Below are positions 1 through 64,000 of a stretch of DNA of 64,000 nucleotides, one piece after another (position 1 is the first letter of the stretch; every line of letters begins with the position of its first letter). The position numbers and the translations under genes were made by a program. This DNA is from an uncultured Pelagibacteraceae bacterium (GTDB taxonomy: Bacteria > Pseudomonadota > Alphaproteobacteria > Pelagibacterales > Pelagibacteraceae). The notes below the pieces were generated by a model. It saw only the letters and a program-made list of their open reading frames with translations. It was not told where the DNA came from and searched no databases. The stretch lies in assembly GCA_902601705.1 (NCBI GenBank), contig CACKNV010000004.1, positions 1-64,000 of the forward strand, given 5' to 3'.

Positions 1-383
1 ATATTTTATGTGGTCATTTTGAAGGTGTTGATCAAAGACTTTTAGAGACACGAAATATTGAGGAATACAGTATAGGAGATTTTATTTTATCTGGAGGTGA
101 GAGCGCATCATTTGTATTTGTTGATGCGTTAGTAAGACTTCTTCCAGGTGTCTTAGGCAATGCTAATTCTGCTAAAGATGAAAGTTTTGAGAATAATCTC
201 TTGGAGTATCCCCAATATACTAAACCAAGAGATTGGGAGGGCAAAAAAGTGCCAGAAGTCCTATTTTCGGGTGATCATGCTAAAATAAAGGGGTGGCGTT
301 TATCTAAATCTGAGGCTATAACACAACGCCAAAGACCTGATCTTTGGAAAAAATACTTAGAGAAAAAAAATGAAAAACATTGA
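1..383 (+). CDS. trmD: tRNA (guanine-N1)-methyltransferase TrmD, C-terminal part (5' truncated by window edge)
   Basis: Open frame from nt 3: [33 protein letters not shown]...[36 protein letters not shown], typical TrmD; followed by rplS. Confidence 0.95.
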
Positions 384-879
384 AGACATAAATAAAGCAG
401 CAATTCAAAAGATAACAGCTAACAAGAAAATTACTGAATTTTCCCCAGGTGATACAATTAAAGTTGGTGTTAAAATTGTGGAAGGTAAAAGGGAACGAAT
501 TCAATATTTCGAAGGTGTTTGTATTGCAAAGAAGAATAGAGATCTAAATTCCTCTTTCACAGTAAGAAAAATTTCTTTTGGTGAAGGCGTTGAAAGAACC
601 TTTGCTTTATATAGTCCCAATGTAGATTCTATTAAAGTAATTCGATCAGGAAAAGTTAGAAGAGCAAAACTTTATTATCTAAGAGATAGAAAAGGAAAAT
701 CTGCAAGAATTGCAGAAAAAATTAAAAAGAAGATTGGTGTTGATGTTTCTGTTAAACCAGAGGAACCCAAAGCTGTTTCAGTTAATCCTGTTGAAGAAGC
801 ACCTAAAACTGAAGAGCTCAAAAAAGAAGACAAAAAAGTCGAAGCTAAGGCTGAAAAGCAAACCAGCGAAAAAAAATAA
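370..879 (+). CDS. rplS: 50S ribosomal protein L19 with Lys/Glu-rich C-terminal tail
   Basis: [30 protein letters not shown]...[13 protein letters not shown]; trmD-rplS synteny, 14-nt overlap. Confidence 0.96.
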
Positions 880-885
880 AATTAA

Positions 886-2284
886 ATGTCGAAAACACTA
901 TACGATAAGATATGGGAAAACCATCTTGTTCATGAACAAAATGATGGTACAACACTAATTTATGTTGATCGTCATCTAGTTCACGAAGTTACAAGCCCCC
1001 AAGCTTTCGAGGGATTGAGATTACAAAAAAGAAAAGTAAGAAGACCAGAATTAACTTTAGCTGTTCCTGATCATAATGTTCCGACAACTGATAGATCAAA
1101 AGGTATTGATGATGAAGAGTCAAGAATACAGGTAGAGACATTAAGAAATAATTGTAAAGAATTCGGTATAAAACTTTTTGATGTGAACGACAAACGTCAA
1201 GGTATTGTTCATATTATAGGTCCTGAGCAAGGATTCACTCAACCTGGAACAGTTATTGTATGTGGAGATAGTCATACAGCTACTCACGGAGCCTTCGGTG
1301 CATTAGCATTTGGAATTGGAACTTCAGAGGTAGAACATGTTCTTGCTACCCAAACTTTAATCCAAAAAAAATCAAAGAATTTTAGAATTAATGTTAATGG
1401 AGAATTACCCAAAGGAGTAACCGCTAAAGACGTAATTCTAAAAATTATAGGAACAATTGGTACAGCTGGAGGCACCGGATATGTAGTAGAATTTTCTGGT
1501 AACGTTATACGCAGCCTTAGCATGGAAGAGAGAATGACAGTATGTAATATGACAATAGAAGCTGGAGCTAGAGCAGGATTAATAGCACCGGATGAAAAAA
1601 CATTTGATTATCTAAAGAGCAAATCTATGTCACCCAAAGGAGAAAACTGGTTAAAAGCAGTTAAATTTTGGAAAACACTATACTCAGATAAAGAATGTAA
1701 ATTTGATAAAGAAATAAATATTGACGGTAAAGATATTGAACCATTAGTAACTTGGGGAACCTCTCCACAAGATGTATCTCCAGTGACTGGTGTTGTACCA
1801 GATCCTGAAAAAGAAAAAAAATGAGGATAGAAAAATGGCTATGAAAAGATCTCTCGAATATATGGGTCTTAAAGCAAATACTAAAATTTCAGATATTAAA
1901 ATAGATAAAATTTTTATAGGTAGTTGCACAAATGGAAGAATTGAAGATCTAAGAGAAGCAGCAGAACTTTTGAAAGGCAAAAAAATTGCTAATAATGTTA
2001 GTGCGATGGTTGTTCCTGGGTCAGGATTAGTTAAGGAGCAAGCCGAAAAAGAGGGGCTTGATAAAATTTTTAAACAGGCTGGATTTGAATGGAGGGAGCC
2101 TGGCTGTTCTATGTGTTTAGGAATGAACCCAGACCAATTGAAGCCAAAAGAAAGATGTGCTTCAACATCTAATAGAAATTTTGAGGGTAGACAAGGGCGA
2201 GGAGGGAGAACTCATTTAGTTAGCCCAGGTATGGCTATTGCCGCTGCAATTAATGGTCATTTAACAGATGTCAGAGAGATATAA
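886..2284 (+). CDS. leuC: 3-isopropylmalate dehydratase large subunit, reading frame interrupted at an A8 tract (1814-1821)
   Basis: ORF 886-1824 ([45 protein letters not shown]...[10 protein letters not shown]) continues in the +1 frame as [18 protein letters not shown]...[13 protein letters not shown]...[15 protein letters not shown]; removing one A restores a full-length LeuC. Confidence 0.93.
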
Positions 2285-2893
2285 ATGCAAAAATTTTCTA
2301 ACTTAAAATCAATACCATCTTATCTATCACTTCAGAATATTGATACTGATATGATAATTCCAAAGCAATTCTTAAAAACTATTAAAAGAACAGGTTTAGG
2401 TAAAAGCTTATTTTATGAAATGAGATATGATGAAAATGGAAAAATTAACAACGATTTTATTTTAAATAAAGAACCTTTTAATAAATCAAGGATATTGTTA
2501 GCGGGTAAAAATTTTGGATGTGGATCATCAAGAGAACATGCTCCTTGGGCTTTGTTAGATTTTGGCATCAAGTGTGTGATTAGCTCTAGCTTTGCAGATA
2601 TTTTTTACAATAATTGTTTTAAAAATGGAATTTTACCAATAAAAATAGACGATAAAACAGTTCTAGAGCTTGCTGAATACTCAAAAAGAAAAGAAGAAAT
2701 CGAAATCAATTTAGAAAAGCAAGAAATTACATACGGAAACAAAGTTGTTAAGTTTGAAGTAGATGCTTTCAAAAAAAAATGTTTAATGGAAGGTTTAGAC
2801 GATATTGCTTTATCAATGGCAAAAATATCTCAAATAGATAATTTTGAAAAAACACTTTTTGAAGATAAGCCTTGGCTTATAAAAAATGATTAA
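2285..2893 (+). CDS. leuD: 3-isopropylmalate dehydratase small subunit
   Basis: [22 protein letters not shown]...[15 protein letters not shown]. Confidence 0.96.
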
Positions 2894-3998
2894 AGTAAAA
2901 GATAGAAAACTTTTACTTCTTCCAGGTGATGGTATCGGCCCAGAAGTAGTAAGAGAAGTTAGAAAAATTATTGAGTGGTTTAATAAAAATAAATCATTAG
3001 ACTTTAAAATTGAGGAAGGTCTTGTAGGTGGGGCCTCATACGACAAATATAAAAATCCAATTACGGACGAAGTTTTTTACAAAGCTCTTGAAAGTGAAGC
3101 AGTAATTCTAGGCGCTGTTGGAGGGCCTAAATATGATAACTTAGAATTTTCTAAGAGACCGGAAAGAGCGTTATTAAAATTGAGGAAAGAATTAAAATTG
3201 TTTGCTAATTTGCGACCTGCAATATGTTTTAAACAATTAGTAGAAGCATCTTCACTTAAACCAGAAATAATATCCGGTTTAGATATTATGATAGTAAGGG
3301 AACTTACCGGTGGAATTTATTTTGGTGAACCCAGAGGTATTGAACCAATAGAAAATAATGAGAGAAAAGGAGTCAACACTCATACTTATACTACCAGTGA
3401 AATTCAGAGAGTAGCAAGAGTAGCTTTTGATTTAGCGAAGAAAAGAAAAAATAAAGTTACTTCATGTGAAAAATCTAACGTAATGGAGGCAGGTATTTTA
3501 TGGAGGGAAGAAGTTCAAGCACTTAAAGATAAAGATAAAGAATATAAAAATATCGAATTAAGTCACATGTTAGCTGATAACTGCGCAATGCAATTATTAA
3601 GAGATCCAAAGCAATTTGATGTAATTGTTACTGACAACTTATTTGGAGACATTCTTTCAGATGAAGCTGCGATGTTAACTGGGTCTTTGGGCTTACTACC
3701 CTCAGCCTCTTTGGGAGCTAAAGATAAAAATGGTAAAATTAGATCGATGTATGAACCTGTTCATGGATCTGCACCAGACATTGCTGGAAAAAATATAGCA
3801 AACCCTATAGCTACTATTTTAAGTTTATCTATGGCATTAAAATACTCTCTTGACTTAGATAAAGAGGCAGAACAACTAGATAAAGCTGTTCAAAGTGTTC
3901 TAGACGATGGATTAAGAACCAAAGATATAATGTCAAAAAATATGAAAGAGGTCTCTACTTCTGTCATGGGTGATGCAATTATAGCAAAATTAAAATAA
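2886..3998 (+). CDS. leuB: 3-isopropylmalate dehydrogenase
   Basis: [13 protein letters not shown]...[30 protein letters not shown]...[19 protein letters not shown]. Confidence 0.97.
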
Positions 3999-4010
3999 AG
4001 TAATAATAAT

Positions 4011-5003
4011 ATGAATTTTGCAATTATTGGGGCATCTGGAAATGTAGGAAGAAAAACAATTGAAATATTAGAGAAATCTAAAATTTCTTTTAAAAAATTA
4101 TATTTAATTGCTTCAAAAAAAAGTGCTGGAAAAAAAATTAAATTTCGAGGGGAAGAAATAGTTATTAAAGATTTGGAAAGCTACGATTTTTCAAAAGCTC
4201 AAATAACTTTTTTTGCTGCAGGTAGCCAAATCGCCAAAGAATGGGTACCTAAAGCTGCAAAAAAAACTATAGTAATTGATAATTCAAGTTATTTTAGAAT
4301 GCAAAAAGATGTCCCTTTGGTAGTCCCAGAGGTAAACGCTGAAGATTTAAATAACCATAGTAATATTATTTCGAATCCTAATTGTTCTACAATGCAGATG
4401 GTACTTGCACTTAAACCTTTACATGATGAATATAAAATTAACAGGGTTGTCGTTTCGACTTATCAAGCTGTTTCTGGTGCTGGTAAAGCCCCAACGGATG
4501 AATTATTTGAGCAAACTCAAAAATATTTAGAAAATAAAAAAATTAATTCAAAAAATTTTACTAAACAAATTGCTTTTAACTTAATACCACACATCGATAC
4601 ATTTGATAAAGATGGTTATACAAAAGAAGAATTAAAAATGACAAACGAAACAAAAAAAATTCTTGACAATGAAATTGATGTTACCGCAACATGTGTAAGG
4701 GTGCCGGTTAGAACCGGACATTCTGAGTCTATAAATATTGAATTTGATAATTTATATGATTTTGAAAATGTTATAAAAATCTTAAGTAATGCACCTGGAT
4801 GTAAAGTTATCGATGAAAGAAAAGATGGTGGATATATTACACCAATTGAAGCAGAAGGAGATTATACAACTTACATTTCTCGAATCAGAAAAGATAATTC
4901 GAATGTTAAGGCTATTAATATATGGGTCGTTTCTGATAACTTATTAAAAGGAGCGGCTTTAAACACTGTTCAGATAGCTGAGCACTTAGTGAAAAAATTA
5001 TAA
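4011..5003 (+). CDS. asd: aspartate-semialdehyde dehydrogenase
   Basis: FAIIGASGNVGRKTIEIL...NPNCSTMQMVLALKPL...RVPVRTGHSESINIEF. Confidence 0.95.
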   Translation: MNFAIIGASGNVGRKTIEILEKSKISFKKLYLIASKKSAGKKIKFRGEEIVIKDLESYDFSKAQITFFAAGSQIAKEWVPKAAKKTIVIDNSSYFRMQKDVPLVVPEVNAEDLNNHSNIISNPNCSTMQMVLALKPLHDEYKINRVVVSTYQAVSGAGKAPTDELFEQTQKYLENKKINSKNFTKQIAFNLIPHIDTFDKDGYTKEELKMTNETKKILDNEIDVTATCVRVPVRTGHSESINIEFDNLYDFENVIKILSNAPGCKVIDERKDGGYITPIEAEGDYTTYISRIRKDNSNVKAINIWVVSDNLLKGAALNTVQIAEHLVKKL

Positions 5004-5023
5004 CTTTAGTTTATAAATCTCAT

Positions 5024-5410
5024 ATGGAAGAAAAAAATAATCCTTTAAGTCCTCATCTTCAAATTTATAGATGGCAAATATCTTCTTTGCTTTCCATTAC
5101 ACATAGAATTGTTGGAGTGATAAATATTTTAGCTATTACGATAATTTGTTTCTGGAGTTTGTCTTTACTGCTTGGAGCAGAGAGCTACTTAATTATTAAT
5201 AATTTCCTTCAAAGTTTTTTTGGAAAATTTGTAGCTATTGGACTTTGTTGGACATTTAGCTTTCATATTTTAAATGAACTACGTCATTTATTTTGGGATT
5301 TAGGGTATGGTTTCGATTTAAAAATTTCAAAGATCACTGGGGTTCTTGCTTTATTAGGATCATTTGTTTTTACAATTTTAATTTATTTAATAGGGAAAAA
5401 TATTTTTTAA
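5024..5410 (+). CDS. sdhC: succinate dehydrogenase cytochrome b556 subunit
   Basis: PLSPHLQIYRWQISSLLSITHRIVG...NELRHLFWDLGYG; followed by sdhDAB. Confidence 0.93.
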   Translation: MEEKNNPLSPHLQIYRWQISSLLSITHRIVGVINILAITIICFWSLSLLLGAESYLIINNFLQSFFGKFVAIGLCWTFSFHILNELRHLFWDLGYGFDLKISKITGVLALLGSFVFTILIYLIGKNIF

Positions 5411-5411
5411 T

Positions 5412-5738
5412 ATGCATGTTTCTACGAAAAAATGGTTATTTACAAAAATAAGTTCTTTTTTACTTATTCCCTTTATGATTTGGTTTATTGTAAATTTTAT
5501 TTCTATTTATGAGAACGATTATCAATCAGTGGTCCTTTTCTTCTCACAACAACCTACAAAAATTTTATTTTCAATATTTATTGTAATAGCTTTCTTTTTT
5601 TCAGCTTTAACGATAAGTGAGATATTCGAGGACTATATTAAAGATCAAAAAATCAAAAATGTCGCAAATAAACTATTAAATATATTTGCTATAATTATGC
5701 CTTTAATAACTATTATAGGAATATATAATTTAACTTAA
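5412..5738 (+). CDS. sdhD: succinate dehydrogenase membrane anchor subunit
   Basis: Small TM protein between sdhC and sdhA. Confidence 0.85.
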
Positions 5739-7513
5739 TGAGCGCATATAAAATTATAGATCACGAATATGATGTTGTTGTTTTAGGAGCAGGAGGGTCT
5801 GGTCTTAGAGCAGCGGTTGGTTTATCAGAAGCTGGATTGAAAACAGCATGTATTTCAAAAGTCTTTCCAACAAGAAGCCATACATCTGCAGCTCAAGGAG
5901 GTATCTCGGCTGCACTTGGAAATATGGGAGAGGACGACTGGAGATGGCACATGTATGATACTGTTAAAGGTTCTGACTGGTTAGGCGATCAGGATGCTAT
6001 AGAATATTTATGTAAGGAGGCTCCAAGAGCAGTTGTCGAATTGGAGAGATATGGTGTTCCGTTTAGCAGAACAGACGATGGAAAAATTTATCAAAGACCT
6101 TTTGGTGGAATGACAAAAAATTACGGTAATGGAACAGCGCAAAGAACATGTGCTGCTGCTGATAGAACGGGCCATGCGATTTTACACACTCTTTATGGCC
6201 AGGCACTAAAACATAATACAGAATTTTTTATCGAATACTTTGCATTAGACTTAATAATGAAAAATGGAGAGTGCAAAGGAGTTATAGCTTGGAATTTAAC
6301 AGATGGCACCATTCATAGATTTAGATCGCACATAACAATAATAGCAACAGGTGGTTATGGAAAAGTTTATTATTCAGCTACCTCAGCTCATACATGTACA
6401 GGAGATGGTAACGCGATGGTATTAAGAGCTGGATTGCCCTTACAAGATATGGAGTTTGTTCAATTCCATCCAACTGGAATTTATGGAGTAGGATGTTTAA
6501 TAACAGAGGGCGCAAGAGGAGAAGGAGGATTTTTAGTAAACGGTAAAGGTGAAAGATTTATGGAGCGTTACGCACCAAACGCAAAAGATTTAGCTTCTAG
6601 AGATGTAGTAAGCAGATCAATGGAGATGGAAATTAATGAAGGTAGAGGTGCTGGTAAAGATAAAGATCACATCAATTTACACTTAGATCATTTGGATAAA
6701 CAGGTTCTGGAAGAAAGGCTTCCAGGTATAACCGAGGCTGCAAAGACTTTTGCGAATGTTGATGTGAATAAACAACCAATCCCAGTTGTGCCCACAGTTC
6801 ACTATAACATGGGCGGTATTCCAACGAATTATAAAGCGGAAGTTTTGACTTTAAATGGTTCAGAAAAAACAGTACCCGGGCTTATGGCTATCGGGGAAGC
6901 AGCTTGCGTATCAGTACATGGCGCTAATAGGTTAGGCTCAAATTCATTAATTGACCTAGTGGTATTTGGAAGAGCTGCTGCTAAAAGAGCAGCAGAACTT
7001 GTAAAGCCAGGAATGGCTCATGAGGAAGTTTCGAGTTTAGAGACGGATAAATGTTTAGATAGATTTGATAAAATTAGAAACTCTTCAGGCACAACTAAAA
7101 CAGCAGAATTAAGATTGAATATGCAAAAAACAATGCAATCAAAATGCGCTGTGTTTAGGACAGAAAAAACATTAAAAGAAGGAGTAGACCAAATACGAAA
7201 ACCTTACGAAGGTATGGAAGATATTTCAGTCAAAGACAAATCTCTTCTTTTCAATACAGAATTAGTTGAAACTCTGGAATTTGATAATTTAATAAGACAA
7301 GCTCTTACCACTATGGACTCAGCTTACAGCAGAAAAGAAAGCAGGGGTGCTCATGCAAGAGAAGATTACAGTAAGAGAGATGATAAAAACTTTATGAAAC
7401 ACACTTTAGCATGGCAAAATGATAAAAAAGTGCAGATAAAATATAGAGACGTTCATTCAAGAACACTAACTAACGATGTTCAATACTTTCCACCAAAGGA
7501 GAGAGTTTATTAA
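5738..7513 (+). CDS. sdhA: succinate dehydrogenase flavoprotein subunit
   Basis: [21 protein letters not shown]...[17 protein letters not shown]...[21 protein letters not shown]. Confidence 0.98.
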
Positions 7514-7515
7514 GA

Positions 7516-8292
7516 ATGTCACAGTTCAACTTACCGCAAAATTCAAAAATAGAAGTCGGTAAGTACTTTAAAGATGAAACAAATTCTAAAAATTTAAAAA
7601 AAGTAAATGTTTATAGATGGGACCCATCTACAAAACAAAATCCTAGAGTGGACACGTTCGAAGTTGATATGGATAACTGTGGGCCAAAGGTTTTAGATAT
7701 TTTATTCAAGATTAAAAATGAGATAGATCCGTCACTAACATTTAGAAGATCATGCGCTCATGGGGTTTGTGGATCGTGTGCGATGAACATAGATGGAGTG
7801 AACACTTTAGCTTGCATAAAGTCTCACACAGATATTAATGGAGATTTAAATGTTTATCCTTTGCCTCATTTAAAAGTAGTAAAAGATTTAATTGGAGATT
7901 TGACTACACTCTATAAACAGTATGAATCGATAAAACCATGGCTGCAAACTCAACAAACAGGAAAGGAAAAAGAGGAAATCAGACAGTCCCAAAAAGATAG
8001 AGAAAAATTAGATGGTTATTACGAATGTATATTGTGTGCCTGCTGCTCAACTTCATGCCCAAGCTACTGGTGGAACGGTGACAAATACCTGGGGCCCGCA
8101 GTTTTATTACAAGCTTATCGTTGGATTAATGATAGCAGAGATGAAGATAGAAAAGAAAGACTTAAAAAAGTAGCAGATGAATTGAAATTATATAGATGTC
8201 ATACGATTATGAATTGTACTAATTCTTGTCCAAAAGGATTAAATCCGGCAAAAGCTATTGGATCTATCAAGAAAATGCTTGCAACAAGTTAA
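7516..8292 (+). CDS. sdhB: succinate dehydrogenase iron-sulfur subunit
   Basis: [56 protein letters not shown]. Confidence 0.98.
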
Positions 8293-8315
8293 AAGCTTAT
8301 TTAATCAATATCATC

Positions 8316-9809
8316 ATGAAAACTATTGAACACTTTGTAGGCGGTAAATCATTCAGTGGAGACTCCAAAAGATTAAGTAAAGTTTTTAACCCAGCTACTG
8401 GTGAACAAAGCGCACAAGTAAAACTTGCTTCAGCAAAAGATGTAAATACAGCAATCGAAAATGCAAAAAAAACATTTGAAGAATGGTCTAACAAACCTCC
8501 TCTTCAAAGAGCAAGAGTCATGTTTAAGTTTAAAGAATTGATTGAAAAAAATTCAGATGAATTAACGAAAATTATAGTCGCTGAACATGGGAAAGTTTAC
8601 GAAGACGCAAAAGGTTCACTAACAAGAGGTTTAGAAGTAGTCGAATACGCTTGTGGTATTCCTCAAATGCTTAAAGGAGAATTTACAGAAAATGTAGGAT
8701 CTAATGTTGACAGTTGGTCCATACGTCAGCCATTAGGAGTATGTGCAGGAATTACACCTTTTAATTTTCCTGCAATGGTGCCTATGTGGATGTTCCCTAT
8801 GGCAATAGCATGTGGGAACACTTTTGTTTTAAAACCATCAGAAAAAGATCCATCATGTTCAATGCGATTAGCAGAATTATTGAAAGAGGCTGGCCTCCCT
8901 GACGGAGTTTTCAATGTTATTAACGGAGATAAAGAGGCCGTCGATGCTTTGATAAATAACAAAGATGTGGTGGCAATGAGCTTTGTAGGTTCTACTCCTA
9001 TTGCAAAATACATTTATGAAAACTGTGCTAAGAATGAAAAAAGAGTCCAGGCACTTGGAGGAGCTAAAAATCATTGTGTTGTTATGCCTGATTGTGACTT
9101 AGATCAAGCAGTGAACGGTTTAATGGGCGCGGCTTACGGTTCAGCAGGTGAAAGATGTATGGCTCAATCAGTTGCTGTTGCTGTAGGCGGTATTGGAGAT
9201 AAATTAGTCGACTCACTTGCAAAAAAAGTTGAAGCACTTAAGGTTGGACCGGGGATGGACAAACAATCTGAAATGGGACCGCTGGTAACAAAAGAGCATT
9301 TAGCAAAAGTAAAAAGTTATGTGGATATAGGTGAAAAAGAGGGAGCTAAATTAGTAGTCGATGGCAGAAATTTTAAAATGCAAGGGTATGAAAACGGATA
9401 TTATATGGGTGGATGTTTATTTGATCATGTAAAGAAAGACATGAGAATTTATAAAGAGGAAATTTTCGGTCCTGTTTTGTCAGTTATAAGAGCTAAAGAT
9501 TTTAATGAGGCATTAAAGCTTGTAAATGATCATGAGTTTGGAAACGGGGTAAGTATTTTCACAAGAGACGGAGATTCTGGAAGAACTTTCTCAAATAAAG
9601 CAAAAATAGGAATGGTTGGTATAAATATACCGATCCCAGTACCAATGGCCTTTCATAGTTTTGGAGGATGGAAAAGGTCTTTATTCGGAGATCAACATAT
9701 GCATGGTCCTGAGGGAGTAAGATTTTATACTAAATTGAAAACAATTACATCAAGATGGCCTTCAGGTTTAAGATCTGATCCAGAGTTCGTAATGCCAACA
9801 ATGAAATAA
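8316..9809 (+). CDS. mmsA: methylmalonate-semialdehyde dehydrogenase (CoA-acylating)
   Basis: MKTIEHFVGGKSFSG...FNPATGEQSAQVKLAS...GERCMAQSVAVAVG; start placed at the internal ATG 8316 instead of the track's 8226. Confidence 0.9.
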   Translation: MKTIEHFVGGKSFSGDSKRLSKVFNPATGEQSAQVKLASAKDVNTAIENAKKTFEEWSNKPPLQRARVMFKFKELIEKNSDELTKIIVAEHGKVYEDAKGSLTRGLEVVEYACGIPQMLKGEFTENVGSNVDSWSIRQPLGVCAGITPFNFPAMVPMWMFPMAIACGNTFVLKPSEKDPSCSMRLAELLKEAGLPDGVFNVINGDKEAVDALINNKDVVAMSFVGSTPIAKYIYENCAKNEKRVQALGGAKNHCVVMPDCDLDQAVNGLMGAAYGSAGERCMAQSVAVAVGGIGDKLVDSLAKKVEALKVGPGMDKQSEMGPLVTKEHLAKVKSYVDIGEKEGAKLVVDGRNFKMQGYENGYYMGGCLFDHVKKDMRIYKEEIFGPVLSVIRAKDFNEALKLVNDHEFGNGVSIFTRDGDSGRTFSNKAKIGMVGINIPIPVPMAFHSFGGWKRSLFGDQHMHGPEGVRFYTKLKTITSRWPSGLRSDPEFVMPTMK

Positions 9810-9819
9810 TTAGATATTA

Positions 9820-10773
9820 ATGAAAAAAATTACACTAATTGGAGCTGGGCAAATTGGAGGTACTTTGGCCCATCTAATTGCATTAAAAGGGTTAGCAGAT
9901 GTTGTATTATTTGATGTTGCAGCAGGGTTAGCCAAAGGTAAAGCTTTAGATATAGCTCAGTCTTCACCAGTAAATGGGTTTAATGTAAATTTGTCAGGAA
10001 CTGATAATTATAATGAAACAAAAGATTCTGATGTAATAATAATTACTGCGGGTGTTCCTAGAAAACCAGGTATGACTAGAGATGATCTACTTGGAATAAA
10101 TCTAAAAATTATCAAACAAGTTGCAGATGGAATAAAAAAAACTTCACCAAACGCTTTTGTAATATGTATTACTAATCCACTAGATGTTATCGTAATGGCT
10201 CTTCAAAAGTACTCAGGTCTTCCAAAAAATAAAGTTGTGGGAATGGCTGGAATTTTAGACTCATCGAGATTTATTTATTTTTTATCTCAAGAATTAAAAG
10301 TGCCAGTAAGTGATATAAAGTCATTTGTCCTTGGCGGGCACGGAGATAGCATGGTGGCAATGCTAGGAGCCACAGAGGTAAGAGGGGAAAAAATTAGAGA
10401 TTTGATAGTTAAAGGTAAGTTAAGTCAGAAAAAATTAGATGAAATTGTAGACAGGACTAAAAAGGGAGGAGCTGAAATTGTAAAATATTTGGAAAAAGGG
10501 TCAGCATTTTACGCCCCCGCTGCATCAGGTGTTGAAATGGCAGAATGTTACCTTAAAGATCTTAAAAAACAACTTCCATGTGCAGCGTATTTAAATGGGG
10601 AATATGATACAAGAAATATATATGCTGGAGTTCCAGTAATTATAGGTTCAGGTGGAGTTGAGAAAATAATTGAATTAGAGTTAAACACTGAAGAAAAAGA
10701 AAATTTTAAGAAATCAGTACAGGCAGTTAAAGAACTTTACAACGCTGCAAAAAAAATTGACACTAGTTTATAA
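9820..10773 (+). CDS. mdh: malate dehydrogenase
   Basis: [32 protein letters not shown]...[11 protein letters not shown]...[10 protein letters not shown]. Confidence 0.97.
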
Positions 10774-10796
10774 TTTATTTTTCTAGAGTTCAATAA

Positions 10797-12200
10797 ATGA
10801 AAAAAAAAATATATGATATCTTAGTAGTAGGTTCTGGATTATCAAGTTTGTCATTTATAGATAGTTATTTGGAAAAAAATGATAAAATTGATATAATTTC
10901 ATTCAAAAAAACTAAAAAAATTTTTTCACAAATAAATAACAAGCACATTCTCAAAATCTTGCCACCTCAAATGATAGGTGAAGAAAAACAAGTTCTTGAT
11001 TATTTTTCAATTAATAAAATATTTATTAAGAATAAAACTAAAATTTTTGGCTCACTAGAATTTGGCGGTTTGTCGAACTATTGGGGTTTACAAATAGATA
11101 AAAATATCAAAAAAGATTTAATACATTATTCTACAAAAACACAAAAAAAGATTATAAACTCTTTTATTGAGATTTTTATTAAACAAAATTTACTAGGAGA
11201 GGTTGATAAAAACAATCAAAACTTATTTGAAAAAAATCCTTATATAGATGAAGAACTTTTAAAAAATAATAAATTTTTTAAAACGGAAGAACCAATTTTA
11301 GCCTTTCGAAAAAAAGCTAGAGGAAAAAAAATTAATCTTAATCTGATTAATGAGAAAAAAGAAAGCTTAACAGCTAATAATTTCTTTAAAAGAAATTTAA
11401 AAAATAGAAAGATAATTTTTCATAATTACTTTGTTGAAAAAATATCCAAATACAAAAAACAAATTATTTTACAATGTTCAAATGGATTTCAAAAAAAAAC
11501 ATTTATTACCAAAAAACTAGTTTTAGGTTGTGGTACACTAGTAACTACCAAATTAATAATGGATTATTTAAAAATAAATACTGAAATTAAAATTAATCAT
11601 CATCCTAGATTATTTTCACTTTATTTTTCAAAAAAAAAGTGGGTTAATAAAATGAATTTTCAACCATCGCATTTTCATTTAAAATTAAAAAATAATCCCT
11701 CTCTTTTTACTGCTGACTTTAGACCTGGAAATAAATTAATTATAGATGCATTAATTAAATTTAAGAAAATATTATTTCCTTTAAAATTTTTATTAAATTT
11801 CTTAAGAGAATATTTTATCTTTTCAAATATTTTTATTCATCCAAAATATAGCAATTTGTATATTAAAAAACAAAACAATCATTTTGTAGTATATTCAAAG
11901 AAAAATTATCAAAATAAACTTTTTAAAGAATTTGGTAAAAAAATTTATACTTTCCTAAAATCTTCAAAGAAGATATTTCCCTTATATATAAATTATTTTC
12001 CAGGATACGGTGCTGATTTTCATTACTTCGGAACTCTTTTGATGGGAAATTTAAAAAAATCAATTTTAAATGAAAATTGTCAGTTAAATAAAAATAAGAA
12101 TATCTATATTGTGGATGGCTCAGCTCTCAAATTCCAAAATAATAAATATCCTTTAGGAGTAATTATGGCTAATGCTCGAAGAATAGGAAAAGAAATATAA
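10797..12200 (+). CDS. FAD-dependent GMC-like oxidoreductase
   Basis: N-terminal Rossmann DILVVGSGLSSLSFI; GSLEFGGLSNYWG; C-terminal IYIVDGSALKF...PLGVIMANARRIG. Confidence 0.65.
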   Translation: MKKKIYDILVVGSGLSSLSFIDSYLEKNDKIDIISFKKTKKIFSQINNKHILKILPPQMIGEEKQVLDYFSINKIFIKNKTKIFGSLEFGGLSNYWGLQIDKNIKKDLIHYSTKTQKKIINSFIEIFIKQNLLGEVDKNNQNLFEKNPYIDEELLKNNKFFKTEEPILAFRKKARGKKINLNLINEKKESLTANNFFKRNLKNRKIIFHNYFVEKISKYKKQIILQCSNGFQKKTFITKKLVLGCGTLVTTKLIMDYLKINTEIKINHHPRLFSLYFSKKKWVNKMNFQPSHFHLKLKNNPSLFTADFRPGNKLIIDALIKFKKILFPLKFLLNFLREYFIFSNIFIHPKYSNLYIKKQNNHFVVYSKKNYQNKLFKEFGKKIYTFLKSSKKIFPLYINYFPGYGADFHYFGTLLMGNLKKSILNENCQLNKNKNIYIVDGSALKFQNNKYPLGVIMANARRIGKEI

Positions 12201-13441
12201 TGTTTAGAATATGGATTTATTTAAGTATCAAAAACTTCTTTTTAGCTTTTAAAAGTTCAAAAAAGATTGCTGAGAGAAAAAAATTTATAGAATATTATAT
12301 TAAAAAACAATCAAAAAAAAAAAAAGTTTTTTTATTTAGTCAATGTAGAGTAGCTTTTTTATTTATACTAAATTTTTTAAAAAAAAATAATAAAACAGGT
12401 AAAAATGAGGTTATATTTTGTGCTTATAACTTACCTGAGATGATTAATATTGCACATAATTTAAAATTAAAAATTAAATTTTGTGATTTGGATCATAAAT
12501 CAGGACTTATGGATCCTGAAAAAGTTAAAAAGCTGACCTCAAAAAAAACATTAGCAATTATTATGACAAATATGTTTAATGATTATCAAGCTGCAAAAAA
12601 AATCAAATCTTTATCAATAAGTAAAAAAATCCCATTGATTGAAGATAATGCAATATATTTCGATAATTTTTCAAAAAATAAGAACAAAAAATATTTTTCT
12701 GGTTCATTAGGAGATTATTCTATTTACAGTTTCAATATAATGAAAAATATATCCTCTTTTTACGGTGGAGCTTTATCTACAAACAATCATGAGTTTACAC
12801 AATTTTATTTAAGAGAGGAAAAAAAATTAAAAAAATTTCCATTTTTTTCATTATTTAAACAAATTTTAATTTTTTTTATACTTAAGGTAATGTCTATAAG
12901 TCAACTATATAAGGGCTTTTTTAGATACATAATAAAATATGTGCACCAATATAATATTAAATTTTTGTTAGAATTATTTTACCCCTCATTAAAATCTATT
13001 AGAAAAAAATTTCCTAAACTTTATTTTTCTAAAATAAGTAGTATTTCAATTAATGCTACATACCTCCAGCTTAAAAAAAAGGACAAGGACTTAATTTTTG
13101 ACTTACGAAAAAAAAAACATAAACTTTATTTAAAAATTTTTAGCCAAAATAAAAATAACAATTTTACATTAATAAATAAATCAGATGAAAATTATCAAAA
13201 TTTTTTGGATTTTCCTATTTTGGTGAAAAGAAAAGAAAACTTAAATAAATTTTTACTAAGCCATGGAATAGAAGTTCGCATGAAACACTATTATAATTGC
13301 GCTAAAATGTTTAATAATAAAAGTAGTAATGCTGTTGCTGAAAAATATGAGAAAGAGCTGATATGTCTACCTGTTCATCCAAAAATAACACCTTCATATA
13401 TAAGTTTTGTAGCGAAAAAAATTAATCAATTTTATGAATAA
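12200..13441 (+). CDS. DegT/DnrJ/EryC1-like PLP aminotransferase
   Basis: LIEDNAIYFD, GDYSIYSFNIMKNISSFYGGALSTN (conserved Lys position), C-terminal GIEVRMKHYYNCAKMF...LPVHPKITPSYISFVAKKI; contains an A13 tract at 12313-12325. Confidence 0.7.
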   Translation: MFRIWIYLSIKNFFLAFKSSKKIAERKKFIEYYIKKQSKKKKVFLFSQCRVAFLFILNFLKKNNKTGKNEVIFCAYNLPEMINIAHNLKLKIKFCDLDHKSGLMDPEKVKKLTSKKTLAIIMTNMFNDYQAAKKIKSLSISKKIPLIEDNAIYFDNFSKNKNKKYFSGSLGDYSIYSFNIMKNISSFYGGALSTNNHEFTQFYLREEKKLKKFPFFSLFKQILIFFILKVMSISQLYKGFFRYIIKYVHQYNIKFLLELFYPSLKSIRKKFPKLYFSKISSISINATYLQLKKKDKDLIFDLRKKKHKLYLKIFSQNKNNNFTLINKSDENYQNFLDFPILVKRKENLNKFLLSHGIEVRMKHYYNCAKMFNNKSSNAVAEKYEKELICLPVHPKITPSYISFVAKKINQFYE

Positions 13442-15026
13442 AATTATCAATTTTTTAAACCGTAATCATAAAATTTCAATCTTATTAGCTTTTACATGTG
13501 TATTTTCATTTTTAGTAAATTATATGGTGGGTTCAAACGGAGTTTATCCAGTAGACACATTCATACATTATGACAATGGCTATAGAATACTTTTAGGAGA
13601 TGATCCAATCAAAGACTATTGGATCGTTCATGGCTTACTTATAGATTACCTACAATCTATTTTTTTCTTCATTTTTGGAAATAATTGGATTTCATATTTA
13701 ATTCATTCATCTTTATTAAATGTTGCTATAGCAATTTTTTCAATTTATGTTTTTTTAACTTTAAAAATAAAATTTGAATACCTGATTATTATTTCAATAT
13801 CAGTTTCTTTACTTGCCTATCCTGTTAGCGGTAGTCCATTTTTAGATTTACATTCAACTTTTTTTTCATTATTTGCGTTTTACTTCATAATTTTATGGAT
13901 AATTAAAAAAAAAAATTATTTTTGGTTTTTTGTATCTTTCTTTCTGTGCTTAGCTTTTTTTTCAAAACAAGTTCCAGCAGCTTATTTTATACTTACTTTT
14001 AGTTTTTTGAACTTAATTTTTGCAGCAAATAATAAAGATTTGAAAATAGTATATTTTTATATATTCGGAGCATTTGCATTTTTGATTTTATTAATTTTTT
14101 TTTTATTTTTGAGAGAAGTCGATTTAGGGGATTTTATTTTACAGATTTTTTTATTTCCAAAAACAATTGGTTTAGACAGATATTCAAATTATATTTTAAA
14201 CTTTCACAATACTTTATCTGAATACAAGTTCGTATATATTGTTCTATTTGGTATAATAACTTTAAATATATTCTTTTTTAAAAACATAAAAAATTATTTC
14301 GCTTCGAATGAATTAAAGATATTAATAGCAGTTATTTTTTTTGTTATATCTAATATTGTTCACCAGTTTTATACTAAAAACCAAATTTATATATTTTATT
14401 TAATACCATTGCTAACTGGATTTTTAATATATTTTACAAATTCATTTAATATAAAAAAAAAGAAGATTATAATATACTCGTTTATATTTTTGTGTTTGTT
14501 CTCAACAATAAAATATTCAGAAAGATACAATCTGGACAGAAAATTTCACGAACTCGAATATGTTGAAAAAAATAATTCAATCAAAATTAGTTCTTTCAGT
14601 AAAAATTTTAAAGGCTTAAATTGGATCTCACCTTATTTTAAAAATCCTAACGAAGAATTAGAAATTATGAATAATTTATATGAAGCTCTTAAAAATGATC
14701 AAGCTAATAAAATGCTGATAACAGAATATAATTTTTTCTCTAGTATATTAGGTGAGAATTTGAATAGTCCAAGCAGAACATATGATGACATAAGTTATCC
14801 AAAAAAAAACACTTTATATTATGAGTCTTATAAAAATTTTTTAATAAATAAAATTGTATCTAAAAAAATTCAAAATCTATATGTATTTGAACCCAAAAAT
14901 ATAAATCAAGAAAGATTAGATCATTTAATTTTTGATTATGTTTCAAAAGATTGTTTTGAGATTAAAGATATAAATTCTTTTATAAAAAAATTAGTTGTAA
15001 GAAAATGTAATGAATTTAAAAATTAA
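13434..15026 (+). CDS. polytopic membrane protein, probable glycosyltransferase-type
   Basis: Many hydrophobic segments; luminal-type motif PVDTFIHYDNGYRILLGDDPIKDYWIVHG; lies in a glycan-type gene island. Confidence 0.55.
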   Translation: MNKIINFLNRNHKISILLAFTCVFSFLVNYMVGSNGVYPVDTFIHYDNGYRILLGDDPIKDYWIVHGLLIDYLQSIFFFIFGNNWISYLIHSSLLNVAIAIFSIYVFLTLKIKFEYLIIISISVSLLAYPVSGSPFLDLHSTFFSLFAFYFIILWIIKKKNYFWFFVSFFLCLAFFSKQVPAAYFILTFSFLNLIFAANNKDLKIVYFYIFGAFAFLILLIFFLFLREVDLGDFILQIFLFPKTIGLDRYSNYILNFHNTLSEYKFVYIVLFGIITLNIFFFKNIKNYFASNELKILIAVIFFVISNIVHQFYTKNQIYIFYLIPLLTGFLIYFTNSFNIKKKKIIIYSFIFLCLFSTIKYSERYNLDRKFHELEYVEKNNSIKISSFSKNFKGLNWISPYFKNPNEELEIMNNLYEALKNDQANKMLITEYNFFSSILGENLNSPSRTYDDISYPKKNTLYYESYKNFLINKIVSKKIQNLYVFEPKNINQERLDHLIFDYVSKDCFEIKDINSFIKKLVVRKCNEFKN

Positions 15027-15630
15027 AGAATATAAAAACTCTATTGATGAGGTGACAAAATCAAAAATTATAAGCCTTTTGAGAGAGGAAAACTCAGACT
15101 CTATTTTAGCTAAATTGTCCTCAGATAATATAGATTCTTTCATTGAAATATTAGTAAGATCAAACAAGTTAAATTTATTCACTTGTGAATTAAATAACGA
15201 GGTTATCGGTTATGCAACTTTTGCGAATAAACCAAGTTTTCTTGTCTCAGAATTTTATGAAATTAAATATAAAATATTTTTAAATTTGTTAATTAACTTT
15301 CACTTCTTAACAATTTTGAATCTTTTAATCTCAATTGTGAGAGTTGACATAATTTTATTAAATAAGACTAATAAACAACTACTTGAAAGTAATTTTAATC
15401 TAAATCTTTTGGCAATCAAAAAAAAATATCAATCTAAAGGAATTGGAAAGTTATTTTTAGAAGAAATTTTAAAAAAAATCAAAGCTCAAAATTTAATTCT
15501 ATATATCACTTGCGAAACATACGATGATAGAGCTTTAGATTTTTATATTAAAAAATGTAATTTTGAAAAAATAGGAATAAAATTGAGGTTTTTTAAAAAT
15601 TTACATGTCTTAAGTAAAAAAATTAATTAA
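15010..15630 (+). CDS. GNAT-family N-acetyltransferase
   Basis: LAIKKKYQSKGIGKLFLEEILKKIKAQNLILYITCETYDDRALDFYIKKCNFEKIGI matches the GNAT acetyl-CoA binding/C-terminal pattern. Confidence 0.75.
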   Translation: MNLKIKEYKNSIDEVTKSKIISLLREENSDSILAKLSSDNIDSFIEILVRSNKLNLFTCELNNEVIGYATFANKPSFLVSEFYEIKYKIFLNLLINFHFLTILNLLISIVRVDIILLNKTNKQLLESNFNLNLLAIKKKYQSKGIGKLFLEEILKKIKAQNLILYITCETYDDRALDFYIKKCNFEKIGIKLRFFKNLHVLSKKIN

Positions 15631-16492
15631 GAATTTTTTTATTTTTGATAAAATTTTGCCATTTACTCAACTCTTTAATATTATTTTTACCTTTAACGAA
15701 TAACAAAACGAAATTAAAAACAAATATAGAAATTGTTAAAAATAAAAATATTGAATTTTTAAAAAATATTGTCATTAAAATGAAAATTGATAAGTAAGAC
15801 AAAGAAAATAATATCACATTTAAGTGCAAGACACTTATAACTCTTAAAGAGTGTAAGACAAGGCCTAAAAAATTTACTTTAGATTGACCATAATATCTCT
15901 CTCTTCTTTTTGCGTAAACCCTTTTGATACGACAATTTAAAGACACCGCGCTAGAATAGGCTAGCCATGCCTTATTATTTTTTAAAATATTTGACAAATT
16001 TTTTGAATGGAAGCTGCTAAAGTTTCCATAACTAATCCAATGAGAAGATAAAACAAATGTAAGCAATTTATGAAACATATATAATATTTTAAATATTAAA
16101 CTTTCCTTTCTACTTGTTCTGTTTGAAGTAACAACGCAGTCCAGATTTCTTTCGGCTTCATTAATCATCTCATTAATTTTAGAAGGATCATCCTCTCCAT
16201 CTGAGTCCATAATTGTGATTATTTCAGATATGTTTTTATTTTCTAAATGTTTTAGTCCAATAGCAATACTTTTTTGGCTACCTAAATTTTTATTAAGGCT
16301 GAGCAATTCAATCTCTTTAATATTATCTAAATTTTCAATTGTAATATCAGGAGGTATTGTTGAACAATCATCGATAATTAAAATATGTCCAGTTTTTAAC
16401 GCAGATTGAAGTTCACTATTTAAATTTTTTAACAATAATCTTAAGGATTGCCAATCATTATAAACAGGAATTAAAAATGTATATTTTGTCAA
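15623..16492 (-). CDS. glycosyltransferase family 2
   Basis: YTFLIPVYNDWQSLRLLLKNLN...ILIIDDCST...NLGSQKSIAIGLKHL...IMDSDGEDDPSKI. Confidence 0.88.
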   Translation of the reverse strand: MTKYTFLIPVYNDWQSLRLLLKNLNSELQSALKTGHILIIDDCSTIPPDITIENLDNIKEIELLSLNKNLGSQKSIAIGLKHLENKNISEIITIMDSDGEDDPSKINEMINEAERNLDCVVTSNRTSRKESLIFKILYMFHKLLTFVLSSHWISYGNFSSFHSKNLSNILKNNKAWLAYSSAVSLNCRIKRVYAKRRERYYGQSKVNFLGLVLHSLRVISVLHLNVILFSLSYLSIFILMTIFFKNSIFLFLTISIFVFNFVLLFVKGKNNIKELSKWQNFIKNKKILN

Positions 16493-16505
16493 AATAAAAA
16501 TAATT

Positions 16506-16760
16506 CTACTTTAATTCTGATTTAATTTTATTAAAAAATTCTTTGATTAATTGTGCATCCTGTACATCTAAATAACGATCTCTTTTATTTGCAGAACTAA
16601 TTTCCTCTCTAATCTTTTTTTTTATAGCAATCACATTTTCTTCTGAGCTTAAAAAATAAACTTGTTTTTTAATTTCTCTGATAGTTGCTCCAATAGTAAT
16701 TTGAAATAGAATAAAAAAAAGAAAAAAAACAATCATACATTTATAAATAAATATTTTCAT
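16506..16760 (-). CDS. small membrane-anchored hypothetical protein
   Basis: 84 aa, N-terminal TM/signal anchor, overlaps the preceding CDS by 4 nt. Confidence 0.5.
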   Translation of the reverse strand: MKIFIYKCMIVFFLFFILFQITIGATIREIKKQVYFLSSEENVIAIKKKIREEISSANKRDRYLDVQDAQLIKEFFNKIKSELK

Positions 16761-18400
16761 AGGTTATTTTTTTTATATATAGTATATAAAATAGCTCCGT
16801 CTATTTTAAGTTGGTAAAACTTACTAAAATTTTTAGGGATATCATATTTATCATTAAGTGTTTTATCAACCTCTGAAATGTTATTAGAAAATATTAAATC
16901 TGCTCTTTGAAAATCCTGCCCAACAAGTATTATCTTCTCTCTTTCTGATTTTTTAAAGATATCTAAAGTACGAATTAGTGGCGTCCATGATGCTGTTCCA
17001 ATAAAGATTTTCTCGTCATTCTTCTTTGACTCAAATATCCTCTCAAAAAAATGCCTTGCAGATAATGCAGTAAAATCTACTTCAAATTTATTTTTATAAT
17101 TATCTGAAACTAAACTGTTGAAATATAATCCTTGATATGGATGATATTTATACATTTTAAAAGCTATTAGAGTAAGTGATAAAATTAAAATATTTATAAA
17201 TAATACGACTTTATTTTTTTTTTTAAAAAAAATATAAATATTATTAAGCCCAAAAGATGCGATATAAATTAAATAAACGTTTATAAAGTATAGATGTTTC
17301 CAAGCATTCAATAACTTAATATTTAAAAAAATTACTAAGGTCATTAATATCAAAAAATTTAATGAAATAAAAACATCAAACTTTTCCTTAACACCCTTCC
17401 ATATATCATAGCTTAAATTATTTTGATCAATGCTAACGAGCCTTTGATAAAGTCTTTTGAAAATTAAAAAAAAACCAATTGTAAATAAAAAAATATGTAA
17501 AACTGGCGTAGATATTAAAATCCATAAAGGAATATAACTGAAAGGTAAAAAATCGTTTGGAATATAATTTCCATTAAAAAAAATGTGAATACTTGGAGAC
17601 CAATTATTAATCACAGCTAAAAAATTTTTTAAGGGTGATGACCACAAATACGGCCAAATAGCTATTAAAAATAAAAATGTAGCTATTGAATATAGAAAAA
17701 TTTTGCCAAAATATTTTAAGTCAGACTTTTTTGAAAGTATGGATAAAAGATAAAAAAAAATGAAAGATAGAGGCAATGCTAATCCAATAATCCTAGTCTG
17801 AATACAAATTGCAGATATAAATGATAGAAAAACTAGGTTCTTGATATCGTAAGTCAAGAAACATCTAAAGGAATAAAAATATCCCATTATTAGGAAAGTT
17901 AAAAATACTATATCTTTCATGTTATAAAAACTTTCGCCATAAATTCTTGGAGAAAGTATAAAGAGGACGCATCCAAAAAAACTAATTAGCCTGTTGAACC
18001 TGAGAGATAGAAGTCTATAAAAATAAATACATCCAACGAAATAAAAAATAAAATTTAGATAATGTCTTACTTCATAAAATTCTTTAGGATTATCTAATTT
18101 TAAAGCTAATTCAAGAATAGCAGCTGGCACATCAAAGATTATACTATATTTGTTATACTCGATGGTGGATGGAAGGGAAATATCAGATATTTGAGATAAT
18201 TTAATTTTAACTAAACTTTTTAAATCATTAAAATCGGTAAAAGATAATAAATAATCAAGCCAATAAAATCCATTCAGTCTATGAAATTTATCATCTATTC
18301 CAATACCGTAATCTCTGAATGTTAATGTTCCAATGACAAACAATAAAAAAAATAGTGCATAAATAAAATATTTTGAATTGAAAAGTGTATTTTCTTTCAT
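16757..18400 (-). CDS. ArnT/PMT-like polytopic glycosyltransferase
   Basis: DYGIGIDDKFHRLNGFYWLDYLL; SPRIYGESFYNMKDIVFLTFLIMGYFYSFR; RIIGLALPLSF; many TM segments. Confidence 0.65.
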   Translation of the reverse strand: MKENTLFNSKYFIYALFFLLFVIGTLTFRDYGIGIDDKFHRLNGFYWLDYLLSFTDFNDLKSLVKIKLSQISDISLPSTIEYNKYSIIFDVPAAILELALKLDNPKEFYEVRHYLNFIFYFVGCIYFYRLLSLRFNRLISFFGCVLFILSPRIYGESFYNMKDIVFLTFLIMGYFYSFRCFLTYDIKNLVFLSFISAICIQTRIIGLALPLSFIFFYLLSILSKKSDLKYFGKIFLYSIATFLFLIAIWPYLWSSPLKNFLAVINNWSPSIHIFFNGNYIPNDFLPFSYIPLWILISTPVLHIFLFTIGFFLIFKRLYQRLVSIDQNNLSYDIWKGVKEKFDVFISLNFLILMTLVIFLNIKLLNAWKHLYFINVYLIYIASFGLNNIYIFFKKKNKVVLFINILILSLTLIAFKMYKYHPYQGLYFNSLVSDNYKNKFEVDFTALSARHFFERIFESKKNDEKIFIGTASWTPLIRTLDIFKKSEREKIILVGQDFQRADLIFSNNISEVDKTLNDKYDIPKNFSKFYQLKIDGAILYTIYKKNNL

Positions 18401-18451
18401 TTTTAATTAATATATTAAATAACTCAAAATATATATATTTTCTTTAATAAA

Positions 18452-19615
18452 ATGAATATTCATGAGCACCAAGCTAAACAAATTTTAAGAGAGTTTAATA
18501 TTCCAGTATCAAAAGGTGTAGTGGTATTTTCAATCAACGAAATACGTGAAAAAATTTCTCAATTAAAAAGTAAAGAATTTGTTTTAAAAGCTCAAATTCA
18601 TGCAGGAGGAAGAGGAAAAGCTGGAGGGGTAAAACTTGTGACAAGTGTTGAAAATTTACTGAAAGAAGCAAAAATAATGATGGGTAAAACATTGATTACT
18701 CATCAGACTGGACCAGAGGGTAAACAAGTAAAAAGATTATATATTGAGGAAGCTTCGAAAATTTCTAGAGAGTTATATTTATCTTGTTTAATCGATAGAG
18801 AGACAGCAAAGATAGCATTTATAAGTAGTACAGAAGGTGGAATGGATATTGAAAAAGTAGCCGCTGAAACTCCTAACAAAATAATTACCAATAAAGTTGA
18901 TTTAAAAAAAGAAGGACCTTCAAAAGAGGAAATCGAAAATATAATTTCTATTTTTAATTTCAAAGATGAACAGAAAAATATTGCCTCTCAAATAATAAAG
19001 TCACTTTATGAAATAATCATAAAAAAAGATGCAAACCTAATCGAAATTAATCCATTAATTGTAACCAAATCAGATAAGCTAATCTGTCTAGATGCAAAGA
19101 TGAATTTTGATGATAACGCAATTTTTAGAAGGCCAGAAATAATTAAATTAAGAGATTTAAATGAAGAGGATCCTGCTGAAGTTGAAGCAAGCAAAAATGA
19201 ATTGGCTTATATTAAACTTAATGGATCAATAGGTTGTATGGTAAATGGCGCAGGACTGGCTATGGCTACAATGGACATAATTAAACTTTATGGCAAAGAA
19301 CCTGCAAATTTTTTAGATGTTGGAGGTGGAGCTTCAAAAGAAAAAGTAGCAGCTGCATTTAAATTAATATTATCTGATAAAAATGTAAAAGGTATATTAA
19401 TTAATATATTTGGAGGGATAATGAGATGCGATGTTCTCGCTCAAGGTGTTGTAGATGCTGCGAATGAAATTAAATTATCGATTCCTCTGGTAGTAAGACT
19501 GGCAGGTACGAACTTTGAAGAAGGAAAGGAAATATTAGAAAAGTCTAATTTAGAAATTTTATCTGCATCAGATTTAAACGATGCAGCTAAAAAAATTGTT
19601 GAGGCAATAAAATAG
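18452..19615 (+). CDS. sucC: succinyl-CoA synthetase beta subunit
   Basis: [19 protein letters not shown]...[16 protein letters not shown]...[17 protein letters not shown]. Confidence 0.98.
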
Positions 19616-20490
19616 TGTCCGTTTTAGTAAACAAAAATACAAAAGTGATTTGTCAGGGATTTACGGGAAAGCATGGTACATTTCACTCAGAACAAGCTTT
19701 AAAGTATGGAACAAATTTAGTCGGAGGTGTTACTCCAAAAAAAGGAGGTCAAAAACATTTGAACCTACCAGTTTTTAATACCGTACAAGAGGCAAAAGAG
19801 AAAACTTCTGCTGATGCTACAATGATTTATGTGCCGCCAAAATTTGCTGGAGCAGCTATTATTGAAGCCATTGAGTCAGAAATTAAATTAATAGTTTGTA
19901 TTACAGAGGGTATACCTGTTTTAGACATGCTTAAGGTCAAACAGATTTTAAATAAAAGTAGATCAAGATTAATTGGACCAAATTGCCCTGGCATAATCAC
20001 CCCAAACGAATGTAAAATTGGTATTATGCCTGGTAGTATTCATAAAAAGGGAACTGTAGGAATAGTCTCAAGATCTGGTACGCTTACCTATGAAGCCGTT
20101 GCTCAAACTTCAGCGAATGGAATGGGACAGTCTACCTGTATAGGTATAGGCGGAGATCCAATCAATGGAACCAATTTTATTGATTGTTTGGAACTATTTT
20201 TAAAAGATGAAGAGACAAAATCAATTGTCATGATTGGAGAAATAGGAGGGTCTGCTGAAGAGGAAGCTGCAGATTTTTTAAAAAGAGAAAAAATAAAAAA
20301 ACCTATGGTTGGATTTATTGCTGGACTAACAGCTCCACCAGGTAGAAGAATGGGGCATGCTGGAGCAATTATCTCAGGGGGCAAGGGTGGAGCTGAAGGT
20401 AAAATAGAAACCATGAAATCTGCTGGAATTACTATTTCAAAATCACCTGCTGATATAGGTAAAACCCTTTATCAAAAACTAAGTGGTTGA
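19615..20490 (+). CDS. sucD: succinyl-CoA synthetase alpha subunit (GTG start)
   Basis: [35 protein letters not shown]...[21 protein letters not shown]. Confidence 0.97.
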
Positions 20491-20522
20491 TTTTCAATAA
20501 TCTATGTTAGAATAAACTTTTA

Positions 20523-23417
20523 ATGTCTTCTTCAAATAACAACACTATATACAAGAAAACTTCCTTTTTAGCAGGAAATAATTCAGAATTTATTAACGAG
20601 TTTTATGCTGATTATTTATCAGATCCAAATTCTTTACCTGAAAGTTGGAGAAAATTTTTCGAGGGTCTAAGTGATGACGAAAAATTAGTATATGAAAATT
20701 TGAAGGGTCCTAGCTGGTCACCTGAAAAAAAAAATAAAAGGTCAAAAATATTATTTCAGGAAAAAAATAAAATTAAGAACACTGTAGAAAATGTAGATTC
20801 TACATCTATTAAACAGGCATCAAAAGACTCGGTAAGAGCAATTATGTTAATTAGGGCATATAGAATAAGAGGTCATTTAATTTCAAATTTAGATCCATTA
20901 TCAATACAAAAAAAAGAGGAACATTTAGAATTAAAACCAGAGAGTTATGGGTTCACAAAAAATGATTATGACAGAAAAATATTTTTAGATGGCGTTCTTG
21001 GTCTGCAATATGCAAATTTAACTCAAATTTTAAAGATTCTCAAAAAAACGTATTGTTCAAATATTGGCTATGAGTTTATGCATATGGGCGATCCAAGCGA
21101 AAAAGCATGGATAAGAGACAGAATCGAAGGCCCTAAGAAAGATATTACTTTCACAGAAAATGGAAAAAAGGCAATTTTGAACAAAATAATTCAAGCAGAA
21201 GGATTTGAAAAGTATTTACACGTAAAATTTGTAGGAACAAAAAGATTTGGTTTAGATGGTGGTGAGTCTTTAATCCCTGCTTTAGAACAAATTATAAAAA
21301 GAGGAGGAAATTTAGGAGCCAAAGAGATTAAGATAGGCATGCCTCATAGAGGGAGATTAAATGTTTTAGCTAATGTAATGGGTAAACCATTTCGAGCAAT
21401 TTTTAGTGAATTTTTTGGAAAAGCAGTAGGCTCAAGTAAAGATTTTGAGGGAGATGTTAAGTATCATCTAGGAGCATCCTCTAATAGAGAATTTGACGGA
21501 AATTCTGTGCACATTAGTTTAACAGATAATCCATCCCACTTAGAGGCTGTAAATCCAGTTGTTCTTGGTCAAGTGAGAGCAAAACAATTTTTTCATAAAG
21601 ATAAAAATAGAAAAAAAGTTATCCCAGTTTTGATGCATGGAGACGCAGCGTTTGCTGGACAGGGTATAGTTGCAGAATGTTTTGCGATGTCTGGTTTACC
21701 AGGACATAACATTGGTGGTACAATACATATAATAGTGAATAATCAAATTGGATTTACAACAGCACCTAGATTTGCAAGATCGTCACCTTATCCTTCAGAT
21801 GTCGCAAAAACCGCACAAGCTCCGATTTTTCATGTAAACGGAGACGATCCTGAGTCTGTTGTACATTGTGCTAAGATTGCTACTGAATACAGACAAAAAT
21901 TTAATAGAGATGTTGTTATAGATATGGTTTGCTATAGAAGGTTTGGTCATAACGAGGGAGATGAACCTTCTTTTACACAACCTATTATGTACAAAAAGAT
22001 TAGATCTCATCCGACTACCTTATCAATTTATGGCAAAAAACTTGAAGAAGAAGGTCTTTCCTCTGAAAAACATTTGGAGCAAGAGAAAATAAAATTTAAG
22101 AAATTTCTGGAGCAAGAATTTAATTCATCCAAAAACTATAAGTCTGAATTGAAATGGTTTGAAGGGGCGTGGTCTAGATTTAAACCAGGTCTTGGTAAAG
22201 ATAAGCGAGGAGTAAGCGGTGTAGAGAAGAAGAAATTAATTGATGTGGGTAAAAAAATTTCAAGCATTCCAGAGGGCTTTCACGTTCATAAGACTTTAAA
22301 AAAGATATTTCAGTTACGCATGAATGTTATTGAAAATGGTAAAAATATTGACTGGTCTACAGCGGAGAGTTTAGCTTTTGGTACTCTTCTTACTGAGGGT
22401 TTTTCGGTTCGATTATCAGGGCAAGACTCAGGAAGAGGCACTTTTAGTCAAAGGCATGCTGTTTTAAGAAATCAGGATAATCATCAGAGATATGTACCGT
22501 TAAATAATATATCAAACAAGCAAAAGAATTTTGAAATCATAGACAGCTTATTGTCTGAATTAGCAGTTTTAGGTTTTGAATTTGGATACTCTTTGTCTGA
22601 ACCAGAAACATTAGTTTTATGGGAAGCGCAATTTGGTGATTTTGCTAATGGAGCACAAATAATTATTGATCAATTTATTGCATCAGGTGAGTCTAAATGG
22701 GGAAGAGCAAGTGGCTTAGTAATGTTATTGCCTCATGGATATGAAGGGCAAGGACCAGAGCATTCGTCAGCTAGACTAGAGAGATTTTTACAATTATGTG
22801 CTGGAGAAAATTTACAAGTTGTTAATTGTACTACCCCATCTAATTATTTTCATGTGCTAAGAAGACAAATGCATAGAGAGTTTAGAAAACCTTTAATCAT
22901 TATGACACCGAAATCTTTATTAAGACACAAAAGATGTGTTTCTAATATTTCAGAATTTTCAAAAAAAAGCACGTTTCACAGAGTCTTGGAGGATGATGCG
23001 TATTCAGATGTAAGTAATTTACTTGAACTTAAGAAAAAAGATGACAAAATTAAAAAAGTAGTTATGTGCTCTGGTAAAATTTATTATGATTTACTGGAAG
23101 CCAGAGAAAAGTACCAAAATGATAAAATTACTTTTGTAAGGATTGAGCAACTTTATCCATTCCCTGTTAAAACTTTAGCAAATATTCTTAAAAGATACTC
23201 CAAGGCTAATTTTATTTGGTGTCAGGAAGAACCAAAAAATATGGGTGCTTGGAATACTGTTAGAAATTATATAGACAGGACTTTAGAAATAGTAAATTTT
23301 GGTGATAAATCTGTAAAATATGTTGGTAGAAATGCCTCTTCTACCACTGCGACTGGAAACCTTAACAAACATCTTGCACAACAAAAAGAAATATTAGAAA
23401 AGATACTTAAAGATTAA
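20523..23417 (+). CDS. sucA: 2-oxoglutarate dehydrogenase E1
   Basis: KIGMPHRGRLNVLANVMGKP...VLMHGDAAFAGQGIVAE...LLPHGYEGQGPEHSSARLERFLQLCA. Confidence 0.98.
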   Translation: MSSSNNNTIYKKTSFLAGNNSEFINEFYADYLSDPNSLPESWRKFFEGLSDDEKLVYENLKGPSWSPEKKNKRSKILFQEKNKIKNTVENVDSTSIKQASKDSVRAIMLIRAYRIRGHLISNLDPLSIQKKEEHLELKPESYGFTKNDYDRKIFLDGVLGLQYANLTQILKILKKTYCSNIGYEFMHMGDPSEKAWIRDRIEGPKKDITFTENGKKAILNKIIQAEGFEKYLHVKFVGTKRFGLDGGESLIPALEQIIKRGGNLGAKEIKIGMPHRGRLNVLANVMGKPFRAIFSEFFGKAVGSSKDFEGDVKYHLGASSNREFDGNSVHISLTDNPSHLEAVNPVVLGQVRAKQFFHKDKNRKKVIPVLMHGDAAFAGQGIVAECFAMSGLPGHNIGGTIHIIVNNQIGFTTAPRFARSSPYPSDVAKTAQAPIFHVNGDDPESVVHCAKIATEYRQKFNRDVVIDMVCYRRFGHNEGDEPSFTQPIMYKKIRSHPTTLSIYGKKLEEEGLSSEKHLEQEKIKFKKFLEQEFNSSKNYKSELKWFEGAWSRFKPGLGKDKRGVSGVEKKKLIDVGKKISSIPEGFHVHKTLKKIFQLRMNVIENGKNIDWSTAESLAFGTLLTEGFSVRLSGQDSGRGTFSQRHAVLRNQDNHQRYVPLNNISNKQKNFEIIDSLLSELAVLGFEFGYSLSEPETLVLWEAQFGDFANGAQIIIDQFIASGESKWGRASGLVMLLPHGYEGQGPEHSSARLERFLQLCAGENLQVVNCTTPSNYFHVLRRQMHREFRKPLIIMTPKSLLRHKRCVSNISEFSKKSTFHRVLEDDAYSDVSNLLELKKKDDKIKKVVMCSGKIYYDLLEAREKYQNDKITFVRIEQLYPFPVKTLANILKRYSKANFIWCQEEPKNMGAWNTVRNYIDRTLEIVNFGDKSVKYVGRNASSTTATGNLNKHLAQQKEILEKILKD

Positions 23418-24725
23418 ATGGCAGAAAAAATCACAGTACCAACTTTAGGGGAGTCAGTTACAGAGGCAACAGTCTCTAAATGGTTAAAGTCCCAAGGAGA
23501 AAAGGTCTCAGCTGACGAACCGCTCGTAGAATTAGAAACTGATAAAGTTAATGTTGAGGTGCCTTCACCGATTAGTGGAGTATTAGGTAGCATATCTGTA
23601 AAAGAGGGTGAAACAGTTAATGTAGGTTCTTTATTAGGTACTGTAGATAGCTCATCTACTAAAAAGGAAAAAAGTTCAAATGAAATAAGTAGTTACGATC
23701 CTCCGCCAAAAAATAAAGAACAAGAAAAACTTAAAATATTTGATGAAAATAAAGTGGAGAAGGTAAAAAAAATTAAATCCAAGAAAACTGAAGAGCCAAT
23801 ACTAAAATTAGAAGATGAAGAACCATTAATTTTGGAGGAGCCGCACTTTGAAAAATCAATACAAGAAAAAAAGCAAGTTTCACCTGCAGCCAGAAAAATG
23901 GCTAATGAGTCTAAAATTGACTTAAGTGAAATAGAAGGATCAGGAAAAAATGGCCTAATTTTGAAAGAAGATATTATGAGTTTAATGGGAGCCAAACCTG
24001 CTCCGTCAGAGAGGAAAATCCAGCACGGTCCTGAAGAGAGAGTCAAGATGACTAGGTTGAGACTTACAATTGCAAAAAGATTAAAAGAAGCGCAAGAAAA
24101 CGCAGCAATGTTAACAACTTTTAATGAAGTTGATATGAGCGAAGTAATGAAAATGAGAAGCCAATATAAAGAGGATTTTCAAAACAAATACGGAGTCAAG
24201 TTAGGATTTATGTCATTCTTCGTGAAAGCTTGCGTGATTGGTCTTAAAAATTACCCAGCGATAAACGCTGAAATTCAGGATGATGAAATTGTATATAAAA
24301 ATTATTACAATATAAGTATTGCTGTTGGAACCGATAGAGGGCTTGTTGTTCCAGTTTTGAGACAAACTGATGAAATGTCTTTTGCCGATATTGAGAAAAA
24401 TATTGTCAATCTTAGCCAAAAAGCTAGAGATGGTAAAATTACAATTGAGGATTTACAAGGTGGGACTTTTACTATTACTAATGGAGGTATTTACGGATCA
24501 ATGCTTTCAACTCCAATTTTAAATCCACCGCAATCTGCAGTTTTAGGTATGCACAATATTATTCAAAGACCAGTTGTAGTTGAAGGAAATGTTGAGGTGA
24601 GGCCAATCATGTATCTTGCTTTATCTTATGATCATAGAATTATTGATGGTAAAGAGGCTGTGTCCTTTTTAAAAATAGTAAAAGAATCTTTAGAACAACC
24701 TAGGAGACTTTTTTTAAATATTTAA
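23418..24725 (+). CDS. sucB: dihydrolipoamide succinyltransferase E2
   Basis: [18 protein letters not shown]...[15 protein letters not shown]...[27 protein letters not shown]. Confidence 0.97.
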
Positions 24726-24727
24726 TA

Positions 24728-26134
24728 ATGGAAAATAATTTTGACTTGATAGTGATTGGTGGTGGGCCTGGAGGCTATGTATGTGCAATAAGAGCAGCCC
24801 AACTAGGTATGAAAACAGCATGCGTAGAGTCTAGAGGAGCCCTAGGCGGAACATGTCTTAATGTTGGGTGTATACCCTCAAAGAGCCTACTAAATTTGTC
24901 TGAAAATTTTCATAAAGCCAAAAAGGATTTTAATAATCAAGGAATAGAAGTTGAAGGTATAAAATTAAATATTGAAAAAATGATGTCCAATAAAAATAAG
25001 TCTATTCAAGTTCTTACAAAAGGTGTTGAGTTTTTGTTTAAAAAAAATAAAGTTGTATATTTTAAAGGTAAAGGAGTAATTTTTTCTAAAAATGATATTG
25101 TAGTTTATGAAAGTAATTCCAAGAGGACTAATTTAAAAACAAAAAATATCGTTATAGCTACAGGTTCAGAGGCAACATCTTTAGCCGGAATTAAAATTGA
25201 TGAAAAAAATATAGTTTCCTCTACAGGCGCTTTATCTTTTGATAAAGTACCAAAAAAATTAGCAGTTATTGGCGGTGGTTATATCGGTTTAGAAATGGGC
25301 TCTGTCTGGTCAAGGCTTGGATCAGAAGTGACAGTAATAGAGTATTTAGATTTTATTACTCCAGGAATGGATAGAGAGGTTTCTAATGAATTTCAAAAAA
25401 TTTTAACTAAGCAAGGTATAAAATTTAAAATGGGCTTTAAAGTAGAGTCAGTTAAGAATAAAGGTAATTTAGTCTCAATTAATTATACAAATGTAAAAAA
25501 TGCAAAAAAGGAAACAATTGAAGTGGATAAAGTATTAGTATCTGTTGGAAGAAAACCATATACCGAAGGATTAAATTTAACAAAAGTTGGTGTTCAGAAG
25601 GATGAGAAAGGTAGAATTCAAGTTAACAAAAAATTACAGACTACAGTTGATAACATCTATGCCATTGGAGATGTAATCAAAGGCCCTATGTTAGCTCATA
25701 AAGCTGAAGAGGAAGGTATTGCAGTCGCAGAGATATTGGCTGGTCAAGCTGGTCATGTTAATTATGATGTTATACCTGGAGTTATTTATACTTCTCCTGA
25801 AGTAGCAACAGTTGGAAAAACCGAGGAACAATTAAAAAAAGAAAATAAATCTTATAAAGTTGGAAAATTCCCTTTTCTTGCAAACTCGAGAGCGAAAGTT
25901 AACAATGAAACTGATGGTTTTGTTAAAATTCTTGCTGATAGCAGAACCGATAAAGTTTTAGGTGTACATATTATTGGACCCCATTGTGGAGACATGATAG
26001 CGGAAATGGCTTTGGCAATGGAATTTGGTGCTAGTTCAGAGGATATAGCTAGAACCTGTCATGCACATCCTACACATACTGAAGCCATTAAAGAAGCAGC
26101 ATTAGCTGTTGATAAAAGACCAATTCATTTTTAA
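24728..26134 (+). CDS. lpdA: dihydrolipoyl dehydrogenase
   Basis: LIVIGGGPGGYVCAIRAAQLG...GGTCLNVGCIPSKSLL...HAHPTHTEAIKEAAL. Confidence 0.97.
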   Translation: MENNFDLIVIGGGPGGYVCAIRAAQLGMKTACVESRGALGGTCLNVGCIPSKSLLNLSENFHKAKKDFNNQGIEVEGIKLNIEKMMSNKNKSIQVLTKGVEFLFKKNKVVYFKGKGVIFSKNDIVVYESNSKRTNLKTKNIVIATGSEATSLAGIKIDEKNIVSSTGALSFDKVPKKLAVIGGGYIGLEMGSVWSRLGSEVTVIEYLDFITPGMDREVSNEFQKILTKQGIKFKMGFKVESVKNKGNLVSINYTNVKNAKKETIEVDKVLVSVGRKPYTEGLNLTKVGVQKDEKGRIQVNKKLQTTVDNIYAIGDVIKGPMLAHKAEEEGIAVAEILAGQAGHVNYDVIPGVIYTSPEVATVGKTEEQLKKENKSYKVGKFPFLANSRAKVNNETDGFVKILADSRTDKVLGVHIIGPHCGDMIAEMALAMEFGASSEDIARTCHAHPTHTEAIKEAALAVDKRPIHF

Positions 26135-26162
26135 ATAAATAAAATTCAACTACTATTAAAAT

Positions 26163-28112
26163 ATGAAAGCGCAAGTATTGCTTCCTAAAATATTTAATTT
26201 TTCATTTACATACAAAACAAAAAAAGAAAAATTAACTCCAGGCGAAATCGTCGAAGTTCCTTTTGGAAAAGAAAAGGTGATTGGTGTTGTGTGGCCAGGT
26301 GAAAGTTTTGCGCCAAAAGATATAAAGATTAAAAATATTCATAAAAAAATTGAGAAAATTTTTTTAAATAAAAATTTCATTAATTTTATAAAATGGTTTG
26401 CAATGTATAACGTAACACCCGTAGGGCTCGTTCTTAAAATGGTTATTGGAAGTAATAAAAATTTATTTATTAAAAATGATAAAAATTTTGATCTAAGAGT
26501 AATCAAAGCAAAAAAGTTCAACTTAAATCAAGAGCAAAATGATGCATTAAAATTTTTAAATTCAAAAAATAATAGATTTGATGTTTCTGTCCTTCAAGGA
26601 ACAACTGGTTCAGGTAAAACACTTGTATATTTTGAGAGAATAAAAAAAATTATTGCTGAAAATAAACAAGCTTTAGTTTTGCTTCCTGAAATTTTTTTAA
26701 CTAACGAATTTAAGACAAGGTTCTATGATTTCTTTGGTTTCGAACCTGCAATTTGGCATTCAAAAATAACACCAAAAAATAAAAGGATTATTTGGAATGG
26801 TATAATTAATAATAATATTAAATTAGTCGTCGGAGCAAGATCCTCTTTACTTTTACCTTTTAAAAAACTTGGAATTATAATTGTTGATGAAGAACATGAC
26901 ACTTCTTACAAGCAAGATGAAGGTGTAATATATCATGCAAGAGACATGGCAATAGCGAGAGCTTCTTTTGAAAAAATACCAATCCATTTAGTCAGCTCCA
27001 TACCATCACTAGAAACTTTTAATAATATTCAAAATAAAAAATTTAGACATTTTAAGATTAATAAGAGATATGCCGACTATCCTTTACCAAGAACAAAAAT
27101 TGTCAATTTAAATTTAAAAAAAATTAAAAATAGCTTTGTTTCTGATGAAAGCATTAAGATTGTTAAAAAATTTCTTGAGAAAGGGGAACAAGTTTTATTT
27201 TTTTTAAATAGAAGAGGTTATGCTCCATATTTAATTTGTAAAAATTGTGGATATAAACTGATCTGTAATAATTGCTCGATGTATTTAACATTCCACAAAA
27301 GTAAAAATAAAGCTGTCTGTCATCATTGTTCTTCTGAAAAAAAATTATCTAATAAATGTAAAGATGAAAAAAATTGTGATTTTATAATGTATGGGCCAGG
27401 TGTTGAAAAAATTTATGAGGAAGTAAGTAAATTATTTCCAACTAGCAAAATAGAAATTTTTTCAAGTGATTATATGAAAAAAAAAGATCATACGAATTCC
27501 TTGTTTAACAGAGTCAGAAATAATCAGGTGGATATTTTAGTTGGAACTCAGATGATTTCAAAAGGTTTTAACTTTCCTAAACTAAATTGCATAATTGTAA
27601 TTGATGCAGATTTTTCGGGAAGAGGTTACGACTTAAGAACTACTGAAAAAAATATTCAATTGTATAATCAATTAAGCGGAAGAGCTGGTAGATTTAGTTC
27701 CGAGTCTTTAATTGTTTACCAAACATTATCTCCAGAGAACATTACTTTAAATGAGTTGATAAAAAATAATCCTGATGAAATTTTAAAAAAAGAGCTTATT
27801 TTGAGAAAAGAAAATTCCCTACCTCCTTTTTGTAGACTTATCGCAATAATCATATCAGCCAATAATCAATCTTTAAGTATTGAAGGAGCTAGAGAAATTA
27901 AAACACGTCTTAGTAAGATTAATGGCTTAGAAATCATGGGCCCTGTAGATTCACCTTTTCTGAAGATAAAAAAAAAATTTAGATCAAGATTATTAATTAG
28001 GTTTAATGAGAAAAGCCTGAAGCAAAAAATGGTTTCCAATCTTCTAAATTCATTGAAAATTTCAAGCAAAATTAAACTTACGGTTGATGTCGATCCCGTA
28101 AATTTTGGTTAA
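26163..28112 (+). CDS. priA: primosomal protein N' (PriA)
   Basis: LQGTTGSGKTLVYFE...IIIVDEEHDTSYKQDEGVIYHARDMA...zinc-binding Cys pairs CKNCGYKLICNNCSMYLTFH...GRAGR. Confidence 0.94.
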   Translation: MKAQVLLPKIFNFSFTYKTKKEKLTPGEIVEVPFGKEKVIGVVWPGESFAPKDIKIKNIHKKIEKIFLNKNFINFIKWFAMYNVTPVGLVLKMVIGSNKNLFIKNDKNFDLRVIKAKKFNLNQEQNDALKFLNSKNNRFDVSVLQGTTGSGKTLVYFERIKKIIAENKQALVLLPEIFLTNEFKTRFYDFFGFEPAIWHSKITPKNKRIIWNGIINNNIKLVVGARSSLLLPFKKLGIIIVDEEHDTSYKQDEGVIYHARDMAIARASFEKIPIHLVSSIPSLETFNNIQNKKFRHFKINKRYADYPLPRTKIVNLNLKKIKNSFVSDESIKIVKKFLEKGEQVLFFLNRRGYAPYLICKNCGYKLICNNCSMYLTFHKSKNKAVCHHCSSEKKLSNKCKDEKNCDFIMYGPGVEKIYEEVSKLFPTSKIEIFSSDYMKKKDHTNSLFNRVRNNQVDILVGTQMISKGFNFPKLNCIIVIDADFSGRGYDLRTTEKNIQLYNQLSGRAGRFSSESLIVYQTLSPENITLNELIKNNPDEILKKELILRKENSLPPFCRLIAIIISANNQSLSIEGAREIKTRLSKINGLEIMGPVDSPFLKIKKKFRSRLLIRFNEKSLKQKMVSNLLNSLKISSKIKLTVDVDPVNFG

Positions 28113-28190
28113 TCGATTATTTGGAAACTTGATCAAGGTAAACTCTTATGGTACGACACGCACATTACTTCATAATAATTTCAATAAAAA

Positions 28191-28748
28191 ATGAGCACAA
28201 ATAAATCTTTCTCAACAGAAACTTCTGAAAGATACTCTCGCGCACTTTTTGAAGTAGCGCAAGAAGCTAGTGAATTAGAGAAAATAGAAAATGATATCAA
28301 GAACTTTGCTTCTCTATTGATTAATAGTCTAGAGATAAAAAATTTTATACACAATCCAACTCAAAGTAAAGACAATCAAAATAACGTATTAAAATTATTA
28401 GCTGAAAAGCTAGACTTTTCAAAAAATTTAAAAAACTTTATGTTTTTATTAATTGAAAAAAGAAGAATATTTTTTGTTGAAAAAATTATTGATAGTTTTT
28501 TAAAATTATGTGCACAAAAAAGAGGAGAAGTTAAAGTGTCTTTAATATCTTCTAAAGAATTATCAGAAACCGAACTTGAGAATATAAGTAAAGAACTATC
28601 TTCTTCAACAAGCTCAACTATAAAATTTAACTACAAGGTTGATAAAGAACTTATTGGAGGATTAAAACTTCAACTTGGAAGCTTTATGATTGATGCCTCG
28701 ATTAAAAATAAATTAAATAGATACAAACAAAAAATGTTAGAAAGTTAA
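28191..28748 (+). CDS. atpH: ATP synthase delta subunit
   Basis: [25 protein letters not shown]...; immediately upstream of atpA. Confidence 0.94.
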
Positions 28749-28749
28749 T

Positions 28750-30271
28750 ATGTCTATAAACCCTTCAGAAATTACTAAATTACTTAAAGATCAAATTAAA
28801 AATTTTGGTGAAAAAGCAGAGATTTCAGAAATTGGAAAAGTTTTATCAGTTGGTGATGGAATTGCACGAGTTTACGGTTTGGATAGTGTTCAGGCTGGAG
28901 AAATGGTTGAGTTTGAAGATGGCTCAAAAGGTATGGCATTAAACTTAGAAAATGACAATGTTGGAGTTGTAATTTTTGGAGATGATAGAAAAATTAAAGA
29001 GGGCGATACAATTAAAAGAACCAATGCAATTGTTGATGTTCCAGTTGGAAAAGAATTATTAGGAAGAGTTGTTGATGGTTTAGGAAATCCAATAGATGGA
29101 AAAGGAGCTATCTCTTCTAAAGAAAGAAAAAGAGTTGAAGTTAAAGCCCCAGGTATAATTCCTAGGCAATCTGTTAGTGAACCAATGCAGACAGGTTTAA
29201 AATCTATCGACTCTCTTATACCTGTGGGCAGAGGCCAAAGGGAATTAATTATTGGAGACAGACAAACAGGTAAAACTGCAGTTGCAATTGATGCAATTAT
29301 TAACCAAAAAAAAATAAACGAGTCATCTGATGAGAAGAAAAAACTTTATTGTGTTTATGTGGCAATTGGACAAAAGCGTTCAACTGTAGCTCAAATAACA
29401 AAAACTTTAGAAGAAGCAGGCGCACTTAAATACACAACAATAGTTGCTGCAACAGCATCAGACTCTGCACCACTTCAGTTTTTAGCTCCTTACACTGGCT
29501 GCACAATAGGTGAATATTTTAGAGACAATGGAATGCATGCTTTAATAGTTTACGACGATTTGTCAAAACAAGCAGTAGCATACAGGCAAATGTCACTTTT
29601 ACTTAGAAGACCTCCAGGAAGAGAAGCTTACCCTGGTGATGTTTTCTATCTTCACAGTAGACTTTTAGAAAGATCTGCAAAATTAAGTGACGCTAAAGGA
29701 GGTGGATCATTAACTGCATTACCAATTATTGAGACACAAGCAGGTGACGTTTCTGCTTATATTCCTACAAATGTAATTTCTATCACTGATGGACAAATAT
29801 TTTTAGAAACTGAATTATTTAACCAAGGAATTAGACCTGCTGTAAACGTTGGTTTATCAGTATCGCGAGTAGGATCTGCAGCACAAACTAAAGCAATGAA
29901 AAAGGTAGCTGGCTCAATTAAATTAGAACTTGCTCAATATAGAGAGATGGCAGCTTTCGCTCAATTTGGGTCAGACTTAGACGCTTCTACTCAACAACTA
30001 TTAAATCGAGGAGCAAAATTAACAGAATTATTAAAACAAGACCAATATTCTCCAATGACTGTCGCAGAACAAGTAATTTCAGTTTTTGCTGGAGTAAAAG
30101 GATACTTGGATGACGTTGATTTAGGAAAAATTAAAGGATTTGAGAAAGATGTAATCGAAAAAATTAAAAATGATAAACCAAAGATTATTGAAGCTATTCA
30201 ATCATCAGGAAAATTAGATGAAGATACAGAAAATCAATTAAAACAAGTTATAGAGGAATATAAGAAAAAAA

Positions 30272-30279
<8 letters not shown>
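28750..30279 (+). CDS. atpA: ATP synthase alpha subunit
   Basis: [48 protein letters not shown]. Confidence 0.98.
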
Positions 30280-32570
<2,291 letters not shown>

Positions 32571-32571
<1 letters not shown>

Positions 32572-32957
32572 TGTCAGATAAATTCACAGTTGAAATAATA
32601 AGTCCTGACCAAACAGTTTTGAAACAAGAGACTAAGGAAGTAATAATTCCTTCTTTTGAAGGTCAAATGGGAATTTTAAATAATCATATCCCTCTAATAA
32701 CATTTTTGAGACCTGGAATTATTACTATAAAAGCTGAAGGTGAAAAAAAATATTATGTAGAAGAGGGAACAGTTGAGTTTTCAAATAATAATTTATTGAT
32801 TTTAACTTCAACTGCAAGAGATCTAGCCAATTTTGATAAAAGTTCAATTAACGAACTTCTCCAAAAAGCTGAAGCAAACTTAAATACCGAGTCTACTGAT
32901 AAGGATAGATACATAGCATCATATAAAATAGAAACATTAAAAGAAATTAGCCAATAA
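32571..32957 (+). CDS. atpC: ATP synthase epsilon subunit
   Basis: FTVEIISPDQTVLKQETKEVIIPSFEGQMGILNNHIPLITFLRPG. Confidence 0.94.
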
Positions 32958-33417
32958 CAAGATTAATTTCTTTAAGAAGATTAAGATATAAATCTTTTTT
33001 AAAATTTACTATCACTTCAGGTAACAATTTAGGTTCAATCCATTTCCAGTCTATGAATTCGGCGTATTTAGTATTTAAATTTATCTCACTTTCTTCACCC
33101 AAAAATCTTGTAATAAACCATTTTTGTTTTTGCCCTCTGTATTTTCCTTTCCAAATTATACCAACTAAGTTTTTGGGTAATTCATATTGATAAATTTTCT
33201 CAATTTCTTTGATAATTTCAATGTTCTTAATACTCGTTTCCTCCATTAATTCTCTTTTCATTGCCGTGATATAATCTTCTCCTTCATCTACACCACCTTG
33301 AGGCATTTGCCATCTATCTCCAGGGTTATCTTTTCTTTTTCCTACAAAAATTTTATTTTGTTTATTTAAAACTATTATGCCAACTCCAGTTCTTAATGGG
33401 AGCTTTTGTTCTTTCAT
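32947..33417 (-). CDS. rppH: RNA pyrophosphohydrolase (Nudix)
   Basis: RTGVGIIVLNKQNKIFVGKRKDNPGDRWQMPQGGVDEGEDYITAMKRELMEETSIKN (Nudix box). Confidence 0.93.
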   Translation of the reverse strand: MKEQKLPLRTGVGIIVLNKQNKIFVGKRKDNPGDRWQMPQGGVDEGEDYITAMKRELMEETSIKNIEIIKEIEKIYQYELPKNLVGIIWKGKYRGQKQKWFITRFLGEESEINLNTKYAEFIDWKWIEPKLLPEVIVNFKKDLYLNLLKEINLVIG

Positions 33418-33418
33418 C

Positions 33419-34553
33419 TTAAGAATTGAAAAGTTTTATAGCGTAATTTAATTGGTTATCTTTATCTGAATTTATTTTAAAATCATCTCCTACTTCTTCA
33501 ACTAAAATATCAGGTGTTACACCAACCTCCGAGATAGATTTACCAGATGGGAGGTAGTATTTGGAAATAGTAAGTCTCATACCTCCTCCATTTCTTAAAG
33601 GTATAATAGATTGCACTGATCCTTTTCCATAAGAGTTTTCTCCCAGAATTATAGCCCGTTTATGATCTTTAAGTGCACCAGCAAAAATTTCTGATGCAGA
33701 TGCAGAACCGTTATTAATTAAAACAACAACAGGTTTCCCTTTGGTTTCATCACCTTCTCTAGCAAAGAATTTTCTAGTTTCAGAAACTTTTCGACCTTTA
33801 GTAGACACAATTTCTCCGTCATTTAAAAAAAAATCCGTTATGTTTATTGCTTGAGTTAGTAAACCTCCAGGATTATTCCTTAAATCAATTACATAACCTT
33901 TTATTTTTGAATTTTTTTCAAAATTTTTAATTGATTTTAAAAATTGTTTATCACTATTTTCGTTGAAAGATTTGAGCCTGATGTAACCTATGTTTTTTTT
34001 TTTACTAATAGTTTCTGAATTCACTGATTGAACTTCAATTATTTTTCTCTTAATCTTAAATTCGAGAGGTTTTTTAACATTTTTTCTTCTTACAGTAAGA
34101 TCAATTGTTGTTCCTACTGGTCCTCTCATTAATTTTACGGCTTCCATTAAAGTTTTACCTTGTACCTGTTCGTCACCAATTTTAACAATGTAATCGCCTG
34201 ATTTTATTCCTGCTACCTCGGCAGGGGTCCCCTCAATAGGAGAAATCACTTTTACTACTCCAGCTTCCATACTAATTTCTATTCCTAGACCCCCAAACTT
34301 TCCACTCGTGTCTGTTTGCATCTCTTTGAACAATTCAGGAGTCATGTAAGCAGAGTAGGGGTCAAGAGATTGTAGTACACCATTAATAGCAGAGTCAATC
34401 ATTTCTGTTTGATCAACATCATCAACATATTCTTTTTTAATATTTTCTAAAACTTCTCCAAAAAGATCAATTTTTTCATATAGATTATTTTTTGAAAATC
34501 CATCAGTAATTATTAAATTAAAGAAAATTACTGATAATATAATTTTTTTTCAT
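33419..34553 (-). CDS. ctpA: C-terminal processing peptidase (CtpA/Prc, S41), signal peptide out of frame at an A8 tract
   Basis: PDZ + S41: YSAYMTPELFKEMQTDTSGKFGGLGIEI...NGSASASEIFAGALKDHKRAIILGENSYGKGSVQ. Track starts at 34402; the ATG at 34553 overlaps the rsfS stop (ATGA) and, minus one A of 34543-34550, reads MKKIILSVIFFNLIITDGFSKNNLYEKIDLFGEVLENIKKEYVDDVDQTEMIDSA. Confidence 0.88.
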
Positions 34554-34897
34554 ATCATAGCCTTCTCTTTTGGTATTTCTTCAGACCACATTTTTTCTAA
34601 ATCATAAAACTCTCTTTTTTCAGGGTGAAATATATGAACAATTATATCTTGTGCATCAACTAGTTTCCAATCATTGCTCTCTCTTCCTTCAATCCTACAA
34701 TTATTCATTCCTAGTTTTTTTAGTTCTGCAACAAGAATTTCAGAGAGTGATTGAAGATGCCTTGAAGACCTGCCAGAAGCAATAATCATATAATCTGCTA
34801 TATAGGACTTATTTTTTAAATTTATAGATGAAATATTATGGGCTTTGTTGTTATCTAGTATTTTTTCAATATTTTTTTTAATATCAATTATTTCCAT
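34550..34897 (-). CDS. rsfS: ribosome silencing factor RsfS
   Basis: IEKILDNNKAHNISSINLKNKSYIADYMIIASGRSSRHLQSLSEILVAELKKLG...EGRESNDWKLVDAQDIIVHIFHPEKREFYDLEKMW. Confidence 0.95.
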   Translation of the reverse strand: MEIIDIKKNIEKILDNNKAHNISSINLKNKSYIADYMIIASGRSSRHLQSLSEILVAELKKLGMNNCRIEGRESNDWKLVDAQDIIVHIFHPEKREFYDLEKMWSEEIPKEKAMI

Positions 34898-35436
34898 TAA
34901 TTAATTGATCTTGTTCGACTTTTTAATTGTGTTGATGAGATTGTAATAGGTTTATTTTTTATAAAGACGATTTTATTTTTGTAATTTTTTACCACAATTG
35001 ATTTCATTCCCTTTCTATCATATCCTTTTCTAGAAAAAACTACTAATTTTACCAATTTTACTATTTTTTTCCAGCTTTTCCACTTATGAAATCTGATTAA
35101 ATTATCAGAACCAATTATAAAATAGATATTCTTAATATTCTTTTTTTTTATAAAATAATTTATAATATCAATTGTTCTAGAAGATTTGACAATATTTTCT
35201 AGATGTATTGTAAAAATTTTTTTTTGCGATTTAGATATTTTATTTGCATAATTTACTCTTTCATCTAAAGAATAAAAGGTTTTATTTTTAAAAGGGTTTT
35301 GTTTGGTTATAACCCAATAAATTTTTTTTAATTTTAGTTTTTTAATAGCAATTTTTGATATACCTAAGTGTCCTTTATGTGGAGGATCAAAACTACCACC
35401 TAATAATCCGATGTATTTTTTTTGGAAACTTGCCAT
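34897..35436 (-). CDS. nadD: nicotinate-nucleotide adenylyltransferase
   Basis: IGLLGGSFDPPHKGHLGISKIAIKKL...ISSTQLKSRTRS. Confidence 0.94.
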   Translation of the reverse strand: MASFQKKYIGLLGGSFDPPHKGHLGISKIAIKKLKLKKIYWVITKQNPFKNKTFYSLDERVNYANKISKSQKKIFTIHLENIVKSSRTIDIINYFIKKKNIKNIYFIIGSDNLIRFHKWKSWKKIVKLVKLVVFSRKGYDRKGMKSIVVKNYKNKIVFIKNKPITISSTQLKSRTRSIN

Positions 35437-35439
35437 TAA

Positions 35440-36681
35440 TTATGGTCTAATAATTCCTTTTCCAGAAACAAGATATTTGTATGAAGTTAGTTGGTTTATT
35501 CCTACAGGACCTCTAGGTGGAAGTTTGTTGGTAGAGATACCTATTTCACCACCGAAACCGAATTCACCGCCGTCAGCAAATTGAGTTGAAACGTTATGCA
35601 TGGCTATTGAACTATTAACTCCATTTAAAAAAATCTCTGCATTCTTTTTGTTATTAGTGATTATGCTATCGGTGTGCATTGTGCCATATTTTAAAATATG
35701 TTCGACAGCACCTTTTACATTTTTAACCACCTTTATAGAAATAATTGCATCCAGATATTCCGTTTTCCAATCTTTTTCAGTGGTTTTTTTTAATTTTCCT
35801 TTAAAAAGTTTATTAATTTTTTTATCAGCCCTTACTTCGCAGCCTGAATTTAGAAGAGCATTTATTATTTCTTTAGCATGTGAGTTTAAAGCTTTTTCCT
35901 CTATCAAAAGAGTTTCTACCGCACCGCAAATACTTGTCCTTCTCATTTTTGCATTAATAACTAAATCTTTCGCTATTTTTATATTTGAAGTTTTATCAAC
36001 ATAAATGTGGCACAATCCTTCAAGATGACCAATTACATGAACGTTAGAAAATTTTTGCACTTTTGCCACAAGTCCTTTCCCTCCTCTTGGTACAATTACA
36101 TCAATGTATGCACTCATTTTTGATAATAATTGATCTACTATTTTTCTACTTTTGTTTTCAATAAACTGAATACAGTTTTGATTGATATTATTTTTTTGCA
36201 GTTCATCTCTGAATAAATTAGCTAATAATCTATTTGAATTAAAAGCTTCAGATCCACCTCTTAAAATAGAGCAGTTTCCTGATTTTAAACATAATGCCGC
36301 AACATCAGCAGTAACATTAGGTCTGCTTTCATATATTACGCCTATGACACCAATTGGAGTTGTAACTCTTTTAATAGTTAAATTATTTGGTCTGCGCCAT
36401 GTTTCTAGAACTCTTCCAACTGGGTCTTTAAACTTTGCTATTTCATTTATTGAGTGTCTAATACCTTCTATTCTCTTTTTATTTAAAATAAGTCTGTCAA
36501 CTAAATGTTTTCTTTTAACATTTTTTACATCTTTTAAATTTTCTCTGATTATCTTATTTGAATTTTTTAGTAGAGATTGATTGTAATTATCTAAAACTTT
36601 TTTAATTTTTTTGTGCTTAACGTTCTTTAAATGCTCAAAGGCTTTTTTTGCGTTTTTTCCAATTGTTTCTAAATAATTCAT
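35440..36681 (-). CDS. proA: glutamate-5-semialdehyde (gamma-glutamyl phosphate) reductase
   Basis: VTTPIGVIGVIYESRPNVTADVAALCLKSGNCSILRGGSEAFNSN...TSICGAVETLLIEE. Confidence 0.96.
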   Translation of the reverse strand: MNYLETIGKNAKKAFEHLKNVKHKKIKKVLDNYNQSLLKNSNKIIRENLKDVKNVKRKHLVDRLILNKKRIEGIRHSINEIAKFKDPVGRVLETWRRPNNLTIKRVTTPIGVIGVIYESRPNVTADVAALCLKSGNCSILRGGSEAFNSNRLLANLFRDELQKNNINQNCIQFIENKSRKIVDQLLSKMSAYIDVIVPRGGKGLVAKVQKFSNVHVIGHLEGLCHIYVDKTSNIKIAKDLVINAKMRRTSICGAVETLLIEEKALNSHAKEIINALLNSGCEVRADKKINKLFKGKLKKTTEKDWKTEYLDAIISIKVVKNVKGAVEHILKYGTMHTDSIITNNKKNAEIFLNGVNSSIAMHNVSTQFADGGEFGFGGEIGISTNKLPPRGPVGINQLTSYKYLVSGKGIIRP

Positions 36682-37773
36682 TTATAATAATACCATATCA
36701 TCTTTATGAATGACCTCAGTTTTACTTAAATAACCAAGGATTGTTTCTATTTCTTTACTTTGTTTGCCTTTAATTTTATCTATTTCTACAGAGCTAAATG
36801 ATGATAACCCCCGAGCTAGCTGATTACTATTTTGATCTAGGATTATTACATTTTCTCCTTTTTTGAAGTTTCCATTAATCTTAGTTATGCCAGCTGCGAG
36901 CAAGCTTTTACCATTTGATAAAGCTTTAGCTGCTCCATTATCAATATAAATAGTTCCATTGTAATTAAGGGAACCGATAATCCATTTTTTTCTAGCGTCC
37001 AATGTAGAAATTTTTGGCAAGAAATGGGTATATTTTTTATTTTTAATCATATTTGCAATTGGATTATTTACTTTACCATTAGCAATAAACATATGGCTGC
37101 CTGAATTCATACAAATTTTAGCGGCATCCAACTTTGTAGCAATTCCTCCTGAACCAAATTTGTTTTTCTTGTTATCCATCAAAGATATTATTTTTTCATT
37201 AATTGAAGTTACTTGTCTTACAATTTTTTTTCCTTTCGATTTATCATATAGTCCATCAACATCAGAAAATAAAATCAGCATATCTGCACCAATAATTTGA
37301 GCTACACGTGCAGCTAGTCTATCATTATCTCCATATTTTATTTCACTAGTTGCTGTTGAGTCATTTTCATTAACCACAGGGATAGCTTTAAGCTTAAACA
37401 AGTTATCAAATGTCCTTCTTACATTAATAGCTCTTCTTCTTTGCTCGGTATCATCTGGGCTAATTAAAATTTGACCAGTTTTAATTTTATATTTATCAAA
37501 TAGTTTTTGAAATTCACCTGCTAGATGAATTTGGCCAACTGCTGCAATAGCTTGGCTCATTTCTAATTTAATTTTTCCTTTTTTTATTTTTAGATATTTT
37601 TGGCCAAGAGCGATTGCACCTGATGAGACAATTACAAAGTTTTTTCCTTTTCCGTATTTTCTTATATCTTTAATAAGAGAAGTTACCCATTTTTTTTTGA
37701 AAATACCTTTACTGTCAATTACAGTTGCAGATCCAAGTTTTAAAACTATTTTATTTGCATTTTTAATTAGCAT
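36682..37773 (-). CDS. proB: glutamate 5-kinase
   Basis: IVLKLGSATVID...VSSGAIALGQKYL...INVRRTFDNLFKLKAIPVVNENDSTATSEIKYGDNDRLAARVA. Confidence 0.96.
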   Translation of the reverse strand: MLIKNANKIVLKLGSATVIDSKGIFKKKWVTSLIKDIRKYGKGKNFVIVSSGAIALGQKYLKIKKGKIKLEMSQAIAAVGQIHLAGEFQKLFDKYKIKTGQILISPDDTEQRRRAINVRRTFDNLFKLKAIPVVNENDSTATSEIKYGDNDRLAARVAQIIGADMLILFSDVDGLYDKSKGKKIVRQVTSINEKIISLMDNKKNKFGSGGIATKLDAAKICMNSGSHMFIANGKVNNPIANMIKNKKYTHFLPKISTLDARKKWIIGSLNYNGTIYIDNGAAKALSNGKSLLAAGITKINGNFKKGENVIILDQNSNQLARGLSSFSSVEIDKIKGKQSKEIETILGYLSKTEVIHKDDMVLL

Positions 37774-38746
37774 ATTTTATCAATAATTTTTTAATTTTTT
37801 GAAGATCTTTGTTAGAATAAACAGATACAATTTCATATTTATTTTTAATTTTTTTTTTAAATTCTTTTAATTTTTCATTAATCTCATTTTCATCTAATAA
37901 ATCTGACTTATTAAAAAAAATGATTTCTTTCTTTTTCATTAAATCTTTATCATAATTAGATAATTCTGATTTAATTTTCTTATAAGAATTTAATAAATCA
38001 TCTTCAGATAAGTCTATTAAGTGAAGTAAAATTTTACATCTTTCTATATGTCTTAAGAATTTATCTCCAAGACCAACACCTTTATGTGCACCTTCTACTA
38101 AACCAGGAATATCAGCTAAAGTAATCTCTTTTCCTCCATAGTATGACACCCCTAAGTTTGGATTTATTGTTGTGAATGGATAGTTTGCTATTTTTGGCTT
38201 AGCTCTTGTTAATGCTGCAAGCAAACTAGATTTACCAGCATTTGGCTTACCAATAATTCCAATGTCAGCAATTACTTTTAATTGAAGCCATATCCAAAAT
38301 TCTTCACCTAATTTTCCATTTGTTTTTTTTCTTGGTGCTCTATTTGTTGAACTTTTAAATCTTACATTACCCAGTCCACCCTTACCACCCGATGCTACAA
38401 GATATTTTTCTTTATTCTTGGTAAAGTCATAAATTAACGTATTATTATCTTCTTCATATATTTGAGTCCCTAAAGGAACTTTTAAAATCAAGTCTTCTCC
38501 ATTTGCTCCAGTTTTATTTCTTTTGCTTCCAGGTTTCCCATGTTGAGCTTTAAAATGCTGGGCATACCTGAAATCAATTAACGTATTGAGGTTTCTATCA
38601 GATTGAACAATTATAGACCCTCCGTCTCCACCGTCACCGCCATCTGGTCCACCATATTCCACAAACTTTTCTCTTCTAAAGCTTGCAGAACCTGAACCGC
38701 CATTTCCAGCTTTGATATAAATCTTTGCTTGATCTAAAAATTTCAT
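37763..38746 (-). CDS. obgE: GTPase Obg/CgtA
   Basis: MKFLDQAKIYIKAGNGGSGSASFRREKFVEYGGPDGGDGGDGGSI; IGKPNAGKSSLLAALTRAKPKIANYPFTTINPNLGV. Confidence 0.97.
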   Translation of the reverse strand: MKFLDQAKIYIKAGNGGSGSASFRREKFVEYGGPDGGDGGDGGSIIVQSDRNLNTLIDFRYAQHFKAQHGKPGSKRNKTGANGEDLILKVPLGTQIYEEDNNTLIYDFTKNKEKYLVASGGKGGLGNVRFKSSTNRAPRKKTNGKLGEEFWIWLQLKVIADIGIIGKPNAGKSSLLAALTRAKPKIANYPFTTINPNLGVSYYGGKEITLADIPGLVEGAHKGVGLGDKFLRHIERCKILLHLIDLSEDDLLNSYKKIKSELSNYDKDLMKKKEIIFFNKSDLLDENEINEKLKEFKKKIKNKYEIVSVYSNKDLQKIKKLLIKYAN

Positions 38747-38786
38747 TCTTATTATAGTATAAATAACGTAGGCTATTTATATAGAT

Positions 38787-39041
38787 TTAATTGGGGATTA
38801 CAGAAACAAAAGTTCTGTTTAATTTTGATTTTTTGAATTTTACTTTTCCTTTAATCAGAGAAAAAATTGAGTGGTCTTTACCCATACCAACATTATCACC
38901 AGGATGAATTTTGGTACCTCTTTGTCTAACTATAATGTTTCCAGGAATCACTACTTGATCACCATATTTTTTAACTCCAAGACGTCTACCTTTACTATCT
39001 CGGCCGTTTTTCGATGATCCACCTGCTTTTTTAGTTGCCAT
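38787..39041 (-). CDS. rpmA: 50S ribosomal protein L27
   Basis: [62 protein letters not shown]. Confidence 0.97.
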
Positions 39042-39049
39042 TTAATTAC

Positions 39050-39457
39050 CTATTTTTTTATATCCTTTTTTATAACTTTTTTCTCTTTTTTAATAGGTTT
39101 CTTTTTTTCAATAATTTTAGCTTCATCTATAACTTTTCCGCCTTTTGCTAAAATTTTAGTTATTTGTATCTTAGAATGACGCTGTCTATGACCATTCTTT
39201 TTTCTTGAATGTTTTCTTCTTCTTTTATGGAAAATTAATACAGTTCTATCTTTAACATTGTCTAAAAGTTTAGCCTCTACTGTAGCTCCATCAACTTTAG
39301 GACTTCCAACCTCAGTGCTTTTATCGTCGTTTAAAAGTAAAACATTATCAAATTTAATAGTTTCACCAATTTTGGCGTTAAGTTTTTCAATTTCTAATAT
39401 TTTACTTGCGGTTACTTTATATTGTTTTCCACCTGTTTCAATTATAGCAAATGACAT
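39050..39457 (-). CDS. rplU: 50S ribosomal protein L21 with Lys-rich C-terminal extension
   Basis: MSFAIIETGGKQYKVTASKILEIEKL...HKRRRKHSRKKNGHRQRHSKIQITKI; start moved from the track's 39481 to the ATG at 39457. Confidence 0.92.
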   Translation of the reverse strand: MSFAIIETGGKQYKVTASKILEIEKLNAKIGETIKFDNVLLLNDDKSTEVGSPKVDGATVEAKLLDNVKDRTVLIFHKRRRKHSRKKNGHRQRHSKIQITKILAKGGKVIDEAKIIEKKKPIKKEKKVIKKDIKK

Positions 39458-39483
39458 AAAATTTCTTTTTTTAATTTTCACGC

Positions 39484-39511
39484 AATATAGCCCTCAGTGC
39501 TAGCAAGTCAA
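39484..39511 (-). promoter_or_regulatory. sigma70-type promoter of the rplU-rpmA-obgE gene run
   Basis: Minus strand TTGACT (39511-39506), 16-nt spacer, TATATT (39489-39484), ahead of rplU. Confidence 0.65.
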
Positions 39512-39522
39512 GATTATTGAAG

Positions 39523-40281
39523 CTAAAAAGAGTCCTTTAAATCTCGTAATTTTGAGAAAACTTCAATGTCAGATGAATCTTTTAAGCCCAGGTTATGCTT
39601 TATCTGAGGATCATCACACCTTAGAAAAATATTTGTTTTTATTTCATCAGCTATAGTAGACGGAATAGTTGGTTGACTAGAGCTTAGTTTTTTTTCGATT
39701 TCAATTTTTTTAGCTTTTAAATAAGTATTTTTTGGATCATGCTCTAAACAGAAATTTAAATTTGCGTTTGTGTATTCATGTCCACAATAGATTTTTGTAT
39801 CTGGAGGAAGATTTTTTATTTTATTTAAAGAATTAAACATTTCTTGATGAGTGCCTTCAAATACTCTACCACATCCTAAAGAAAATAATGTATCTCCAGT
39901 AAAAGCAATTTTTTCCTTTTTAAAGAAAAAAGCAATATGACCCTTAGTGTGACCTGGAATAGAAATTACCTCAAATTCTAAATTTCCAATTTTGTGCTTT
40001 TGATTTTCTTCAAGCAATATATCTATTCCTGGTATACGATTTTTGTCTGAATTTGAGCCTAATATCTTTGATTTATATTTTTTTTTTAGTTCTAGGTTAG
40101 CTCCAACATGATCAGCATGATGATGAGTATTTAAAATAAAATCTAACTTTTCATATTTATTGATTATTTTATCACAGGCGTTAAATTCAGAGGGATCTAC
40201 TATTGAAATTATGCCTGTTTCTTTTTCATGAATTAAATAACTGTAATTGTCACTTAAGCATGGAATAATTTCTACAATCAT
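39523..40281 (-). CDS. gloB: hydroxyacylglutathione hydrolase (glyoxalase II)
   Basis: IPCLSDNYSYLIHEKETG...ILNTHHHADHVGANLELK...GDTLFSLGCGRVFEGT...YCGHEYTNANLNF. Confidence 0.94.
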   Translation of the reverse strand: MIVEIIPCLSDNYSYLIHEKETGIISIVDPSEFNACDKIINKYEKLDFILNTHHHADHVGANLELKKKYKSKILGSNSDKNRIPGIDILLEENQKHKIGNLEFEVISIPGHTKGHIAFFFKKEKIAFTGDTLFSLGCGRVFEGTHQEMFNSLNKIKNLPPDTKIYCGHEYTNANLNFCLEHDPKNTYLKAKKIEIEKKLSSSQPTIPSTIADEIKTNIFLRCDDPQIKHNLGLKDSSDIEVFSKLRDLKDSF

Positions 40282-40875
40282 TTACCCTATTAAAAATATC
40301 CCTAATTTTGAAAAGAGATTTTTAATCTCTAAATTATTTTTTTTTATTAATGAAGTTTTATCTTCATTAACTCCAATAACTTGTTTGATATTTATATTCT
40401 TTTCATCACAAAACTTAAATAGATCTTTAATAGTACACATATGTAAGTTAGGAGTGTTATACCAAGTATTCGGCAATGTTTTTGTTACCGGCATTTCACC
40501 AAAAAATAAAAGTTTTATTCTTACTTTCCAAAAACCAAAATTTGGAATTGACACAATTACTGATTTACCTATTCTCAAAAGATTTTTTAAAACTTCTTCT
40601 GGGTCATAAAAAGCTTGTAATGTTTGGCTAAGCACAACATAGTCAAAAGATTGGTCAGGAAATTGATGAAGTTCAGTTTCAGCATTTCCTTGTATGACTG
40701 GTAAACCTTTGCGTATGCATTGTTGCACGTTATCTTGACTTAGTTCCAATCCACGAACTTCAATACTCTTTTCCTCTTTTAGGAAATTCATTAGAGATCC
40801 ATCCCCACAACCAACATCTAAAACTCTAGTGTTATTGGGTAATAAATCAGCAATTACTTTAAATTCTTTTTTCAT
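40282..40875 (-). CDS. metW: methionine biosynthesis protein MetW
   Basis: IADLLPNNTRVLDVGCGDGSLMNFL...RGLELSQDNVQQCIRKGLPVIQGNAE; downstream of metX. Confidence 0.93.
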   Translation of the reverse strand: MKKEFKVIADLLPNNTRVLDVGCGDGSLMNFLKEEKSIEVRGLELSQDNVQQCIRKGLPVIQGNAETELHQFPDQSFDYVVLSQTLQAFYDPEEVLKNLLRIGKSVIVSIPNFGFWKVRIKLLFFGEMPVTKTLPNTWYNTPNLHMCTIKDLFKFCDEKNINIKQVIGVNEDKTSLIKKNNLEIKNLFSKLGIFLIG

Positions 40876-41998
40876 TTTTAAACTTTTCGTACATTGAGTC
40901 TATAAAACCTTTAAGAGTTTTTAAGAATTCTGGTTCATTTAGCAAAAAGGAGTCATGTCCTTTGTCTGTTACTATTTCTGAATAAGAAACATCAGCACCA
41001 GATGCATTTAATGCAATAACTATGTCCTTGTTTTCTTTTGTTGTATAAAGCCAGTCAGAAGAAAATGATATTACTAAAAATTTTGTTTTTTGATTTTTGA
41101 AAGCCTCAACTAAACCACCTTTGAACTGCTTAGAGAGATCAAAATAATCCATTGCCCTAGTTATATAAAGAATTGAATTTGCATCAAATCTTTCAACAAA
41201 AGTATAACCTTGATGTCTCAAATAGCTTTCAACTTGGAAATCTGCATTAAAACTAAATTCGTAATCTGCTTTTTCTTGGAGTTTTCTTCCAAATTTTTCC
41301 TGCATACCTTGCTCTGATAAATAGCTTATGTGCCCTACCATTCTTGCCACAGCAAGACCGTTTTTAGGTTGAGTATTTTTTAAAAAGTATTTTCCATTAT
41401 CCCAAATAGGATCAGCCATTATTGCCTGACGCGCTAACTCATTAAGTGCAATATTTTGAGCACTATGACTAGAGCTACAAGCTATAGGAATTGCAGAAAA
41501 AGTTTTTTCCGGAAAAGTTGCGCAAAATTGTAAGAGCTGCATTCCTCCCATTGAGCCGCCTGTAGCACACAAAAGTTTTTTAATACCAAAATGATCTAGA
41601 AGAATTTCCTGTGCTCTTACAATATCTTTAATTGTTATCACAGGAAAATCTAAACCATAGGGTTGATCAGTTTCTTTATTAATATCACTTGGTCCTAATG
41701 AACCCATGCAGCCACCAATCACATTTGCACATATCACAAAATATTTATTTGTATCTATAGCTTTACCTGGGCCAACAGCTGTAACCCACCAACCATCTTT
41801 CTTTGTTATGGGGTTTGTTCCAGTAACAAATTGGTCACCTGTCAAAGCATGAAACACTAAAATTGCATTATTTTTATTCTCATTAAGTTTTCCATAAGTC
41901 TCATATGCTAGAGGAAAATCCTTAATAGTTTTACCACAATCAAGCTTGAGTGGTTTAGTAACAGTAATTTTATTTATATTCTCAATTTTTCTATTCAT
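40859..41998 (-). CDS. metX: homoserine O-acetyltransferase
   Basis: GKTIKDFPLAYETYGKLNENKNNAILVFHALTGDQFVTG...GGSMGGMQLLQF; start preferred at 41998 because the track start 42028 runs through a terminator hairpin. Confidence 0.93.
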   Translation of the reverse strand: MNRKIENINKITVTKPLKLDCGKTIKDFPLAYETYGKLNENKNNAILVFHALTGDQFVTGTNPITKKDGWWVTAVGPGKAIDTNKYFVICANVIGGCMGSLGPSDINKETDQPYGLDFPVITIKDIVRAQEILLDHFGIKKLLCATGGSMGGMQLLQFCATFPEKTFSAIPIACSSSHSAQNIALNELARQAIMADPIWDNGKYFLKNTQPKNGLAVARMVGHISYLSEQGMQEKFGRKLQEKADYEFSFNADFQVESYLRHQGYTFVERFDANSILYITRAMDYFDLSKQFKGGLVEAFKNQKTKFLVISFSSDWLYTTKENKDIVIALNASGADVSYSEIVTDKGHDSFLLNEPEFLKTLKGFIDSMYEKFKNEKRI

Positions 41999-42000
41999 CC

Positions 42001-42026
42001 AAAAAAAAAGCCCAGCTAAACTGGGC
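42001..42026 (-). terminator. intrinsic terminator between SAM-II aptamer and metX
   Basis: Minus strand GCCCAG TTTAG CTGGGC followed by T9 (hairpin 42010-42026, T-run 42001-42009). Confidence 0.85.
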
Positions 42027-42029
42027 ATC

Positions 42030-42082
42030 TCCCTTTTTAGCTAAATTTATTATGCGCTTGCAATATGGTTAAATCAGCGCGA
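42030..42082 (-). ncRNA. SAM-II riboswitch aptamer upstream of metX
   Basis: Minus strand TCGCGCTGATTTAACCATATTGCAAGCGCATAATAAATTTAGCTAAAAAGGGA, near-identical to the SAM-II (metA motif) aptamer sequence as I recall it. Confidence 0.95.
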
Positions 42083-42086
42083 TATC

Positions 42087-42115
42087 TATTTACTAGATCA
42101 TCACAAACTTGTCAA
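42087..42115 (-). promoter_or_regulatory. sigma70-type promoter of metX-metW
   Basis: Minus strand TTGACA (42115-42110), 17-nt spacer, TAAATA (42092-42087). Confidence 0.75.
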
Positions 42116-42174
42116 TTTTATATAAGATAAAGACTTCTAGAAAAACTCTAACAATTTAGATATTACATTAATTA

Positions 42175-43257
42175 ATGAGATTACCTAAACCAAATAACAT
42201 AATAACTGAAAAATACGTAGTAGGAATGAGCGTATTTAAGAATAGACTAGCTAAGATAAAATTATCAGCTAACGAGTCTGCACTTGGGCCTAGCCCGAAA
42301 GCAAAAAAAGAATATATAAAAGTATCAAAAAGTTTTGCGAGATATCCTGACACTAACGGAACCTTCTTAAGAGAAACTTTATCAAAGAAATTTAAACTGG
42401 ATAAAAATAGAATTATTTTGGGTTCAGGTTCAGATCAAATTTTTGAGTTAATTTGTAAAGCATACCTTAAAAAAGGTGATGAGGTAATTGTGCCTAAGTA
42501 TAGTTTCATTATCTATAGAATTTACAGTAAAATGAATGGAGCAAAAGTTATTTATTCAAAAGAAAATAACTTTACAGTTTCAGTAAAAGATATTTTAAAA
42601 AAAGTAAATACTAAGACAAAAGTTGTATTTTTGGCTAATCCTAATAATCCAACTGGAACCTATATTGAAAAAAAAGATTTATTGTTTTTACGAAAAAAAC
42701 TACGAAGCAATATTTTGCTAGTAGTTGATGATGCTTATTTTGAATATGTTAAACAAAAAAATTATACTTCAGCTTTAAAATTGTTTTCTAACTTTAAAAA
42801 TGTGGTAATGACAAGAACATTTTCAAAAATTTATGGCTTAGCAGGATTGAGAGTGGGGTGGGGATATGGATCAAAAGAAATTATTGATACGTTAAATAAA
42901 ATTAAGCCACCTTTTAATGTAAATAAAGCAGCTTTGTTTGCCGCTTCTGCCGCAATAAAAGATAGTGCTTGGTTAAATAAAGAAATTAAACACGTTAATA
43001 ATTGGAATAAAAAAATGTTTAATGAATTTAAAAAAATGAAAATTGAAACTAATAAAAGCTACAGCAATTTTTTATTAGTTAATTTTGATAAAGTAAAAAT
43101 TAATTCATCAAGAGTTTTTAAATTATTAGCGAAAGCAGGAATTTTAGTTCGTAAAATGGATGTTTATGGTATTAAAAATTCATTAAGAATTACGATCGGG
43201 AAAAGTGAAGAAAATAAAAAATTAATTTCCAAAATGAAAAGAATATTAAATGTTTAA
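42175..43257 (+). CDS. hisC: histidinol-phosphate/aromatic aminotransferase
   Basis: KLSANESALGPSPKA...YPDTNGTFLRETLSKKF...LANPNNPTGTYI...MTRTFSKIYGLAGLRVGWGYG. Confidence 0.88.
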   Translation: MRLPKPNNIITEKYVVGMSVFKNRLAKIKLSANESALGPSPKAKKEYIKVSKSFARYPDTNGTFLRETLSKKFKLDKNRIILGSGSDQIFELICKAYLKKGDEVIVPKYSFIIYRIYSKMNGAKVIYSKENNFTVSVKDILKKVNTKTKVVFLANPNNPTGTYIEKKDLLFLRKKLRSNILLVVDDAYFEYVKQKNYTSALKLFSNFKNVVMTRTFSKIYGLAGLRVGWGYGSKEIIDTLNKIKPPFNVNKAALFAASAAIKDSAWLNKEIKHVNNWNKKMFNEFKKMKIETNKSYSNFLLVNFDKVKINSSRVFKLLAKAGILVRKMDVYGIKNSLRITIGKSEENKKLISKMKRILNV

Positions 43258-44146
43258 TAAAATAAGTATAATCGGATGTGGTTTAATTGGCTCTTCTATT
43301 TTGAGAGCAGTAGAAGAAAAAAAATTAGCATCTAAAATAAGCATTTACGATAAATCATCGAAAGTTATCGATTATTTGAAAAAGAATTTTTCGGCAGAAA
43401 TTTGTAACAACATTTCAGATGTTGTTAAGGATTCCGATTTAGTAGTAATTGCTTCTCCTTTAAGCAGCTATAAAGAAATACTTTTATCTATTCATACTAG
43501 TTTAAAAGAAAATGTAATTTTAACTGATACAGGTTCTGCAAAAAAAGAAGTGAATAAAATTATTAATAATTTAAATCTTAAAAATGTAAATTGGATTGCT
43601 TCACATCCTATAGCTGGAACAGAATACAGTGGTCCAGAGGCAGGTTTTGCAAGTTTATTTAAAAATAGATGGTGCATACTATCGGCGGATAAAAGGGTAG
43701 ATGAGAATAAGATAAAATCTTTAGAAAATTTTTGGTCCAAGCTTGGAAGTAAGACAAAATTCATGGCATTTGAAGATCATGACTATGTTTTATCATTAAC
43801 CAGCCATTTACCACATGCTGTAGCTTACAGCATTGTAAAAACAGCAATTAACAAAGAGGACAAATTTAAGGACGATGTCATTCAATATAGTGCAGGTGGA
43901 TTGAGAGATTTTACAAGAATAGCAGCATCAGACCCTTTAATGTGGAAAGATATATTTATAGATAATAGTGAAAACATCCTAAAAGTTTTGGATAATTACT
44001 CAAAGAATCTAAATGAAATTAAAGATGCTATAAAAAATAAGGATAGTAAAAAACTTTTAGAGATTTTTTCATCAACTAAAAAAGTAAGAAAAGAAATTAT
44101 CGAAGCTGGTCAAGATACAGACAAACCTGGATTTGGAAGAAAATAA
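43250..44146 (+). CDS. tyrA: prephenate/arogenate dehydrogenase
   Basis: ISIIGCGLIGSSILRAVEEKKL...DTGSAKKEVNKII...ASHPIAGTEYSGPEAGFASLFKNRWCIL. Confidence 0.88.
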   Translation: MFNKISIIGCGLIGSSILRAVEEKKLASKISIYDKSSKVIDYLKKNFSAEICNNISDVVKDSDLVVIASPLSSYKEILLSIHTSLKENVILTDTGSAKKEVNKIINNLNLKNVNWIASHPIAGTEYSGPEAGFASLFKNRWCILSADKRVDENKIKSLENFWSKLGSKTKFMAFEDHDYVLSLTSHLPHAVAYSIVKTAINKEDKFKDDVIQYSAGGLRDFTRIAASDPLMWKDIFIDNSENILKVLDNYSKNLNEIKDAIKNKDSKKLLEIFSSTKKVRKEIIEAGQDTDKPGFGRK

Positions 44147-44854
44147 TTAAGAGAACTTTCTTATTTCAGTGTAGATTTTATTTTCTATATCTTTTACAAA
44201 TTCTTCATTATCTTTATCTGACATGATTGGCTCCAAAAATGAAATATGAATATCGCCTGGGTATTTCATAAAACTGTTCTTTGGCCACACTTTGCCAGTA
44301 TTAAGAGCTACAGGAATACAAGGTAAATTTAGAGCTTTGTAAATTCTACCAACTCCTTTTTTAAAAGGTGGATTTTCATCAAGTTTTACTCTTGTTCCTT
44401 GTGGGAATATTAAAAGTGGTCTTTTACTTTTCTCAATTTTTTCTTTCACTTTATCAAAAAAATTTAAATTTTCTTTTGTTGTTGTCTCTCTAACTATTGC
44501 TATTGAACCTATTTTTCTCAAGTACCAACCAAATAATGGAATATTAAGAAGTTCTTTTTTTAAAATAAAAATTGGACCATCTAAGGGTATTTGTAGAGCA
44601 AAAGTTTCAAACATAGACTGATGTGCAGAAGCGACAAAATAATTTTCTACTTTTTTTAGATTTTCTACCCCATGAAAAATTACCTTTGTATTTAAGATAA
44701 TTCTCAAAATCAGCACTATATATTTTGCAGATAATCTACCAAAAAAAATTGTGAACTTACTTGGTAAAAATAAGGTTGGTATAGCTAAAATAAAAATTGT
44801 AATGAGACCAACGTATAAAAAAATATTAAAAATTAATGATCTAATTAATTGCAT
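44147..44854 (-). CDS. plsC: 1-acyl-sn-glycerol-3-phosphate acyltransferase
   Basis: VASAHQSMFETFALQ; LLIFPQGTRVKLDENPPFKKGVGRIY. Confidence 0.88.
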   Translation of the reverse strand: MQLIRSLIFNIFLYVGLITIFILAIPTLFLPSKFTIFFGRLSAKYIVLILRIILNTKVIFHGVENLKKVENYFVASAHQSMFETFALQIPLDGPIFILKKELLNIPLFGWYLRKIGSIAIVRETTTKENLNFFDKVKEKIEKSKRPLLIFPQGTRVKLDENPPFKKGVGRIYKALNLPCIPVALNTGKVWPKNSFMKYPGDIHISFLEPIMSDKDNEEFVKDIENKIYTEIRKFS

Positions 44855-46083
44855 TAAGAATTAATCAATTTAAGTAAATTTTGTTTCTTTCTTATATATC
44901 TAAGTTTATTTTTATTGATTAAAATTTCAGCAACTAGCGGTCTTGTATTATAATTTGAGGATAAAGAAGAACCATAAGCTCCAACATTAGTTATAGCCAC
45001 AAATTCATTTTCATTTATTTTTGGATAATTTTTATAAACTCCGAATTTGCAAGTGGTTTCACATATTGGTCCAACAAACTCTATTTTACCTTTCATTCTC
45101 GATGATTTTTTAGAAATAGGAATAATTTTATGAAAAGCTTCATACAAAGCAGGACGCATAAAATCATTCATACCAGCATCTAATATAATAAAGTTTTTAT
45201 TAGCTCCTTTTTTAATAAATTGTATTTTACTTATTAGAAGACCAGTATTACCAATAATAGATCTTCCAGGTTCAAAGATTATTTTACAATTTAACTTTTT
45301 AGAAAAATTATGTACAAGTTTAGAATATTTACTTAGATTAATTGGTTTTTCTCTATCAGTATAATTAATACCAAAACCACCACCTAAATCGACATATTTT
45401 AAATTCAGTTTTAAATCTTTAATTAATTTACTCATTACATTTAAAGTTTTTCTAAAAGGTGTATCGTTTAAAATTTGACTACCAATATGCACACTCAATG
45501 CATCTAATTTTACGTTTTTAAAAGATTTTACTGTTTTTAGAAAAACCTTAAAATTTTTAATCGATAAGCCGAATTTATTTTCTGCTTTACCAGTTGATAT
45601 ATTTTTATGTGTTTTGGCATCAACATTTGGATTTAATCTAAATCCTATTGAAACTTTCTTTCTTAATTTTTTTGCTAAATTATTTACTAATTTGGCTTCG
45701 CTTTCAGACTCACAATTGATTAATAATATTTTTTTGTTAATTGCAATTTTAAGTTCCTCTTCAGTTTTACCCACCCCAGAAAAAACAATTTTATTAGGTC
45801 TTATACCTGCTTTTAAGGCTTTTAATAATTCACCTCCTGAAACTACATCGGCTCCAGCACCTAATTTACCAAGAACTCTTAGTATATTTAAATTACTATT
45901 AGATTTCGCTGCAAAGCAAATTAAAGGATCAGTTTTTTTAAATGTGTTGGTAAATTTTAAAAAATTTAAAGCAATTTGACTCTCCGAATAAATATAAAAA
46001 GGTGTTTTATTTTTTTTTAAAATATTCTTAATCGAAAGTTTTTCAACAAATAAATTATTTCCTACATATCTTAGATTTTGCAT
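44854..46083 (-). CDS. lysA: diaminopimelate decarboxylase
   Basis: TPFYIYSESQI...CFAAKSNSNLNILRVLGKLGAGADVVSGGEL...VDLGGGFGINY. Confidence 0.96.
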   Translation of the reverse strand: MQNLRYVGNNLFVEKLSIKNILKKNKTPFYIYSESQIALNFLKFTNTFKKTDPLICFAAKSNSNLNILRVLGKLGAGADVVSGGELLKALKAGIRPNKIVFSGVGKTEEELKIAINKKILLINCESESEAKLVNNLAKKLRKKVSIGFRLNPNVDAKTHKNISTGKAENKFGLSIKNFKVFLKTVKSFKNVKLDALSVHIGSQILNDTPFRKTLNVMSKLIKDLKLNLKYVDLGGGFGINYTDREKPINLSKYSKLVHNFSKKLNCKIIFEPGRSIIGNTGLLISKIQFIKKGANKNFIILDAGMNDFMRPALYEAFHKIIPISKKSSRMKGKIEFVGPICETTCKFGVYKNYPKINENEFVAITNVGAYGSSLSSNYNTRPLVAEILINKNKLRYIRKKQNLLKLINS

Positions 46084-46087
46084 AAGA

Positions 46088-46198
46088 TTATGAAATTATA
46101 TTGACCTGATCTATTTGACCTTGGTATTTAGGTTCAGATTTTTTTCCGCAACTAGTTAAAATAAAAATCACCAGAAAAAAAGCAGTTATTAGTTTCAT
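46088..46198 (-). CDS. lptM: 36-aa LptM-like small lipoprotein (not in ORF track)
   Basis: MKLITAFFLVIFILTSCGKKSEPKYQGQIDQVNIIS*: signal peptide + lipobox LTSC + GKK; ATG overlaps the argH stop by 1 nt; sits between argH and lysA. Confidence 0.8.
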   Translation of the reverse strand: MKLITAFFLVIFILTSCGKKSEPKYQGQIDQVNIIS

Positions 46199-47577
46199 TA
46201 AATTTCCCTTTTATATTTTTTTATCATTGATTTAACATTAATTATAGATGTTCCTCCATGAGATTTTTTTGTATTCATAGAATTTTTTACATCAAATACT
46301 TTTAAAACACTTTTATCTAAATCTTTGTAAAATTTTTTGATTTCATCCAAATTTAATTCAGATAACATCTTTTTATTTTTTTCTGCATAATTCACAACTT
46401 TTGCTGAAATAGCGTAAGACTCTCTAAACGATAAATTTTTGTTTTTAACAAGATAGTCTGCAAAATCAGTTGCTGTTGTATATCCTTGGTTAGCCATAAA
46501 AAGCATATTTGCTTTATTAGCATTTACAGAATTTATTAATTCGGCGCTCATAGTTAGAGTATCTCTCAAAGTATCATAGCCACCAAAAACTAACTCCTTG
46601 TCATCTTGCATATCTTTAAAATATGACATGGGAAGACCTTTCATTATTGTCAACATTGCATTTAACTTTCCATAATTCATTCCAACTTTTCCTCTTATTA
46701 GTTCTGCAGGATCAGGATTCTTTTTTTGAGGCATGATTGATGATCCTGTAAGCATGCTATCTTTGAATGAAATTAAATTGAAAGCATCGGAATTATAAAT
46801 AATAAAGTCTTCTGCCAATCTAGATATGTGCATTGCACAAACAGCAGAAGCATATAAAAAATCAATTGCAAAATCTCTATCCGATACAGAGTCCATAGAG
46901 TTATCTGTAGGTTTTTTAAAACCAAGTTTTTTTGCAGTATAGTTTCTGTCTATTTTATAAGATGTTCCTGAAAGTGCCGCAGATCCAAGCGGACACTCAT
47001 TTAATAGCTCAAGATTATTTTCAAATCTTTTTTTATCTCTTTTTAACATCTCATAGTATGACAATAAATAATGTGCGAATGAAATAGGTTGTGCATTTTT
47101 TAAATGCGTTAATCCAGGCATGACCGTATCTGTATTTTTTTCAGCTTTTTTTATAAGATTTCTCATGACAACCGAAATGTCTTTTATAATTTCGTTTGAT
47201 GCTTCTTTAACCCATAATTTAAAATCAGTTACTACCTGATCATTTCTTGATCTTGCAGTGTGCAGAAATCCAGCTGATGGACCAATGATCTCAAATAATG
47301 CTTTTTCTATATTTAAGTGAATATCCTCGAACTTTTCTTTAAACTCAAAATTACCCTTATCTATCTGAGTTTTAATTTTTTTAAGCCCATTGATAATTTT
47401 GTTACCATTTTCACTTTTAATGATCTTTTGTTTCATTAGCATTTTTGTGTGCACAATTGATGCAGCGATATCTTGTTCATAAAGTCTTTTATCAATATGA
47501 ATAGAAGACCCAATCTTTTGAAAAGATTGAGACATTTTATTTTTGAATCTATTTGACCAAATTGTTTTATTTTTCAT
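46198..47577 (-). CDS. argH: argininosuccinate lyase
   Basis: IWSNRFKNKMSQSFQKIGSSIHIDKRLYEQDI...TARSRNDQVVTDFKLW...GSSIMPQKKNPDPAELIRGK. Confidence 0.97.
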   Translation of the reverse strand: MKNKTIWSNRFKNKMSQSFQKIGSSIHIDKRLYEQDIAASIVHTKMLMKQKIIKSENGNKIINGLKKIKTQIDKGNFEFKEKFEDIHLNIEKALFEIIGPSAGFLHTARSRNDQVVTDFKLWVKEASNEIIKDISVVMRNLIKKAEKNTDTVMPGLTHLKNAQPISFAHYLLSYYEMLKRDKKRFENNLELLNECPLGSAALSGTSYKIDRNYTAKKLGFKKPTDNSMDSVSDRDFAIDFLYASAVCAMHISRLAEDFIIYNSDAFNLISFKDSMLTGSSIMPQKKNPDPAELIRGKVGMNYGKLNAMLTIMKGLPMSYFKDMQDDKELVFGGYDTLRDTLTMSAELINSVNANKANMLFMANQGYTTATDFADYLVKNKNLSFRESYAISAKVVNYAEKNKKMLSELNLDEIKKFYKDLDKSVLKVFDVKNSMNTKKSHGGTSIINVKSMIKKYKREI

Positions 47578-47607
47578 TTTACTGTGTTATTTCTAATTTA
47601 AATTAAT

Positions 47608-48135
47608 ATGAAAATTAGTAAATCGTTTAAAATCTATATTCACATAATCCTTCTATATCTGATTAGCCACAATCTTTACGGAGCAGAAGATTTTTCAAAA
47701 AATATAGTAATCCACGAAAAACCGTCTCAAATTAAAGAATTAAAATTCAAAGATTCAGATCTTAATGATGTCGATTTAACTAACAAAAAAGGCAACATCA
47801 TGATCTTGAATTTCTGGGCAACCTGGTGTGCTCCATGTAAAAGAGAGATGCCTTCCCTTGAAAGATTAACTAATCAATTTCCACAAGTTAAAGTTTATGC
47901 CATTAACATGGAACAACCTAATAAGCTAAAAGTTAGAGACTTTTTCAGAAGTATTGGTGTTGCTAGTTTAGATACTTACTATGATCCAAAGTTGAAATTA
48001 GTAAAGCAATTCAAAATGCGAGGACTTCCCACAAGTATTTTGATCGATAAAAATGGCGATGAATTTGGTAGAGTCATTGGTGAAGTTGATTTTGTGAGTG
48101 CTGACTTTATAAGTTTAATTAAAAAATATATTTAG
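47608..48135 (+). CDS. tlpA: TlpA-like thioredoxin-fold protein
   Basis: N-terminal signal; NIMILNFWATWCAPCKREMPSLERL; FKMRGLPTSILIDKNGDEFGR. Confidence 0.87.
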   Translation: MKISKSFKIYIHIILLYLISHNLYGAEDFSKNIVIHEKPSQIKELKFKDSDLNDVDLTNKKGNIMILNFWATWCAPCKREMPSLERLTNQFPQVKVYAINMEQPNKLKVRDFFRSIGVASLDTYYDPKLKLVKQFKMRGLPTSILIDKNGDEFGRVIGEVDFVSADFISLIKKYI

Positions 48136-48332
48136 TTTTTAAAAAAATAGGCCATTAAAACCAGAACTATAATTGCAATAAACTGAAGCAAGACCCGTAA
48201 TTGCATTAATTTATTAGAATATTTTTTACTAGTACTACCACCCTTAAATAAAGTATATATACCCATTATTAAAACTATGGCTACAGCACCCAACAAAGTA
48301 AATCCTATAAAATTAAAAAAAAATTCAGACAT
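48132..48332 (-). CDS. HIG1-type/twin-transmembrane small protein
   Basis: 66 aa with two TM helices: VAIVLIMGIYTLFKGGSTSKKYSNKLMQLRVLLQFIAIIVLVLMAYF. Confidence 0.7.
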   Translation of the reverse strand: MSEFFFNFIGFTLLGAVAIVLIMGIYTLFKGGSTSKKYSNKLMQLRVLLQFIAIIVLVLMAYFFKN

Positions 48333-48348
48333 TTAATATTCTACTATC

Positions 48349-49005
48349 ATGACCTATTCATTAAATACAATTGTTTTAGAACCACTTTCTAAAAATAAAC
48401 CGAAAAACGCCGTAATACTTTGCCACGGTTATGGTGGTGATGGTAACGATATCTCAATCCTTGCAAATTACTGGCGCGCTCATTTACCAGACACAATATT
48501 CATTTGTCCTGATGCTCCTGAGAAATGTGCAGCAAGCCCATCGGGTTTTCAATGGTTTGATTTAATGGATCAAACACCAGAGCAAGTTTTAGCTAAATCA
48601 CTAGTAGCAGAAAACAAATTAAATAAACTTATTGACGAAGTAAAAAAAAATAATAGTCTAAAAGCGGACCAGATCATCATTGGAGGATTTAGCCAAGGTT
48701 GTATGATTACTTTACAAGCTGGTTTAAAAAGAAAAGACATGGTGAATTCTGTAATTGGCTACTCAGGTAGAATTATAGACACCGAACATCTTTCAAAAAA
48801 TATTAATTCTAGACCAAAGATTATTTTAATGCATGGGGACATAGATCAAGTAGTTTCTATCGACTCATTATTAGAGGCTAAAGACTTTTTTAATAAAAAT
48901 AATTATGAAATAGAAACAAAAATTTTCAAAAACTGTGAACATCGTATACCAACAGAGGGGTCAAGTTTGGGCCTTCAATTTATAAAAAAACAATTTAATT
49001 CTTAA
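48349..49005 (+). CDS. phospholipase/carboxylesterase family alpha/beta hydrolase
   Basis: AVILCHGYGGDGNDISILANYW...IIGGFSQGCMITLQAGLKR...LMHGDIDQVV...CEHRIPTEG. Confidence 0.88.
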   Translation: MTYSLNTIVLEPLSKNKPKNAVILCHGYGGDGNDISILANYWRAHLPDTIFICPDAPEKCAASPSGFQWFDLMDQTPEQVLAKSLVAENKLNKLIDEVKKNNSLKADQIIIGGFSQGCMITLQAGLKRKDMVNSVIGYSGRIIDTEHLSKNINSRPKIILMHGDIDQVVSIDSLLEAKDFFNKNNYEIETKIFKNCEHRIPTEGSSLGLQFIKKQFNS

Positions 49006-49014
49006 TTTTTTGAG

Positions 49015-49052
49015 TGATACATAATTATAACTTGATATAATTTTTTGTATCA
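49015..49052. repeat. nested inverted repeat upstream of the HNH gene
   Basis: TGATACA t AATTATA acttga TATAATT ttt TGTATCA, two 7-bp arm pairs. Confidence 0.7.
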
Positions 49053-49066
49053 GTTAGCTTTAATGT

Positions 49067-49636
49067 ATGATTATTTCTTCTGTCGATAAAGTACCTCTTG
49101 AAAAATGTCCGGCGTTAGTGCTAAACGCTGACTTTAGACCGTTAAGTTATTACCCGCTTTCAATTTGGTGTTGGCAAGATGCAGTTAAATCAGTTTTTTT
49201 AGACAGAGTGAGCATTGTCTCAAACTATAAAAGAAAAATAAGAAGCCCCTCATTTGAAATGAATTTACCAAGTGTGATCGCGCTTAAAAATTTTATTCAA
49301 CCTTCAAAAAATCCAAACTTTACAAGATTTAATGTTTTTTTGAGAGATAAGTTTGCTTGCCAATATTGTGGCGACACAAAAGATTTGACCTTTGATCATT
49401 TGTTGCCAAAGTCGAGAGGGGGATTAACAGATTGGAACAATGTTGTAACAGCTTGTTCTAGCTGCAATGTTAAAAAAGGCGGAAAGCTTTATAGAGACTG
49501 TGATCTAAAATTAGCTAATAAACCTTACGCACCAACAGTCGAAGATTTACATCGCAACGGTAGACATTTTCCACCAAACTTTCTTCATGAAAGTTGGATG
49601 GATTATCTATATTGGGATATCGAGTTAGAACCTTAA
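49067..49636 (+). CDS. HNH endonuclease
   Basis: CQYCGDTKDLTFDHLLPKSRGGLTDWNNVVTACSSCNVKKG. Confidence 0.9.
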   Translation: MIISSVDKVPLEKCPALVLNADFRPLSYYPLSIWCWQDAVKSVFLDRVSIVSNYKRKIRSPSFEMNLPSVIALKNFIQPSKNPNFTRFNVFLRDKFACQYCGDTKDLTFDHLLPKSRGGLTDWNNVVTACSSCNVKKGGKLYRDCDLKLANKPYAPTVEDLHRNGRHFPPNFLHESWMDYLYWDIELEP

Positions 49637-50170
49637 TTAGACTTTTTCTGAAATCGTAATAGCTATTCTTGATGAAGTTTTAATAATTTTATCTAAGACT
49701 CCGTATAATCCTTTTTTTGTTGCTCCGTTATCATACGCTATATCTTTATGATCTAATTCGTCCTGCCTAAATTTCATTATTTTCTTTTTTAACTCTTCTT
49801 CATCTTTTCCAAGTTTATAGGTTTGATCTTTATAGTGACCATCAATTACCTCTTCAACCGATGCAGTACAAAGCATAGCTGCTTTTTCTCCTAACATTGC
49901 AGTTCCAAAACCAAGTGTTACACCCATTAGATCCCAGAGAGGTAATAGTTTTGTAGGTTTAATATTTCTTTTTTTTATTTCGTTATTAAAATATTCGTAG
50001 TGTTCTTTTTCATGCTCTTTCATTTCCTCTATTTTCTTTTTTAAAAATTCATCTTGTTTGAACGTTTTAAGAGCTAGAAGTTGTCCTTCATATATTTTTA
50101 TAGCCCCACGTTCACCAGCATGGTCAACTCTTATAATTTCTTCTAAAGTTTTTTTGTTAGTTTTTTCCAT
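49637..50170 (-). CDS. coq7: demethoxyubiquinone hydroxylase (COQ7 family)
   Basis: IIRVDHAGERGAIKIYEGQLLAL...EEMKEHEKEHYEYFN...ASVEEVIDGHY...FRQDELDHKDIAYDNGA. Confidence 0.93.
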   Translation of the reverse strand: MEKTNKKTLEEIIRVDHAGERGAIKIYEGQLLALKTFKQDEFLKKKIEEMKEHEKEHYEYFNNEIKKRNIKPTKLLPLWDLMGVTLGFGTAMLGEKAAMLCTASVEEVIDGHYKDQTYKLGKDEEELKKKIMKFRQDELDHKDIAYDNGATKKGLYGVLDKIIKTSSRIAITISEKV

Positions 50171-50636
50171 AATTTTTTATAACTTTTATCATAATACCAC
50201 TAAGTATTAATGAGATAACTGTATTTATTGTAGCAAGTGAAAGCCCTAAAAATCTAAAAGTTACATCTTTACAGCTTACTATCTCTGTTTTTTTAAGCTG
50301 ATTTAGAAGCTCTTCTTTATTTAAGGGCCGGCTACTGCCTAAATCGCAAACTAAAGACTCGCTAAAAAAACCTTGTTCTATACCATAATGATAAAAAGAA
50401 ACTACAGCACCAAAAATAAAGAATACTAAAATGAGGCTTGAAATTATTTTTTGATATCTATTTAAAATAAAGATTAGTGAAATAAGTATTATTGCAGCAA
50501 TATAAGGAATTCTTTCAATTATACATAAATTACAAGGTTTGTGACCAAGTACATACTGTATGAAGTAAGCTATTGAAAGCGAGAGTATACAAAAGGCTAA
50601 AATACCATTTAGTAATAGCTTATTATTTAAAATCAT
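50157..50636 (-). CDS. dsbB: disulfide bond formation protein DsbB
   Basis: YVLGHKPCNLCIIERIPYIAAI; YHYGIEQGFF. Confidence 0.87.
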   Translation of the reverse strand: MILNNKLLLNGILAFCILSLSIAYFIQYVLGHKPCNLCIIERIPYIAAIILISLIFILNRYQKIISSLILVFFIFGAVVSFYHYGIEQGFFSESLVCDLGSSRPLNKEELLNQLKKTEIVSCKDVTFRFLGLSLATINTVISLILSGIMIKVIKNYGKN

Positions 50637-51232
50637 TTAACGAAAATTATGTACAAGGCAGCCGCTAAAATTACAATAAATATTCCAGCAAGCGTAAACC
50701 ATAAAGCACCTTTTTTTTCAATAAATTCACCAAATTTTTTACCAAAAAGATAAGTTAAATAAGAAACTAACAAAAATCTAAGACCTCTTGTAAAAAGACA
50801 GATAAAAAAGAAAACAGTGAGATTAAAACCAATCACTCCACTTGTAATCGTAAATACTTTAAAAGGAAGAGGAGTAAAACCTGCTAAAAACATAATCCCA
50901 AGCCAAGCTAAAAAACCACCTCTGGTAGACATCTTATCTTGAATTTGAAAAACTTTTTCCTCATATCCATAAAACTCGATAATAACCATCGAAGCATCTA
51001 AAAAGAATACACCCAACATGTAACCAAACAATCCACCTAAAACTGAACCTACAGTAGCTATGAGAAATATTTTAAAATAATCCTCTCTTTTGGCTACAAC
51101 CATAGGAACTATCATTAGATCTGGCGGGACAGGAAAAAAGAAACTTTCGATAAAGGCCACAAAGCCGAGTAAAGGCTTAGAAAATTTATGCCTGGCAAGT
51201 TCTACACATCTGTCGTATAATTTTTTTAACAT
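50633..51232 (-). CDS. YqaA/DedA (VTT-domain) membrane protein
   Basis: VAFIESFFFPVPPDLMIVPMVVAKREDYFKIFLIATVGSVLGGLFGYMLGVFF; start placed at MLKKLYDRC (51232). Confidence 0.85.
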   Translation of the reverse strand: MLKKLYDRCVELARHKFSKPLLGFVAFIESFFFPVPPDLMIVPMVVAKREDYFKIFLIATVGSVLGGLFGYMLGVFFLDASMVIIEFYGYEEKVFQIQDKMSTRGGFLAWLGIMFLAGFTPLPFKVFTITSGVIGFNLTVFFFICLFTRGLRFLLVSYLTYLFGKKFGEFIEKKGALWFTLAGIFIVILAAALYIIFVK

Positions 51233-51416
51233 GAATTTAAAATGCACAATTCTTAGATACCTCGCAAGTTTAATTTTATCGACAGTTGTTATCTACGCTA
51301 TCGTAATAGTTGCGGGAATGTTTGGTGCAGATTATGGTTTTTCTCCGGGTGATACGTTTATCATTTGGATTTTGATGGCCATCCTTATTAATCAAAGCGT
51401 TACTTGGAATAAATAG
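51231..51416 (+). CDS. small two-TM hypothetical protein
   Basis: MNLKCTILRYLASLILSTVVIYAIVIVAGMFGADYGFSPGDTFIIWILMAILINQSVTWNK. Confidence 0.6.
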   Translation: MNLKCTILRYLASLILSTVVIYAIVIVAGMFGADYGFSPGDTFIIWILMAILINQSVTWNK

Positions 51417-51421
51417 TATTT

Positions 51422-52444
51422 ATGAGCAATCCTGTAGATATAAAAATTGCTCGTATAAATAAAAGTGAGAATGAAGGCAGGAGCATAGAAAAAGATAAAG
51501 TTCATGAAGTTTTTCAGCGAAACATCAATGAAAAATTGAAATCATTTTATAGACTACAACAAGACTGGGTAAACCGCGCTTATAAAAACTTTAACGACTT
51601 CGACACATATTTAATTTTAATGTATTTAATGAACAAGGTTTACATTAATTATTCAGATCGATTTCATTATATGTCAATGGAAGCCTTTTATGGTCAAGAC
51701 AAAGTAGGTATCGAAAAACTAAATTTAATTGAGATATCTAAAGATCTTAATATTCCAAAAGAAACAGTCAGACGGAAAGTTAATTATCTTCAATCTAATG
51801 ACATTATTATAAGATCTGGAAAATCAATCTTTTTAAATTCCAAAGGATTGGAAATCCAAAAACCCATGAGTACAATTGAAAATCTGTCCGGACTATTATC
51901 CAAACTTTCGATGCACTTATCCGCCGAAGACTGGTTTGGTCAACCATTAGAAAAAGAGGATATTAAAAAATTTATTATAGAGCACTTTACTGTAAGTTGG
52001 GAGTATTGGTATAGATTTCAAATACCTTATTTAGTGAGACATAGATCTTTTTTTGGAGATTTAGAGTCTTGGAACGTGTGGGGGTCAATTGGCTTAGTTC
52101 AAATTAGAGATTTAATAGAATCTATTGAAAATGATGTAACAAGAAAACCTGAAACATATGGGGATTTCTTTTTAGCTACTCTAAAACATAAGTCTAAACG
52201 AGGAATTAATGCTTCTTCAATTTCAGATATATCAGCCATACCAAGAGCCACAGTAATTCGAAAACTTAAGTCTTTGGAGAAAAATAAACAAATTATTAGA
52301 AATAAAAAACTAGAATATTCAATTGGAAATAATAAAGAGCATATGAAAGTAATAGGGGAAAACTACAGGATCAGTCAAAGGTCATTCAGTGAATATTGTA
52401 CTACAATGTTTAATTTGATGAAATTTTCAAAATTTAGTATTTAA
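51422..52444 (+). CDS. putative transcriptional regulator with two winged-helix segments
   Basis: LIEISKDLNIPKETVRRKVNYLQSNDIIIRSGKSIFLN and ASSISDISAIPRATVIRKLKSLEKNKQIIRNKKLEYSI. Confidence 0.6.
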   Translation: MSNPVDIKIARINKSENEGRSIEKDKVHEVFQRNINEKLKSFYRLQQDWVNRAYKNFNDFDTYLILMYLMNKVYINYSDRFHYMSMEAFYGQDKVGIEKLNLIEISKDLNIPKETVRRKVNYLQSNDIIIRSGKSIFLNSKGLEIQKPMSTIENLSGLLSKLSMHLSAEDWFGQPLEKEDIKKFIIEHFTVSWEYWYRFQIPYLVRHRSFFGDLESWNVWGSIGLVQIRDLIESIENDVTRKPETYGDFFLATLKHKSKRGINASSISDISAIPRATVIRKLKSLEKNKQIIRNKKLEYSIGNNKEHMKVIGENYRISQRSFSEYCTTMFNLMKFSKFSI

Positions 52445-52498
52445 TAATTTTGTAACAAAAAAATGTTAAGTTAAGTCTTTAAGGTTTTTTATAAAATT

Positions 52499-53344
52499 AT
52501 GGAAATAGCAAAAACAATAGCCCCGGTGTGTTTGGCCATAATAATGTTCGGATTAGGTCTTGGCCTAACCGTAGCAGACTTTAAAAGAATAATTACAATC
52601 CCTAGAGATTTTATAGTAGGTTTTTTTGGTCAAGTTATCATACTTCCGATTATCGCTTTTATCTTAATTCATCTTATTTCAATGCCACCGGAAATAGCTC
52701 TTGGTGTAATGATAATTGCAGCAGCTCCAGGTGGAGTTACATCAAATATATTAACTAAATTTGCTAATGGAGATGTAGCACTTTCTGTAACGTTAACTGC
52801 AGTTGTAAGTTTAATATCTGTGATAACAGTTCCTTTAATTGTCTACAATTCAGCAAGTTTTCTTGGTTTTGAAATAACCAAAGAAATATCCATGATTAAT
52901 ATTGCTGCTAAAATGTTTTTTGTAGTAACTATTCCTGTTATTTTTGGCATGATTGTAAGAAGTTTAATGACAGATTTCATCGTGTCCAAAACTCTGTTAA
53001 TTCAAAGATTGTCAGTAATATTGTTTCTAATTGTCTTTATTTCTATTTGGGTTGAAGAGTGGGATAGAATTATAAGTTTTATAACTAGAGCAGGTTTAGT
53101 AGCTTTTATTTTAAACATCACAATGATTTTTATAGGTTACTATGTGGCTAAATTTTTAGCTTCAGGATTAGAACAAAGAAAATGTATTTCACTTGAATGC
53201 GGTTTACAAAATGGAACTTTAGCTGTTTTTGTAGCCACACAATTATTTGATGATATTGTGTTTATGGTGCCTACAGCAGCATATGCACTAATTATGTTCG
53301 TTACCTCTATTATTTTTGTTCTAATAGTAAGAAAAATAAATTAG
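52499..53344 (+). CDS. bile acid:sodium symporter (BASS) family protein
   Basis: MFGLGLGLTVADFKRI...IIAAAPGGVTSNILTKFANGDVALSVTLTAV...ECGLQNGTLAVFVA. Confidence 0.92.
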   Translation: MEIAKTIAPVCLAIIMFGLGLGLTVADFKRIITIPRDFIVGFFGQVIILPIIAFILIHLISMPPEIALGVMIIAAAPGGVTSNILTKFANGDVALSVTLTAVVSLISVITVPLIVYNSASFLGFEITKEISMINIAAKMFFVVTIPVIFGMIVRSLMTDFIVSKTLLIQRLSVILFLIVFISIWVEEWDRIISFITRAGLVAFILNITMIFIGYYVAKFLASGLEQRKCISLECGLQNGTLAVFVATQLFDDIVFMVPTAAYALIMFVTSIIFVLIVRKIN

Positions 53345-53357
53345 ATTATTTTAAATT

Positions 53358-53444
53358 GGGCGAATGGTGGAACTGGTAGACGCGCCGGACTCAAAATCCG
53401 GTGGTAGCAATACCTTGAGAGTTCGAGTCTCTCTTCGCCCACCA
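53358..53444 (+). tRNA. tRNA-Leu (anticodon CAA), CCA encoded
   Basis: GGGCGAA...TTCGCCC acceptor; CCGGA CTCAAAA TCCGG anticodon arm; variable arm; GAGAGTTCGAGTCTCTC T arm; ACCA 3' end. Confidence 0.97.
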
Positions 53445-53448
53445 AGTT

Positions 53449-55125
53449 ATGGAAATAGATAAACTAAATAGTCTAGTAGAATTATACTTTAAAAAGTGTG
53501 AAGAGGTTGATCCTAATAAGCCTTTTTTAAAATGGTTAAAACCAGGAAAACCAACTTATAGTTGGGGGGAAATAAAAGATAGAATTTTTAAACTTTCATC
53601 AAAAATTAAATTACTAATTAAAGAGGGAGATCGCTGTTTAATATTATCTGAGAATAGACCTTATTGGTTGATATCAGATCTTGCCGTGATGAATGCAGGA
53701 GGAATATCTGTTCCAATTTTTACAACATATTCATCAAATGATTATGAGTATATTTTAAATGACTGTAAGCCATCTTTAATAATTGTTTCAAATAATGATC
53801 AATTTAAAAAAATAAAAAAACACGTTAATTTAAGTGAACAAAAATTAATCTCTTTTGAAGAGATAGATGCTGACAGTTTATTAATTCAAAATATACTTAA
53901 AGACAAAAATTATAAAAAAGAGATTAATAAAAAATTAAAAAGAAATATGCCTGCATGTATAATTTATACATCAGGAACATCAGGAAATCCTAAAGGAGTA
54001 ATTTTAAGTCACGGTGGTATCTTATCTAATTGCGAGGGAGCTGTTGAGTTACTTGAAACCTTGACTAAAAAAAAAGATCCTACTTTTTTAACTTGGCTAC
54101 CCTTATCACATTCTTATGAACACACTGTTCAATTTATACAAATTATCGTAGGTGCTAAAGTTTTCTATGCAGAAAGCTTAGAAAAATTAATTTCAAATAT
54201 GGGTGTTGCTAAACCAACTATAATGACTGCAGTTCCAAGATTTTACCAAAATCTTTTTACAAAAATAAACATGAATTTTGAAAAACAAAAAGGTCTCAAA
54301 AAAAAATTAATAAAACAAACCTTGAGTTTAGGCATCAAATTATTAAAAAAAGAGAAATTACGTGTAAGTGATGAAATAATAAATTTTTTTTGTGAAAAAC
54401 TAGTAAGAAAAAAAATTAGAGGTCAATTTGGAGGAAATCTTCAGGCCTTCGTTTCTGGTGGGGGAGCGTTAGATCAAAAAATAGGAGAATTTTTAAATGC
54501 TATAGGATTACCTACTTTACAAGGCTATGGTCTAACGGAAGCTTCTCCAGTTGTAAGTTGTAATTTACCTAATTTAGTTAAGGTTGAATCAGTTGGTCCT
54601 CCATTCAGAACAAATAAAGTAAAAATTGCTGAAGATGGAGAAATACTAATTAAGGGTGAAAATGTGATGCTGGGCTATTGGAATCTTAAAGAAGAGACAG
54701 AAAAAGTGATTAAAGATGGTTGGTTGCATACAGGAGATATTGGTGAGTTTGATGAAAATAATTATTTAAAAATAACAGATAGAAAAAAAGATATAATTGT
54801 AAATTTAGGAGGTGATAATATTTCACCAAGCAAGATTGAAAATATTTTATGTTTAAACGAATTTATCAAACAATCTTTTGTTTATGGAGACAAAAAAAAT
54901 TATTTAGTAGCAATAATAGTCACTGAAAAAGAAATTAATAAAGAAAAAATTAAACTTATAATTGAAAATATTAACAAAAGTTTAACTTTGATAGAAAAAA
55001 TTAAAAAATTTGTTTTAATTCATGAAGAATTTACAATTGAAAACAGAATGTTAACACCAACTTTAAAGTTAAAAAGAAAAGAAATAATTAAAAATTATAA
55101 ACAACAATTAGAAAATCTTTATTAA
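53449..55125 (+). CDS. long-chain acyl-CoA synthetase (AMP-forming)
   Basis: ACIIYTSGTSGNPKGVILSHGGILSN...LQGYGLTEASPVVSCN...GWLHTGDIGEFDENNYLKITDRKKDIIVNLGGDNISPSKIE. Confidence 0.92.
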   Translation: MEIDKLNSLVELYFKKCEEVDPNKPFLKWLKPGKPTYSWGEIKDRIFKLSSKIKLLIKEGDRCLILSENRPYWLISDLAVMNAGGISVPIFTTYSSNDYEYILNDCKPSLIIVSNNDQFKKIKKHVNLSEQKLISFEEIDADSLLIQNILKDKNYKKEINKKLKRNMPACIIYTSGTSGNPKGVILSHGGILSNCEGAVELLETLTKKKDPTFLTWLPLSHSYEHTVQFIQIIVGAKVFYAESLEKLISNMGVAKPTIMTAVPRFYQNLFTKINMNFEKQKGLKKKLIKQTLSLGIKLLKKEKLRVSDEIINFFCEKLVRKKIRGQFGGNLQAFVSGGGALDQKIGEFLNAIGLPTLQGYGLTEASPVVSCNLPNLVKVESVGPPFRTNKVKIAEDGEILIKGENVMLGYWNLKEETEKVIKDGWLHTGDIGEFDENNYLKITDRKKDIIVNLGGDNISPSKIENILCLNEFIKQSFVYGDKKNYLVAIIVTEKEINKEKIKLIIENINKSLTLIEKIKKFVLIHEEFTIENRMLTPTLKLKRKEIIKNYKQQLENLY

Positions 55126-55333
55126 TTTAACAAAAAAAGTTAAATAACTTGCTTAAAAAAACATTGATATTGCTAACTTTTTTTAAATTTTATTAAAATT
55201 AAAAAAATTAATAAAAAAATTAAATTTTGAATCTATTTCACAAATTAATTTATGTTTGACATGAATCTTTTAATAATTAATGTTTAATTAACAAACGAAT
55301 CATTAAGATTTGTTTAACAACAAGGGAGAAAAG

Positions 55334-55402
55334 ATGGCTAAAAGAAGAAAAAAAGCTAAGAAAAAGAAAAAAGCTAAAAAGAGAAGAAGAAAAAGAAGAT
55401 AG
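55334..55402 (+). CDS. 22-aa ultra-basic peptide (not in ORF track)
   Basis: ATG..TAG = MAKRRKKAKKKKKAKKRRRKRR*; SD-like AAGGGAGAAAAG just upstream; strong terminator just downstream; in-frame stop at 55304. Confidence 0.65.
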   Translation: MAKRRKKAKKKKKAKKRRRKRR

Positions 55403-55416
55403 TTTTCTCTTTTATT

Positions 55417-55456
55417 AAACGCCCTTTTTAACTATTTTAAAAAGGGCGTTTTTTTT
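55417..55456. terminator. strong intrinsic terminator, potentially bidirectional
   Basis: Perfect 15-bp inverted repeat AAACGCCCTTTTTAA / TTAAAAAGGGCGTTT with 5-nt loop CTATT, T-run on + strand. Confidence 0.93.
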
Positions 55457-56120
55457 ATTCTGCACTTTCTGAAATATTAGTTCTTCCTAAAGCTTTATCC
55501 ATTTTTTTTTGAACATCGTCTGAACTTATTTTTAGGACTGCTTCGAATTCTGATTTCAGTCTTTCATAGGCCTTTTCAAATAACTGTCTCTCAGAATAGG
55601 ACTGATCTGCAATGATATCCGTATTTTTATTTAGGTCTTTTACCACTTCGGCTAATTCATAGATTTTACCAGAATTAATTTTTTGATCATATTCTTGAGC
55701 TCTTCTGCTCCACATAGTCCTTTTAATTTTAGGTTTTGTTTTTAAAATCGAGATACATTTATTAATTTGATTTATAGAAGCAATAGGTCTTAATTTTGAT
55801 TGTTGATTTATAGGAACAGTTAAAGTTAATTTTTCTTTTTCAACTAATATTTTATAAAACTGAATATCTATCTCACCAATTTTTGCTTTTTCAATAGCTG
55901 TAATTTTACCAACCCCATGTTTTGGGTAAACTACAAAATCTTTCAAATTATAAATTCGCTTTTCAGTAGGCTGTTTCTTTATTTTTTTTATTTCCGGTTT
56001 TTCATCAGTGCCAGGAATAGCACTCTTTTTTTCAGTTATTTTTGAAGGAAGTTTTACTTTTGAACGTAATTTTACTTTTTTTATTTTTTTTACTTTTTTC
56101 GACTTTTTCTTTTTTGGCAT
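55455..56120 (-). CDS. carD: CarD/CdnL family transcription regulator with Lys-rich N-terminal extension
   Basis: YNLKDFVVYPKHGVGKITAIEKAKIGEIDIQFYKILVEKEKLTLTVPINQ...MWSRRAQEYDQKINSG. Confidence 0.92.
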   Translation of the reverse strand: MPKKKKSKKVKKIKKVKLRSKVKLPSKITEKKSAIPGTDEKPEIKKIKKQPTEKRIYNLKDFVVYPKHGVGKITAIEKAKIGEIDIQFYKILVEKEKLTLTVPINQQSKLRPIASINQINKCISILKTKPKIKRTMWSRRAQEYDQKINSGKIYELAEVVKDLNKNTDIIADQSYSERQLFEKAYERLKSEFEAVLKISSDDVQKKMDKALGRTNISESAE

Positions 56121-56122
56121 AT

Positions 56123-56464
56123 TTATTTTCCAGGTTTTTCTGAAAAGTATTTATCATACTTATCTTTTATATTTCTATATTTTTCATGTTCTTCCATAGG
56201 CTCTTTTTTTTTTGTGATATTAGGCCATATTGCAGAAAACTTTTTATTAAGCAACAACCATTTCTCTATGTCTTTTACGCTTTCGTCTGTATCAGCTTTT
56301 ATTGCATCTAATGGACACTCGGGTTCACAAACTCCACAATCAATACATTCATCAGGATTGATTGCTAAAAAATTTTCTCCCTCATAAAAACAGTCTACAG
56401 GACAAACCTCTACACAGTCAGTTAGTTTACATTTTATACATTCATCTTTTACAATATAAGTCAT
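56123..56464 (-). CDS. fdxA: ferredoxin (FdxA type)
   Basis: [54 protein letters not shown]. Confidence 0.96.
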
Positions 56465-56850
56465 TTGTTATTCATTATTTGAAGTTTGATTTCTGCACTC
56501 TCTTTGTCAGGAAAATATATGAGCCCGCATATTCTGCGCATCAAATTAGACTCGTATTGATCAACAGTGTTATCTGAAATAATTACTTTCCAAAGGTGAG
56601 CAATAATATCTTTTTTAATTTCTAAAGATTTTTGTTTTATAATATTGGTGTAATTTAAAAGTTGATTTGAGTTTCTTTCTATTTCTTCAGCTTTTTTTAA
56701 TATTTCATTAGAATCATCAGTTTCTAAATATGATTTAATAAAATCTTTAACCAACTCTTTCTCATGACTTGAATAGATCTCGTCTATATTTGCGGCATGC
56801 ACAAGTAATGCAGAAATTCCGATTACACTCTCTTTATCTAATTTTTTCAT
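56461..56850 (-). CDS. TerB-like small helical protein
   Basis: [30 protein letters not shown]...[31 protein letters not shown]. Confidence 0.6.
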
Positions 56851-59316
56851 TTATTTAATATTTAAAGAGAGAAGCTTATTAAATGGATTTTCTTTTTTGT
56901 CAAATCGTATTATTTTCTCTCTTTTCTTTTTTTCGCCTTTAAAAATGTAAGTATCTAAAGCCTTATCCTTTTTATAATTCATATAAGTCATAAGTTTATA
57001 AAAATTTTCCTTAGAGCAACCTACTAGATTCATCATTTCGGCATTAATTTTAAATTTTTTATCTTTTGTATTTTCAATAATTTTAAGAAATAATTTTTCT
57101 AAAATATCTATTCTGACAAAAAATTCTCTAAATTTTTCAAAACCGCATAACAAAAGAAAATTTTTATTAAAAGTGTTTCCAATTAAAAAATTTAATCCTG
57201 ATTTGGGGATTATATTCTTATCGGATAAATTATTAAATATTTTCCATAAACCAATCCTAAACTCGACTGCTTTTGGTTTAAGCATCTTAGGTAAATAAAT
57301 ATGATATCTTCCAATTTTTATACCCATCCCCCATAATTTTTTTCTTTCCTCGCTAGGGATTAATTTGACAATCTTATTTACCTCACTTCTTTTGACCACT
57401 CCATTATTCTCATATAGCTGAAATAATAACCCTCTTAAGTATTGATTGGATATTTTATGTTTATTTAATTTGATTAAATCACCTAATACGACATTTATGT
57501 GATTTGATAACCATTTATTTAAAAATATAATTAATTTTGATTTAGACTCTGCGTTTAATGATTCATCAGAAATGATATCAATATCTGGACTTAAATAATC
57601 ATTTCCCTTTTTCAATCTTGCTATTGGATTATTTTTCCAAATAATTTTTCCAGAGTTATCAAGCTCAATTTCAGCTTTAGTTAAAATTTCATTAACTCTT
57701 TTAACCAATTCTTCTTCTACACCTTTTCTGGCTGCTTTTTTAATTGATTTAATGTCAGTATCTAGTGTTTTAGAGGTAACCTCGATTAAAAATTTTAGGC
57801 CTTTAAGTTCACCTACTAACTGTCCATCAATAAAAATTTTGTTTTCATTATTTATTTCAGTATTTAAAATAAGGTCTTGTTTAAGACTTCTTGATAAAAT
57901 GCTGATTTTTTTGTCAATAAAACTTTTTGTTAATTCATCATGAAGTTTATCCGATAGCTTATCTTCTATACTTTTAGTTAGTTGAACCCAATAATCTGAG
58001 TTTTCTACCCAATTTTTTTTGTTTGCAACGTAGGACCAAGTTCTAACATTTGAAAGTCTGTGAGATAATAAATCTACATTACCGTGATCTTTCTCTAAAC
58101 CTTTTAATTGTTCTTTCATAAATGAGCTTGGTATCCTCTTTTTTCGAGTAGATAAGAATTGAAATACTTTATCAATAATATTTATGTGTTGACCGTATGC
58201 TTTCTTTTCAAAATCCGGTATTTGACAACATTCCCATAACAACTCTAAATTTTGATGATAAATAATATTGTTTGCTCCTTTTTTTAAGAAAAATCTTAAA
58301 ACACTTTCATCAAGTGAGTCATTAGTTCTTAAAAGATTTTTTCTAGGTGGTCTTAGTTCTAATGTAGCAATCAAATTTTTAGGATTTTTAAAGTCTAATT
58401 TGGAATTTCTCCAATAAATTGATTTAGTCTCTGGTAATTGATGTTTTTCAATCTTTTCTATTTCATCCGAATTCAAAGTTTCACAATCTCCTGTAGTACC
58501 AAATCCACCATCATTTTTATATCTACCAGCACGACCTGCTATTTGAGACATTTCAATAAGATTAAGTCTTCTAGTTTTTTTTCCATCAAATTTTTTTAAA
58601 TTTGAAAAATAAATTTCATTAATATCCATATTCAAACCCATACCTATAGCATCAGTTGCTATTAAATAGTCTACATCTCCTGATTGATATAAGCCAACTT
58701 GTGAATTTCTAGTTTTTGGGCTTAATGATCCCATTATTACAGCGGCTCCACCTTTTTGTCTTCTAACAAGTTCTGCAATCGCATAAACTTCCTCAATAGA
58801 AAAAGCTATAATTGCAACCTTACGCTCTAGTCTAGATATCTTTTTAATACCCGAGTAACTTAATTTTGAGTATCTTTCTTTATTTTCGAAATCAACATTG
58901 TCAACTAATTCTTTGATAATGTTAGCCATAACTTGAGAGCCAAGAAACATAGTTAACTTCTTTCCACGCGACTCCAATAATCGCTCAGTGAAAATATGGC
59001 CTCTTTCTCTATCTGCACACATTTGTATTTCATCAATTGCTATAAAATCTACTATTTTATCTTTAGGCATAGACTCCACAGTACAAATAAAATAACTGGC
59101 TGTGCTTGGGATAATTTTTTCCTCCCCTGTTATCAAGGCAACTTTATCTACTCCAACTTTAATTACACATTTATCGTATACTTCTCTTGCAAGAAGCCTT
59201 AATGGTAAACCAAAAATACCAGTTTCAAATTCCAACATTTTTTCAATAGCCACATAAGTCTTTCCAGTATTTGTTGGTCCTAATAGTGCTATGATTTTTG
59301 AAGAATAAGCATTCAT
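56851..59316 (-). CDS. Suv3/MgpS-like DEAD/DEAH RNA helicase
   Basis: IIALLGPTNTGKTYVAIEKMLEFETGIFGLPLRLLAREVYD...FIAIDEIQMCADRERGHIFTERLL...IATDAIGMGLNMDINEIYF...QIAGRAGR. Confidence 0.92.
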   Translation of the reverse strand: MNAYSSKIIALLGPTNTGKTYVAIEKMLEFETGIFGLPLRLLAREVYDKCVIKVGVDKVALITGEEKIIPSTASYFICTVESMPKDKIVDFIAIDEIQMCADRERGHIFTERLLESRGKKLTMFLGSQVMANIIKELVDNVDFENKERYSKLSYSGIKKISRLERKVAIIAFSIEEVYAIAELVRRQKGGAAVIMGSLSPKTRNSQVGLYQSGDVDYLIATDAIGMGLNMDINEIYFSNLKKFDGKKTRRLNLIEMSQIAGRAGRYKNDGGFGTTGDCETLNSDEIEKIEKHQLPETKSIYWRNSKLDFKNPKNLIATLELRPPRKNLLRTNDSLDESVLRFFLKKGANNIIYHQNLELLWECCQIPDFEKKAYGQHINIIDKVFQFLSTRKKRIPSSFMKEQLKGLEKDHGNVDLLSHRLSNVRTWSYVANKKNWVENSDYWVQLTKSIEDKLSDKLHDELTKSFIDKKISILSRSLKQDLILNTEINNENKIFIDGQLVGELKGLKFLIEVTSKTLDTDIKSIKKAARKGVEEELVKRVNEILTKAEIELDNSGKIIWKNNPIARLKKGNDYLSPDIDIISDESLNAESKSKLIIFLNKWLSNHINVVLGDLIKLNKHKISNQYLRGLLFQLYENNGVVKRSEVNKIVKLIPSEERKKLWGMGIKIGRYHIYLPKMLKPKAVEFRIGLWKIFNNLSDKNIIPKSGLNFLIGNTFNKNFLLLCGFEKFREFFVRIDILEKLFLKIIENTKDKKFKINAEMMNLVGCSKENFYKLMTYMNYKKDKALDTYIFKGEKKKREKIIRFDKKENPFNKLLSLNIK

Positions 59317-59472
59317 ATTTGTGTTAGATAATTTTTTTTATACTATATGTAGATCAAAGTTGAGAACAAAATAGGATTAAAACATGACCGAATCGTTTTG
59401 TCAAATGTTCCGATTTTATAATTGATTTGACTTATAATACTTGGTCCCCGTATAGGTAATTTAAAGTTAAAA

Positions 59473-60711
59473 ATGTCATCTAAAGTAAAAAAGAAAATTT
59501 TAAAGTTAAAAGAGTCATCTACGCTAGTCATAAACGAAAAGTCCAAAGAACTTATATCAAAAGGAAAAAAAGTATATCAATTTGGTTTTGGTCAATCCCC
59601 GTTCCCAGTGCCTGAAAAAATAGTAGAAGCACTTAAAAAAAATGCTCATAGAAAAGAATACTTACCAATTCAAGGATTATCTGGATTAAGAGAAAATATT
59701 TCAAAATATCTACTAAAGAGAACAGGTAATGATTATCCTAAAGAAAATATTTTAATTACACCTGGGTCAAAGGAAGCAATGTTATTAATACATATTGCTT
59801 TTAATGGAGAAATTATAATTCCAGCGCCTGGTTGGGTTTCTTATGAACCTCAAGCAGAAATAGGCTCGAACAAAGTCCACTGGCTGGAAACTACAAGAGA
59901 AAATAATTGGTTTCCCACAGCAAAAGAACTTGAAAAGAAAATTAAACTAGTAGGAAAAAACAAAAATTTAATTCTAATTCTTAATTCTCCAAATAACCCC
60001 TCAGGTACAACTTGTAATAATATGGAAGAGTTAGCTAAAGTAGCAAAAAAAAATAAAATTTTGATTTTGTCAGATGAAATTTATACTGACCTTACTTTTT
60101 CAAATAAATACAATTCGATTTCAAAATTTTATCCTGAATTAACTTTTATAACTGGAGGTTTGAGTAAATGGTGCGGAGCTGGGGGTTGGAGATTAGGTTT
60201 TTTAGCTGTACCAAAAAAGCTAACTGAATTTTTAAAAAGCTTAAAATCTCTTGCAAGTGAATCTTATTCAACAGTCAATACACCTACACAGTATGCGTCT
60301 GTAGAAGCTTATGCTCAAGATCATGACCTTTACAAACTTAAGGTTAGAGCAATTTTAAAAGCAGTAGGTAAATATGTTTACAATAATCTTAAATCAAATA
60401 AGATATTAATATCTCCTCCTCAAGGAGCATTTTATTTAATGCCAGAATTTAAAAATAAAAAATACAAAACTTCTGCTAAGTTATGTGAAGCAATTCTAAA
60501 TGAAACTGGAGTAGCAATGTTACCGGGCTCAGACTTCGGTTTTTCACCAAAAAAAATGCTAACAAGATTAAGCTATACTGATTTTGATGGATTAGAGTTT
60601 TTTAAAAACGTAACTAATTGCAAGATGGTAGATGATGAAATGATTAAAAAGTATGCCCCAAATGTAGTTGAAGGCATAAATAAATTATCAAATTGGGCCA
60701 AAAATTTATAA
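59473..60711 (+). CDS. class I/II PLP-dependent aminotransferase (aspartate aminotransferase type)
   Basis: YLPIQGLSGLRENISKYLLKR...LNSPNNPSGTTC...ILSDEIYTDLTF...GGLSKWCGAGGWRLGFLA. Confidence 0.88.
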   Translation: MSSKVKKKILKLKESSTLVINEKSKELISKGKKVYQFGFGQSPFPVPEKIVEALKKNAHRKEYLPIQGLSGLRENISKYLLKRTGNDYPKENILITPGSKEAMLLIHIAFNGEIIIPAPGWVSYEPQAEIGSNKVHWLETTRENNWFPTAKELEKKIKLVGKNKNLILILNSPNNPSGTTCNNMEELAKVAKKNKILILSDEIYTDLTFSNKYNSISKFYPELTFITGGLSKWCGAGGWRLGFLAVPKKLTEFLKSLKSLASESYSTVNTPTQYASVEAYAQDHDLYKLKVRAILKAVGKYVYNNLKSNKILISPPQGAFYLMPEFKNKKYKTSAKLCEAILNETGVAMLPGSDFGFSPKKMLTRLSYTDFDGLEFFKNVTNCKMVDDEMIKKYAPNVVEGINKLSNWAKNL

Positions 60712-60719
60712 GATTCTCT

Positions 60720-60748
60720 TTGACCTCCATTCAATAACATAGTTAAAT
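60720..60748 (+). promoter_or_regulatory. candidate sigma70 promoter of the TAXI receptor gene
   Basis: TTGACC, 17-nt spacer, TTAAAT; SD AGAGGAG before ATG 60775. Confidence 0.5.
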
Positions 60749-60774
60749 TCATCATTATAACAAGAGGAGTACAC

Positions 60775-61779
60775 ATGAAAAAAATGACGTCATTGATTTC
60801 TGCGGTACTAGTAATGTTTGCTTTTTCAAGCCCTATTACTTCAATCGCAAAATCAGCAGAGTTCTTTACAATAGGAACTGGTGGACCTACAGGAGTATAT
60901 TTCCAAACAGGTAACGCTATATGCAAAATGTTACACAAGTCAGCAATTAGTGCTGATCACGGTAGAAAAAAAGGTACAGCTAAAGCTTATAGATGTACTG
61001 CACCTTCAACAGGTGGTTCTAACTACAATATTGGACAAATCAAAGATGGTGAGTTTCAATTTGGTGTTGCTCAGTCAGACTGGCAGTACCATGCTTACAA
61101 CGGTTCAAGCAAATGGGAAGGAAAACAGTTTAGTAATTTAAGAGCTGTATTTTCTGTTCACAACGAACCTTTCCAAATTTGGGCAAGTAAAAAATCTGGA
61201 ATTAAAAATTTCAAAGGCCTAAAAGGGAAAACAGTAAACATAGGTAACCCAGGTTCTGGTCAAAGAGGAACTATGGAAGAACTTATGAAAGCAATGGGAG
61301 CAGATATGAGTATGTTCAAAGCAACTACTGAACTTACTTCTTCTGAGCAAGTGAAAGCTCTTTGTGATGGTAAAATAGATGCATTCGGGTATTCAGTTGG
61401 ATTCCCTAATGGTGCTATGGAACAAGCAGCTACTTGTAAGGCTAAAGCAAGCCCAATCAACTTAACTGGTGCGCCGGTTCAAGGATTAATTGATGGTGCT
61501 GATTATTATGCAAAAGCTGTAATTCCAAAAGGAACTTATTCTAATCAGAAAAAAGATGCTACAACGTTTGGTGTAAAAGCTACAGTTGTTACAAGCGCAG
61601 ATGTTTCTGAAGAACTTGTATACTTAGTAACAAAAGCGGTTATGGAAAACTTTGATGACTTCAGAGCTCAACATCCTGCTTTTGGACCTCTGGAAAAGAA
61701 AAACATGATAGCTGATGGTTTATCGGCTCCATTACATCCAGGAGCAATTAAGTACTACAAAGAAGCTGGATTAATGTAA
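60775..61779 (+). CDS. TAXI-family TRAP transporter solute-binding protein
   Basis: Signal peptide; FFTIGTGGPTGVYFQTGNAICKML...GEFQFGVAQSDWQYHAYNG...VNIGNPGSGQRGTMEELM. Confidence 0.94.
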   Translation: MKKMTSLISAVLVMFAFSSPITSIAKSAEFFTIGTGGPTGVYFQTGNAICKMLHKSAISADHGRKKGTAKAYRCTAPSTGGSNYNIGQIKDGEFQFGVAQSDWQYHAYNGSSKWEGKQFSNLRAVFSVHNEPFQIWASKKSGIKNFKGLKGKTVNIGNPGSGQRGTMEELMKAMGADMSMFKATTELTSSEQVKALCDGKIDAFGYSVGFPNGAMEQAATCKAKASPINLTGAPVQGLIDGADYYAKAVIPKGTYSNQKKDATTFGVKATVVTSADVSEELVYLVTKAVMENFDDFRAQHPAFGPLEKKNMIADGLSAPLHPGAIKYYKEAGLM

Positions 61780-61799
61780 TTCAACTTTTTAGTTTAATC

Positions 61800-61834
61800 A
61801 AAAAAGGCCCAATATTTTTTGGGCCTTTTTTTTT
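61800..61834 (+). terminator. intrinsic terminator between TAXI receptor and permease genes
   Basis: AAAAAA GGCCCAA TATTTT TTGGGCC TTTTTTTTT. Confidence 0.9.
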
Positions 61835-61856
61835 AGAATAATGTATCTTAAGTGAA

Positions 61857-64000
61857 ATGAATCAATCTATTCAAAGTAAGATTAAAGACAAAATTCAAGA
61901 AGATATTTCTCCTACTCGAAATTTATCTGGCATACATTTAAAAATAGTTTTTGGGATAGCTATTCTCTGGACATTATTTCAGCTTTGGTATGCTTCTCCT
62001 TTTCCTTTTTGGTTTAACTTTGGAATGTTCAAAGGTTTACCTGCTCGTGCAATACATCTAGGTTTCGCACTTACACTTACATTTTTAATTTTTCCTATTG
62101 TACGAGGTAAGAAAATATCAGTTTTTGATATTCTTATAAGTATTGTCGCTGCATTCTGTTGTCTTTATATTTATTTTTTTTATGATGATCTTGTTAATAG
62201 GGGTGGGATACTTTTAGTTAAAGAGATATTCGGATTTAAAGTTCCTGTAGAGCTTATTATTGGGGCAACAGGTATTTTAATACTTTTAGAGGCCACAAGA
62301 AGAGCTATCGGATTACCATTAGTAATAATTGCTATCTGTTTTCTTTTATTTTCTTATTTTGGTAAATATGCTCCAGAAATTATTTCTCACGGTGGTCTAT
62401 CTGTTAAAAGACTAGTTGGTTTTCAATGGTTTGATCAAGAAGCTATTTTTGGAATACCTATAGGTGTATCTGTTGATTTCATATTTTTATTTGTTCTATT
62501 TGGAGCTTTATTAGAAACTGCAGGTGGAGGAAAATATTTTTTAGATTTAGCTTTTGCAATGGTAGGTAAGATGCGAGGAGGGCCAGCTAAAGCTGCTATT
62601 TTAGGATCTGGGATGACCGGTATGATTTCAGGTTCTTCTATTGCAAATACTGTTACTACCGGAACTTTTACAATTCCTATAATGAAAAAAACTGGGTTTT
62701 CTCAAGAGAAAGCAGGAGCAATTGAAGTTTCATCATCTGTAAATGGTCAAATTATGCCACCAGTTATGGGAGCCGCAGCTTTTGTAATGGCAAGTTTTAT
62801 CGGTGTTACTTATTTTGAAGTTGTTAAACATGCTTTTTTACCAGCTATCATTTCATACATTGCATTATTTTATATATCCCATCTAGAGGCTCTTAAATTA
62901 GGACTTAAAGGAATGGATGATGCAGACGTTCCTCATCTTAAGAGAACTTTCTTATCTGGGCTACATTTTTTAATACCAATTTTTGTTCTAATTTTTCTAC
63001 TTGTTTACATGAGATATACAGCAGGTTTTTCAATTTTTTACGCAACCATTTCTTTGATCCTAGTGAATTTGATAAATCGTATAATTAAAAACTCAGATTT
63101 TAAAACTGGCTTAATCGAATGGTGGAACCAAACTATTGTTGGACTTCAAAAAGGAGCGATTAACATGGTGGGAGTTGGTATAGCTATCGCTACTGCAGGT
63201 ATAATTGTAGGAGCAGTTGGATCTACAGGACTTAGCACAAATTTAATTATAGTCATTGAGACAATAGCAAGAGATAATGTAATTATATTAATTTTATTAA
63301 CTATTATTCTTTGTTTACTTCTTGGAATGGGTCTTCCTACAACTGCAAACTATGTTGTAGTGGCTTCATTAATGGCTACAGTTTTAGTTGACGTTGGAAA
63401 TGCTTCTGGATTTATTTTTCCATTAATCGCGGTTCACTTATTTGTATTTTACTTTGGATTGATGGCCGATGTTACACCTCCTGTTGGTTTAGCATCATAT
63501 GCAGCAGCAGCAATTTCTGGTGGCGATCCTTTAAGAACAGGGCTTCAAGCTATTTGGTATAGTTTGAGAACAGGAATTTTACCCATAGTCTTTTTATTTA
63601 ATCATGAGCTTTTATTAATAGGTGTAGGTAGTATCTGGCAGGCCTTATTGGTAATAGCTACTTCATTAATAGGTATTTTAGTTTTCACTGCAGCAACACA
63701 ACAATGGTTCATAAATAAATTAAGGTGGTACGAGACTATAGCTTTCTTAATAATATCTTTATCTTTTTTAGCTCCAGATTATGTATTAGGTAAATTCTAT
63801 CCAAAATTTAATGAGCAAAATCTTTCAGCAGAAAGCATTCAAAATTTATCTTTTGATCCCTCAAAAGAAGTTCATATAAAAGTCACACGAGCTACTGAAT
63901 ATGGAGAAAGATATAAACTATTTGTTATTGATAAAGGTAAATTTGAAAATAATTATAATTTAGAAGAATATGGAGTGACATTAGTGGATCAGAATGATCA
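61857..64000 (+). CDS. fused TRAP transporter permease (TAXI partner), truncated by window end
   Basis: Open frame from ATG 61857: MNQSIQSKIKDKIQEDISPTRNLSGIHLKIVFG...GSGMTGMISGSSIANTVTTGTFTIPIMKKTGFSQEKAGAIEVSSSVNGQIMPPVMGAAAFVMASFIG. Confidence 0.93.
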   Translation, partial: MNQSIQSKIKDKIQEDISPTRNLSGIHLKIVFGIAILWTLFQLWYASPFPFWFNFGMFKGLPARAIHLGFALTLTFLIFPIVRGKKISVFDILISIVAAFCCLYIYFFYDDLVNRGGILLVKEIFGFKVPVELIIGATGILILLEATRRAIGLPLVIIAICFLLFSYFGKYAPEIISHGGLSVKRLVGFQWFDQEAIFGIPIGVSVDFIFLFVLFGALLETAGGGKYFLDLAFAMVGKMRGGPAKAAILGSGMTGMISGSSIANTVTTGTFTIPIMKKTGFSQEKAGAIEVSSSVNGQIMPPVMGAAAFVMASFIGVTYFEVVKHAFLPAIISYIALFYISHLEALKLGLKGMDDADVPHLKRTFLSGLHFLIPIFVLIFLLVYMRYTAGFSIFYATISLILVNLINRIIKNSDFKTGLIEWWNQTIVGLQKGAINMVGVGIAIATAGIIVGAVGSTGLSTNLIIVIETIARDNVIILILLTIILCLLLGMGLPTTANYVVVASLMATVLVDVGNASGFIFPLIAVHLFVFYFGLMADVTPPVGLASYAAAAISGGDPLRTGLQAIWYSLRTGILPIVFLFNHELLLIGVGSIWQALLVIATSLIGILVFTAATQQWFINKLRWYETIAFLIISLSFLAPDYVLGKFYPKFNEQNLSAESIQNLSFDPSKEVHIKVTRATEYGERYKLFVIDKGKFENNYNLEEYGVTLVDQND

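Follow-up and report, generated by a model that had tools for sequence, protein, structure and literature searches.

A minigene encoding a 22-residue polycation, MAKRRKKAKKKKKAKKRRRKRR, was identified beside carD in a 64-kb stretch of DNA (64,000 nucleotides, referred to here as the window) from a member of SAR11 (Pelagibacterales), and comparison of carD loci indicates that this peptide gene is real and conserved across the whole order. Lys and Arg account for 18 of the 22 residues on recount, rather than the 19 given in the original prediction, and the remainder consists of Met and three Ala. The product is proposed, at about an even chance, to be a polycation similar to a histone H1 tail or a protamine, which would neutralize and compact nucleic acid and whose transcription would be tied to the methyltransferase CcrM and the regulator GcrA.

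A conserved peptide gene beside carD

Within the window, the ORF at 55334 was the only ATG-initiated ORF of at least 15 amino acids with a Lys plus Arg content of at least 60%. When 150 windows were simulated with an equal dinucleotide composition (first-order Markov), none contained an ORF of at least 20 amino acids with such a content. A direct search of the window's own genome with the 22-residue peptide returned a single place, which was the 55334 locus. The features of the locus are listed in Table 1.

Table 1. Features of the minigene locus, in coordinates of the 64-kb window
Feature	Position	Strand	Remarks
-35 hexamer TTGACA	55256..55261	+	TTGAC[AT] upstream of CGAATC in 118/118 distinct regions
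Possible -10 TAATGT, weak	55278..55283	+	By inspection, 16-bp spacer; not reported by the consensus scan
5' hairpin AACGAATC-ATTAA-GATTTGTT	55294..55314	+	In all SAR11 groups; at about the expected transcript start
CGAATCA, GANTC site	55296..55302		Minus strand TGATTCG = YGAKTCG, extended GcrA/CcrM motif
Shine-Dalgarno GGGAG	55324..55328	+	5 nt 5' of ATG; kept in genus alignment, spacing 5-6 nt
Minigene, 22-aa polycation	55334..55402	+	ATG at 55334, TAG ends at 55402; ORF kept in synteny at all SAR11 loci that could be tested
Terminator	55417..55451	+	Perfect 15-bp stem then T-run; between two convergent genes; kept in genus
carD (CarD-like RNA polymerase-binding regulator)	55455..56120	-	Pfam CarD_C 6e-20, CarD_TRCF_RID 5e-12

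With the 22-mer itself as the query, hits came from only 5 of 61 genomes; carD synteny showed that this low count reflects poor sensitivity for such a low-complexity sequence. Since the peptide search misses most copies, loci were anchored on carD, the convergent neighbor of the minigene, which serves as a marker of synteny and is assigned no role in the proposed mechanism. In the window's genus (g1), all 30 loci of the first carD search had, immediately beyond carD, an ORF of 20-25 codons convergent with it. The minigene was also carried by 75 of 80 named genome contigs, a set that partly represents the same genomes as the first 30 loci, and the other five contigs end inside the ORF with a matching visible part. 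Together with one locus (L052) of the sister family in the same order (f2), the loci without a minigene total six, all of them contig ends, and among the SAR11 carD loci retrieved, all that could be tested have the convergent gene.

The encoded forms differ in length among the SAR11 groups. Outside g1, the window's family (f1) includes forms of 25-35 amino acids in g6, 36-38 in g5, 31 in g7, and 34-58 in g8, and the f2 forms, found in the same place beside carD, are Ala/Pro/Lys repeat proteins of 40-91 amino acids. A pattern built from the Shine-Dalgarno sequence and the first codons matched at least 181 of 298 SAR11 genomes, a minimum estimate given that the pattern captures only part of the diversity, and the reversed control had zero among the matches listed. 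No comparable ORF was seen beside carD at 56 loci of other Alphaproteobacteria. A search of other Alphaproteobacteria with a 58-residue form carries no information on this point, as the query matched no genome at all, including those of SAR11. Short Lys/Arg-rich ORFs next to carD, which the original prediction proposed to look for in relatives, were thus present at the carD-anchored loci, and no relative was found in which the ORF is disrupted and the terminator kept.

The coding status of the ORF is well supported by comparisons within g1, where 39 distinct ORFs contain no codons other than those for Met, Lys, Arg, Ala, and Thr. Their lengths fall into six classes, each a whole number of codons and each with the same context at the stop; the leader and the spacer between stop and terminator, by contrast, vary in all residue classes. 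Summed along nearest-neighbor trees, 23 synonymous and 17 non-synonymous changes were counted, a weak signal by itself because most replacements swap Lys and Arg. The complete minigene of the original prediction (GGGAG, ATG, stop, and a perfect 15-bp terminator) was borne out at the locus, and selection on it is strongly supported by the conservation of synteny, whole-codon lengths, promoter, ribosome site, stop, and terminator. The regular Ala spacing that had been offered as a sign of selection was not conserved, as both the number and the positions of Ala differ between species. The invariant GANTC promoter site and the 5' hairpin described below are additions to that prediction.

Two further observations concern the neighboring genes. 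The N-terminal tail of CarD is itself Lys-rich in the window (MPKKKKSKKVKKIKKVK...), adjoining the gene for a Lys-rich peptide, and this tail is far longer in other SAR11 genera (f2 loci L036-L051). Additionally, carD belongs to an apparent operon on the minus strand (55455-59316) with abutting genes for an 821-residue helicase-like protein, a 129-residue protein, and a 113-residue ferredoxin-like protein.

Promoter, GANTC site, and 5' hairpin

Of all parts of the locus, the promoter is the best conserved. TTGAC[AT] was found 38-42 bp upstream of CGAATC in 117 of 118 distinct regions from seven groups, the exception being one f2 region, for which a TTGAC[AT] closer to the site was taken. CGAATCA occurred in 118 of 119 distinct upstream regions and CGAATCG in the remaining one, such that YGAKTCG fits all 119. 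Across 29 diverse leaders that were aligned, the sole invariant columns were CGAATC and the TG of the ATG; these leaders were collected by CGAATC, yet no ORF with enough upstream sequence lacked it. By canonical sigma-70 spacing, CGAATCA would begin at about +5, which places YGAKTCG within 40 bp of a start whose distance is estimated from the position of the -35 hexamer.

In the passage of PMC7987155 that cites Haakonsen 2015, YGAKTCG is the extended motif of methylated promoters activated by GcrA. The window's genome encodes both components of such control. Specifically, a CcrM gene matched the solved Caulobacter enzyme at 8e-140, with a score of 573 against the NCBIfam Caulobacter CcrM model that lies below the model's own cut-off of 830, and a GcrA gene was found at 6.5e-40, above the cut-off. 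In Pelagibacter, the majority of GANTC sites carry methylation, for which a role in the cell cycle has been suggested (PMC9516812), and GANTC is depleted in the 64-kb window (98 observed versus 175 expected), in keeping with the presence of CcrM. YGAKTCG itself had five sites in 64 kb, approximately the number expected by chance, and it is therefore the conservation of the minigene site that counts and not its presence.

The arrangement resembles the GcrA/CcrM promoters of Alphaproteobacteria in that YGAKTCG lies near a sigma-70-type promoter in a genome with both regulator genes. In contrast to the GcrA/CcrM regulons, which are not the same in Caulobacter and Brevundimonas (PMC7987155), the minigene site is retained throughout an order, and its control by GcrA and CcrM is put forward here as likely from the motif and the genes. 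No SAR11 GcrA/CcrM target of this kind was found in the literature searched. Because the motif is a single site that overlaps a hairpin, its invariance might instead reflect a requirement of the RNA or of the initially transcribed sequence. Two other occurrences of such sites were observed in the window. A second YGAKTCG (CGATTCG) lies at 59389-59395, between divergent ORFs that start at 59316 (minus strand) and 59473 (plus strand), and is possibly a second GcrA/CcrM promoter. Also, three GAATC are spaced exactly 34 bp apart (55229, 55263, and 55297), of which only that at 55297 is invariant in relatives.

The CGAATC site forms the 5' arm of the hairpin, and the 3' arm and the register change by genus. 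The arms are AACGAATC/GATTTGTT in g1, CGAATC/GATTCG in g6, ATCACATAA/TTATGTGAT in g5, and TCACTTAAAA/TTTTAAGTGA in g8, where a change from A-T to G-C keeps the pair; in one g7 leader (L213), the simple stem is interrupted. A G-U pair in most g1 leaders is more easily reconciled with a hairpin in RNA than with a strict operator in DNA, both being possible. The leader and hairpin were present in a single copy, as a search of the window's genome returned no others. An Rfam search of the window identified only a tRNA, and no mention of carD was found in the SAR11 structured-RNA paper (PMC2704228), whose section on lesser motifs covers other loci. In some other groups, a CTCC/CCTC stretch of the leader can pair with the ribosome site (CTCC...GGAG), namely in L209 and L210 of g5, L214-L217 of g8, and f2, where the stem possibly provides translational control. 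For the window's genus such control was rejected, as the CTCC...GGAG stem is absent from g1 leaders.

The peptide and its possible roles

What the different forms share is charge density, a start of M-A/P-K (MEE or MED in f2), and a terminal cluster of Arg and Lys, while length and non-basic residues vary freely. The longer relatives are composed of Lys/Ala/Pro/Thr repeats of the histone H1 tail kind, with repeats of the KKAAPKKK type in f2 and g8. Of the two resemblances raised in the original prediction, that to H1 tails is favored, because the longer relatives are extended by Ala/Pro/Thr/Lys repeats of the H1-tail/AlgP type; that to eL41/Thx-type proteins is disfavored, given a range of 20-91 amino acids and no fixed non-basic residues. 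Neither the short nor the long forms had a meaningful match in Pfam or NCBIfam, where profiles have difficulty with short queries of low complexity, and a PDB search gave no match. A literature search returned nothing on the peptide in SAR11.

In Chlamydia Hc2 and Bordetella BpH1, in-frame changes of repeats alter the length (PMC2848022). The SAR11 peptide is similar in being Lys-rich and Ala/Pro/Thr-spaced, with charge kept while length is free (PMC2848022). Such repeats with in-frame length change, as in Hc1 and Hc2, were found in g6, g8, and f2, and the window's own 22-residue form has no clear repeat. The differences are that Hc2 and BpH1 have about 165-237 residues and include other regions, whereas the SAR11 peptide has 20-91, occurs in a free-living host, and is fixed beside carD. 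The C-terminal KPAA tails of AlgP/PhaF in Pseudomonas are disordered, H1-like, and rich in Lys, Pro, and Ala, as are the f2 and g8 forms; in AlgP, a 195-residue tail follows a 124-residue N-terminal domain (PMC9239181), whereas in SAR11 the tail stands alone. As no curated Pfam or NCBIfam profile, including those for Hc1/Hc2, and no PDB entry matched, the peptide is not filed as a member of the Hc2, BpH1, or AlgP families; by analogy, it probably works like an Hc2/BpH1/AlgP tail outside of them.

Under the proposed mechanism, GcrA would activate a sigma-70-type promoter at its invariant GANTC once methylated by CcrM, and methylation and GcrA together would probably couple transcription of the minigene to the replication state. 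A dedicated monocistronic transcript, with a short hairpin at its 5' end and the terminator at its 3' end, would then be translated into a stand-alone disordered polycation resembling the C-terminal tail of histone H1 or a protamine, which in the window's genus has been cut down to about 22 residues. The polycation would bind the nucleic-acid backbone by charge, most likely on chromosomal DNA and possibly on RNA, thereby neutralizing and compacting it. Three matches to the HU/IHF family are also encoded in the window's genome, and the peptide would therefore be an additional packing protein and not the only one. The most specific form of this proposal, a stand-alone chromosomal polycation, of about 20-25 residues in the window's genus, whose gene GcrA would switch on via methylation by CcrM and whose supply would thereby keep step with replication of the chromosome, is put forward tentatively, as a possibility with distinctly less than an even chance.

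Charge alone cannot separate DNA from RNA, rRNA, or polyphosphate as the partner, and other roles were weighed. The mini ribosomal proteins bTHX, bS22, and eL41 are very basic and 20-40 amino acids in length. The main rival is a lineage-specific protein of this kind or another rRNA-binding peptide threading into rRNA, for which small size, extreme basicity, a strong-looking ribosome site, and order-wide presence would all speak. It is considered unlikely, as bTHX, bS22, and eL41 keep a fixed sequence and length and the SAR11 peptide varies in both, growing by repeats instead of staying near-constant, matching none of their profiles or structures, and lying behind a GcrA-type motif and not in a ribosomal-protein operon. 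An H1-tail-like composition would equally suit a counter-ion for another polyanion, either polyphosphate granules, to which AlgP localizes (PMC9239181), or cellular RNA generally, for which Hc2 has a greater affinity than Hc1 (PMC2848022). With only carD as a neighbor, and neither a polyphosphate gene nor an RNA-binding partner linked to the locus, this role appears quite improbable.

Two further alternatives were considered. The leader is conserved better than the ORF, and the predicted transcript is short with hairpins at both ends, features that would also be expected if a small RNA were the functional product and the ORF secondary. Such an RNA would not account for lengths in whole codons only, the restriction of g1 to five kinds of codons, the conserved ribosome site and start, or a coding part that reaches a 91-residue repeat protein elsewhere, and it is thus very unlikely. 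Runs of Lys and Arg codons with a terminator immediately after them recall the leader peptide of an attenuator sensing the supply of either amino acid. Downstream of the terminator there is no gene in the same direction, carD being convergent, and an alternative antiterminator was not noticed, which leaves this explanation scarcely credible.

Implications for SAR11

In the ocean, SAR11 ranks with the most abundant groups of bacteria, and its regulators are few. The minigene, found in every testable locus, unmatched in the family libraries used, and difficult to detect when proteomics relies on trypsin, could have a core role in chromosome packing in these bacteria. Its invariant methylation motif provides a concrete candidate for a GcrA/CcrM target in SAR11, and control by GcrA and CcrM, if true, would link packaging to replication. 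The gene would then represent an order-wide direct target of GcrA in a streamlined genome, and its product a bacterial analogue of a protamine or H1 tail.
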